Shown here piece after piece: positions 1 to 64,000 of a stretch of DNA of 64,000 nucleotides. The DNA comes from Pocillopora verrucosa (Eukaryota; Cnidaria; Anthozoa; Scleractinia; Pocilloporidae). The stretch is from positions 8,583,733-8,647,732 of the forward strand of contig NC_089320.1 of the NCBI RefSeq assembly GCF_036669915.1. Reading direction: 5' to 3'. The position numbers and the translations under genes were made by a program. Position 1 is the first letter of the stretch; each line of letters starts with the position of its first letter. Below the pieces are notes generated by a model. That model searched no databases. It worked only from the letters and a program-made list of their open reading frames with translations, and was not told the origin of the DNA.

Positions 1-373
1 TTATGAAAATAAGAGACAGAGGGCCAGTGAGAATTCAAAAGACAATCAAGGTTGAAAATAATTCTCACTTCTCTCAAATGTGTCGATTCCAGAGAAGAAA
101 AAAGGGCTGTAGAGCAGTTTCCCCAAATTAAAATACAATAAATTAGACTCGGAATTGTTGTCTTGAAATAAATCTCTTGCAAAGTCTTTACAGGCAGGTA
201 CTTCATTTGTTTTGCTTCAACCCTTTGCACAAAAGACTTTCAAACTTGAGAAACATGCTCAGACCATGAAAGTCTACAATCAGACTGTGCCACACCCCAG
301 TGAATAAGTGCACAATTCCAATAATTTGAAAAATATGTTTTATTATCATTGTTTATCATATGTTCTCTTTTAG

Positions 374-3300
374 CAAGATGATGATTTTATGAGTGATGAT
401 TACAGCACTAGTAAACAAAATGACAGTAATACTGATGATGATGAAAATGTTAATGAAGAGGATGATGATGATGATGATGGTGATGACAAGGATGATGATG
501 ATGATGATGATGAAGATGAAGATGAAGATGATGAGGAGGTTGACACAATAGGATCTTAATAAGAACTTTTTACATTGCTTTGTAAACATCATCACTCACC
601 ATGCTTACATGTATGGTAATTGTGAAGAAGAGCTCCCCAAAAAACCTGTCGGCCGACTGTCGGTCAACTGTCGGCCGACAGTCGGCCAACAGTTGGTTGT
701 CTGTTGGCCGACAGTCGGCCGACAGACGGCCAACAGGTTTTGCCCAAAATATAGGCTACCTGTCGGCCGACAGTGGACCGACAGTCGGCCGACTGTTGGT
801 AATGTGTCGGTAACCTGTCGGTAGCTTGTCCGTGAAAGGTTAACACAAACCTTAAAGTTTTCTCTCGGTTTTCGCTTGATACAACATCCAACATGTGTAA
901 TACGTTGACAATTGACTTTCAAGATTTGGTGGCTCCTTAAGGAGCCGTTTTGTGAGTGGTGAAATATACAAGATACTTAACCTGTTGTATTAACCCTAAG
1001 TCAGTAACCTGTTGGTTAGCTGTCGGTAGACTGTCGGTAACCTGTCGGCCGACAGTTGACCGACAGTCGGCCGACAGGTTTTTTGGGGAGCTCTTCTTCA
1101 CAATTACCACATGTATTAGATAAATCCATCTATTTGTTCACAAGTAATGAAATACTCCAATCCCCCTGCCAACCAAGAAAAATAAATATCTAGCTGACAT
1201 TACTAACAGATAGCAAGGTATTAGAAATTCCACTCCAAGCCAAGGCTTTTATTTTTCATGATATTAAAAATAAAACCATGCTCTATGACTCATACATATA
1301 ATTCATAAAGTCTTAATTTGTAGGTTTTGCAGATGTTCTCTTAACACAGTTTTTCATAAATACAAATGAGTTGATAGTGGCCAATTTATTTTAGATGTTA
1401 CCCATAGAGAGGAAAGCTAAAAAGCTCGATGAGAAAAAAGCCAAAGACAAGTAAGTATATTTACCTGTAGCTCAGACATTTTAACAAAGCTAGGGGCCAA
1501 TGTTAACCATCCACTTCTGAGAGCAAAGTGTCTCTCACAAGAAAATTCAGCAGGGACTCATCAGACAAACCCAATTGTTTTTCCCACATGTGAACATCAT
1601 TGATAATGAAAACTCCAACGCTCAAAACAGGCTATAGTTTATGTACAGTATATCTTGTATATGTGTGAACTCCTAAATACTTCTTTCCAGTTAGTCCTTT
1701 TTTTTACTAATTTTAATTGTTTGAATTCAACTTTTTCTTATTGGCTGTAACTTGATGTGACATGATTATCCTTTTTCATAAGGGCCTTAGCTGAAGAAGA
1801 GCTTATGACTAACATCACTGAAACTGAAGTGTTTGTGCTGCCAAGTGGACAGGAAATAGAGAAAGAAGGTATAAACAAGCCAATTACAACAATTTACTCT
1901 TCAGTGATTACAACATGTAAAATGTTATATTGGATTGATTTTAAAAAATGGTAATCTGAAAAAATTGGAGTGAAATTTCTGCCTCACTTTTTTTTTCTTT
2001 TTAGTTATTCAAAACCACATTGTCATTACTTGTTAAACTTTATTTTCCTTTTGGTTATTCAAAACCACATTGTCATTACTTGGTAAACTTTTCTTTTCTT
2101 TTTGGTTTTTCAAAACCACATTGTCATTACTTGGTAAACTTTTCTTTTCTTTTTGGTTTTTCAAAACCACATTGTCATTACTTGGTAAACTTTTCTTTTC
2201 TTTTCTTTTTGGTTATTCAAAACCACATTGTCATTACTTGGTAAACTTTTCTTTTCTTTTTGGTTATTCAAAACCACATTGTCATTACTTGGTAAACTTT
2301 TCTTTTCCTTTTGGATATTCAAAACCACATTGTCATTACTTGGTAAACGTTATTTTCCTTTTGGATGGGACAAAGAAAAGATTCATCCTGCGCTCATGAC
2401 AAGACAAAAAACATCTTTCTCTATTTCTTTACCAAGTTAAAAACTTACCATCTCTCTAATTTCCATTACGCACATTATGCCATCAACATTGCTGATCCTA
2501 GCAGTATGTAGGACGTGTGTCATATGAACTTAATATTAGACTTGGCTCACCATGGAGTCTCTGTGGCTCAGTGGTAGAGCATCAGAGCATGAAATCTGAA
2601 GGTCTGAGGTTCAATTCCTCATGGGGACTCAGAATTTTTTCTTTGTCCCACACTTGTGACAAGACAAAAAAAATCTTTCTCTATTTCTTTACCGAGCCCA
2701 AAACTCACCATCTCTCTAATTTCTATCTTCAAACAATATGCCATCAACATTGCTGATCCTAGCAATATGCAGGACGCGTGTCATAGGAACTTCATAATAG
2801 ACCTCGCTCACCATGGAGTCTCTGTGGCTCAGTGGTAGAGCATGAGAGTGCAGAATCTGAAAGTCTGAGGTTCTATTCCTTATGGGGACTCAGAATTTTT
2901 TCTTTGTCCCACACTCATAACAAGATGAAAAACATCTTTCTCTTATTCTAATGGTGCTTTCTCTAATAGGATACTTGCATCACTTTCAATAAAAGTGTGT
3001 TTTGATTCTAAATTGGAGCAAAGGTTGATCTTGCAAATGTGATGGGAAATAAAGTGTATGGAAGTTCAAAGTGGAAATGGACTCGTATAGTAAATACTAT
3101 TATTTTTGAGTAGAGTGATAAGCTCAGATTGAAGAAACTAGACTATAAAATCTATTATTATGTTTTAGTTTACATTTTGTGTTCAAATCTCTTACTTGGT
3201 TGGTTTTTCCACAATAGACAATGTCACTCCTGAGTAAGTTGTATTGATAGATGTATTATACATTCAATTTTATCTTTTTCCTCGCAGCAAATGAACATAC

Positions 3301-6300
3301 AGATTTAGCTTTGATCAATCAAAGAATCAGGGATAACATACAAGCACTCAACAACTTTAATACAACACGTGAACCTGGCAGGTAATAGACAGAGATTTCA
3401 TCAATTCTTGGAATAAGTTAAAGAAGGCTGTTCATCAGGACATCATGTTTAACATTTCTCGGCCTTTGTTTCCAAATACTGGTGCAACTAGAAAATAGCT
3501 TTAAATGCAGCGTGACCAAGTTAACTGACCCTTGGAAAAATGGCAGTAGAATGGTTTTCTTGCTTAAATGGAAGATGGGTGCCCCGGGTAACCAGGGTCT
3601 TTCACTTTAGACAGCTAGCCCCTAGATAGGACATTGCCCTTGTGGTTGACAAATTTCTTGGTTGAACACTCAACTTATATCAGCTCCAATTAAATCCAAG
3701 GAAGGGAAAACAACATGTGGGGGTTGGGAAGGGGAATGTGGGAAAACTTCTAATAGCACTCTATACTACTGGTGACTTTATTAAACTTTTTGAGAACTCA
3801 AAGGTGCCAGCTGTAAGGGAGGTCTGATTGATGTTTCATGTTAGCATACACTTGTGATGATGATCCCCATACCCAGAAGTAGTCTACTTAAAGCTTGTTG
3901 AGGTTAACTTTGTTTAATTGTCCTTTGAGTTGTCTTAGAAAAATGGCAAGTTGACATTCATGTTAGTTTTTATTTTTTTTCAATGAAATGTTTTTGTATG
4001 ATCCAAGTCGATACAACTTGATATACTATTAGACCAATTTTTAAACATATCATTCTGAATATAGGTAAGGAACTGTTTTTTAACCAGAAAAGCTGTTGCA
4101 GATTTTTAACTTTTTTTTACTCTCAGTTTTCAAGTAATTATCCTTCAGTTATAGAAATGTTTACATTGCTCACCTACAGGTCACGACAGGAATATGTGGA
4201 ACTACTTCTTAGTGACCTTTGTAAATACTATAGTTATGGAAAATTTCTGATGGAGAAATTTATGGACCTTTTCCCCATAAATGAGGTAACAGAGCTATAA
4301 CTTCCTTGATTGAATCTAACCAGGTGGCATATTAAATACATTAATGATTTACAACCTGCAGTAAAATAAACATGTACAGGGAGATTAGCAATAACAGTAC
4401 TGTGGCCTCTAATTCAATATTATTGTGTTCTCACCTTCATCGCTCTACTTTGTGGTGTTTGACAGTTTTGTTAATTTGTGACAAGTTAGCTGGTGTAAAG
4501 TATAGTCTGTGTGGTGGTAGCTAGGAGCAAACCCTGAACATATTGATGACAGAGATCAGATACCTACTCATTATATTTTGATAAGCTATGACAGAGGAAC
4601 AACCCACCCACCAGCCTGTTATTGAGCATGACCCTTATACAGTCAGGCAAACATTTGAAATGTTGAAATCACATGTTTAAAATATTTCAAAAAGTTTAGG
4701 ACTAACCTCATGCTAAAAGCTCTTGGTTTTAATATTTGTTGATGCCTTCTTAGTTGGTAGAATTCCTTGAGGCAAATGAAGTTCAGAGGCCCATCACTAT
4801 TAGAACAAATACATTGAAGTCGAGAAGAAGAGATCTTGCACAGGTTGGTTAATTTAGTCAACAGGTTTAGTGGTAGATTTTTGCAGTTGACTGAAAGACA
4901 ACTATATTCTTTATTTGAGTGTCACTGGAGGATCAGAGTTAGTATTGTTTATAGAAAAGGAACCAAATATATTACTGATATAATATGTCAAGTGGTCATG
5001 CAACTTTATTACATCCATTTTGAAATTACTGGTGATCCTTGCAATTTGATTGGTTCTCAGCAGTGCAATTTTTTTCTTGAATCACAATTTTTTCTCTAAA
5101 TTGGATCTTCTTTTTTCAAGCCAATGAGAAAGCAATGCTGAAACAAAACAATCAATACAACTTTCAAGATTTGTTAACTAAATGTTACTAAATCAAATTG
5201 AAGAGATAAGAATTAAAAAATCTGAAGTCATTGAGTGGCAAAATTTTGCTTCTTTTGTCACCAACATTTTTCTTGTTTTATGAAAAAATCGATGAACTTG
5301 CTTTCTGTATCTGCCTTTTTTAAAACCTTTCAACCCCTAAGAGTGCAAAGCATTTTATTTTCCCTTAAAATATTACCCCTGAACAAAGAAAATGATCATC
5401 GACTAAAGAAGCTCTTGATTGTTGAAAAAATTACCCTTGTCACTACCTTAGGAAACCTATGGATATCAGTATGGAGAATATGGATATTGACATTAGGGAG
5501 TAAAGGGTTTAAAAACCAGATCAGTACTGTATCAATTAAATTGTGCTTTTTCAAATGGATGTTCAGTAATGAAGTGGTAATGGAACTTTGTAGTTTGCAA
5601 TTTTGGTCTGCATCATACTGAGTCTTGTGATTTCAAATTAGGTCACTAGCAATTCAGTTTTGAAATCAAGCATTTAATTTTAGACCAAAGTGTACTCCAC
5701 TCAGTTGAATTAGCATTTTTAACCATTACAATTATTTGTACAGTGCTCTTTCTGAAAAACATATCAGAGGTAGTACTAGAATTGATATAAAATACTTATC
5801 ACTTTTCATTTGTTTAACCCTCTAGGCCCTTATAAACCGTGGGGTAAATTTAGACCCAATTGGCAAATGGTCTAAGGTTGGACTTGTTGTCTATGACTCT
5901 TCTGTACCAATTGGTAAGGAATATAATAGAGACACATAATTTTGATATAATTTTGATGATCAAAATTAATCCAAATTTTAATTATCAATTTAAGAAATTT
6001 TATTCTTCAATTTTTCTTGAGAGAAAGCTCTAAGTGAGCTATTCGCAAAACTTCTAGTATCACAGGGACTGTAATTATTAATCAGATCTTTCAAACCTGC
6101 TTTAACATAAGCAGGAAAATGGTGCATATTTGAATAACTTATTCAGAAAGTCAGATGCGTATCATTTTGCAACTTTCTTTCACATGTTATTGCAGAATGT
6201 CAATCTGAACACATAAATTTAAACTTTAGACAATTTTGTATTTCCTTGATTGTTTGTTAATCCCAAATTGGTCAACACTTGAAAGTGGCAAAATATTTCA

Positions 6301-9300
6301 CAACTCAGTCTCACAAATCCAATATGCTGGTCAAGGAAAAATTCATTAAAATAATCAATCTTCAACATCACTTTACTATTACCATTTGTTTTCTGTAATT
6401 TTCCAGCAATCAATAGAGAAAGAAGTATTGTTTGAACTGTGTTGTATTTAAATCTCCAATTTCAAATTTTTTATTTTTTCAATGGTCAAAATCACAGCAT
6501 ACAATTTTTTTTTTTTTTTATTATTTTTTACTAAATACATATCAGTATATAACCTTTTTGTTTATTAAAACATCTTTTACGTAGGAGCCACCCCAGAATA
6601 TCTAGCAGGACACTACATGTTGCAAGGGGCATCATCAATGCTCCCAGTTATGGCCTTGGCTCCTCAGGAGAAAGAACGGGTATTAGACATGTGTGCAGCT
6701 CCTGGTGGCAAAACTACATACATAGGTAAAAGCTATGTTGCAGAGATAAAACTTAAGCTTATTACAGCATTTAATTATTGATTTACATACTGAAATGTCA
6801 ATTCAATGCTGAAAGAAAAATGTCCTTCATGATTTCATGAATTTTTCTCTTTATTTCTCTCTTTCTTTTTTCCATTTTCCATTTTTGGTTCTTTCAGCAT
6901 CACTCCTAAAGAACACTGGACTGGTGGTTGCAAATGATGCTAAAAAGGAAAGAACAAAAGCTTTAGTTGCTAATATTCATAGATTAGGTGAGTTTGTAAC
7001 AATTAACTTTAATTTGGACACAGTGCTTTGTATTAATCATACAACACATGTAGGACCAATGTGCTGATCAATCCAAAGCTTCAACATCCCCCCATCCCCT
7101 GGGGCATTTTCCCTCCAGGTCAAAATTTGTGTTCAAGTGCTCCACCCAACTTTTTGTGAAAGGCCCTGCACCCTGCCATGATCTTGGGCCAATATTTCTT
7201 AATACGGCCCTTGTACTTGGTTAGTGAGAAGTTGATACTTAAGATTTCATTTCATCCACACAGAAAGGAACAGGAATCTGGTTACAAGTATTTTTGGAGA
7301 GGAATTTTTAACTAGCACCTTTGTGATCCTCCCTTAGAATGATGCCTTATCTTGTTACTACTTCATAGTTTGAACTTACTGTACAGTTATTTTAATTCAT
7401 TTCTTTGTGAGACTTTTCAATGTTGACCATTAATTTGTTTCCTTTTCTAGGAATAAGTAACACCTTGGTTTGTCATTATGATGGTCGAGCATTTCCAAAG
7501 GTATGAAGTATATGATTATGTAAAACTCTCAAGCCTCAATATTTTGCTAAGTCCTTTGCTTCACTTTTTAAGGTTGTAACTGACTCCACATGTCAAATCC
7601 TTTTGAGAATGGGGTCAAATCCTTGATTGGTGATAAAATAAAGGTGATAAAGTAAAGGTTTTGGCCTCAACTACAGTCATGGTCAGACTTGTAGTTTTGA
7701 TTATTGTTTAAACTACTGAGTTGATTCAGAACCTATAAAATTGAATAACCAGTATTTAGATACCTGCTTATATGTGCTGGTGTTGTCTTTTTCTTTTTAA
7801 GCTCATTGTGGGGTTAGTTGGACATATCATTTATTTCTACAACTGAGTGAGGTGTGTCTCTTCCTCTGCTGTAGCTGTACTCCCATAATTTTGGCATTCC
7901 TGATTAAACATTCTTCACTTTCAGGTAATGGCAGGTTTTGACCGTGTTCTTCTTGATGCCCCATGCAGTGGAACAGGAGTCATATCAAAGGATCAGTCTG
8001 TTAAAATCAATAAGGTTTGTCTTTCTCTATTAATAATTATTATTGATTGTATTTTATGTGTTAAGTTCACATAAACTGATTATTGGTACTTAAACAGATT
8101 TTTGTACATAACTATTTCTTTCCATTTGATCATGTTGCATAAAATGAGATAACTTTGGTTCTGTGTATGTGCCATTTTTTTCACATATATTGTAAGGAAT
8201 AATGATAATAATAACAACAGTGATAACAATATCAATAATGAACAATTGTTTAAGAAATTGGAAGTAGACATGCATTACTTTCTCTTATACTCAAGGTAAA
8301 TAATTTATTGATTCTTATTATTCTGTCAATGTACCAAAAAAATGGATCAGAATCTAAGTACTGAATAGCACACTTTTTTGCAAATCACTTGAGAGCTAGT
8401 GAATCAGCATGTGCAAAAAGTGCTATACACCTTTGTGGTGTATACTGTTAACAAATATTTTAACGAGATTGGTTAACCCATTGGGTCTCAAAACACTGCT
8501 TTTATCAAGTTCCTGTAGATTAAACTAGTTGTCAACTAAGAGATGAAGAATGGGATAAGATAAAAACGCTTAAAAGAATTCTTCATTTGTTTCAAAAAGT
8601 TCATTAATACTTTCTTGAATTAAAGTTCAAGTTCAGTTCAGAGTTCATTGAAATTGTGGCTCCTTGATGTTATCACCTTAAAAAATATATATATTAAACC
8701 CTTAGCCTGTTTTTTTTCATAAGTTTTTTCTGTGTTTTGTTATTTAGACTGAGAAAGATATTCATCGGTGTTCTCATATTCAGAAAGAACTCATTCTGTC
8801 TGCTATTGATGCTACAGATGCTAAGTCATCAAGTGGTGGATATATTGTTTACTCCACCTGTTCTGTTTTGGTAAGTGTTCATTGCACTGCTTAATAACTC
8901 AGCCATTTCAAACAGAAGTTTATTTGGCAGTCATGAGTTGTGCTTTTGTATCAGTTAGACACTTAGAAATGTCTAAAGAGAGCTTTTTGCTAAGACCTTA
9001 ATAGTAGAGCTTGCAGAGCATAGCTCCATAATTATACAAAATAGTAGTAACCCATCAAGCCAAAAAAATTTGGATGTACAACCCTATGACCGTACAACCA
9101 TTCAAGGTGCTACTTTTAACATGTGTGATCAAATGTACCACACCAACGCCATGGCTTTATCCAGTAGTCCAGTGGTCAGTGCACTGGCCGGGGCAAGGCA
9201 TTGTGCCCTTGAGACATGCAGGGAAAAAAAAAATGCAAGCTCTGCTTTTAGGCTTGGCTAAATCTACATATTATAGTTGACTGTCAACTAGAAGCCGTCT

Positions 9301-11483
9301 ATAATATTCATTACTCCTACACTATTCAAATTCTACATCAAGAAAATTATTATGAACCTTTGATTGACTAAGTTATCAGTTGAAATCTCTAGGTTAGTAG
9401 AGGTTGTATTTTTTTGTTTCGGCTTTATGGATCAGTGTATTGTCTTTGCCCTTCATAATAACTCAGCCATTTTTAACAGAAGTATTCTGGGCAGTTGTTA
9501 GTTGTGCCTTTGTTTCAATTAGACAGTTAATAATGTCTAATGAGAGTTCTGTTCTGAGATCATAAAATAATTGACTGTCAACTAAAAGTTAATAAATATG
9601 GATGATTGTTCACCACCAACTTGAAGGTGGTCACCTGTCAAGGTGAAAGGGCTAATGTTTGAAAATTCCATAATGCTCAATATTCACTCTCCTTCATCGT
9701 TCAAATTCTATATCCAGGCATTTACTGAGAACCTTTGATTGACTTAGTTACAAAATGAATGTTGAAATCACTAGGTTAGTAAAGGGTATATTAGTTTGCA
9801 ATAGCTGGGGGGATCAGTATGTTTCATAGTCTCAAATAGGCTAAAAATGTTGCTCCATAGGTCTTTAACCAATTACAGTTGTACCAATATTATATATGTT
9901 ATGATATTTCAACAATAATGATCATTTTCAACAGATAGAAGAAAATGAGGCTGTGATTGATTATGCTCTCAGCAAAAGACACGTAAAACTGGTATCCACT
10001 GGGTTGGACTTTGGCCAAGAAGGATTTTCAAAGTAAAATCAACTTGAAATTCTTTTGTCTTAAGTTATTGAAATTAATACTGTACCAGCAGGTATGGAGC
10101 TGTTTGATGTGACAATCTTGTTTTCTAGAACTAAGACTAAGATTTAAACAGAGAGATCATGGTTTGGGCTTGTCATTTGTCTCCCACAAAGTGGGTAGAC
10201 CAGAAAGAAACCCTGGGATAAATTTAGGGTGTAGACTCAGCACTTATCACACAGCTAATCACAGAACTGGTAACTTTGAAATGAAGTGACAAAACTGTGG
10301 CAATGGACTTTGCATGGTTCAAGTGAGTTCAAAGTAGAGTAGATCATATATGGCTTCACTCCATTTCATTTGACAAAAATTAATGGAATTTGGCAGTAAC
10401 ATTGTTTTCCAAAGTAATTAAATTTGCACAAATAAGGACCCCCTATTTTGTCAGCCAACTGTCAATCAATAGTCGGCCAACAGACAGCCGACAGATGGCA
10501 GACAGTTGGCCAACAGCTGACCGACAGTATCTTTTGGGAACTGTCCTTCACTTTTACTGGCGGATAAATGAAATCGAACCAATTTGGGCAAGTTTCACTA
10601 GCTAATGTAAAAAAGTGAGCAAAAGCTGTAGTAGCTATTGAGAGTACAGTGCAAGGTATCTTTTTAAAATGACTTTTCCCCTATTCATGTAGGTTAAAAA
10701 GAAGCAATAGATAGGTAAATGTTTATGATCATTTCAGTTTATGACCCACCAAAAGGTTACCAACAAGTTACCGACAGGTTGCCAACAGGTCACCAACTGT
10801 CAGCCAACTGTTGGCAAAAACTTTTGTCTGAAACATAACAAAAGCTGTTGGCGGACTGTTGGCCAACTGTCAGCCGATTACTGGCCAACTGTCGGCCAAT
10901 TACTGGCCAACTGTCGACTGATTACTGGCCAACTGTTGGCCGACAGACAGCCTACAGTCAGCTGATAGCTGGCCAACAATATTTTTCAAAACTGTCCTTC
11001 ACTTTTACCCAAAATTGTATTACACTCAGAAAACAATTTCTAAATCATAGAACCCCTTCACTGACCAGGGTTTTTAGTAACTGTTACGAAAAAAAAACAG
11101 AAAAAGAAAAAGAAAGAAAAAAACAGAAAAAGAAACAGCAAGTCAGTAGACCACAGTCACATCCTCTTGAGTTCCAGATTATTATTTTAGCAGTTCTTGT
11201 TAGCTTGCAGCTGGTGTCCCTGGCCACACAACTTTTGTTTCATCTTTACCTTAACCACAAATTTTCACTCAGTGACATTATACCAACCCAAGTATAACAA
11301 GTAGAAGTAGTTTGACTGATGCTTGGTTATTACAATTTCTCTCCTAGGTTCAGGGGAAAACATTTCCATCCTTCCTTAAAATTGAGCAAGAGATTTTTCC
11401 CTCACACTCACAACATGGATGGATTTTATGTTGCCAAGTTGAAAAAATATTCCAACAAAATTTCTCCTCAAGGTAAAAAGTGA
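374..11483 (+). CDS. NOP2: NOP2/NSUN1-type 25S/28S rRNA (cytosine-C5)-methyltransferase, N-terminus outside window
   Basis: Nucleolar enzyme that methylates a cytosine of large-subunit rRNA with AdoMet and is needed for 60S assembly (family knowledge). Exons by splice signal and phase: 374-538, 1395-1450, 1783-1868, 3288-3381, 4180-4285, 4754-4843, 5826-5913, 6585-6725, 6898-6987, 7451-7500, 7925-8014, 8748-8870, 9935-10032, 11348-11483. They join in frame into 470 visible residues. The first is a poly-Asp/Glu exon. Then come [10 protein letters not shown], the NOP2 helical region, [20 protein letters not shown], AdoMet motif [11 protein letters not shown], motif [10 protein letters not shown] with its Cys, motif VI YSTCS with the catalytic Cys, and [20 protein letters not shown]. 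The ORF closes with KISPQGKK and a stop, so the long Lys-rich tail of the human protein is absent unless a further exon exists. Bases 1-50 may hold part of an upstream exon. Confidence 0.95.
614..1109. mobile_element. TIR element (MITE-like) built of CTGTCGGCCGACAG palindromes
   Basis: Inverted ends of about 65 bp begin with TGGTAATTGTGAAG at 614 and mirror 1109. Both run through GAGCTCCCCAAAAAACC into clusters of the palindrome CTGTCGGCCGACAG and variants (640-835 and 1010-1080). The element is flanked by CATGTA at 608-613 and 1110-1115, a possible 6-bp target duplication. It lies in a NOP2 intron and has no transposase ORF; open frames across it are by-products of the repeats. The superfamily is not recognised. 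Confidence 0.8.
2003..2370 (+). repeat. 51-bp minisatellite, about 7 copies
   Basis: The core CAAAACCACATTGTCATTAC starts at 2010, 2060, 2111, 2162, 2218, 2269 and 2320. The step is therefore about 51 bp, with one 56-bp unit that gained a TTTTC. Each core is followed by TTGGTAAACTTTTCTTTTC. It lies in the NOP2 intron between 1869 and 3287. Copies are nearly identical, suggesting recent expansion. Confidence 0.92.
2390..2935 (+). repeat. Tandem tRNA-derived SINE, about 2 units of 260 bp
   Basis: Two tRNA-like heads at about 2554-2626 and 2817-2889 carry A box GTGGCTCAGTGG and B box GGTTCAATTCC (GGTTCTATTCC in the second). In the first, the T-arm is perfect and the acceptor stem GAGTCTC/GGGACTC closes with one G-U pair, but the anticodon loop has about 8 bases. 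Each head is followed by CAGAATTTTTTCTTTGTCCC, and the next unit starts at a shared GACAAGACAAAAA (2398, 2658, about 2919). This is a head-to-tail Pol III retroposon in a NOP2 intron, not a working tRNA gene. Confidence 0.8.
10440..11010. repeat. Two clusters of CTGTCGGCC(A/G)ACAG-type palindromic repeats
   Basis: Blocks at 10440-10530 and 10745-10975 hold many diverged copies of CTGT(C/T)GGCC(A/G)ACAG, the motif that forms the element at 614-1109. Each block ends in the same string, ACTGTCCTTCACTTTTAC (10540 and 10990), so the two are direct copies of one element end. They lie in the last NOP2 intron. No coding potential is seen. Confidence 0.7.
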
Positions 11484-14285
11484 CTTTCAATTGCCTCTGT
11501 GAAATGTTATCACGAGAATTGTAGTAATTAAGTACACCTTAATAAGGTCCCTTAAATAAAATTAAGCAATCAAATTTTCAGATTTGAATAAAGACTTCTG
11601 TCAAATTCAGTAGTGCCCACCAGCAAGCAACAATCAAACACATTTAGATGGAATTCATTGCTGGTTCCATGTAATTGGTTTGATTACCTGTAGTTTTGTT
11701 GTAGTGACCCCAGGACACAAGATTTGCTTTATCCTAAATTTAATCATTGTTAGGAAGTAGCTGTCATCAAGGGGGGATTAGTTTTTTTATGGCTTTGCAG
11801 TTTCTTTGATTATCAACCATCTTTTCAACTAGTCTAATCTTTTAACACACCAATCACAATCAACTTATGCCATGAGTCTATTAGCCAATGACATCACGGC
11901 TTAATTGACCAATTCTTTCTTTCTTTTTTTTTTTTTTAATATATGAACTGGACTAAACACATTCAATTGACAACAACTATTCACTTGACTCTAATGATGA
12001 CTTCCACCCAGGTTGTGGAAATGTCAGTCACGACTACTGACAACAGTGCTTCTCAGGACTACACTTACCTATACAATCAAACTACACTATCACATGTTTC
12101 CCCAGATTAAAATCATTTACTGTAATACCAAAGTCAATTTCCAACCCAACTTATGAATTGGCTACTCCATGTCACAACCTGTCCATGTTACTGTTGATGG
12201 GAACTTCCCCAGAAGTCAATAATAATTGTAATCTATGTCTTTGTCAGGAGAAATTTCCAGCAAAGTAGGGAACAAGAAAGATTAACCAAAAAAGGAATCG
12301 CCTCCCCAAGAAAATCAAGAAATTGATCTGGGAACTATACAAACTGCCACAGGAAACTCAGAGGATAACTAGAAGTTTCAGAATCAAGAATGCTGCCCAG
12401 AACACTCGATACACAAATGTCACAACCAATAAAAAACACTGATTACATGTGGCTTTCAACTTAAATAGGGAGGCACCAAAGAGGGAAAAAACAGTCTTCA
12501 ATAGACTTGCTTCCTCATCCTCATAGCACCTTGTGCAGTGTTCACAGCCAGGACAAATACCTGCTTGTGGTCAAGTTGCAGTTTTTTCAGACCCTTGTTT
12601 GATACAGCATTCTTACAATGACTTGCAAACTTAACAGTAACATATAGGCCAACAATCTATTATCTTTTTCAAATTTTATTTATAGTTATTATAAAAAAAT
12701 ATACTTAGTACAATACAAGTTAGTAGCATACAACCTACACTGAATGTCACATGCTGCTCTACAAAATACATTAATCGTCTCTACAATAAGCATCACTTCC
12801 TCCATTAATAGGTTTAGGCAATTTGGCTAGAAACTTCTAGTTCATTCTTTAGGTAACTTAGAGCATATAAAGGATATGTGAAGCCTTTAAAGCATGTGGT
12901 TGATGTCAATTGCAGACAAGAACTAATTGAAACCTGTGCTTATTATTCAAGTGTAACTTGTTGATGAAAGCAGGTATTTATTATGATATTGCTTGCAAAT
13001 CCCTGACACCATATACAAGGTTATAAGTCCACCTTTAGTTAGATTTTAAGATTCATTAAATAAAACGTTATCTGAATACCTCTCAAAGGCATGTTCTAAT
13101 CATGGAAAAAATTCCACACACAACTATCTCCATTTCACTACAAAATACCTTGTTTTTATCAGTTGTCTTAAGTATCAGAAAATATGAGATATTAAGCATG
13201 TATAATAGTGTTTTTGTCTTGTCTTTCAGAAGCTCAATACTACAAACTGAAATAAACATATTTTCCTCTCCAGTCAAATCAAACAAAGCATGACTTACAA
13301 ACCTTCTAAAAATAACCAGATAAAATTTTACTAGTCCTAGCGCACAATAGTTACAAAAAAAATTGTAAACACTAACAGAGAAGCTTGCAGGCAAATCAAG
13401 TAAAGGATACAGAAGAACTTTAATTTGACTTTCAATAGATCATAAGTTGAAATAAATAACTATTTACAAGGGAGTTTCACAGTCAACAATACCGTTTGAA
13501 AAAAGCTGATCTAAATTATTTTTAATCATTAACGAAATGATCATCAAAACAAAAGCCAACAAGTGAAATGGTTAAAAACTTATTAAATTCAACATAGTTC
13601 TTGTAGTTGGAGTAGTGTTCACAGTCTTTTATGATACAGTGAGTATTTAATTTGCGTTCACGTTTATATTAGTTTGAAATGTACTGTACAGATTATTCAT
13701 TTGCTACCTCATACAAAGGTAACATTCATGCCAAGGTACAGTAATTGTCTGTTCATTAAATAGGCTAAATACAGTTTGGTGCTTTGTCAAGTTAAAACAA
13801 GCCAACAAACAGCAAATGAGTAACTTTTAATGACTCCAACAGGTTCATTGTGGCTCTTTTGTTTACACATCAATGTGATGTTGAATCAACAGCAATCAAC
13901 ATTTAATTTAAAATGGCATATCTGAGTTTATCCCTGAGCACTAATAACTTCGATGATTATTTTTTTTCCCTTGTGTCTCTTTGGGTAGGATTAAGCAAAT
14001 CTTGTGTTCTAATTGATCACCCAAACAGGCAAGTCCTTTCTACTCAGGATTGTCTACTTTTATCCTACAAATAAAGTGCTTGTAGGTGTTTATACATACT
14101 TCTCAGCAACTCTTTTTTGTAAAAAGAAAGAAAAATTAAGGCAGTGTTGGCAAAAACAGAGTCACAAACACACATTTCTGTTAAGTCATAACCATGCTTT
14201 TAAAATATTGTGGATGGCTATGATTCAGTGAAGCATGTACATGTACCAAAGCCACATTAAACAGCAGTAAAAAGAATTACTGCCA
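11484..14285. other. Intergenic region between convergent NOP2 and TMEM26-like genes
   Basis: The NOP2 3' UTR begins at 11484 and the TMEM26-like 3' UTR lies below 14286. Apart from the repeat at 11935-12130 the stretch is AT-rich. Short ORFs at 13083-13394 and 13102-13293 face each other on opposite strands and show no family resemblance. No RNA gene was recognised. Confidence 0.6.
11935..12130 (+). repeat. Retroelement end with degenerate hammerhead-like motif
   Basis: After a pyrimidine tract comes CTAATGA (11991-11997), TGACTTCCACCCAGGTTGTG, GGAAAT and GTCAGTCA. The order matches a type I hammerhead (CTGANGA, helix II, GAAA, helix I strand), with G to A in the core box and a weakened helix II. 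It resembles a sequence I recall as common beside Penelope-like or related retroelements in invertebrates, where hammerheads are known. This copy looks inactive. Element identity is inferred from memory. Confidence 0.4.
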
Positions 14286-17200
14286 TCAACCTGCCAGTTG
14301 TATGGCACCTGCCTTCTTAAAGTTCTCACTTAAAACTGCTTGTTGGACATTTTGTAACCTGGATTCTTGTTCCTCATGTTCAAGGTCTTCCTCATCTTCA
14401 CCAGTACAAGTCAGAATACACAATCTATACACCAGCAGACTCAAAGCAATGGCATTCTTACATGTAAAGAAAATATGCATCTCACTGTATACTTGGTAAT
14501 TGATTATCAATAGTAGTCGCAGGATCAAAAATGGTCCATCTTGCATGAAGATGCCAGTCAGGATGCCAAATATGTCACCATGAAGCAGCATTTCTCGCCG
14601 AGAGATCTCTTTTACCTCTCCCCTAGCAGTTGTAATTGGGTAAATTTTCTTTTCCTTCTTTTCACCTTTGTATCCCTTTCCACGCAAGACATTCATTTCT
14701 GTTTGGCGACGTTTCATCTGTAATCTCTGAATGTATCTCTCCTTGAGATCTTCTTGTTTTTCATACCTATGGAGACTTATTTTCCTGTTTATGACATCAT
14801 CAGGTGAAACCTGGAAACAATTTTTTTGACATGGTTGTGATAAGTGTTCCAAATAATAGTACACACATAAACATACTAGATCATTTGGTTTTACCAACTG
14901 AGCTGATAAAGTAAATTTGCCACCTTTAAGAACTGATGTTTTGAGCATTAGCTCTTAAAGGGCATGAAGAAGTGCAAACGCTCAAAACAGCAGCTTTAGA
15001 AACACTTTACAATGGCAAAATTACATTATCAACTCAGTGGATAAAAAGAACATTTTCTTGCCACACCCCCTACCAATGCAGAATCAAAGTATCTTTTAAA
15101 AACTTACTCCCTTCATTTAGATACACATACTACCTGCAAAGTTTAATTCAAATTCCAAAGTTCAAAGGATTTTAATCAAAACTGATAGAATACAAACTAT
15201 AATAACAATAAACCATATTCTTAGCTTGTATTCCGAATGTTGTTCCTTTTAGCAATTGATGGAATAAATTATGTTTGAAATGACAAGCAACTAAAGACAA
15301 ATACTCTATGAACCCTAATCTGATTGTGAGTTATTTCTTTTCTGTTCCTAATTTTGCTTCTCCCTTCACTGTGATGATGTGATGTTGAATGAATAAATTT
15401 TCAGTAACAGGATGCTGCACTCTTGTAATATCTAACCTTAAAAAGAGGAGTGCCGTGACATGTTTTGTTGGTCATGCTGGAAGGTCAAAATTACATGTTT
15501 TTACCAAAGTCCAAGCAAAGTTTGTCCCAGACTGTTATTTTCAAAGAAAGAGATTTGCAAAATAAGGTATACCGGTACACTTGAAATCTTAACTTTTAAG
15601 GAAACTTTGACTGAGCAATCAGGTCAATCTAGTTTTCCACAGCAAAACAATCTGCCTTTGAATAAACAATAACCTTTTTGTACCTCAGTTCTAGAAATTT
15701 ATTTTCCAACTACATGTCAATGACCAAAGAGTTTTAGCTACCAAGTCCTGGGCTATGATCCCCTAAATGTTATGCATGCTTGAAAGTGTGTCAAATTAAA
15801 TATTATATGGAAAGTTTATTTACTGGCAGCCAAGAGGTAAGAACAAACACATTGTATTCCTGAGATAACTGATGGAAATTATTTCAGGACTGAATTAACT
15901 ATGTTATTACATTTTCACTTCAAACCCTCCCTGATGTTGAGTGCACAGTCAACCCACCTTGTTGTTTGTGATCCTTATCTGGTTGTTCTTTCCAGTTGTG
16001 GCTGTGGTGACAAGACAAAACTGTAACAAGCTCCATGTATACACACCTAGCACTGCAAATGTCACTGACTCCTCTGCTTGAACAACATCTTCTTGAAGGA
16101 CTTCAAATAATTCAAGAATGTCTGCTGCAGTGCCAACATAACCCAATAAAAGAGCTGACAGCTGGTCACGGGTAATCTCACCTCTTGGTAGAAGCCATCT
16201 TCCAATGATTATTCCAATGATCAGACCCAATTCACATATCTGTTTGGCTAGTGTTGATGTACCCACATTTCCAAGACACTGCAAATTAAAAAATTACCAT
16301 ATTTATAAAATAAACACTTGAAAGAAAGGGACATGTTATTTTTCACAAATTTTCTTCACACAACATTCAGAGAATGGGTACATTTAATGATATTAACTGT
16401 ATTTTCTCTCAATTAAAGCAGCTATGAAGGCAGAGAATGGAGGTTTTCAGCGAGAAAAGCAAGCTAGCATGACCAGCAGGCAAAGAGAACAGAGACAAAA
16501 AAGCTAAATTTGTGTTTGAGTACAAGCACAGCAAAAGCCATTCATTGTAAGGATCTGGGAAGGAATGCCTGCGAGAGAATACAGCTCTAAAACTGTTTTC
16601 TTCATGATTCTCACTTAGTAGTAAAATGTATGGCTGAAAGAAAACAAATGCACATCCAATTTGAATTGCAATTACATTATGCAGTTGTTGCAGAATGAGT
16701 AAAATTTCACTTTTTTAGACCCCTTCTTCCCCCCCCCCTCTCCCCGTTTCTCCCATCAGACCTGTTGGTATTTTTATTGTTGATAGTCAACACTCATCTG
16801 AAACCAAAATTCTCACAACAACAGGATTGCCCATTACAACTCAACTTGAAGTATTTAAAATTTACATATACTGAAATATCACTTAACGTTTTAGAAGTGT
16901 TTTCTAACTCAAATTTAAGAAACACCTCCAACTTCCCTCCTGCCCTCTATTCAAACATTCCTGGAAAAGCCCTTGCAGAGCATGCTTTTTTGGAAACAAT
17001 AATTTCATTTTCTTTTCCTTGCTCAACATTCAACAGAATATTCAAGCACATTATTCAGCCAATGTTTCTTGAAGGAACAACTGGACTGCGTGGAAAAAAA
17101 ACTTACCCCAGGAATATTCTCTTGAGATTGTACAGTTCCATTTACCCTTGGTGGCTGTGTTGGATCTACACGCTGTTTTAGAAGATCTATTTCTAAAATC

Positions 17201-18511
17201 CATATAACCGGAATCATTGTAGACATGTAGAAGAAACAGCTTGGCCAAAAACTGGAAGAAAGAAAATATGTTCTTGAAAAATTGCATTAGATCATAATTT
17301 GCAATTTGCATGCAGTATGTTTAACTCTGTACCAGTGCATTACTGCTCAAATCAGCTTAAGACTGATCGATTGTTAAAACAGTCATTTCTAAGGTTCAGA
17401 ACGTGGACATGGTCTTAACATTTTACAGAAAATGTTGATGTTCATCTTGGTTTTTTAGCAATAAATGATCGGTCAATCATTCGTCTCATTATGTAAGAGT
17501 CAGGCTAACCAATCTTGTATTGATCACAATGTTTCTGCTGCTATTACTGCTAGTCTTTGTCAGCCACAAAATCAAAAGTTTATGTATTGCTTAGTTTGTT
17601 GTTATTGGTTTGTTTGATAAAGCACAGTCATGTTTTTTACATGTATGTAACCAACATGGCTAAATTTTGTATGTATACTTCATGAAATGGAAAGAGAGCT
17701 CATTCTTATTTCTGTCATAGTAGGTCTCTGGGAAATTTCTCTTTGCCCTTTACTAGCACTACATTTTTCACTCCCAATGGAAAATGAAATGAGTGTGATC
17801 TACGATATACATAACATAATGAATGTGCTGTTCACTTCTTTACAAGTGTTTGGGTTTATATTTCTTCTTTATTATTTTTTTTCTTACGCTATCATATTTT
17901 TTCATTTAACCCTTTGATAATCATTAACTGATGCAGGAAAATGACATCAAGAACGATTCTTACAACACCATAAGCCTGTTTTTGAGTTGCATCAGTTATG
18001 TGGTCTAATTGCAAACAAGTAAGTAGGTAAGAGGTCATTGGCTGTCAAAGGTAAGATTTACGAAGAATTAAAAAAAAGAGAGAAAACCTCGGCTCTGTGC
18101 TACGACGTTGCGAACGAGTATCAGCGTATCACGAGTCCAATCCAGTTAAGCTGACTTACGTCTTCATGATCGTGGAAAGCTTAAAAGCAGTGTTAAAGTA
18201 CATACATGTATGTTAAGTTGTCAGATACTATTAATATATGTTTCCATTTAGTTTGAATTTTTGAAACACAGCCTTGTGAGATAAATAAAATCCACCAGGA
18301 GGCGTTACTTTCAATACTTACTACTTGTATTCTTGTCCTTTGCGAGCAAGTAACGTGTAAACCATTTCGAAGAACAACAGAACAATGCCCAAATGGTTGC
18401 CCAGAACTCAATCTTATTAAAACAGTGTGCTAGAAGCCACACAGACAGAAATCCATGTATAAAGAACAAACACGGGTTATCACAGCGTAGAAAATCGGTC
18501 GAAAGTCCCAT
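14286..18511 (-). CDS. TMEM26: TMEM26-like multipass membrane protein
   Basis: Exons in transcript order: 18322-18511, 17107-17251, 15958-16278, 14286-14810 (stop 14286-14288). Matches to the TMEM26 family are clear: IIGRWLLPRGEITRDQLSAL, then LGYVGTAADILELFEVLQED, then IFMQDGPFLILRLLLI near the C-terminus, and an N-terminal hydrophobic exon starting MGLSTDF. Several hydrophobic segments imply a multispan membrane protein of about 390 residues. The tail is charged (GEDEEDLEHEEQES). Molecular function is poorly defined in the family. Exon 1 is odd: the TMEM26-like reading moves from one frame (...FWATIWALF) to another (VLLFFEMVYTLLARKGQEYK) near 18380-18400, as if one base were missing. The other junctions are in phase. 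It is divergent from the RING gene at 18838. Confidence 0.85.
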
Positions 18512-18837
18512 AATTTCACAAGCAGCTCTTTTGCCATTTTGGAAATCCTTTCTCCTTGCAATCTAATGATGTAGGTTTCCCAGCGACGGCTATTCTTTGT
18601 TATTTTCCTAGTTACGTCGATTTAGTCAAGCATGACTGCATGACTTCCTAGGTTCTTGAGCCTGTGATTTATTGGTCCGCTGTGACCCGCAAACTATCCA
18701 TGCCTTAAATGTCATCCGGGAGAGAGTGGAGAAAATTTAAGAGAATACCCTGGGCGACTAGATGACTCTGGCGGGATATTTGTTTTGTGGTATATGGCAA
18801 TGCAAAGTTTGAGATCAATTCGGACGGGGTGTCTGAC
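18512..18837. promoter_or_regulatory. Bidirectional promoter region between TMEM26-like and TRAIP-like genes
   Basis: Only 326 bp separate the two divergent start codons (minus-strand ATG 18509-18511, plus-strand ATG 18838-18840). No TATA box stands out, and the stretch has more CpG than the flanking introns, as is common for shared TATA-less promoters. Transcription start sites cannot be placed from sequence alone. Confidence 0.55.
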
Positions 18838-21479
18838 ATGCTACGAGTGCGTTGTAATATTTGCAGGGAATCCATTCATGATGGCGCAGCATGTTGCCCA
18901 TGTACGTCTCATTTTCAACAGTCAGGATGATCTTTGTAAATTATTTACTGATCTGATATACACAATGTCATGTTGTAAAATGTCTGTCTTAAATCTAACA
19001 GTAATCTGCTTTTGCTTTTTTCCTTGATATACTCAATGGATCTCCTATACAGGTGGCCATGTTTATCATCTAATATGGTAAGCTTTGCATATTCAAGAAA
19101 ATTCTTATGGAAAAAGATTGTAGAGAACGAATCCGATCTGCTTTTTTTTTGCCTAGATCGACAGTAGCGAAGGAGTAGTAATAAATGTATTTTCTTAAAA
19201 TTCATAGCATAATCAGTGGCTAAATCAAAGTCGTTCATGCCCAACATGTCGTACCACTGCCTCGAAAGCAGTTGTGCTGTTCTTTGACGGAGCTGACTTG
19301 GACAGTTCACAAGTTACAAATGACGTGGACATTCTAAAGGTACAATTTAAAAGGCAAAAATACACCTTGGCTAAGTCTAGATGCCACTACGGCCGAGATA
19401 ACAATGGTTGCAACAGTGTATTTCCTGACTTACAAAGGTGATTGTCATAGCACAAACATCTAAGGCTCTCTTTAAGCGTATGGAACTGGATATTTAAGTT
19501 GTGTAGGATAAGATCACAAAAGGACATAAATGTTTTTATTATATTTTCTTCTGATTTTAAGGGATCATGTTTCCCTTACCAGCAGTAAAATGTTAGCATC
19601 TTAGACCTGAAGCAGTAAACATTGTGATCTGTAGAGATTTTTGTAGATTTGTATTTTACCTTCAAGTAAACGGAAGACCACTCAATGCATCACAGTAGGA
19701 TTAAAGAATGTTTATTGAAAATAGCATGATTGTGACTGAATTAGCACTTTGTTGTAGCAGACAGTCACACTAAAATGGCTTCTGGGTTGGGAAGGGTCCA
19801 TCTACTCCTGAAGCCAAAGTACTGCATAACAGTGGTGTGTCTTAACTCTTGACTTTGCCATGACTAGTAGAAATATTTAGTTTATCAATTCCTGAATCCA
19901 AAGTTCTGCATAACAGAGGTATATCTTAACTCTTGACTTTGCTGAGATCAATAGAAATATTTAGTGCTCAACAACTTGGGGTACATCGTGTGTTATGATG
20001 CAGGAGTACATGTATTCTGTTGATGCTATGTTAGTGTTACATTTACCACCAGTAATGGTTCCAAAGGTGATTAATTTTTAATTTAGCCATGACACTATTA
20101 ATGTTAATGTTGAAAATTATTTTGCAGAATACTATAGAAGATCTTAAGTCTTTGTTGAACCAGAAAGGCAAGTCAAATCTGAATCTATTGTTGGAACCAT
20201 TTTTTTTGTTTGGTATCATCTTGCATACACAAAGAGAAGTTAATGGAATTTTGTTGATATTCTTTAGAGTAATTTGAGAAGTACAGAAAATTTAAAAGAA
20301 GGGAAGCTTATGTCACATAAAAATTTAAAAGAAATACACTTGTTTCAAATTATTTTCTGAATATGAATCACTCAAATTAAAGTAAGGTAAAGGAAAGCTG
20401 TCTTTCCATCTTGTGTATATCAGCAATGAGTTGCTGGTAATGCCCAATGGAGATGCCAACCACCACCCACCTAAAACCTTTTAGTTGTAATATCTAAGGG
20501 GTTCTCTTCTTAAATTTTGGCAGTGTCTATTGCCTTTGCCAGAAGGGAGGATGTTACAAATGTAAAAATTTGGGGATTCAATAAGGTCGATATGTGGTTG
20601 TTTTTAAAGATGATCGAGGGTTATATGAGATGGTAACATGGCTGAACTTATAGGACCTGCCCAAAATGTAGCAGTGTTTATACACATGAATCTCAGTTTC
20701 AAAGGCTTATGAATAAAGAATAAAACAAGAGGAAAATTTTAAAGGTCTATTTGTAGTTCATGCACAAAATAATTGGTTTTTGTTATATGGCTTTTGTTTA
20801 ATTATATGCTTTTTTAAAGGAAGATGTAATGCTTGACATTTCTCTTAAGTTTGTCCTTAAATTTTAGTAGTAAAACTAAATAAATGTATACAATTGCTGT
20901 TTCAGTTTCCTTTGAGTTGGGAAAAAAGTTACATCTTTTGTTACTAATTAACAAAACAATCAATTAAAAAGCTGCTTGGAAGCTTGCCATTAAGCTTAAA
21001 CTTAAGTAAAAACTCTAGTTTTCATGCCCTTCAGTACTCACACTGTAAGTGGAAGCCACATTCCCAATATGAGTTAGATTTTTAATGCATTTTTTAAATA
21101 TTTCAAGAAAGAACTCAGAGAAAGACTTATCTCTTTTGCCATTTTAGTTTCTGAATGATAGGTTCATATGATGGAAGGAGCATTTCCCATGAAAGCCAAT
21201 GCAAGATTTGTTGACTTGATCTAAACAGGCCTAAATTAAACTAAACTTAGAGGGTTCTTGTGTTTGAGAGTCAGACATGTTCTCTGATATTCTCAGCTGG
21301 GATTACTGGATGTTAATTTAAGGATGGACTGTTTTTTTTATTGTTTATAGAAGTTGATCTCAGGAGTTTAAAACATGAACACAAGGTAAACCATCACGAT
21401 AGAGATCTTTTTGGAAACTTTTCCATATTACCTTTTGTAATTTTTTTATTTTGAGTACATGCAAATAATGATAATGAAG

Positions 21480-21600
21480 ATAAGAGGGATCTTTGTAGTA
21501 ATGAACACTACTAATTAAAAGTAGTGGCGAAAATATGGCCTGAAAAAATTTAGGCTGACACAGGAGTTGAACCCACAACCTCTATGTTTACTTAGTGTTG
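21480..21600 (-). repeat. Remnant of tRNA-derived SINE
   Basis: On the minus strand a B-box-like GGTTCAACTCC lies in a T-arm-like hairpin, followed by a CCTAAATTTTTTCAGGCC tract. This resembles the 3' side of the SINE units at 54479-54900. The A box is degraded. Confidence 0.35.
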
Positions 21601-23214
21601 AGACAAAGGAAGTGATAACAAGGTTAATTTCTACAGTAAACATCAGCCTATGAGATATTCATTTTGTGTATGGTTATTTTACAGAGAGAACTTGCTCAGG
21701 AAATATCTGCTTTGGAAAAGCAAAAGGGTTAGTAATATATTGTATGAAAAGTCTGTGAAGCTGTGGCAAATATGTAAGTTGACTACTTTATCTTTTTGTT
21801 CAGATGTCCAAAATATTTCACATCTGAGGCATAAATTGATGGTAAAACATTGCTGTTTCCTTTCTTATGCCACTCATGCAAAAAGTGCTTCAGGTGGCCT
21901 GGTGAACACAGTGTTGAAGTTGGAAGCATTTCAGAAACCTCTTCCAGTGTAATGGCTTTCTTGATTTACTTTTCAATTGATTTACAATTTTTTCTCAGTC
22001 CTATTATGTGAAACTGCAAATTCAAATTTAGTATTTTGGATGCTGTTGTTAATTCTTTTCTGGTTGGTAAAGTTTATCAATCAACAAAAGGAAAATCAGC
22101 CTCACAAGTACTCTCTTTTTGAGATTTTCATATATAAATAGAAGGAATTCAAAGTAAGGCAAATAAAAAATGGCTAATGCTTTCTTCCTTGGCTTGAGGT
22201 TGGTTGTACAGATGATTTTAAAACAGTACCCTTTGAGTTCTAATATTTTAGTGAAATTTGTTCCTTGCATTCATGGGTTCTGTACATGATTTTTTTTTCC
22301 TTTTTTTTTTTTTGTCAAAGATTCTGCTTTGGAAGAACTGAGGAAATGGTATGAGAAGAAACTTCAAATGGAAAAATCGACTTCTACTGGACTCAAGGTA
22401 TCAAGGTTAACCCTTAACTCTCAACATCTCTTTTACTCTCAACTACTCCTGTTAGACAATTTTCTGTAAGGGGCTTTGGATGTATTGTTATTGTGAAGAA
22501 ACAACACAAGATACACAGTTAAGGCTTAAGAGTAGAAAACATAGTTCTCATATTTCAATAGTTGTTCATTTTCATTAAACATCTAAAAATCCTCTTGTCA
22601 ATTTTTCATGATCATGAAACAGAAGCAACTAAGTTATATGAAGGAAAAAGAAAGGGAACTTGCTACTGCACAGAGTGAAGCCACTGAACTAAAAGCTGAG
22701 TTTTTAAAATTAAAACGGTAAGTAGAGCATACAGAATCGCTTGTTGATCACATCTTTTATTTGTATTTGTAACACCTTTTCTTGGCTTTGAATGGTCACA
22801 GAAATTTCAAAGTAGACATTTGCTAAATTTTTTACCTTTTGCAAGATTCTTATTGAGAAAATTGCTCAGAACTAAATGCACTCAATCAAAGTGGATTCCC
22901 AGAACAGGGTTATTCTTTCTTCTCCTGATTTTAGAGAAGTCCTTGCTACAATATTGAAGAATTGCAGGATTTCCAAAATTATCAGTTATTTGACAACTTT
23001 CTTACTGTAGCATGTCCCATACCCATTTCAAAAACATAGGTAAACATTCACCAAACTGTCTGAACATGTCTTCTGGCTCTTAAGGCAAGCAGAAGAATTT
23101 GTTTAGTCATTGAGGGGACAGTTTTTCCAACTTGAAAATTCATCCAGTAACAATCAACAACAAGAACAGTAACAGCTACCACAATAATAAGTTCATGGTT
23201 ATAGGTATGCAAAT

Positions 23215-23345
23215 GATAGTAATAATCATGGTTAGGTAATAAAAGTGATTATTGTCATAACAATGATGAATAATAATGAGGATGGCTATAAATAATGATG
23301 ATAGTAATGATGATTATTATAATATTAATAACATTATAAGAAAAT
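23215..23345 (+). repeat. Degenerate ATG/ATA trinucleotide-rich tract
   Basis: Imperfect runs of AATAATGATGATAGTAATGATG lie in an intron of the TRAIP-like gene. This is simple sequence with no coding role seen. Confidence 0.6.
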
Positions 23346-26300
23346 CAGTATTATTAACTGTAATTGTCATCAATGTATTTTTTCTATTGTTTTATTTATT
23401 GGTTAATTAAAAAACTTCTTTCTTTAAATTCTTTCTCTAAATGTTCCTTGAGTGCTTTATTATGCAACATGCAATAAATAACTCACCCAATAATCTAAAC
23501 CTCAGGCTGGAGGCTTGCATTTTCCAACATTCAATGCTATGACATGTGTTGCTTTTTATAGTATGAGGATATTAATAGATGAACATACAAGTGAAGCCGA
23601 AGACATGTTGCAGCAGTTAGATGCTAAATCATTCCCAGAAGTCATCCTTCAACTTATCACACTCACAAGGTAATAATTATTATTTATTTATCTGGGGTGG
23701 TTATCTTGGCCTTTAGAAGTGAGTTAGATGGAAGGGGATAAAGTTTTCACTTGGAATACTCTAAGCTTATCTAATATCCAAGGGAAGTATGCCATCTAGG
23801 TTACCAGGTTACAGTGTGAATACTTCTTTTTCCATGCTAGTAGGCTGCTTGCTATATATTGGTCATAAATATTGTTGCAGTGCAGTGCAGTTGTAAATTA
23901 CATGGTGTATCTGCATGTGTGGTGTGACCAACTTGTATCTTTGTTCTGTCAGTAGGAATACAGTCAAGCTTTTCTTGTTTCAGAGTTTTGGACTAATAGT
24001 GAATTCATTCAATCCTGATTTCTATATGTGATAATTTAATTTTCCCTTCAACTGTCCTCCAGTAGAAATCTGAGCTCATAATGTGAGAGATGACATTAAA
24101 TAACATGGCTATCAGTCTTACAGTTCTGTCTATCATAAACATTTATGCATGGTTCCAGGATATACCTCTATCACAAGGCAAGAATGCAATCATTAGAGTA
24201 GTTATGTAGTCATATTTGAGGGAGCCATGCTCTCACTTTACATACCTTTGTTTCTTTTTTGGGGATTTGTGCATTGTAACAGGAAACTAGAGGAAAAAAA
24301 GTTGAAATGCAAGCAAGCCATAGATACAACAGATAAAGTTAGAAAAGAAATGTTATGATAAAAAATGAGGTAATATATTAAACGATTTTTGAAATTGAGG
24401 CAATAGAAATTGTAGCCAGCAATGATAAAGAAACTTGAACTTTAATGAACATTTTCCTGCATATAGGACTGGAAAAATGTTCCCCCTCAAAATGAGATTT
24501 AGTTGTTTTTTCATTTACAGATTCCTGTTTGTCTCAGCTCTTGATATCTTGAATTCATTTTTTGCAAGTATTGATATATTTTTATTTCACTGCTGAATAA
24601 TACTGAAGAGTTTGAAACGTTTCATGCAAAAGTCAAGTGGTACAGAGGCTTCTAAGTGGAACTGTCTATTGGATCTGTAAGATACCAAACAGTTTGATTG
24701 CTGTATTTCTTTCACACAATGTTCTTTACATGGGAAACTTTAAAGCCGCAATTACGAGGTGGTTCATAATGCATGCTCATTATTCTTCCTTAGAAATCTT
24801 GTTATTGTTGATTAAATTAGTATTGTAAATCATTACTTTGTTACTCCCCTTAATCTATCCCTATTAACAGAAGATACAGTGAGTAATTACAGATATGATT
24901 TTTTTTTTATATAATATCAAAGGCAGCTTACAAGGAAATTGAGTTGACAAAATTAAAGATCATCTTAAGATGGCAGAGGAAGATATCCAAAGACTTGAAA
25001 AAGAAAATGCCGTAAGTTTTATAGACTTAGTCAGCAGAACTTAAAGATACAAGAAATTAATGAATGTTGCAATTCCGTTACTGTTTGTGAGTAATTTGTT
25101 TCATAGTCATATTGGTTTTTGAAAAAATGATGTTGGTCTGTTTAAAGTAGATATTCTGCATTGATATTCCAGCATTTTCTTGAAAAGTAACTGCATTCTA
25201 AATTATATCATTCACATTAGATTTTAAATTAGTTGTTAAGAGTGAATAGTAAAAGGTAGAGATTTTCCTGCCTTGGTTCATGAGAACTGTGCTTACCAGC
25301 CACCCCCTGGCCGGGAACTTAGAATTAATGACCTTTCTTGGGATGGATATGTTTTGTTTTTTCCACACTTAAATCTTTAATTGGTCCGTAAAAATTTAAT
25401 ATGTTCGAGTTACAAGAAGAAGGTGACAGCACTGGAGAGAGCATTTGCATCCCCTAGTCCACGGAGTAGTGCCATTGGTCGCCTTATTAGGGAGAGGGAT
25501 GTCCACAAGATGTCAAGACTCTTACAAAACAGTTTTTAATGATTTACTGGATACCTTGTATAAAAAAATGTTTATTTATTATAGAGAACTTCATTTAACA
25601 GATAAGTTATTCACATCATAGCAAAACAGCAAAGCTGACAAGCCAATGCCCCCCCTGCACCTAGATATTTATTGAAACCACCATTATATAGTTAGCAGCA
25701 CAGTGGGCAAGAAAAAGGAAATCTGATTGGCTACCTAAGCAGGCCCATCTTGCCTGCTTAGTACTGCTTGCTTTGAAAGCCAACATGGAGCCAACCTGCA
25801 CAGTTCAAAGAAAGAAATAACTGTCAATGTAAGAATTAGCCAAACATAGAAAGGTATTCCAACTACAAAATTTGTGATGTTTTGGCTAATTCTCACAATG
25901 ACAGTAATTTTTTAATGAAGTAATTCTTGTAAGCTCTGAATTTGTCTGTGTTAATATTTTTAATTTTTGATGATAAGAAATAGAACAGTGCTGGAGTTTT
26001 TTTTTTTAGTAAGTAGGAAGGGGTCCAACTGAAACCAGGTTTAGTTTGTTAGGTTTGTGATAAAAGTTGATTTGTTTAGTTTAATTTTGACATGTAATAT
26101 CAGTGTTATGTTCAATGTAGTCCAGCACCAATAGATATTAAAGGCCAAGGCTAAGCTGTCCTGAAGACGATTTTGGAAAATATTGTTATAGCAGAAACAC
26201 CATCTCCAAAGTCAAAAGTTTCTTATGGCAACAGTGAACTGAGGAACATTGCAGAAGAGTAAGGAATCTAGATTTCAGATCATTATAGCGGGTATAGTTT

Positions 26301-26807
26301 TTTGCTTGTAATGCATTTGCTACCCATTGGTACCTTTACACAAACATCATTGTACTCCTAATATACATGTAGCAGTTATTCTCTTCAAATTTGTTTAAAT
26401 CAGAAGACTTTGAGGAACAACCAAGCAACATGAATTTGGTTAGACCTCAAAACCCGACTATGGGAGCATAGAACTTTAAAATTTTGCAGGGGAACCTGGT
26501 CCTCTCCAGAAATAAGAGACTCCTCAGGCCTTAAAAACCACCAGACTGCTATGCTAAAGAACTTTAAATTGAAACCAGAGGGGGACTTTTGTGCACACTC
26601 AGATCCAGTGTGGGGATGCATGTGGGGTTGGTCTCATGCCAATGACATGTGGATTTGGTTAATATTCTGTACAGAATGGGATTGTCCCTGGTGAAGACAA
26701 CAAGCCTAACCTCTCCTCCCAGTCGCACAGTATTGAAGCCTACTCAACAACAGCCTAAAAAAGCTTCAGAACCAGCTGGGGGGTCTGTGTTCAGACGCGG
26801 TTTATAA

Positions 26808-28134
26808 TGGACTGGGTGACATACACAGTTCCTTGCTCCATCAAGACCAATCAAAACAGTATCACGTAAAGTGGCAAGACCCCATGGCATTTCAAAGTTT
26901 ATCAAACCTGCAAGCTTATGAGAGTGGCTGACCCTCCTCTTCCTGTCATGGACTTGAATTCAAATTCTTAAATTAAAGAGAACTACTTAGCAACAATTAT
27001 TTATTACAGATACTATACAAAATTGTTTGCTTTACTTAATTTATGCAGATTTTGTTATACTAAGGATGACTTTAGGAGAACACTCAAAAATGTACCACGA
27101 ACATTTTTCCTTTAGTTTGTTTACTTAATAAGTTAGATCACAGCAGTCATAATTATCACGGCATTGATATTACCCTACATTGGAAATCAGACAAACTTGC
27201 TAGTCTGATGTGCAATGAGGATACCAAGGACTTTTCATTAATAAACTGTAGTTGATTTTTTTCCCAGGACATTTCATATTGTTCTGTTAGTCACTTACTT
27301 CAGCAGTGCTTATAGAGTTCTTGAAAATCTTCATTTGCAATGCTTATGAGGCTTTACATCTACCTTTGTCGGATAGATCAGACCTTTGACTTGTTTCAGT
27401 CCAGCTAGAGTCTTTCACTCGAACCGGTGTTGTTAGCAAATTATCAAGAGTGATCAAACATCCAAAACTGGCGACCTTGCATCATTGTCATTTACTGACA
27501 AAGATAATGGAAGGACCAACTCCTACGTGCCCGCTGGCGCACTGTCCTGCTACTCAGTCCATCAGTGTGGGCAGCCGCACGAGAAATTATTTGGCTTGGC
27601 ATAGAGCCAAATGTTTTCATGTTCATCCCTACCTAACTCGGGCAAAGAGCAGTTTTTCATAAAACCATTTCTCGCTTTCTATCGCGTCAGACTCTAGTAC
27701 GGGTGTAAAGGAACGAGCAGGTGAGGGCCATACAGGTCATAATTTGATAATTTGGCCGCGAACTGTTACTTAGATACTTGACAAAATAAAGTACAACAAA
27801 GGAAAATTGATGAAGTAAATTAATAAAGGTAGAAAAAGCACCTGGTGAAGACTATAAAGACGTTTATAATCGCTTTGATCAACCACATGATGCTTTTGAA
27901 GTTCATTTTTTTTATATTTTTTGTAATGAAAACAACATGTTTCGGATGAAACTCCCATGTGTCAGTTGTATAATGAGAAATAAATGAAATTATGCAATGA
28001 ATAGTATAACAAAGTGAGATGTCACAGAGTAATGAAAAAACAAGTGAAACTATTTAAGTCAAGAAGGGATGACTAATTAGTTTGAAAGGGATAAATTAAG
28101 ATGGTTTTGACCTGGGAATTTGTAAAGGGACCAG
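26808..28134. other. Intergenic stretch, no gene recognised
   Basis: This is the 3' flank of the TRAIP-like gene followed by AT-rich sequence. Short ORFs at 27450-27662 (+) and 27770-27958 (-) match nothing I know. The part near 27940-28134 may be the 3' UTR of the Penelope-like element that follows. Confidence 0.5.
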
Positions 28135-29090
28135 CTGCTTCAAAGGATGTGCATGGCTTCCTGTGTGTTTGGTGTAGTTTTTGTTTGTGTTATTTTCAAT
28201 TGGAAGCTTGTGGACGCAGAGGTCCAAAGAAATTTTAAACAAGCTTCTGAACAAGGAGCGACAATTTTCAGAAACCTCTCAGGGTGCGTAAAGATGTGGG
28301 AATGTTGTGTGAAGGAGAGAGAGGGCGGGTTCGCGGATTGGCGACGTGTCTGTTGGTTTCACCAACATAGCGGACCACAGCCTACATGAAAACTTATAAA
28401 TAACTCGCGATCGTAAACCCGCAGGGATAGGATCCTTGACAACCCAACTCTTAATTTTAAACGGGGTGAACACCAACTTAATGTCAAGGTTACTGGAAAA
28501 TGTATTAACTGATTTCTTAATTCTGCGTTGCGTTGTGATGGAAAAAGGACCGATGTACGGTAATTTAAAATAAAAACAATTTTCCTTACGAGCAGCACTC
28601 TGAGAAGAATCGGAGGTGAAGTTATTGTTAAGAAATTTTCTCACAACATTCTCGATGATGTTAGAAGGGAACAGGTTCCTCTTTAACGTTTTAACAAGGT
28701 TATTTATGTCGAGGTGAAAGCCAGCCCAAGTATTATTAATTTTAAACGTTCGGTATATCAGAATGCGTATTAATCCTGATTTGTAACTGAAAGGTACAAA
28801 ACTGTAAAAATTAGTGAGAAGACCAGTGCAAGTCTTCTTATGAAACACAGGGCATTATCTCTTATACAAGGTGATAATGCCCTGATTGCTATAATTGTTA
28901 TCTAAAAGAACATATAAGAAGGGGAACTTGTGGTTTTCTTCCCTCTCCATAGTAAACTTAATGTTAGGGTGCTGGATGTTGATATAACTATAAAAAGATA
29001 AAGTATTCTGTTCGGTATTAAACAAAGCATACATATGAAAGAAGATGTAAGAAAATATAACCAGGAGTAACGACACAACCGCGCGGTTAA
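28135..29090 (-). mobile_element. Penelope-like retroelement remnant (end of reverse transcriptase plus GIY-YIG)
   Basis: Read on the minus strand, 29076-28860 gives HPNIKFTMEREENHKFPFLY, a Penelope-like reverse transcriptase signature. The 28848-28290 segment gives the connector (TFKINNTWAGFHLDINNLVK, IGPFSITTQRRIKK), then a GIY-YIG start CYVGETNRHV in a shifted frame. Further on, ASTSFQLKI and EAMHI follow, split by a short insertion. Frames change at least twice and the 5' part of the element is missing, so it is dead. Penelope-like elements use this RT with a GIY-YIG nuclease for target-primed insertion (family knowledge). Confidence 0.75.
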
Positions 29091-29966
29091 ATTAATTAAA
29101 AGGGAACGCGTTCTCTTAGCGGAATTTGGAAAACCTTATCTCGAAAACGCAGTGTGAGAATTTTTTGATTCGAGAACGCACTTCAAAAATGCAACTGGTA
29201 ACACTACCCAAGAGGTGACTAGGAACACTATCAAGGACGATCTCAAGATACTTTCATTATTTGCGTTTCCGAATTCCCTTCTCATGTGTCTTACCAATAT
29301 GCCCCTCCAATATGCCCCTCCAATATGCCCCTCCAAAATGACTTGCAAAAAAGTTTATTCAAGTATGCGCATCTTTGATGCCAGACATCGAGTTTTAATA
29401 ACATCAGTTTTCAAGGACGATTAAAACTAATTTTTCTTGTTATGATCAGACAGATTCACTAGATCGGAACCTTTTGGTCAGGTCTAGGGTGAGGGGTACC
29501 ACAAAATGGATCTACTCTTAATTCTACTGTTCTATTCCCAGCCCCCTGCTCTGAGCTGAGAATTTTTTTTTACCGTCAATTCCACTCAAAGACTCCGTCA
29601 AAAACAACAAAGTTGGTTTGTTTTTATTGTTACCAGGCTTATCTGGTAAATTTCTGCACGTGCCATTTCAGAGTTAGCATGCGTTGTAAAACTTCCATAA
29701 ATTAAGTAACTTGAATTCACAAAATGGACCATAATCAATAATCTCGGAGATGAAACATGATGGTCTAACTAGAGAGCTGAACATGAACCTATGACAGAGG
29801 TTTATCAAGATGTACTTATCAAACTCGTTCCTGTATAAAAAAATTGCGGAAAAAATTAATACATGTCAATACCCTTTTATAAAATGATAAAAATATTGTG
29901 CTTCTAGTTTAAATGGAAGCATTATTGTAAGTTGAGATGAAGGGATTTTCGAGAGTAAATTTTATT
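29091..29966. other. Intergenic, with a small CCAATATGCCCCT tandem repeat
   Basis: A 13-bp unit, CCAATATGCCCCT, is repeated about 3.5 times at 29294-29336. No gene was recognised in the rest. The 3' UTR of the ESG-repeat gene lies at the right end. Confidence 0.5.
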
Positions 29967-30960
29967 TTATTCGTAGGCAAACTCCTCAGATTCACCAGAT
30001 TCTAAGGATTCTCCAGATTCAGCTGATTCCCCGGACTCGCCAGATTCCCCGGACTCGCCTGACTCCCCGGACTCACCAGATTCCCCGGACTCACCAGATT
30101 CCCCGGATTCTGAGGTCTCCCCGGATTCCCCGGACTCCTCGGATTCAGTAGATTCCCCAGATTCGCCCGATTCTCCGAATTCAGCGGATTCCCCGGACTC
30201 GCCGGATTCAGCAGATTCCCCGGACTCGCCAGATTCCCCGGATTCAGCAGATTCTCCTGATTCGGCTTGTGTCTCTGTCTCCTCAGAATTAAACAAGCTT
30301 CTTCGCCTTTTTTCGTGGCCTTTATCAGACTTCCCAGAAGCTCCTGATTCTGCAAGATTTCCTGATTCATCAAATTCACCAGAATTAATCGAGTCTGTAC
30401 CTGGATTGATAGATAACGAAATAATTCACTTTTAAGTATTGTAAATGCTTCATAACAAGACAAATTCATATAAAAATGCATTTTGCTGATCAGTGTAAAC
30501 AAACTCCTCTCAAGGAAGGGACGGGAGACAGTTTTTTAAATACACTGTCGACGAAATAACAAATACATAGCGTTGCGCAACTCGGAAATGTCATTATCTT
30601 GTCACTTTAAATAGCAAACGATGACAAGACATTTGATCCTTGCATGATAACTTAGAGAAATTAACTGCAGACATTTCAATTCAGCAAAGATGGAACCCGG
30701 AAGTGGACTTGCCTCCACCGGCGCGCTTATCAGTTATTGGTCTCTGATGGATCAGGGACTTTTCAAGCAATAGGTACAAGAACAAATTGTAGAAGGATAT
30801 CATTTCTGATGCCCAATATAATTCTCTTGTTACAATAACGTGTTGTTTTTCAATAATTTTAGTTCGTCTGAACTATTTACTTACCATGTGGTCTTGACGA
30901 ACAGCATTCTAGAGATAAGATCAATACACAACAAACAAGTAAAACATTTGAGATCTTCAT
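29967..30960 (-). CDS. Secreted Glu-Ser-Gly repeat protein with furin-type site (uncharacterised)
   Basis: Two exons on the minus strand: 30885-30960 and 29967-30400, joined in phase 1 across a GT-AG intron, giving 169 residues. Exon 1 encodes a clear signal peptide: MKISNVLLVCCVLILSLECC followed by SSRPH. Residues 27-55 are a Ser/Gly/Asp/Glu propeptide-like stretch. EKRRRS at 55-60 fits a proprotein-convertase site. From about residue 71 to 160 the chain is almost only ESG triplets with Ala, Thr and Leu variants, ending in EEFAYE. It has no cysteines after the signal region, no membrane anchor and no known domain. Each Ser fits S-x-E (the secretory-pathway FAM20C-type kinase site) and S-G with acidic flanks (glycosaminoglycan attachment). 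Function unknown; a matrix, mucus or mineral-associated role is inference. Repeat DNA is GC-richer than the surroundings. Confidence 0.72.
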
Positions 30961-31004
30961 TATGTTTCTTCTGATTCTGTGGATTGGAGAAAAAGGAATT
31001 GACC

Positions 31005-31014
31005 GTTATATAAA
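31005..31014 (-). promoter_or_regulatory. TATA box of ESG-repeat gene
   Basis: On the minus strand TTTATATAAC lies about 45-55 bases upstream of the start codon at 30960. This would give a start site near 30983 and a short 5' UTR. It supports 30960-30958 as the real initiator. Confidence 0.5.
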
Positions 31015-31019
31015 TTTTG

Positions 31020-34000
31020 TCTTGGAGAAACCAAATTTAAAAACAAGTTACGTCAAATCTATTTCGACTTTGCAGAAATTTACAAAACCGTTAGAACGAT
31101 ATTGAGCGGAAAATATACTTTCACAAGTTTAATTCACCACAGAAAATCAACACGATCAAGGAATTACGTTAATTTATGAAGAAGATCTTTACTTTAGGTT
31201 GTTGAGGGGAAATTTTTGCACATAATTTAACAACGCAGGTCGGTAATAAAACTGAATTTTATTTCTAATTTCAAGTCTAACTTTTGACTCACTTTATTCT
31301 GATACTCTAACGATCAATTTGAAATGGTTTAATGAGTGTAAGAGATAAAAATCTATGCCAATCAAGCTTTAAGAAATATTGATAATTGACCGTTCGCTTC
31401 AACAAAAATCCTCCACTTTAACTGTGATCTCCAAGTTAACTCTCCAAGTTAAAGTTAAGGAAAAAAGTGATATCAAACTTATTCATTCGATATTCGTGCC
31501 AAGAGTTGTCCCAGTTCGTGCGTTATCGATTTTTCACGTAAACATGTTCACGTATACTTTCGTTAGGTGGCGAATTTTTTTAAATAAAATTGGTCTTCTC
31601 TAACTATCCACGTGATTTACAATCCGAGAAGCAACCGCTCTCGACAATATTCCTCAAACAAAGAAAAATTAAAGAGACCACGTTCTCTTTCTCTTAGATC
31701 TTAAACTATAGGTCAATGAAAATCAACTGGTGAAAGAAAGGTTTCACCGCAACTTTAACTTTAGCAGAGGATTTCATGGGCTACTCTGGTAAAACGCAGA
31801 ATTTCCCAGTAAGCCTCCCTAGACAAGATGGCTCTTCGTCATCGGATAGAGAAACTAACTTATCCCGGACCTAACAGAATTTACTTATTGTACCCTAAAG
31901 ATCTAAATAAACCATAAGAGAGCAAAACTAACAATTCGTTGGTTATGAGCAAAGACCGAAGGTTATCAGTGCGTGGCTAATAAAAGTAGTTATACACGAT
32001 GTGAATACACCCGTAGGGAGAGAACATGCATATAGCATGGTTTCCACGCACAACCTGTCGGTTGATCTCATTTTTAAAGCTGTGTTGGAAGTCAGAAAAT
32101 AAGATCAAAGGAAAATCGTGCAAAAAAAGTTTTGATAGCACTTTAGCCGCAGATACCAAGGTAAAATAGTTTTGTTATATAATCCATGTGTAAAAAGTCG
32201 CCCAAGTAAATTATTCTTGTCGTTTGCGTGGGCTGATCTTTTAATGACAAGTCTGTAATGGATTGTCTTGTATTGAGCAAAGTGTAAATAAACACGATGA
32301 AGTGGTACAACCAAAGATTGAATACATCGAATCCATGTTACAAATCATGAAACATCGACATTCGTTAGAATAACTTTCTTTTATCTCGGGAAATTGTGAG
32401 TTGTAGAGGTTTCTAACATATGACAAAGATTTCTTGTTATAAGTCACTGGTTCTGCTTTTATAATGAAACAGTTAAGAACTTACCTCCTCTGTTACCTTC
32501 TCGGTAAATGAAAGCTATGGTATGATATTGTAAACAATGTCCTGCTGTTTAAAAGAGGTAAACAAATAATGAAAGACAAAGATTCCTTTCAATATATCAA
32601 CATTTCGACCAATCAGAAACAACCTCGTGTCTAAGTTACACGAGCTCACCCTACGTGGCTTAAAGGAAACTAGAATCTGAAATTGGGAATTACTTACACC
32701 TAAATGCAAAGGAGTAGTTAAATAAGAGCAACAAATATTAAAAGAACGTCAGATTGTTCATAAAATACAAACTGCTTTCTTTAAATCCGATATTGCGAAC
32801 GAAGTTTGTTGAAAACGATTAATTAATTACCTGGGTTGAAAGTACCAGAAAAAAGGCCAACAGGTGACAAAACCTTTCCCGAAACAAGTTGTGTATGACT
32901 CTGGAATAACACTTTTGAAATCGGACAGAATCATCCAAAGCATCAGCCAAAACTGTCTGACATATCTTACAGCCGGCCCAAACTCGACGAAAGTGCCTGA
33001 CATCAGAGGGAACCATTTGAAAACAGATGAAACCGTCAAAAATCCGACTGAGCGGACGAAAGCATCTAACTTGATCGGAAAGAGCCACCTGAGCACACTG
33101 AACCATCCCAAATTGAAGAGAACTGTCTGAAACTAAACGAAAGAGCTCTAACTCAGACAGTAAAGTCCAAAAATCCCACAAACCTTCCCAAAATTAGACG
33201 GACGGAAGCGTCCGAATGCAAACTGTAATTGAATTGGATAGAACCAGGAAAATTAAACTGAACTCTTAGGAAACTGACCGAACGGCCCAAAATCGGATGG
33301 AAACTTCCAAAATCAGAGAGAGCCGTTCAAAACACAACAGGATGACCACTGTTTACTGAGGAAGAAGTTGCATTACTCACACAGCACGTTTTCTACGAGT
33401 GACGCGTTTTACGTGTCGAACTAAATTCGTAACTTACATGCGAACACAATAGGGCACGAGACTAGATGTTCCTTCCCACAGGTTTTGTTTTTCCATCCCA
33501 ACCAGTAGTTTTATTGTAACTGTAACACCTCACAACACAGCTAATAATCTTTAGAAGTTTTGTACTACTTAGGAAATCTACTTGACAGGATATTGCAGAA
33601 TAAATCTACATAATTATGATGGTTGATGCAAAGAATGTCGCTAACACTTGCTAAGATCGACATTATCCAAATTAAGTTACCGGTGCCATCCTACGTGCTG
33701 GATTGGCATTTGCAGTGATAATTTAAATGATCCGATGTTCAAGTTCACCAAGGAATTCTTCACGTTACCCTTCTTAGGGCGAAATGTTTTAGGATCGTGT
33801 TGAAATAAGTGATCTGAAAATTGCTTATGTGAATAACCGAGAAATTGACATGAATAAAAAGAGCCTTTCAAAGAAAAGAGTAATACCCTTTCTTTAAAAC
33901 CTAAAAATCTTCGTTCTTCACTCAACCAGGTCGACCAATGCGGGGTAGCTAGCATTCCATCTGAAACTGTTTATCAATATTTATGTGAAGAATAAAAAAA

Positions 34001-34701
34001 GATTTGAATCGTAAATTATCTTTGTAACGTGTTTCTCGTCTCAAAGAGCTCTATGAACCATGCCATGTATGAAATATCACATTGTTTTTTCATCTATAGA
34101 ATGTATATGGATTCCCACTATGAATAGTGTACTGACAATTTGATACGAAGGGCGGAAAAAGTACTTGGAGGTGAGCTGGCCTTTCATACAAAGAGCTCTT
34201 AACTGTAGCTTACTGTAGTACTTTCTTTTAGTTATAAGCTCTGATAAAAAAAAACCTGCCAAATTTCATTGTCATTGAGATGCTCTCACAACTGTGTGAC
34301 CTAGCTATTTCAAAAGTAGAGCTAGATTTGTATTGCCTGTAATAATTTTCCTATCGTCGATTAAAATTTGAGTCCAAAAGTGGCGAATCAAGGCGGCATC
34401 CTTTCTCACGACAACCTCCCCCACGTTGATGACTTGTCTAAGGAACGTTTTTATTATGATCACAACAAACAACTCATACTTTAATATTAGCAAACAATGC
34501 ACGACAGGCAAGTATCTACAAAGGCAATGGGGGTGGAGTGGGGAAGAGGGTAGCATATACAGTGTTTGGTGCTGATGCACACCATCTCATTTTTCACAAA
34601 TTATCTCTGAAGCACATCGTTTACGGATACGGGTTCTGCGATAATACTCTGAACATGTCAATGGAGGTGTGGGTGAGATGATGACAAGCAGCTGTAAAAC
34701 A
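31020..34701. other. Intergenic stretch with degenerate repeats
   Basis: No gene was recognised over 3.6 kb. ORFs at 31977-32159, 32819-33181 and 33677-33955 lack family features. At 34305-34450 the minus strand reads VINVGEVVVRKDAALIRHFW, faintly like the C-terminal end of an LTR-element integrase, but this is too weak to annotate. The 3' UTR of the ODAD1-like gene lies at the right end. Confidence 0.45.
32885..33335. repeat. Degenerate short tandem repeat rich in CCAAAATCGGACGGAA-like units
   Basis: The stretch repeats variants of (C)CAAAAT-CGGA-(C/T)GAAA at irregular 25-35 bp steps, for example CCCAAAATCGGATGGAAACT and TCAAAAATCCGACTGAGCGG. Units are too diverged for an exact copy count. 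Overlapping ORFs on both strands are a side effect of the repeat. Confidence 0.5.
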
Positions 34702-37700
34702 TCACTTTTGTCCTTTCTTTTTCTTGGATGGAGATTTTTCAGAAGTAGCTGATCCCGGATGCTGCGACTTTTTAGGATGAGCCTCGCGCTTGGTTATCTG
34801 ATGTACGAAATAAGAACATTGATAACGTAATTTTTCAATAAAAATCGCTTATCCCTATCATCACTTGCGTTCAGAAATCGCGTTGATTTCTTTCAAAATT
34901 GAACAGAACGAAAGTGTCCTCCATAAAAAAATGGGAACCTTTTAAGTTGATGGAGTTGATAGCGAGAAGATCCCTGTGAAGACCTAACATTGTGAAGAAT
35001 ACTTAATCACTTGCTAGGTCCCATAAACGACAGCAGGAAAAGAGCTAGCGGCATTTCCTTTAAGAAATTAATGACCAAACTCATAAAAATCAATAAAAGA
35101 AGCAGTTACCCCTTTCAAAATTTTGTATTTCAGTTCTTGTTGGGTTAGAGGTCGTTGGTCATCCTCGGAACCTGACGAAGCATCTGAGTCGTAATCATCA
35201 CCAGTTGTAGGCGGAACAATCGCCACTGAAGTCATTCCTGGCTGAGGCCCCTGACCTAAAAGACCTACTGCCACGGCGGGCTCACTATCACCATCAGTTT
35301 CCTTGAAAATAAGTAACGAAACATGCGCGATTACAACCATCGCAAAACAGAACATATTTACATAACAATGTGAACATTGAGAAATAATTTTTTTTTCGTC
35401 GTGTCACGAGCGTGGGACAAAGAAAAAAATTCTGAGTCCCCATGTGAACATTATTTGCAGTACACTGTTTACCTTTGAAGAGACAAAGCCATGGACTTGA
35501 AGAAGCTCATTTGTTCTTTGTTCGATTAACCCAAGGAACTAAAATCAAATAACAATGGAAGTTAATACATGTGTACGGCGGTATCATCCTGGCAGATTTA
35601 GTTCATAGGCGCTCTGACAAGCTTTTACTGAACGATTTGAGGTGAACAGTGAAACAAGAGAAGAAAAAGAAAGAGACACATTCAGTTAGTATTCATATTC
35701 CATGCAACACATGCGTGTAAACCAGTTGGGCATATTACTATATATTGTGTTACTGGACAAATACAAAGAGGTTTGACATTGCCAAACAACAGCGAGTTCT
35801 CAAAATTTTATGAGATTTAATAGATGTTGTAGGTAAATCAAACTTAAAAGGACTTCAACTTTCTTCGCAACGTTTTTTCCCTTCCATTTTTATTTTCAAC
35901 ATCCCGAAAAGGTAAAATCTGGAAACGAAGGCTACGAACTGGGAAGACTACCAACTGTCACTTGTGTTTTGGCCATTTTCCTACACATTATGGTGACGTA
36001 CAGTACACACCCAAATTGTGCAAACTTATTAACCTGTCTAGTACTGAATAAATCAGCCCGATGAAAAATGAAAAAACTGCAAATTCCTTCGCTACCTGCA
36101 TCATATTGGCATCAGTAACTCCAGATGTTCCTCCAAGCATGTCTGTTATGGCGCTTCGGTCACAGTTGATCTTGTTAAATAAAGAGTCCACCCCTGAAAA
36201 TTAAGAAGAATACAGCACAATTATTGGCTAATCAAAGTTAGTGGCTAGTTTCAACAATCATCACAGACGGGTCCACTTAAAAGAAAGCATAAAGTACGTC
36301 CTAACGAGAACTTTTCGTCGTCAATTCCGATATGCCTTTGGAATATCTTCTCTTGTCTGACTTCATAAGCGATAATCTTGTTTATCACAGGTAAATTTCA
36401 ACAACTGAAAGCACTCGAATGCTGACTGTCACTCAGGTTAAATAAACTTAAAGGCTGGTCTTTTTTTCTCCGCAGAAAATTGTTGTAGATCAACTGAGCC
36501 TTAGTTTATAGGAAATTTACCTGATTTTAGTTGTTCAATTATTTTCTTGCTCTGCTTAAACTGCGTGTCATATTGATCAGCTTGTTCCGTGGATGATGAC
36601 AAGTTATCCTCTAAACCCTTCAAAAGGGCTTTCCTTTGGCTAGCCATCTCCACTTCCTCACTTTTGAACTTCTCAATTTCTGCTTGATTCTGATGATAAC
36701 AAAAAGCGCGCATATACACGAATTTCTCTTCCTTATCTCAAACAAGATATTAAACTAATGCTGGCCAGTGACAAAATTGTTCATGCACCAAACGAGTATT
36801 TTTGCGGTTACAGTTAATAAAGTTGGGTTCTGATTGGAGACCTGAGGTTACCGGTGTTCAACAGTATCAAGCAATGTATCCATAAACGAAAGAAGCTTAA
36901 TAAATTAACAGGGTTTTAAAGTTCGATGAGCAGTCATCTTCTAGGGGCTGCAGCTTTATCGATTTACACGAGATGATTTATTATGAAAAACGAATGCCAA
37001 CGTTGCCACTGGAACTATACATGACGGGGGGGGGGGGGGTGGGGGGGTGAGGGGAAGAGGAGAAGGGGTAGGAATAGAAATAACTGATAATATCACTTAC
37101 GATATCCGTAAACGTTTTCCTTTACCTCGTTTATTTGTTCTTGCAGCTGCTCGATTTCATTATTGAGTTCGTTGACGTAGTTGAAGAGGGCAAAATTTTT
37201 GTCTTCGACTTCTATGAATTTATTGACCAACTGATCAATGTCCTCAATACCAGTGGCTTCTTTGATGGTGTGGAAAGCTGACTCGTATGACTAAAATGAA
37301 GGAAGCAGTTATATCACAGAAACTATTAAAAAAAACATTCAACAGAACCAGAATATATTCTTATCTCTTTAATATCCCGACAAACTGTTTACGCGCAAAA
37401 AGAGTGACAATTGCAAACAGACATTGCACCCAATCAACTTACATGACATCTTGGGCTCAACTGTGCATGCCTTTGGATAGAATAGAAAATATTTCACCAG
37501 TGCTAACACTGAGTAGTCTTGTTGGCTATATCAGCTATGTTATGTCTTGGGTATCAAAAATTATTCTCGTAGCGCCAATTTTTTTCCTATACGCCCCGGC
37601 TATCTGTCCTCAGAATTTGACTTGCTAACACTGCTAACATTACTGCTGTAAAAAGGTTACTCAGTGGTATGTTTGGTAAATTCCTCCTTGAATTGTAGCA

Positions 37701-40700
37701 CTACAAAAATCAGTGACAAGAGACTTGTGTCAATCTAGGAGACGCATGACATTCTACAAACCTCAATAGTTTCCTCAGCTTTGTCGCCTTTTTCCTTTTC
37801 ATCTTTTTTCTTCCTCTGAGATGACAATTCGCCTTCCATCATTTCAGCTCTCTCTTCGCTTTTAATCCTCATGAAATCTTTCAGCTTGCGATCATGCTCA
37901 ATGATACGCATAAGCTCCTTTAGTTCCGTGTTGTATTGTGCCAGATCTTTATCAGCTTTCTCTTTCAGCGCCATCATCTTCCCTTGCGCTTCATCTCTAC
38001 CAAAGATACGACCAAGGCGTGTGAATTAAACATAGTTCAGTGTACTTACTTAAAGGGTGAAGAGTCCCCGGGGGATGTGGTTCATTACTTGAAAATCTAA
38101 GAATTTTTCCCATCACGATGAAAGAGGAACCTGAAGTGGAGCTGAAACATAGTTACACAACTATGTAAGTTTGAAATCGCGAGGAATCTGTTGGCTTCCC
38201 TTAGAAACTTCTGAAAACAAACGTGCTCTCTCTATTTTTATGAACCCGCCAAAAAATAAAATTAACAAAGTAAAAATATGACAACTGCATTCTCAATTGC
38301 CCTGAAAAAATATAAATAAAAGAAAAAAAAGATGACTAATTATCATAAAAAAATGGAAAGAAAACGGATACATGGGACCATAAATCTTTGCAAAGTTTTC
38401 TTTCAGATTGAGAATCAGTCCGAAAAGAATTAATTATTAGGACTATCAATAATTCCACAAAAATAAATTTACGGTTTGCTATAAAGTCTGAAGAGCATGG
38501 TACGAACCGAGCCTCATAGGCTGCTGTGGATGTTTCAATACCATCCATAATTTTCTGCTTATTCTCCGCTAACTCCTTCTCTAGCTTCAGACGAATGGTG
38601 TCAAAAGTCTTCTTTTCCACTCGCATGTGATCAAATGTTTCACGGAGCTTACCGTTCTCTGACAAGCAACTGTTAAAGTCTATTTTGGCCTGCAGAGAAA
38701 GAGAACAGTCTCTACATGAACATATACATGAATATGGTGCCCCGCAGTGACTGTAACTGATCAGCACTGCAAGATCATGCATTACCAAATGAACCAAATA
38801 CCTTTTTGGCTCAATAAGGTTATTGATATGAATTGAGTCAAAGCAGAGCGCCAGTGTATTAAAATAGCTCAGTGCCATTGTTTAGAAAAGTCAAGAATTT
38901 GTTCTAAGAATATCACCCCAACCTCTGGGTCGTCGGCGCGCCGCAAGTTCAAAATTAAATAACTTTTAGAAAAACGCCAATTACCTGTGGTCCAGCCTTT
39001 GATATTCCTCTACAATATTTGAAAAATTTGTGCAGAAAAGGCGAATAAGTACAACATAACTCTCTATGGATGTGAGCAAAATGAGTTGAAATCGACACAC
39101 TCAAACACAGCAAAGATTCGCAATCTCTCTCGTATGTAAGGATTGTTCATTTTTAATTAAGAAACGCGCGATTCCTTCCATGTCCGAGACACTCGAAAAA
39201 GGAAATTCAAAGAGAGTAACCTTTACCTTGTCTAATCTGTTTTCAAGAACTCTGATATACTTTTGGGTCCTCTTATTCTGTAGGTGGCTGCTATGTACAC
39301 TAATAAAAAAAATAAATTTAATGAACGTTTTATAGAGAAAGAAAAAGAACTGGACGATGAATGTATAGGATGTATAGCATATCAAAGAAGTGCCAAAGGC
39401 AGCGAGTTTACACTAGAAAAACAAGTTATAAAACCTCTGCAAATAAACTTTTTTTGGGACCTCTGAAACAGACGTAATAAAGTAAAAACAAATGTTATCA
39501 GGTGATAATCTGGGTCTACTCTAGGAATGGGTCAAAGAGGACACAGTGGGCCCCTTACTTTACTTCCTTCCTTTAATCTTGAGGGGGGATGGAGGAGAGG
39601 AGAGGAGGAAACACTTTGTAATGAAAGGGAGCCCAAGATACCAGAGGTAATACAAGAGGTACCTGAAAAATAGCTAGAAAAGCAAAAAAACCCCCAGAAA
39701 CACATTTATAAGCTCAATGATAAAAAATCAGTCTGCAACTTTTGGATTGTTCAGTAACTATGGACTAGTTTACTCATAAAAATGTAAAAAAATGTTATCT
39801 TTATTGTCAAAAATCATACATCTTACCCTCCCATATTTTTTCTTTGCTGTTTAGTCTTCTTTTCCATCACTCGTATCTACAGGTTGAAATACAATGTTTA
39901 ATCACTCAAGGAAGTAAAACGTAGGGTCAGACTCATGGAATTGACAAGGAGACAGATATTGTTCAAAATCCACATAACAGATGACATATATAGGTTATAT
40001 ACTGAGCAACCTGTGCACACAATTCTTACCTGATCATCAAGTCTCTTTATGTCATCATTCACCTCATCAAGCTGCAACTTGATATCATCTAAAATGTACA
40101 ACAAAATTCCTTTTATTGAAATACTTCTCAAACCAATCTTTTTTTAATATTTCAAGTATATATTAACATTATTAATAGTATATCGAGTAGTCTGATGTCA
40201 GATTGTCAGAGTAGTCCTCTGTTTGATATTGCAAAAAAGTTCTTGAATACAAACTTTCAAAAAAGTGTCTTAAGGAGGCTCCATGGGGTTTTTGTTCAAT
40301 GTTGGCACACACACCAATTTTTATTTTTAATTTTTTTGTTTTTGCTTTTTTTAGGTCACTAGAAGCCATTGAAAGGGCGATCAGCAAGGTTTGGACTATC
40401 ATTTACTGTAGTAAATATTATCAAAATGATTTTCGTTATTAAGCTAAGGCTCCTCAAAGGGAAGCACTCGCCAGTGATAATTTACCTTTGATTTTCTTCA
40501 ATTTGCTTTGGTTAAATCTCTCAAAATTTTCACAATTAATGAAAATTTGCTCTGCCTATCATTTAAAAGCGGAAAAAAATAGGGGTTACAAAGGTAGTTT
40601 CCTTGCTATTTGCAATTTTGTGTTTTCTTCCTCTACCTCAAATTTGGTCTTATGAATTTTTTTATCAACAAGCACTAGGGAGGGCACAAATATGTTTAAT

Positions 40701-43204
40701 GGTCCAGCAAATCTTAGGAAATTCCACCAATAGAAACAAGATAAATCTGACTCAAAAGATCCTTATTTTCTTTGTTGCCATGTTTGTTTTGCATGTTAAC
40801 ACTTTTAAAGCTCACGCTTTGTTTGCACTCAGATCTCGTGTGGTCAAAAAACCCTATGGAGCCTCCTTAAAATGCATTTATAACTCAACTTAGGAATTAT
40901 CAACATTTCAAAAACAAATCAGTAACCAGGCCACCTATGCCTGACATTGTTTTGAGGGGTCGCAATTAACCAAAATGTGGGACAAATATAACAGCTGATG
41001 TTTTCATCAGTTGTTACAAAAAACTAAATATTTGAGTTTTTGTGTAGCTCTTAATTGTTCAAACTGATCACCAAGAGATGGATGAAAGGCAGAGATAAAA
41101 ATTGTCTGGCTTATGGAGCACAATCCTCCTTTGAAACACCACAATAAACTACATAATAATAAACAGCAATTTAATTACCTTCTTTGCTTAAAAGGCTGTT
41201 TAGTTTGTCTGTATTTGTTCTATCCTAGGTGTAAAGAAAGCAATTGAAATAAGTAATTTGAGTCTCTTATAAGAGGATAAACAATACCTCTGCCTAACTG
41301 AGTTTGAGGTTCTCACATAAACTATTACTCCATCCATAATAAAATTTCACACAGCTAGGAAAATGGCAGATGAAAAGTTATTCTGTTTAGGTTTTAAAGT
41401 GGTAAGTACTGAAACTCTTAACTCCCTATTCCAAATTATAGGTGCAGTAAATGAAAAATTAAACATGGCTGCTGAATTACCTGGCTCTGGTTCTGCAAAC
41501 TTCCTGCTAAAGTATTATCTTTCATCAGCTCTTCATTTTCTTTTTCAAGGGACTGAATGGCTTCCCTATTACAGGACGAGAAAGTTGTAAGCATTGGTCA
41601 TATTTAATCTAACCTCTTTGTTTTAAAGCTTATATTGTTAATGTTTATACATTTGAAGAGGTTTGCTTCTAGAAATACCATATCCAACCCAACAAAGGTT
41701 TCTAGAAAATCTTCTGAATAAGGGGGTTTAGCAAGCATCAAATAAATTGTAAAGGAAACTAATGTGACAAAAACACAAAATCCCGTTCTGCAACCTGAGA
41801 GCATTAAAGATTCAGTCAAAGCAGGAGTTACAAGCGGGATACAGATTTTCTTCTTGGTGGATAGTGATTTTGCTTGTATTGTGACAGAGCATGAATACAG
41901 AGTATAATGTATTATTACCTACAAAAAATTGTTATTTGACTTACACAATATGTAAGTTATGTACAATTAAATCCCACACATAGCAATATGTTCCATATGA
42001 ATACTTATAAAATCAAGAGCATCTAAAGGTGATCCAGGCTCATATTTACCACTGCATTTTTTTTCAGATTTAGTGTTTTGCTGGTTCCATTATTTAGCTC
42101 CATTTAATTATCTCATCATAAAATAATGAGCATTTTACATTTACATGTTTAGTTTAAACCTTTATTGGATTCAGATGTGTATATGGCTCTGAAGACAATA
42201 AACCCCAGTAAGGCCACTCAGGTGCAGACAACATCTCGGCTAAGTATTTGAAGATCGCTGCACCCCACATTAGTGGAACTTTAACCAAGATATTTAACCA
42301 ATCGTACAATTGTGGCCGATACCCATCTGCATGGAAGATCGCAAAAGTAAGTCCTGTTTTTAAGGGGGGGGGTCAAAGGCAGAATGCGATAATTACAGAC
42401 CAATATCTGTGCTCCCGTGTATGTGCAAAGCGTATTTTACCAAATAAAATCTGTTAACTATGTTCATAACTGATGTCATGCTAATTTTCAGGATAAACAA
42501 AAATTTCAGTATCACTATGCAGATTTTTTGGCCTCAATCACAGGAAATCACATAATACAAATACAACATTCTAAAGAACAAACTTACGTCTGTTTTCGTA
42601 TTTGATTCTGTGTCTCTTCACTATAAGCCCTTCTGTCTCCTTCGATTATTCGATATTGACGCTGAAGTTTAGCAAGCTCTTGTTCAGCTGTATCCCAAGA
42701 GATAAAAAGAAAGCATCAAGTAACACCCTAAGCATGTATCAAATCAGAAGTATTATCTCTCAAATTTTGAGATTTGAATAACAAGATAATAGGATGGTTC
42801 ATGCAAAAAAAATTTTTAAACCAATCTAGCTTGTGATTTGACAGTTTAAAAAATCTAGTGTAATAAGCCCTGTAAACCCTAAACGTCCTTTCTTTCACAC
42901 AAATCAAAGGAAAAACACCAAGTCTTATTTGAAATTATTATTATACAGTTGCCTCGTTTTTTTTTTTGTTTTATTTTTGTTTAAATAAGAGTTTCTTGTA
43001 GATATCATTGGCATCTGATTGGATAATCTGACTGAAGCAATGTGAACAAATTAAAAAATGATGACACTTTGAGGCTTCACACTTTGATATGGCTGGTTGA
43101 AGTGAATTTTCACGTTTTTTCAACACACTGCAAGGGGCAAAATTACCTAATCCATCAACCTCTGCCTCGCTTCCTTCAGATCTTCTACTATGGACTCTTT
43201 GCAT
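34702..43204 (-). CDS. CCDC63: ODAD1/CCDC63-type outer dynein arm docking complex coiled-coil protein
   Basis: Fifteen coding exons on the minus strand: 43147-43204, 42588-42687, 41481-41565, 41179-41224, 40030-40088, 39827-39876, 39227-39287, 38508-38689, 37762-37996, 37126-37290, 36521-36689, 36096-36193, 35473-35538, 35110-35301, 34702-34797. All phases close, giving 553 residues. Family signatures: ELAKLQRQYRIIEGDRRAYS near the N-terminus, YESAFHTIKEATGIEDIDQL then EDKNFALFNYVNELNNEIEQ, and FLGLIEQRTNELL. The body is continuous coiled coil. The tail is acidic then Lys-rich (SPSKKKKGQK). ODAD1 (CCDC114, Chlamydomonas DC2) and CCDC63 anchor outer dynein arms on ciliary doublets (family knowledge). 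Which paralog it is cannot be settled here. The start is MQRVHSRRSEG just after a splice acceptor, implying a 5' noncoding exon near 43516-43600. Confidence 0.9.
35403..35442 (-). repeat. Fragment of the tRNA-SINE seen at 2390-2935
   Basis: On the minus strand CATGGGGACTCAGAATTTTT followed by TTTCTTTGTCCCACGCTCGTGAC is the 3' junction of the tRNA-like head and body of that SINE. Only about 40 bp remain, within an intron of the ODAD1-like gene. Confidence 0.65.
37026..37062 (+). repeat. Poly-G tract with G-quadruplex potential
   Basis: A run of about 14 G is followed by T, 7 G, then TGAGGGGAAGAGG, in an intron of the ODAD1-like gene (C-rich in its transcript). It could fold as a G-quadruplex on the plus strand and is a likely site of length error. 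Confidence 0.6.
40274..40866. mobile_element. piggyBac-like MITE flanked by TTAA
   Basis: Inverted ends GGAGGCTCCATGGGGTTTTT (40274) and the complement of AAAAACCCTATGGAGCCTCC (ending 40866) differ at one base. TTAA stands at 40270-40273 and 40867-40870, the piggyBac-type target duplication. The interior of about 550 bp has no transposase, so this is a non-autonomous copy, in an ODAD1-like intron. Confidence 0.72.
42180..42440 (+). mobile_element. LINE reverse transcriptase fragment
   Basis: Plus-strand translation gives SAKYLKIAAPHISGTLTKIF, then PSAWKIAKVSPVFKGGG, and after a frame change sequence like YRPISVLPCMCK. This is the N-terminal finger region of a non-LTR RT. It is short and broken, antisense within an ODAD1-like intron. 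Confidence 0.75.
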
Positions 43205-43977
43205 GTTGATTCTGGAAAAAGTATACACTCACATTAACACATGCATTTAGGTGAGAGAGTCAACTGATCATATGATCGTGCTGGTTTATGTCATAACTTA
43301 CATGACTAGTTTTTTCTGATATTGATTGAAAACAACTTTTGATAGCTTGATGAATAAAATTGTCAACAAAGCTTGATCATGAGTTTATCGTCGACTAAAG
43401 CCCAATGTCGAAAGAGACAAAGACAAAATCATTTTAACTGAATCTAACAGAAAACACAATCTCCAAAAATAATTTATACTTAAAAAAGGGAGATCGCATG
43501 CGTTTGTTAACTTACCAAATTGTTTCTCGGAAAACTTACAAAATTATTGAGATGAAACTGAGGTTGAAGCCTTTGCTTATGTGTTCGAAAGCCCCCGTTT
43601 GTCGACGGTGTGATTCGTTGTCATAGGAATGGACAGTTCTCCACTCATTCATGGTCAGCGGCTTCAATTGCTATCAGGATTTCACAATATTTATGTTTAC
43701 ATGAGCTCACCTACTATGAAGATCAAACCGCTGATCTAAAGAGTATTCAACACGCGGACTTCAGAAGTTAACCGTACAACGCTGTTCTTCCTAATTTGCT
43801 TAGCTGCAAATTTCAAACGAAAACAACAGCCCAGAAAACACAAACAATATTTCTAACTGAATCCGAGCAGAATATATTGGCAAGGGATCTTGTCAAGAGG
43901 GAAAGTGACATCAAGTTAACAGTGAGTGTAGGCGTATTATTGGAGAGCGCAGGGGACATTCAGCAAAAGGATCAACC
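43205..43977. promoter_or_regulatory. Shared promoter region of ODAD1-like gene and MRPL20
   Basis: Divergent start codons lie at 43204 (-) and 43978 (+). A minus-strand splice acceptor abuts the ODAD1-like start, and donor-like sites on the minus strand near 43515 and 43535 point to a 5' noncoding exon ending there. Both genes would then start within about 400 bp of each other. No TATA box is evident. Confidence 0.5.
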
Positions 43978-46876
43978 ATGGTGCGGGCTCCTCCACCAAG
44001 TCGGGCTATCAAAAGGGCAAAAATCCTTGCTCTTGCAAAGGTAACGTTCATTCGAGTAGAAATCGTATGGAAAATTTCCTAGATGCTATTTCAGCATGTT
44101 GAGATTGAACATACTTAACACTTGACCACACAGCTTGTCTTTGGAGTGAGTCAGGAAAAAATTATATATATTCACATCCAAATATTGTAAATATTTCATT
44201 CTCCCTCACCACATTCGTCCGATTGAAAAATATTTTCCTTCTAATTCGGACAGAAAACTAGATAAAGCAGAGACAATAAAATAACTACGGTAAATACAAT
44301 TTGGGTAGCTTGTTTCAAGTTGAACAAATACCTGAGGTACAGCCATTCTACTTCCATCATACATAATGAAAATAAAACTTTGAGATTTCTTTTTTGGAAC
44401 ATGTTTACTTTGTATCTTCTAAAGAATGATTAGTAATCTCACAGGAAATTGAATTGTAAAGCCTACCATTTGCATTATTCTAAAGTTTCCAAATTGTCTG
44501 TTTACTTCTCATGCCCTGCACAAGTACAATTTTTGTGCTTGAGTTGAGGGAGTTAAGTTTTTAGAAGGTTTTTTGATAAGGGAGTTCAAATCTGCTTGCA
44601 AATTTGGAATAGTTGAGCCAATTTGCCTTACAAAGTTAGTTTGGATTTCATGTAAAAGGCACTCTTTCTTGCAGATGCCAGAGATAATAATGACTTTGAA
44701 CCTTAAGCTCATTTCTTGGGTTGTGTTCTTTGGGGATCAATCATTCCAACCTGAACCAATCATCCAATAGAGGACATAAGCAACTGTTTTTTGGTTAAAA
44801 GACAATACTTACAGTCATTAACAGACTTCTTTACTTTCACAAGTTTAGGGAAGACAACTGGGTTACCATTTTATATCTTTTGGCACAATTCGTAGTGCTT
44901 TGGGCTAGGTTATAGCATAATGAATCTGTAGCTTCTTGAATTTCTAGCTTTTCAATATATCATCTGAAACTCTACTTCAGTTTTTGCTTGCAACAAGCAT
45001 TGTGGCTGGCAACTGATGACCGCAGTTGACTTCTAGAAGCCCATGAATTTGATAGTAGCTGCTACCCATGCTTTTCCAACTGTTTTAACCTGGCTTTATT
45101 CTGGTTGAAAATGTTTCCCCACCAAATTACCATTTTTTTCACTCTAACTTAAAGACAGTAATTTCTGAAAATAGACATATCTCAACAGGACATGACCTCA
45201 GCCTTTCCATGTTGAACAATAAAAACCACAAATTTATCAATTGTTTAATATTTCTAAAAACGTGAACCATTCCTGGGGTTAAGAAAATAACTTAATTTTT
45301 TGTTATTATCAGAACATGCTTGACTCTCTCCTTGTCCTTTTCCTGTTTTGTTTATTTCAGGGTTTCCGCGGTCGTTCAAAGAACTGCTATAGTATTGCAA
45401 TTAGAAGAGTACATAAGGCTCTGCAATATCAATACATTAGTAGGAGGTTAAAGAAAAGAGAAATGCGTGCAGTGAGTCATTATTTACCTCTTTTTACTTG
45501 GTAGTAAATGATTTTGACACAATCTTTTCAAAACACTGTGTTAACTCTCGAGATCTGATTGTTAGTTCTCCTCTCTAGCTGCTGCAATTTTCCCTGTGAA
45601 TTAATTATAACAATTCGTTAATTAGTTACAGGAGTATTCTCAACACCTGTTTGTTGGATAAAGTATGAATATTATAGGGAGAGATTACATTTTAATCTGG
45701 GAATTAAATGATTAATGTTCTCATTATTCTCCTTACAGCTTTGGATAACAAGAATAAATATTGCTACAAGAGAGCATAATGTCAACTACTCTAATTTCAT
45801 CAACAAAATGGCCCAGGTATGAGAAATAATCTCAGTCTAAACCAGTGAGTTTGTATGGACAGTTTACATTTGGTGGGGCATTTTTATTCATGTATACAAT
45901 GACAATGCATTAAAGATACTCTTTTGCTGTGGCTTACTAAGTTTATTTCATAACCATGTTTACTTAAGGGATTTTCCACTTACATTTCTTTTTTAAGTGG
46001 ATGTAATATAAACACAGAATTCATTTTTGTTATAGTAAACTGTATTAGCTGAAAAAGGCAAAATGTTTTATTGCCCTCTCTGGGGAAAAAACACCACAGG
46101 CAATATTACTATGATTGTTTAAAATAGTCTTCTTTTCTTCTTTGTCAGTGCAATATCCAGTTAAACAGGAAGATCCTTGCAGACCTTGCTATACATGAAC
46201 CCAGATCTTTCAAGGTCTGTGTGTTTAGTAATTAGGTTGTTATATTGCAAAATGAAAGCATGTTCTCTCAGAAATGGGCAGATAGAGAAAAATTCTATAA
46301 GCTTAAGATGTTTTATGGACCCAAACCAAACATATGCTAGCCATAGTATGGCAGTTATGTTTTCTTTACTGAAATTTGACTCCTTATATCATGATTAATG
46401 TCTTTTACCAAGAAGTATCAAGGAATATTAAGAGTTCCTTTGAAGTGTAAGCAGGATAATTCATAAACACCAAAAAGGAAGTCATAAAATACAAGTTAAT
46501 GCTCACTCGTGTTTCACTTTTCTTGTTTTCCTTTCTTGGTTGGGGTGTTGGGTGAAAACTAGTTGTTTTGGTTATTATGATATTTGCTGTGGACAATAAC
46601 TGTGGTTCATTACAGAACAGACCCTGAATTAAGGCAATTTACTGTATTGAATGGTGGCTGTTGTTGTTTTTTTTTGTTGGTTTGTTTGTTTGTTTGTTTT
46701 TTTCAAGCATGGTGAAAGATAATGATTTTCAATCAAATTCACGCAAAATGCAAAAATAAATTACATGATGTTAGTGGAAGTTGACTATAATTTTTAATTA
46801 TTTGTTGCTTTGTTTACAGGCCCTGTCAGAACTTGCAAAGAGTCGACTGAAAGATGGTTTACTGGCAGCCATTTAA
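43978..46876 (+). CDS. MRPL20: Mitochondrial large ribosomal subunit protein bL20m
   Basis: Exons 43978-44040, 45361-45471, 45739-45816, 46149-46214 and 46820-46876 are all in phase 0 and give 124 residues. The sequence carries the L20 pattern: ALAKGFRGRSKNCYSIAIRR, MRALWITRINIATREHNVNY, LNRKILADLAIHEPRSF. bL20m is an early-binding rRNA protein of the mitochondrial 50S-like subunit (family knowledge). The N-terminus MVRAPPPSRAIKRAK is basic and could serve as a matrix-targeting signal. It is slightly shorter than the human protein (149) and near bacterial length. Confidence 0.94.
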
Positions 46877-48914
46877 TAATTTATGTAACCTCCACTGAGC
46901 TATTTTGAACAATTTTTACCTATGGCAGCTCTGGTTGTAAGAGTGGAGAGGTTTTAATTGCCAGGTAGCAGCTCTGTCATTCAATAGATACTAGGAAATT
47001 TGTTATATTTTTTTTAAAAAGCTGCTTGCTTATTCTTTGTCATACCACAATATCTCTTTTCTTTGAAGTGGAGAAGTTACATAAATTTTTTTTAAGTTGA
47101 GTGCATGAAATGTTTTTTGACTGCGCTCCAGTTTTATTTATTAGCTTACCTAATGATTTTAGAAGTTGTTTCTGTTAATTTTGTCACATTAGGTAATTTT
47201 TCAAGATATCTGTTATCTGAGGTAGCCAAAAATTGAAAAAGCATGATGGCTTGAGGGTAATGAAGCCCTTTTGCTGTGAACCAGATATCAACTGCTGTAT
47301 CAATATGGTGAGGTCTCTGCTCAAGTTTCACCTGCTCACACTCCTGGTAAATTTGCCTACTTCCCTGATCTAACTATCAGCTTATGTATCTTTGCGGCCT
47401 TCTATACCCTTCCAATGATACATTTGCAACCGTTGTTACTGAAGTTTGCTTGAAATGGGCAGAACTTGTAGAAAACTTTGAGGAATATTTGAGCATCTCT
47501 AGGATAAATGAATGAGTCTGGATGTGAAATTAAAATAAATGAAATAGGGGAAGACAGCTTGGATTAAGGGTATGTATTTTGATAAAAAATGATGGGAAGT
47601 CTGGTCTGTATATTTGAATTCTTCACTCTTAATATAAAGCAATGTTATAATTTTGCACATGCCATTGAAGTCTCCTTAAGTCTAACCCAGAAAAAAACAA
47701 AGGAATGTGATTGAGGAATATAAGGGGCTGGGTTTGCTTGCCTCTCCCTGGTCAGAGAAAAGTAGTCATAGGGAAATGTCACATGAACAAAGATATAGTC
47801 AAAGCACAAGGGGAAATCAAAATTGATGTTTTTAAAACATCAGCATAGATGGAGGACATCACTTGATTTTCTTGTTCATTAGCGCAAGTCAGTTGTATTC
47901 ATTTAAATTGTCATTCTTTCCCTCAGAATGGTTGTTGTTTAAGAATTAAAATTATGTTTAAGTGACACTTGTTTCAGAATTAGCATCTGAAACCTGGAGT
48001 TTTGTTTTTCCTTCTACCTCCCTTGCAAATATTTTTTTCCAGGACTGGGGAAATTGTAAGGGTGTTTATATAAATTTACAAAGAGCTCTATAAGATGGAG
48101 TATGGTTGTGTGAGGCAGCAGTCACCTCCTACTTAGACCTGTGTCAGGTGTCTCTATCGTGGTGCAATAGGAACAGCAGAGCAAAAATTTGTAAGCTCTA
48201 GGGGAATAAAAGAAGGGATGCTCTATCCCTACCATACTGCAAGGTTAACAAAATAAACCACCGCAGCAGGTTATCTCCCTAGCCTATGTTAAGCACCGCA
48301 GCATACTATTTGTGCTATACTTCCATTTGTTTACATGTGCCAACAATGAAGCTGCAAAGGTTGGCAGTAAAATATTAATTAAAAGATCCAAATTTTCTAT
48401 CCTGTATTTTTTCATATGTTGTTTCAAATTCTTCCTTAAAAAATTGGAATTGAATATTGATGCTGCGAAGTAGGCTAAAAGAAACGCCAAAATTGGTCCA
48501 TTTTCACAACTGCATCACCTAAACGTGGTACTGTGTGTTTGTGGGGACGGCAGGGGGTGGGTGAACCTCCTGCCGGGAGATTCCTTATCAGTTTTAAAGA
48601 TAGCTGCATCATTACCTGAAAAAAAAACTCTGAGGGTTGAAGTCTCCCGGTAATGACCCGAGAGGGGAGGTATTCTATTTGCCGTCTCTGATCTATCAAA
48701 ATTCTGACCGAAAACTACTGGGGATGAGGTTGAGCCGTTACGGATCGTGAGAGAATAGGGGTTCATGGGATTGTTTTTATTCGTTACCAATCTACCTTAA
48801 CTTCTAGATAAATAATCTCTAGCAGCCTTTTTCCCTCGAGTCGTATCTCTTCGAACACGTGGGAGAGGAATCGTGGTCCTTTTTTTTTGCGGGCTTGTTG
48901 TAATCACTTCGAAA
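46877..48914. other. Intergenic region between MRPL20 and nucleolin
   Basis: MRPL20 3' UTR, then AT-rich sequence without recognisable genes. Small ORFs at 47146-47331 and 48284-48790 (-) match nothing known. The region from 48780 to 48914 is the likely nucleolin promoter and 5' UTR, and is poorer in AT. Confidence 0.55.
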
Positions 48915-51900
48915 ATGGCGAAGTCTGACACTTCCAAGAAGGTAAGAAAAGCATCTTTTCTCTTCTTTCCACATTTTCGGGGTTAGTCTGGTGTATAAAC
49001 GTGGTTTAGAGAGGCAATCTTTTATGTTAAATCGAAATCAGAGTAAACTACAAGTCAACCAACATGAAAGTGAGTTTCTCAAATCTTCCATGGGCTGTTT
49101 AAAAGCGCATGGAGCTATTTAAAAAATGTGGCATTTCCATTGAGGTTAAGTTATGAAGTGAGCAAAAGGAAATCAAGGGCTTAGCGTCGCTGCAAAAAAT
49201 TGTTTCCCGGCAGCTGAGCACGTGTTTAAATTGCGCAACACAAACGTCGTCAAACTTCTTTTAACTCTTTAAAATTTTGGCTTTTATCTCTGGGAGGAAG
49301 AGTGTTGATCATTTTTAAGCAACGGAATGTCGAGGTTGAATTTTGAGCGGAACGACAAGGCTCAAAACCTTTTTGGCCACATACTTTCAGCCGTTGAAAC
49401 TTCAAGGATCAGTGTTCATCTAATCAGTTGGCGATTATTCCGGCGAGGGGAAAAACAAGAGTAACTTTCTTTTCATTGCGTAGTCTCTCTGTTCAACTTC
49501 TGTTTACCATCCAAAGCATGTTTACTCTCAAGCATAGAAAACTGATCCTCGGTGCACGTGTAAATTCGTCTTCAAAGGATTACAGAGAGGCAGAAAAAGA
49601 GTTTGCAATTGGAACTCGTATTTCATTAACAACCAGAAGTTGAAAGTGGTAGTTAAACCTCTGAAGAAGCGCTGCAAGATTCGAATGATTTGGTGGCAGT
49701 TAGAGAAAACATTTTAGTAACTAAATTTACGACACAAGCCACCCAGGTAGTGACGTGTGTTCGGTGGTCATGTAGGTATGAAGTCAGAGATAACATTTAC
49801 CGTGGTCACAAGAGTTTTAAGCCTTGTCATATCATACGAATCTCCAAAAACCAATGCCAGCCATTCTGCTTTTTCCAAAGACAATTGCTGTGGTTAGCAG
49901 TTTTTTCTATCATGCACAATTGCACTAAGTGTCTTTTTCCTTCTTTTAGTGACCAACATTTGTTTCAAGCAATCACTTGATGATTTTTGGTCACCACATG
50001 GCAATTTTCTAGTAAAATAAACTTGGTAGCCCTGCTTAAGTTAATTTTAAAAAGCTGAGGGTTGAAGGGAAGGTCCCTGATCACAACAAAATGCTGTCTA
50101 CATTTAGTTGTCAGAACAACTCTTCTCTTTGTTAAAAGGCCAATGCTTGAAACACATGCTTTTCAAAATTAATTTCAGAGAGTTGTATAAAACTGGTAAT
50201 GTCCAGTTGTAGTTTATCATAGTGTTTCAGGAATCTAAAACACAACACAAAGGTTTATTTTAAAAAATGATAACTTTGGTTACTGATAACTGACCATGAG
50301 AGTGAGTGGAACCCTTATGAGTAGCACATACTTGGGATATATGGCCATGTACAGGAGTTTGTTGTTGTGGCATAATACATAAGGTGAACAACCATGAATG
50401 TAAAATTTAAAAAAAGCAGCCAATATGATAGCACACAAAAATTGATATTTTTATTCAGGAAAAGGCAGTAGATGTATCTAAAAAGCTTGACAAAGAGAAA
50501 AAGTCCAAGGTTAAGGAACAGAAACCTCATGCAATTAATGGAACAAAGAAAGTCAAGGCTAAAATCCAGAAAAAGGCTGGTAAAGGAAAACCAGAGAAGC
50601 CTCCTCCAGTTCAGCCCCCTTCAGACTCGGATGTAAGTGTAGAAATACAGGTTCCCTTTGTTTGTTTTGTTTTGTCTTTTTGTAGTATGGTATGTCATGA
50701 TAAGTAGGAAACATTGGAAGATGAGATAATGGAACCATCAAATGAATTGAAGTATTACTATAGATACACTAAGATTTGTTAATTACTTGATGCGTGTTAT
50801 ATTTGAAGATGTTGGAAATAAAATCATAGGTGAACTTGGAATATTGACTGACCCCCTAGCTGGCCTCTCAGGCTTAACATTATCTGAATTAGGGGCATGT
50901 GGTCAGTGAATAGTCAATCAGATATCTGGTGGTCAGTTTAAAGAAGTGTTGATCATTCAGAAATCACTGTCTTCACAACAGCGAAGTGACCTACAGAGTT
51001 ATCTGGAGTGACCTGGAATGTCATTCAATCCTTAAGATACCTTAGTGTTCACCCTATTTTGATCATACAGAAGAAACCTTTCAGGAATTTTACCTTTTTC
51101 ACCTAAATACCCTTTATTATTGGATAATTTACTTCTTTGAGAGAACAAGGTCTTGTGTCTTTTTAGCATTGCTATACAGTACAAGATTTTGCCTCTACAC
51201 ATATTTGATTTTACCTCTACACATATTTGTAGAAATGTTTTCATGGGTCGCTTTCTGCTTTCTTCATATTTTTGCCTTTTAACGAATATCTTTTATCCTC
51301 CACAGGACTCAAGTTCAGATGAGGATGAAGCTGGGTCAAGGTACTCATCTATGGAGTATGATTGGTTGGCAGTTCAAACCTTGAAAATCATTACATGTTA
51401 AAGCTTTTTTGACCCTTCTAATAGTAACTCATCGTAAAAATATTTAAAAGTTCCTTTTTGTAAACAGCTACCTTCTAAAATTGAGAAACATTCAAATTAA
51501 GTTGGTCTTTTGCATCCTTACTTCAATGTTTTGAAATATTTAACCTGCATGATACTGATTCATTTAGATAACAAAAGTAGCCAGGACAGAACTGAAACAA
51601 TTACACAGCTAATAAAACAATTACTGGTATGACAATTCACTCGTGGGTATTTTCTGTCCAAATCTATTTGAAAACACCTTCTTGCTGGGCACAAACAAGC
51701 CAGTTTACTTTGACTCAAAATTGAAGTTCCAAGGTTGTTTCTTCCACTGGTGCACTTAAATTTAAAATGGCTAGGATCCTGATAACCTAATCTTCCTCCT
51801 TATCTTTCTGAAATATAATACCGTAAGCAGTTTTTACTAATAATTACATCATCTATTAATAGTAGATTTTTTTCATTCTATTTTCAGAAAACAAGCTATC

Positions 51901-54900
51901 TTTAAAGATCAAAAGAAGGAAAAACTTGGTGCACCACAAGTGCGGGGAATTGAAAACACACAAGGAGACACATCAAATGATGAGTCCTCCTCAAGTGATA
52001 GTGAAACAGCCATGAAGGTAACACCACAGCAGACAAAAGCACAGTCTTCAGACTCTTCTGATTCTTCAGATGACAACAAGAAAACAAAAATTACCACAAA
52101 GAAGAAGCTTAAAAAGAAAACTGAGCAAAAGAAGTCAAATGGGAAACCAGCTGGAGGAGTGGCTGTTGAACCACCTGCTGATTCAAGCTCTGATTCATCA
52201 GATGAAGAAGAAAAGAAACCTCTCAAATCACAACAAGTAGTGAAGAAACCTCCTCCTAAGAGGGCATCATCAGAATCCAGCTCAGATTCCTCTGATGAAA
52301 AGGAAGGAAAACAAAAAGCAGGGACAGAGAATGGAATTAAAAAAAAAATGACGCAGCCTAAAGCAGCCTCTTCTGAATCCAGTTCTGACTCTTCTGATGA
52401 AGAAGAGGAAAAAACAAAAGCAGGCCCAGAGATAAAGAATAAAAAGAATGCAGTCAAAGCTAAAGCAGCTTGCTCTGAATCCAGCTCAGATTCTTCCGAT
52501 GAAGAAGAGGAAAAAACAAAAGCAGTCCCAGAGGTTAAGAACAAAAAGAATGAAGTCAAACCTACAGCAGCATCCTCTGAATCCAGCTCTGATTCTTCTG
52601 ATGGAGAAGAGGAAAAATCAAAAGCAGCTATAGATACTAAGAATAAAAAGAAAGAAGTGAATTCTAAGGCAGTTTCCTCAGAGTCCAGCTCTGATTCTTC
52701 TGATGATGAAGAGGAAAAATCAAAAGTAGTTGCACAGATGAACAATAAAAAAAAAGAAGTGAAAACCAAGAAAGCTTCTTCTGACTCCAGCTCAGATTCA
52801 TCAGTTGAAGAAGAAGAAAAATCAAAAGGAGTCACAGAGATAAAAAAGAAAAAGAAAGAGGTGATAACCAAGAAAGCTTCCTCTGACTCCAGCTCAGATT
52901 CTTCAGATGATGAAGAGAAAGGACCTAAAGTAACAAAAACTCAGAAAGGAAATAATAGTAATGAAGTGAAACCTCAAGAAACATCTTCTGATTCTAGCTC
53001 TGATTCTTCTGACGAAGAAGGTAGACAGAAAAGAAATAAAAATGGAACTAAAAGCTCCAGTAATAGGGCCTCAAAGGAAACCAATGAGAATTTGAAGTCT
53101 GAATCAGATTCAAGGAGTGAGAATGAAGATGAACCAGCTGCTGAGGATACAACCCAGGCCAAGAAACGAAAGAACAATTTTCATGAGGAACCAGTCAAGG
53201 CCAAGAAATCCAAGAAGCTGAAGGTATAAAGTAGAAACATTTGTCTTAAGTTTAAAACCCAGGGGTTTTTGACTTTGCTGGTTTTTAAATGACCTTCCTT
53301 TGACTTTTTGTTGGACATTTATTGTCAGTTGACCAACTGCTGTTGCTATTTACATACCCTATATAGGAAATTAACTATTTACTTTATTGATTCAATTTTG
53401 AATCAACCTCTTTCACCTGTATTATTGTTGCAACAACATTCACTTCTATACGAAGGTTCATATTTTTAATTGATCCTTCAGCCAGTCAATAGTAACTCTC
53501 TTGGTACATCACAGTAGATCAATGCTTCTTTAAGTCAGTTGAGTCATTAACTTGGAAAACTAAGAGCATTGTTTCACAAGATGACAAAACAGAGGGACCA
53601 CATCAGTGTTTTATCTTCTCCAGGAGCCTTTGATAGAAAATGAGGAAGGATATAAACAAAAAAGAAAGGCAGACACTTATGGCGAAGATTCTGGAGGCAA
53701 GAAATTTAAACAAGATGATGATGTTACTGAGAAAAGTAAGTTAAGTTTGTGTAATGAAGTACCATAAACGTCCATGTATAAGCCGCATCCATAGAAAAAA
53801 AAGCAAAAATTAATCACTTTAAAGAACCCTTGGAGGGCAAGATTCGCCGATAAACACTTGAAGACACAAACAGCTCCTTTAGGGGCAACCACTCAATGAA
53901 AAAGTCAATGAACTACAGCAACACGCTCTCAGTTTCTTTTATTTTTATTTCTTAGCATCTTAAGAAGTTTTATGAATATTAATTAGGTTTTTGAGAACTC
54001 CAAACACAGATGTATTCATGGATAAGCCACACCCTTGATTTTTGGCTTCAATTTTGTGAAAAAAAAAGTGCAGCTTATACACAGACATATATGGTAAATG
54101 ATTGTTCTATGATACTGAATTTTTTTTAAACAGTTCAGTTCTGATGATCAGTTGTCTCAAATATTTATGCTTTGACAGAATTACTTAGTATTTGGCCAAG
54201 ACCAAAGTGTCCATCTATTTGTTAAGGTGTTTTGTTAACCAAACCTCTTCATTTCTCAAGTATACTCTGGATACCCTAACTTTGAAGTGGTAACATGATT
54301 TTGCTCTTAGGAGATCCTCGCAGCTAAGAACACTACTGAAACAAGTAGTTGTAAATAGGACCTGAAAAAATTCAGGCCCGTACGTACCCCAGTACAAATA
54401 TGTGAAATTTTCATATATCTAAAATCTTCATTCACTTGGATGTTTATTTGTACCCAATTCATTGACCAGCTCCCAGTTGGCTTGTTAGCTCAATTGGTAG
54501 AGCGCTGCACCGGTATCGCAGAGGTCATGGGTTCAAATCCCGTACAGGCCTGAATTTTTTCATGTCCTATTTACAACTACTTGTTTCAGTAGTGTTCTTA
54601 GCTGCGAGGATCTCCTAATTTCATCTTTCCACCGCAGTGCAAATATGTGAAATTTTCATATATCTAAAATCTTCATTCACTTGGATGTTTATTTGTACCC
54701 AATTCATTGACCAGCTCCCAGTTGGCTTGTTAGCTCAATTGGTAGAGCGCTGCACCGGTATCGCAGAGGTCATGGGTTCAAATCCCATACGGGCTTGAAT
54801 TTTTTAAGGTCCTATTTACAACTACTCGTTTCAGTAGTGTTCTTAGCTGCGAGGATCTCCTAATTTCATCTTTCCACCGCAGTGCAAATATGTGAAATTT

Positions 54901-57326
54901 TCATATATCTAAAATCTTCATGATTTTGCTCTCTAACATCACAGCCAAGATATTATCATTATTATTATTATTATTATTATTACTATTATTATCATTATTA
55001 CAATTATTATTTAACAATTTAGGCAAGCTATTTAATTATTGTTGTTGCATTTTGATGCCAAAGAGAATATATAAAATGTTTCAGTTTCACTGTATGTGGG
55101 AAATTTGTCTTTTGACACCACTGAGGAAAGCCTGCGGGCTCTGTTTGAGGACAATGGTGCAACCATAGAAGAAGTGAGAATCATAACAAGAGATGGATTG
55201 TCCAGAGGGTATAGTTATGTTCCATTTTCATACATTTTTGTTTATGTACAATATACAATTTACACCTATACATGTAGAGGACCAAGAAAAGCTGGAATTG
55301 TATTTGTGCTCCATGTTATTATAGTGTAACTTTGTATATTAATTCATGTATTGTGTTGATTGTACAGCAATGTCTTGCCACAAAAAAAAAAAAAAAAACT
55401 TACAATGTAAAGAAATTTAGTGAGCACCTTTGTACATGCACTCCCAACTTGACCTGAATGTGAAATTAACATCCTGTTTACCAATAAGAGGAATTACAAT
55501 ATTTTAAAATATTTTTCTTTTGCAAGAGCTTTCTATAAGCAAGGATTTTTTTAACTAGATCATTCTGCAAGTATTCAGTGAACTTGTAATTGTTGAGTTA
55601 GGTTATGTACTGAAGAACTACTCGCATTCAAGTTTGCTATGTTTGAATTTTAGATTTGGCTATGTCGATTTTTCAAGTCATGAAGAAAGTCAAAAGGGAT
55701 TGGAACTTGATGGTTCAGAACTTGATGGCAGAGCGTTAAGAGTCAATTTAGCAGAGCAAAGACGCAACCAAAATGAGAGAGGACAAGGAAACTCGAGAGG
55801 CAGAGGTGGTTCTAACAGAGGCCGTGGTAAAAGTACTCCATCAACCACCTTGATATGCCTTGGTCTATCGTACAACACAGATAATGACTCATTAAGGGGA
55901 GCTTTCCCAGATAGTGTCAGCGCACGAGTCATCACTGATAGGGACACAGGCAATCCAAGGGGGTAAGAATCTCTACCTGCCTTAAGTGTTTGTTTTATCC
56001 TTCAGTATCTTGGCTTTGTTTACTGAGTGATGTAGTGAAGGGAAGCTGTCAAACCGAGACCATGCTCTACTGATTGAGTGTTAGCGAAGTCAATGCTGCA
56101 AAATAAGGAATGAAATACACTTGTACATACAAGTAGCCAAGCACAAGAAAATGATTTCTCAACAGATGGCAATGCTGTCTTATTTTTGTATAAGCATCTA
56201 GAAAATACTTTGCACGGTCCTCTATTTTAGTTGTTTAGAATCATAATGTTGGCTTTTTGTTTATTACTTACGATTGCAAATGTGCCTTTTTGTGAGATGT
56301 TTCAATTAATATTTTCTTGGTTACTGAATATTTAAAACTTGTTTGGGTCATCAATCCAAGTGGAAAAACCTTGCTCTGTTACTCACAGTACTAACAACTG
56401 GGTTAGTGAGGTATGAAATCCCCAGAATATGTTGTTTTGATAAATACATGCAAATGTCTCCTACACTTAAAATTTTAATGTGTAGAATTACTTCTCTTGT
56501 TCTGAACCTCATAAAAACCTTTAAACAAGGCATTACTGAGTACTGGAAAGTAACTTAGCACTTATTATATCCTTTCCATTAAATGTCTTAGTTGTAACTG
56601 GCGATTAAACACTCTTCATGTGACTTGTGCTAATCCCTTTGTCCCATGGCCTCTTTTCAGTTTTGGTTATGTGGAGTTTAACAGTATTGAGGATGCACAG
56701 TCTGCAATATCCACAATGGAAGGACAAGAATTGGATGGGCGTTTCCTTCGACTTGATTTTGCAGAACCAAGAGGCTCCACACCTGGGAGTGGAGGTGGTA
56801 GAGGTGGCGGTAGAGGTGGTAGAGGAGGAGGAAGAGGTGGCTTTGGAGGCAGAGGAGGGGGAAGAGGTGAGTTTATTTGTAATTTTCGTGTCTTTTATTG
56901 TACTTTAAGGTAGCTAAAAATTTGATTAAGTTTTTTTTTTTTCATTTTGGCACCTGTTAGGTAAGGTACTTTATGTGGTCACCAAAGAGTGACTTTGTAA
57001 GTAGAGAGCCAGTTTGGTTATGTAGCACACCTGTGGTGATTACTGACCATGTAATACAACATACGAGTACACAGAGAAGTTTAAATTTGTCACAAAGTTG
57101 CTATTTTCTGCTGTCAAAACTCCAAGGATCACTTTCTCTGAAAATTGGTTATATCCATGCTTATATGACTCGTGTGCCATTACGCATGCCACAGAACTCA
57201 GTCTGTTCTCTAAGCAGTTCTTATATTTTTGTTTCAGGGCGGGGAAGAGGAGGATCTCCCTTCAGTGCCTCACGTAAAGGAAATATTCAGGAATACAAAG
57301 GGACAAAGATCTCATTTGATGAATAG
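48915..57326 (+). CDS. NCL: Nucleolin-like protein: Ser/Glu/Lys repeats, two RRMs, RGG tail
   Basis: Nine exons: 48915-48941, 50459-50632, 51306-51340, 51888-53223, 53624-53735, 55085-55208, 55654-55962, 56661-56866, 57238-57326. They join in frame into 803 residues. The start MAKSDTSKK precedes a Lys-rich stretch. The 1.3-kb exon 4 encodes about ten acidic blocks of the SSDSSDEEEEK type separated by Lys/Ala-rich linkers, rich in CK2-type sites. RRM1 runs from SLYVGNLSF to RNP1 GFGYVDF, RRM2 from TLICLGLSY to GFGYVEF. An RG-rich linker joins them and an RGG region follows. The C-terminus is GTKISFDE. Nucleolin binds pre-rRNA and supports rDNA transcription and processing (family knowledge). 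Both RRMs are split by an intron at the same codon and phase in RNP1. The acidic blocks resemble NOLC1/Nopp140 more than the poly-acid tracts of vertebrate nucleolin. Confidence 0.9.
54294..54932 (+). repeat. SINE complex between 14-bp direct repeats: inverted arm plus two tandem tRNA-derived units
   Basis: tRNA-like heads at 54479-54550 and 54724-54795 have A box TAGCTCAATTGG and B box GGTTCAAATCC. In the first copy the acceptor stem GGCTTGT/ACAGGCC pairs with one wobble. The anticodon-loop position reads GGT, but base 33 is C and the stem has a mismatch. Units of about 245 bp repeat head to tail. Bases 54308-54384 are an inverted copy of the unit's 3' part (54541-54618). The direct repeat CATGATTTTGCTCT occurs at 54294-54307 and 54919-54932. 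It lies in the intron before the nucleolin RRM1 exon. Confidence 0.78.
54952..55015 (+). repeat. (ATT)n microsatellite
   Basis: A run of ATT with a few C substitutions, next to the SINE complex, in a nucleolin intron. Confidence 0.8.
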
Positions 57327-58639
57327 GTGGCTGATACATTTGGCCAATTTTACCATATACCATAATGTGTAAAAAGTTAGAGGCTATGGTTTACAGTCTT
57401 TCTTCGCGCATTCCATCTCTGTGTTAGAAACTTCATCAATCCATTAGAGGCGCAATACTTATCAGCAGAGTGTGAATTTCTTAGTGAATCAAAGAAAATG
57501 TTCTATATTTCGCGAAAACATATTAACAACACCTGGCACAAACCCAAAGACAGATAGAATGCGTAGTAATTATTTATATCAGTGAGAACTTAATAATTAC
57601 ACTCGTCATTTTAATACCGTGAGATTTTATTGTTTTTAAATTCTCTGTCATATTTGCAATTGGTAGGTAATCTAAACGATTTGTGAAAGAAAGCGTTGCG
57701 TTTTTTTCTTGTTAATATCAGAAAATTGAGCGGCAGACGTTTACCGCCACTCGTGAACAATGCCCAAAAAGTCTCCTCGTTTCCAGTTGTGGAAAGTGCA
57801 AATAGTAAATGCAATCGTCTTTGGTTTAATTTTTTTGATCCCTTAGTTTTATTCACTTTCCAAACGTTCCAATGAGAGGTTTTCATAGTTAGTAGGTGGA
57901 GTGGAGATATCTGTATTAGAAGTGTATCCCTTTCAACACTACTGAAAGCGTCTAAAGAGTATTGAAATAGGCCTGATATTACTGACTGCTGTGATTTGTA
58001 ACACAATAGATAATTCAATAAAGTATGATTTACTCTGAACAGTGTAGAATTCATTGTAAGGTAGTATTTTAATATAGTGTCTGCATTTTTACCATCAAGA
58101 CGTGTTATCTAGATCCTCTGAACAAAGGCCCTCAATAAGCTGGTCATGGTTGTGTTAACGATGTTTTACTCTAAAATTGACGTAATTTTTTTTGTATGGG
58201 TTTTATGTGTGAACCTCTCTTGGTAGAAGATCTGGTCTGCTGTCAGAAACGTATTTCTTAGACGAATTAGTTGATAGTTCTCATCTTCGTCAACAATCAT
58301 GCAGTCTACCTTCTTAAATTCAAGAATAAGACTGGCTGTACGTCCTTGAGTGATGTCTGGAGCTTTAGCGCTAATGTTTGTAGCTTGGCTATCAGAGCAA
58401 AACAAAGGTTTCTCGAGTTCCCATGAACTTTGAGCTACATACAGGTAACATTGAACGGGGGAGGAGAGTCTTGTCAATGATTAAAAGTGTGGAAGTTACA
58501 GGAGTATCATTCTACACATAAATAGGACTCTTTAAACATGATATTTCAACTAATTTTGACACTGAATATTGCAGCTCCATCGGTAAAACAGTCTACCTAT
58601 GCCTTTGGTTTCAACCCGGCGATATTCGGAAGACATCGT
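57327..58639. other. Nucleolin 3' flank with unassigned minus-strand ORFs
   Basis: ORFs of 147 codons (57611-58054) and 103 codons (58166-58477) lie on the minus strand. The second contains ASLILEFKKVDCMIVDEDEN. I recognise neither. They could be exons of an unknown gene or chance frames. Confidence 0.35.
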
Positions 58640-60632
58640 CCCCGACAGTGATCTAGCGGCTAAAAAGCCATGCCGTTTGTGGCTGAAGAGGTGGGATATG
58701 TGATCCCGTAGACCCGCCAGAACGTAGCGCAGGAGAACTTTGGAGATGACAGGGAGAGGGGAGATAGGGCGATAATTCTCCACAAGGTCTCTTTTTTCCT
58801 TTCTTGAAAATGGGTACTATATTCGCGAGTTTCCACTCTTCTGAAAAAATGCCGAGCCGCAAAGATTTGTTGAATAACATGGTCAGAGACGGAAACCGCT
58901 GACCAGATCGCACCGTCCCTGACCATGTTATTCAACAAATCTTTGCGGCTCGGCATTTTTCCAGAACACTAGAAACTCGCGAATATAGTGCCCATTTTCA
59001 AGAAAGGAAAAAGAGACCTTTTGGAGAATCATCTCCCTATCTCCCCTCTCCCTGTCATCTCCAAAGTTCTCCTGCGCTGCGTCCTGGCGGGTCTACGGGA
59101 TCACATATCCCACCTCTTCAGCCGCGAACAGCATGGCTTTTTAGCCGGTAGATCTTGTGTGACCCAGCTTACCAGTGTCTTGCATTACATTGGCGGTCAA
59201 CTCGACGCCGGTAACAAATAGACAATATATATCTTGACATGAATAAGGCATTCGACAAAGTGATCACACCAAGCTACTTGGAAGGTTGTACCAATACGGT
59301 ATTACTGGCAAACTCTACGACTGGTTCCGTTCATACTTACAGGGACGCAAGCAACAAGTTACAGTTCTCGGAGCTATTTCCCGAGAATTGCCGGTTACTT
59401 CCAGGGTTCCACAAGGGTCCCTACTAGGGACGATACAGTTTCTGCTGTTTGTGGACGATCTATCAAACGCTGTTAAGACTTCGGGAGTTGCCTGTTACGC
59501 CGATGATACTAAGATTTTCAAGAGCATCGATTCCATCACAGACTGTAACGCCTTGCAATCCGACCTTAACAATCTTGTCAGTTGGTTAGAATCATCCGGG
59601 CTCATATTTAATCAGTCCAAGTGTAAATACCAGTGCATCTCCCGCAAAAAATCACTTGTACAACCTACCTATACTATCAACGAAACGCCTTTGGAAGCTT
59701 GCGACACAGAGAAAGACCTTGGGGTGTGGGTATCAAGCAATCTCACCTCAGACAAACAAGTATCTGAACAGTGTGCGAAAGCCAAAACTCCTCGGGTTTG
59801 TGCGCCGACTTTCTCGGTACATCCAAAGCGCCCAAACGCGTCGTACACTGTACCTTTCTATCGTCCGGTGCCATCTCGGCTATGCAACCCAAGTATGGTC
59901 GCCACAGTCCATTGGCCTACTAAAGCGAGTTGAAAACATACAGCGCCGTACAACAAAACTAATTTTGAAGCTCCCCTTCCGTTGCGATGTCACCGATGAG
60001 ACCCGCCTCCAACTAACAAATCTGTTGCCCATCTCATACTGACATGAATTTTTGGATATAGTCTTTTTCTACAAAGCTGTTAATAACTTAGTTTTCATAG
60101 ATAGTGAAGCTTTACCTGTAAGCAGGCAATTTACAAGATCTACTAGGTCATCGAGCAGCATTGCTATTACTTATATTCCTAAGCGAAGTAGAACTGTTAC
60201 ATATCGACGTTTATTTTTCATACGCGTGTGCCGCACATGGAATGTTCTTCCCACTGAGCTACGCACAAATCACATATTTCTAGCCTCTTTTAAAAGTTTA
60301 TTACTTCAATATTACAAAAAGGCTCTGAACCTGTACAACGTTGACGACATTAGAACCTGGAGAACAATCTGTCCTAGGTGCAACACAGTGAGGTCTCTCC
60401 TATGCCCACCAACATGCTGCTTCTAGCAATTTGGACTTCCTTTTTATTTCCTCTGAGTTTTCTGCTTACATATTAGTAGATTTAGTTATTAAGTATTTTT
60501 TATATAAATAATTAACGAGGGTTCCGCTGTAATTGGCTAGGTTGTAGTGGTCTCCCTGCCTAATAATTTTTGTATTCTTTTTTACAAATTGTATTCTAGT
60601 TAGGCGAAGCTAAATAAATAAATAAATAAAAA
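58640..60632 (+). mobile_element. Decayed LINE with foldback 5' end
   Basis: From 58915 the plus strand encodes a non-LTR RT in pieces: SLTMLFNKSLRLGIF, PISPLPVISKVLL, NKAFDKV, QYGITGKLYDWFRSYLQGRK, VPQGS, the catalytic YADD within ACYADDTKIF, DLGVWVSSNLT, the thumb and the C-terminal region to about 60426. It ends with a (TAAA/AATA) tail at 60608-60632. At least four frame changes or stops make it inactive. Bases 58650-58897 are an inverted copy of 58915-59160, joined by about 17 bp. The 3' simple-repeat tail is typical of CR1/L2-like families; the clade is not certain. Confidence 0.85.
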
Positions 60633-61197
60633 AGATAAGAATAGGGCGATCGTATCACCTTAGAGTAAACCTCCTGTCTTTTGTACTTTCGCTGAGAAGA
60701 GGATTGGTAAAGAACTTCGATGCGATCAATGTTAGGGAGATTCTTATCGGTCAGTCATATAATTCTCAAGCAATTGCAAATCATCGGTCTCGGGTGATGG
60801 GAGAAAGCAGGAAGTTTGTTGTTCCTTGATGTTTAATTTCAGAATTCAATCAGTTGCCTCAAAAAGGTAGATTTTTATTTGTTTTTTGTTGTTGTTGTTT
60901 GTTTGTTTGTTTTTTCTCCATACTATTGCAAGAATGTAGTTTGAAGTAGATGTTAGTGAATTTGTAATCTTTTTAAGGCCAGCTAGTGTAGCTAGACCTG
61001 GATCTGAAATGACACAGATTTGCCCCAATTCCCCTGGGAACTTGTTCCGAGCAAAGCCTTCGAAGAAAGAACTTGTTTCAAATTCAGTCCCAAACAGGTC
61101 CTTGTGTGAAGAAGATAGATGGAAATCTTAGTCTCGCAGGTTCTTACAAGTTAATTTCTTTTATTTGTGAGTGATTTCTATCTCCCAGTAATTTTTA
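60633..61197. other. Unassigned sequence between two LINE insertions
   Basis: No coding potential is seen. It contains a GTTTGTTTGTTTG simple repeat near 60896-60912. The end near 61198 is one copy of the 42-bp direct repeat that flanks the next element. Confidence 0.4.
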
Positions 61198-62714
61198 AAA
61201 ATTCATGTAAACTTTCAGAGGACTGGATGGCTTAGGAAAGTACATACATACATACATACATGCATACATACATACATGCATACATGCATACATACATACA
61301 TACATACATACATACATACATACATACATACATACATACATACATACATACATACATACATACATACATACATACATACGTTTATTGCAACTCCCAAGCT
61401 GGGTTTTTCAGTTACAAAGCCTACATTAAAATTATTGTAATATTATAGTAACATTGTATTGGCCTAAAAATATATATAAGTGAAAACTAAGGCTAGTGCA
61501 ATAGAAATACAAAAGGCCAGTACACGTTAAAAACACTAGTGAACTAAAACAAAAATTAGACAAGAATAGAAGATTGAAATGATTCATCTGTGCGTGACAT
61601 TTCCACTAAGGAGCACATTCAGTAGGGTGAGCCTAAAGGCGTTTACATTCTCAGCTGCTTTTAAGTCATTTGGGAGGTTATTCCACAATTTGCATCCGCG
61701 ATACGTGAATGCACGTTGCCCAGAGGACAGACAGCATCGTGGAATGTGGAGCAGATTACATGATCTTACCCTACTATGAATACGAGATCGTGGGACAAAC
61801 ATGTCAGCCAGATATTCAGGAACTAAATTATTTACACATTTAAATACCATTACAGCATCGTTAAAATAAAGTCTCTCCTTAACAGTGAGCCAATTAAGAG
61901 ATTTTATGCCTTGGGAGACGTGGTCAAATTTCTTAAAACCTAATACAATACGGGCAGCAAAGTTCTGCACTAGCTGAAGCTTCTTTATATTTCTTTGAGA
62001 TGTGTTGGCCCATGCAGTTAAATAATAATACATTGTACTAAAAACAAAAGCGTTCATCAAAAGTAAAAGGGTTTTCCTGTCCAAGAGGTGTTTAATCCTG
62101 CTAATCTGTACTAGTTCAAAAATACAGTTAGAAGTAGCTTTAACAACATGATCGTTATATGTTAAGGACTGGTCGATGTAGACTCCAAGGTCCTTTGCCA
62201 GAGGGACTGGTGTTATTTCCTTTCCCGAGAGTGAAATTGACGTTGGAGGCAATTTCCTCAGTAGTTGAGGAACACCAACCAGTAAGATTCTAGTTTTAGC
62301 TGGGTTTATTAAAAGGGAATTCTGACAGCACCATGGGCAAATTTCTCTCAAATCTTCGTTCAGATAACCAAATACGCGAGCGATGTCAGTTGAGCGAAAG
62401 GATAGGTATAGTTTACAGTCATCGACGTAGCACACAGACTTGCAGTGGGCTGGAACGGACAAGAGATCATTTACATAGATGGTAAACAACACAGGCCCCA
62501 AGATAGAACCCTGAGCAACTCCGTATTTAAGAGGGAGCGGGTCTGAGATAGCATCCCCAATGCGCACTCGCTGGCTACGACCAGACAGGTAATTATGAAA
62601 CCACTCCAAGCTCGAAGAGGCAACACCTATGCTCTGTAACTTCTGAAGGAGAAAACCATGTCTGATACTATCAAAATTCATGTAAATTTTCAGAGGACTG
62701 AATGGCCTAGGAAA
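61198..62714 (-). mobile_element. 5'-truncated LINE with (CATA)n tail and 42-bp target-site duplication
   Basis: Direct repeats 61198-61239 and 62673-62714 (starting AAAATTCATGTAAA) match at 39 of 42 bases and bound an insert of about 1.43 kb. Inside, the minus strand encodes RT from about FDSIRHGFLLQKLQSIGV onward: AQGSILGPVLF, catalytic CYVDDCKLYL, AKDLGVYIDQSLTYNDHV, and a C-terminal NNLPNDLKAAENVNAFRL. The 3' end is a (TATG)n tail at 61241-61380. Only the C-terminal half of RT remains, so it is 5'-truncated, but the frame is intact. The three differences between the repeats suggest an old insertion. Confidence 0.85.
61241..61380 (+). repeat. (CATA)n microsatellite
   Basis: About 35 tandem CATA units with a few CATG variants near the left end. 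On the minus strand it is the 3' tail of the LINE. Open frames reading MYVCMYVC or HTYIHTYI are artefacts of it. Confidence 0.95.
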
Positions 62715-62828
62715 CATAGGAGGAGTTGGAGATATATCGTCGTCAGCAGCTCTTCCCGTCAAGCACGGGTCAAATGCATTCAAAACTATTCTTAATTCAG
62801 CCTTCAAGCTAAGAATAGGGGCAGCCAT
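61584..62828 (-). CDS. 414-codon chimeric ORF: host start fused in frame to LINE reverse transcriptase
   Basis: The first ~52 residues (MAAPILSLKAELRIVLNAFD, then DDDISPTPPMFP) lie upstream of or inside the flanking direct repeat and are not RT-like. From residue ~53 on the ORF is LINE RT with YVDD at 134-137 and an AQGS motif at 105-108. The initiator has good context (TTTCAAAATGGC). The ORF is uninterrupted for 1.24 kb despite the diverged target duplication. The original host segment continues on the far side of the insert as SPLKVYMNF. Whether the fused product is made is unknown. Confidence 0.5.
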   Translation of the reverse strand: MAAPILSLKAELRIVLNAFDPCLTGRAADDDISPTPPMFPRPFSPLKIYMNFDSIRHGFLLQKLQSIGVASSSLEWFHNYLSGRSQRVRIGDAISDPLPLKYGVAQGSILGPVLFTIYVNDLLSVPAHCKSVCYVDDCKLYLSFRSTDIARVFGYLNEDLREICPWCCQNSLLINPAKTRILLVGVPQLLRKLPPTSISLSGKEITPVPLAKDLGVYIDQSLTYNDHVVKATSNCIFELVQISRIKHLLDRKTLLLLMNAFVFSTMYYYLTAWANTSQRNIKKLQLVQNFAARIVLGFKKFDHVSQGIKSLNWLTVKERLYFNDAVMVFKCVNNLVPEYLADMFVPRSRIHSRVRSCNLLHIPRCCLSSGQRAFTYRGCKLWNNLPNDLKAAENVNAFRLTLLNVLLSGNVTHR

Positions 62829-63791
62829 TTTGAAACTTACTGCCTCAGGACTATGATTAATTAGAGGAAATTTGGTTTGATCAGCTGAGTTGGTAATGTA
62901 AATTGGCCACTGTTAAGAGTTTCTAAAGCTGACGTTGCGAGCGTAGCCCTTCGCCGCTGCTCTAACGAAGGACTAACGCTTGAAACTAACTTAAGCTTCA
63001 GAAAGTATTTACGTTGGCCAATTTACACTATAAACTTAGTTGGTAAAAACAAAATTATCTTGTAATACCTCCAACCGACGCAGCGCCATAGTTTCTTTAG
63101 AAACTTACCTCCTTTTCGATAACTAAGGGTTGGTCAAACCGGTATATCACATATTTTTGAGCCAATAAGAGTTTAATTGATCTGACTTGTTTTATGACTT
63201 TTCTGCATGAATTTCCGCGCTAGAATTCCCCGTTGATAAAGCTTTGCATAACCACGAATCATTATGAAATGACTAAGCGCAGTTGTATGTATTGACCGTA
63301 TATTTCTCAAGTTGAGGGTTCTCTTGATCTAGAGCTGTTGCAAGAAGGGTTACGAAACACAAATGGAATGCGTACAAGACGATGCTAAAAGGTTTTGTGG
63401 GTAAGGATACATACCAGTGGTTTGGCCAATGATGAGGGCAATCTTTGAAGATAGGTATACATATCCCCTCGTTTTGATACGTAAAAGCAACAAGAACTTC
63501 CTTTGACAATGGGTTTGTCTGATAGGCCCTTTAGGTAATAACCTAAACATAGTTCTTTCAAGAAATATGTTTCTGACTTCTTTGTTAAGCAGAACTTTTT
63601 ATTTAAGTATTTAATATGTCAAGGCCACCATGACTGCACAGAACAGTGCTTTATTGCATCCATAAGGCTACATAGCAATTTGTACTAAATATGATTTTCC
63701 ATTCGGAAAAGACACTAGTATGATACACATACACTAGTTTGTGTACTGGATTAGTTCGTTTGCCAATGATTTACAACTAATAAACCACCAT
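62829..63791. other. Non-coding stretch, no gene recognised
   Basis: Short minus-strand ORFs at 63273-63550 show no family features. The part next to 62828 could be the promoter of the ORF that starts there. The right part is presumably the 3' UTR of the acidic gene. Confidence 0.4.
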
Positions 63792-64000
63792 CTATTCATC
63801 ATCACCGTCATCCTCATCACCACCCTCATCCTCATCATCACCGTCATCCTCATCATCACCATCATCACTATCGTCACCATCATCACTATCGTCACCATCA
63901 TCCTCATCATTCTCATCATCTTCATCGTCTTCATCATCCTCATCATCTTCATCATCTTCATCGTCCTCTTCATCCTCGTCGTTCTCGTCAACGCTATCAT
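63792..64000 (-). CDS. C-terminal Asp/Glu-rich tail of an unidentified protein, partial
   Basis: On the minus strand a frame entering at the window edge reads DSVDENDEDEEDDEDDEDD, then DDGDDSDDGDD units, to a TAG at 63792-63794: 69 codons, over 85 percent Asp, Glu and Gly. The run is imperfect (Ser, Asn, Gly interruptions and synonymous GAC/GAT and GAA/GAG use), which favours protein-level selection over a plain (GAT)n microsatellite. It could end a nuclear acidic protein or a secreted acid-rich protein. The rest of the gene is outside. Confidence 0.4.
   Translation of the reverse strand, partial: DSVDENDEDEEDDEDDEDDEDDEDDEDDENDEDDGDDSDDGDDSDDGDDEDDGDDEDEGGDEDDGDDE

Follow-up and report, generated by a model that had tools for sequence, protein, structure and literature searches.

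A predicted gene for a secreted, acidic Glu-Ser-Gly triplet protein in Pocillopora verrucosa and its putative family of three loci

The window, i.e. the whole stretch of 64,000 nucleotides of Pocillopora verrucosa DNA that was analysed, contains a small predicted gene for a secreted, strongly acidic protein that consists mostly of Glu-Ser-Gly (ESG) triplets. As gene predictions made from the DNA sequence, this gene and a family of three loci to which it belongs are well supported. The protein may be a disordered polyanion that owes its charge to Glu, can be cleaved and belongs to a secretory granule or matrix; this is the explanation we favour, and we hold it at a little short of an even chance. 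The features of the gene and its product are as follows.

31006 to 31012, minus strand: TATATAA box, starting at 31012, 52 nt 5' of the ATG.
30885 to 30960, minus strand: exon 1 (76 nt), predicted signal peptide MKISNVLLVCCVLILSLECCSSRPH(G), with the consensus phase-1 donor G/GTAAGT.
30401 to 30884, minus strand: intron of 484 nt, GT-AG, phase 1.
29967 to 30400, minus strand: exon 2, including a TAA stop that shares bases with an AATAAA.
30300 to 30311, minus strand: KRRR basic site, aa 56-59, a candidate proprotein-convertase cleavage site (coordinates by hand).
29976 to 30263, minus strand: 32 ESG-type triplets, aa 72-167 (coordinates by hand).

The sequence-only reading of this stretch had proposed a signal peptide exon spliced in phase to an acidic repeat exon with a KRRR cleavage site, preceded by a TATA box at the expected distance. 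All of these elements were recovered: the junctions at 30885 and 30400 are exact, the two exons join in phase on the minus strand into an open frame of 169 aa, and both the KRRR site and the TATATAA box are in place. The product starts with a signal-like segment and continues with a 29-aa stretch that carries two Ser-Gly (SG) sites outside the repeat, the KRRR site, a short linker and the 32 triplets. It contains 25.4% Glu, 24.9% Ser and 16.6% Gly, and its net charge is -38. The signal peptide was called by a hydrophobicity score and not by a trained predictor. When both strands of the 64 kb were scanned for signal exons, loose thresholds returned 22 candidates, many of them nested, and exon 1 of the gene was the only one to pass strict thresholds, which were chosen after its scores had been seen.

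The triplets are regular to different degrees at their three positions. Glu is kept in 32/32, Ser in 29/32 and Gly in 22/32, so the earlier statement that every triplet presents S-x-E and Ser-Gly was slightly too strong. The third residue is small in 29 of the 32 triplets (22 Gly, 5 Ala, 1 Thr and 1 Ser), and neither Pro nor a basic residue occurs within the repeat. Both motifs are far more frequent than composition predicts. In 1000 shuffled sequences with this composition, S-x-E averages 10.7 with a maximum of 20, and it is found here at 32 of the 42 serines; SG is counted 25 times against a mean of 7.0 and a maximum of 15 in the shuffles.

Since the array is a tandem repeat, we considered whether there is no protein gene at all and the repeat is simply open by chance on both strands. 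The antisense frame at 29977-30432 on the plus strand, mainly (Asp-Ser-Pro)n, is indeed open over 152 codons, but by our reasoning this openness follows from composition, because a stop can appear there only where the sense strand has a Tyr, His or Gln codon. Against the chance explanation, the best-scoring signal exon in the 64 kb splices in phase into the repeat, and two paralogous models repeat the same architecture. We therefore regard the absence of a gene as extremely improbable. The variation among the triplets is mostly at third codon positions, a bias that suggests coding constraint. It was dropped as a test of strand, as the antisense (DSP)n frame has the same third positions, and the strand of the gene accordingly rests on splicing and on the paralogues.

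The paralogues were obtained from DNA and protein searches of the animal's own genome, covering 353 Mb in 52 contigs. At least 91 matches were returned at E values up to 0.1, and all counts from this search are lower bounds. Ten of these matches belong to three loci: one is the window gene, one its antisense, seven fall in an ESG cluster on contig C1 and one is a DSG/ESG exon on contig C3. Two gene models were built around the latter two, so at least three loci make up the predicted family, including what is apparently a long modular precursor; seeing this takes the whole genome and lay beyond the sequence-only reading. Among 18 regions sampled from the other 81 matches, 17 gave long frames of collagen-like, minisatellite or other low-complexity type without ESG runs and were rejected as relatives, and the remaining one yielded no frame that passed the filter; the frames judged are those of the region and may differ from the matching frame.

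The C1 model comprises 17 exons from 35991304 down to 35979139 and 1315 aa with no internal stop, where the choice of exons was guided by phase, some donors are non-consensus and the last exons were assigned by inference. In this model 15 of the 16 introns are in phase 1. The predicted protein opens with a signal peptide and carries ESG blocks; it also has 11 exact matches to [KR]R[SN]xIP and two looser basic sites, KRDTIS and KRSLPS, and its net charge is -260. Its longest unbroken triplet run is 20, compared with 9 in the window protein, and where one triplet comes directly after an acidic SG triplet, as happens 92 times, its first position is acidic in 85, the second is Ser in 76 and the third is Gly in 66. 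The C3 model is much shorter, with three exons and 113 aa, and combines a signal peptide, a basic stretch and DSG/ESG repeats; its net charge is -8, its basic sites are KK only, and its stop overlaps an AATAAA, like that of the window gene. In each of the three models the first exon is hydrophobic and signal-like, and a phase-1 intron comes next. We argue the homology of the three loci from this architecture, because low complexity bars a firm sequence test. Upstream of the paralogues, inspection by eye of 150 nt in one case and 115 nt in the other showed no box resembling TATATAA.

The assigned strand is supported by the signal exon, by an asymmetry of exon chains at the C1 locus and by synonymous codons. 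In the 6-kb core of that locus, the longest phase-1 exon chain is 2397 nt on the minus strand and 588 nt on the plus strand; the corresponding values are 1740 and 537 nt for phase 0, and 858 and 0 nt for phase 2. As a control, no chain exceeded 972 nt in the 18 strand-blocks taken from the window, including two that contain part of the window gene. The KR[SN]xIP sites of C1 differ from each other by first-position synonymous codons, including AGA/CGA and AGT/TCG.

The statement that no known family comes to mind agrees with our searches of Pfam and NCBIfam, which returned only compositional matches of the collagen type and, for the C3 protein, a weak match to FAM209. Neither a chitin-binding nor a lectin domain was detected by Pfam. 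Among animal sequences, relatives were sought in PDB and in the own genome. A text search of the titles and abstracts of open papers found no (ESG)n protein, but such a search says little. The charged C-terminal region of the C1 protein has no Pfam match, and its best PDB match is not significant (E 0.062); this region matched only itself in the own genome, and against viral contigs it gave 26 pattern matches with 0 confirmed relatives.

The collagen-type matches raise the idea that (Gly-Glu-Ser)n forms a collagen-like triple helix free of Pro. The Pfam Collagen score is 35.1 bits for a cut-off of 27.2, and when the first 427 aa of the C1 protein are compared with PDB, the top matches are collagen chains (best E 2e-12). 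The NCBIfam matches are to bacterial collagen-like adhesins and lie far under their cut-offs (51.1 against 400), and merozoite surface antigens also appear among the PDB matches, which we read as compositional. We read the Pfam Collagen match as compositional as well. A triple helix needs invariant Gly, but Gly is the most replaced position here (10/32), unbroken triplet runs reach 9 and 20 in the window and C1 proteins, respectively, and the window repeat has neither Pro nor a basic residue. This explanation is hardly credible.

The family can also be set beside the acidic proteins of the coral skeleton. SAPs and SAARPs are likewise secreted and acidic, and they are described in PMC4890752 as high in Asp. 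In contrast, Asp is outside the eight commonest residues of the window protein, and it makes up 8.6% of the C1 protein and 10.6% of the C3 protein. By description, then, the window protein is set apart as a Glu-Ser-Gly protein with a basic cleavage site.

Another comparison is suggested by the basic sites that recur along the C1 protein. Cnidarian multi-copy neuropeptide precursors also combine a signal peptide with repeated dibasic sites, and the family might by analogy be a multi-copy precursor from which active signalling or defensive peptides are excised. The 11 exact [KR]R[SN]xIP sites, together with KRDTIS and KRSLPS, provide what such a precursor would show, i.e. repeated dibasic sites with a conserved motif after them. 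However, none of the 13 sites is immediately preceded by Gly, and neither is KRRR in the window protein, so the C1 sites carry no amidation signal. The candidate pieces are long, acidic and of low complexity, and the other two members do not follow the scheme, with one basic cluster in the window protein and only KK in the C3 protein. We consider a precursor of active peptides highly unlikely.

Vertebrate SIBLINGs and caseins are substrates of the secretory kinase Fam20C and, like the window protein, are secreted acidic proteins dense in S-x-E. The sequence-only reading had pointed to phosphorylation by a kinase of this type. The S-x-E count well above the shuffles agrees with a Golgi-phosphorylated S-x-E phosphoprotein, and so does the pattern of the triplets, where Glu and Ser are kept and the residue between them varies, as phosphorylation would allow. 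The window protein differs from these substrates in its Gly-rich triplets, and it differs also in the genome around it, where no Fam20C-type kinase was detected. A profile search with PF06702 gave, even at E values up to 10, five matches that all lie within 3.0 kb (C4:25072864-25075827) and belong to one Fam20 gene; the search ran without a Fam20C positive control and would miss a gene in an assembly gap.

The exon pieces of this Fam20 gene score 314 bits to PDB entry 5xom, a glycosaminoglycan xylosylkinase, and 208 bits to human FAM20C; entry 5xoo, which has the same sequence as 5xom, is hydra Fam20B. At the three sites named in PMC5865150 as separating Fam20C from Fam20B, the gene is of the Fam20B type in 3/3. 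It has GTPYAGFD where Fam20C has D/N-F/H-F-Y-F-S/T-D, CYYC, in which two residues separate the paired cysteines, and Lys in LDNAK. By a hand count on the alignment it keeps 8 of the 10 residues of the hydra Fam20B sugar pocket, with Glu149 replaced by Ala and Tyr151 by Phe. The same paper describes the single Fam20 of sponge and hydra as a xylose kinase and reports no phosphorylation of OPN, casein or enamelin by these enzymes (PMC5865150), and a review dates the Fam20 protein kinase from nematodes onward (PMC7948968). Because the only Fam20 gene found is of the Fam20B type, the S-x-E proposal is left without its kinase here, unless a different kinase acts, as it may. The phosphoprotein explanation thus appears quite unlikely.

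A xylose kinase of the Fam20B type is relevant to another modification. In this case the protein would be a proteoglycan core, like serglycin, which is a chondroitin proteoglycan core, or like the nematode CPGs, and xylosyltransferase would start chondroitin on many Ser-Gly sites to give a hydrated bottle-brush. Besides the kinase on C4, the genome has two exons at C8:17097109-17098491 that match PF12529, the xylosyltransferase C-terminal domain. The window, C1 and C3 proteins have 25, 113 and 13 SG sites, respectively, and every one of these is near an acidic residue; in the window protein all 25 have one at most four positions before Ser or after Gly. Nematode CPG and serglycin-type cores are similarly secreted and of low complexity, with many Ser-Gly near acidic residues (CPGs: PMC11632948 and PMC8418075). 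CSPG cores are described as little conserved across species (PMC11632948), nematocysts are described with chondroitin (PMC10014300), and the addition of chondroitin to SULF2 is reported to need an acidic cluster (PMC13405426).

The part of the sequence-only reading that placed Ser-Gly near acidic residues, as for glycosaminoglycan attachment, therefore stands, but attachment along the triplets is weakened by the residue directly before Ser. In a peptide library, human XT1 is described as needing a small residue at +1 and tolerating an uncharged one at -1 (PMC5992326). The small third residue of 29/32 triplets suits this human specificity, but an acid occupies -1 at 23/25 SG sites in the window protein, 92/113 in C1 and 13/13 in C3. 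The nematode motif [ED][GA]SG (PMC8418075), which reflects worm specificity, is found at 0/25, 1/113 and 0/13 sites, respectively, and the family also departs from the nematode and serglycin-type cores in having acid directly before Ser at most sites. Gly is moreover the least conserved triplet position, and in SULF2 added SG repeats are reported to cut occupancy (PMC13405426). An uncharged residue at -1 is present at 2/25 SG sites of the window protein and at 21 of the C1 protein. Human sites of highly sulfated chondroitin are described as favouring acid at -4 and -3 (PMC10424144), and an uncharged -1 with an acid at -4 to -2 is present at two SG sites in the window protein and 18 in the C1 protein. 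On balance we judge a proteoglycan core to be somewhat unlikely, though it keeps appreciable weight.

For the favoured Glu polyanion, the following course is proposed. The predicted signal peptide would route the protein into the secretory pathway, where a proprotein convertase may cut after KRRR; the acidic fragment so released would be 110 residues long, roughly a third of them Glu. The charge of Glu itself would then act, binding water and cations (Ca2+, Na+ or basic cargo) in a granule, in mucus or in the extracellular matrix, with Ser-Gly as a flexible, soluble spacer. Any glycosaminoglycan chains would be placed at those few SG sites where the residue preceding Ser is uncharged. The C1 paralogue would be a long version in which phase-1 exons supply acidic blocks, most of them ending in [KR]R[SN]xIP, and exon duplication would multiply the units; this anatomy is taken from the gene model and the processing is putative.

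Counted for the polyanion are Glu as the most constrained triplet position, the likewise most often kept acidic first position in the C1 triplets, the net charges of the three proteins, the 17 exons of the C1 model joined without an internal stop, the exon chains and synonymous codons of the C1 locus, the signal exon and phase-1 intron shared by three loci, and the Fam20C-type kinase that was not found. The bare-glutamate reading partly rests on this last point, from the search without a positive control. Counted against it, the SG retained in 22/32 triplets exceeds what a pure polyanion needs, a variable x between fixed S and E also fits S-x-E phosphorylation, and the C3 protein as a whole has little net negative charge. 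A broader proposal is a class of secreted precursors in which each phase-1 exon combines an acidic ESG block with a KR-[SN]-x-I-P cut site, so that duplication adds polyanion units and an animal lacking Fam20C would build a strongly charged polymer of matrix or granule from bare glutamate and not from phosphoserine or glycosaminoglycan. We consider this generalization doubtful.

Acidic repeat proteins are central to ideas on coral skeletons, mucus and stinging capsules, and their low complexity hinders relating them by sequence. In the present case three loci are connected by the gene architecture they have in common, and the set of enzymes found speaks against S-x-E phosphorylation of the usual kind. 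An (ESG)n protein shown to bear chondroitin would become a candidate for the core protein of cnidarian chondroitin, whereas one that bears no modification would be a polyanion of glutamate only.

Several other features were observed in the window and the genome. Tandem arrays at 54386-54921 and 2393-2943 have SINE-like units of about 245-261 bp with tRNA-like sequences, namely tRNA-Thr GGT at 54479 and 54724, and odd anticodons at 2557 and 2818. Two further arrays, 10 kb apart at 648-736 and 10748-10977, consist of partly palindromic 11- and 22-bp units such as GTCGGCCGACA. In the plus-strand region 51844-57326, an acidic frame rich in Ser, for which Pfam gave no match, precedes an RRM frame and frames rich in Gly and Arg; we take the region to be perhaps a nucleolin-type gene. 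At 58553-62912 several reverse-transcriptase-like frames occur on both strands, and PF00078 was matched in both of the two frames scanned. Outside the window, GFP-family exons are abundant, in keeping with an anthozoan genome, and one GFP-family piece is nearest to amFP486, a protein from an anthozoan. All 74 listed matches to these exons lie in two clusters, C1:670362-884433 and C1:28361248-28791301, many with stops inside the matched stretch.
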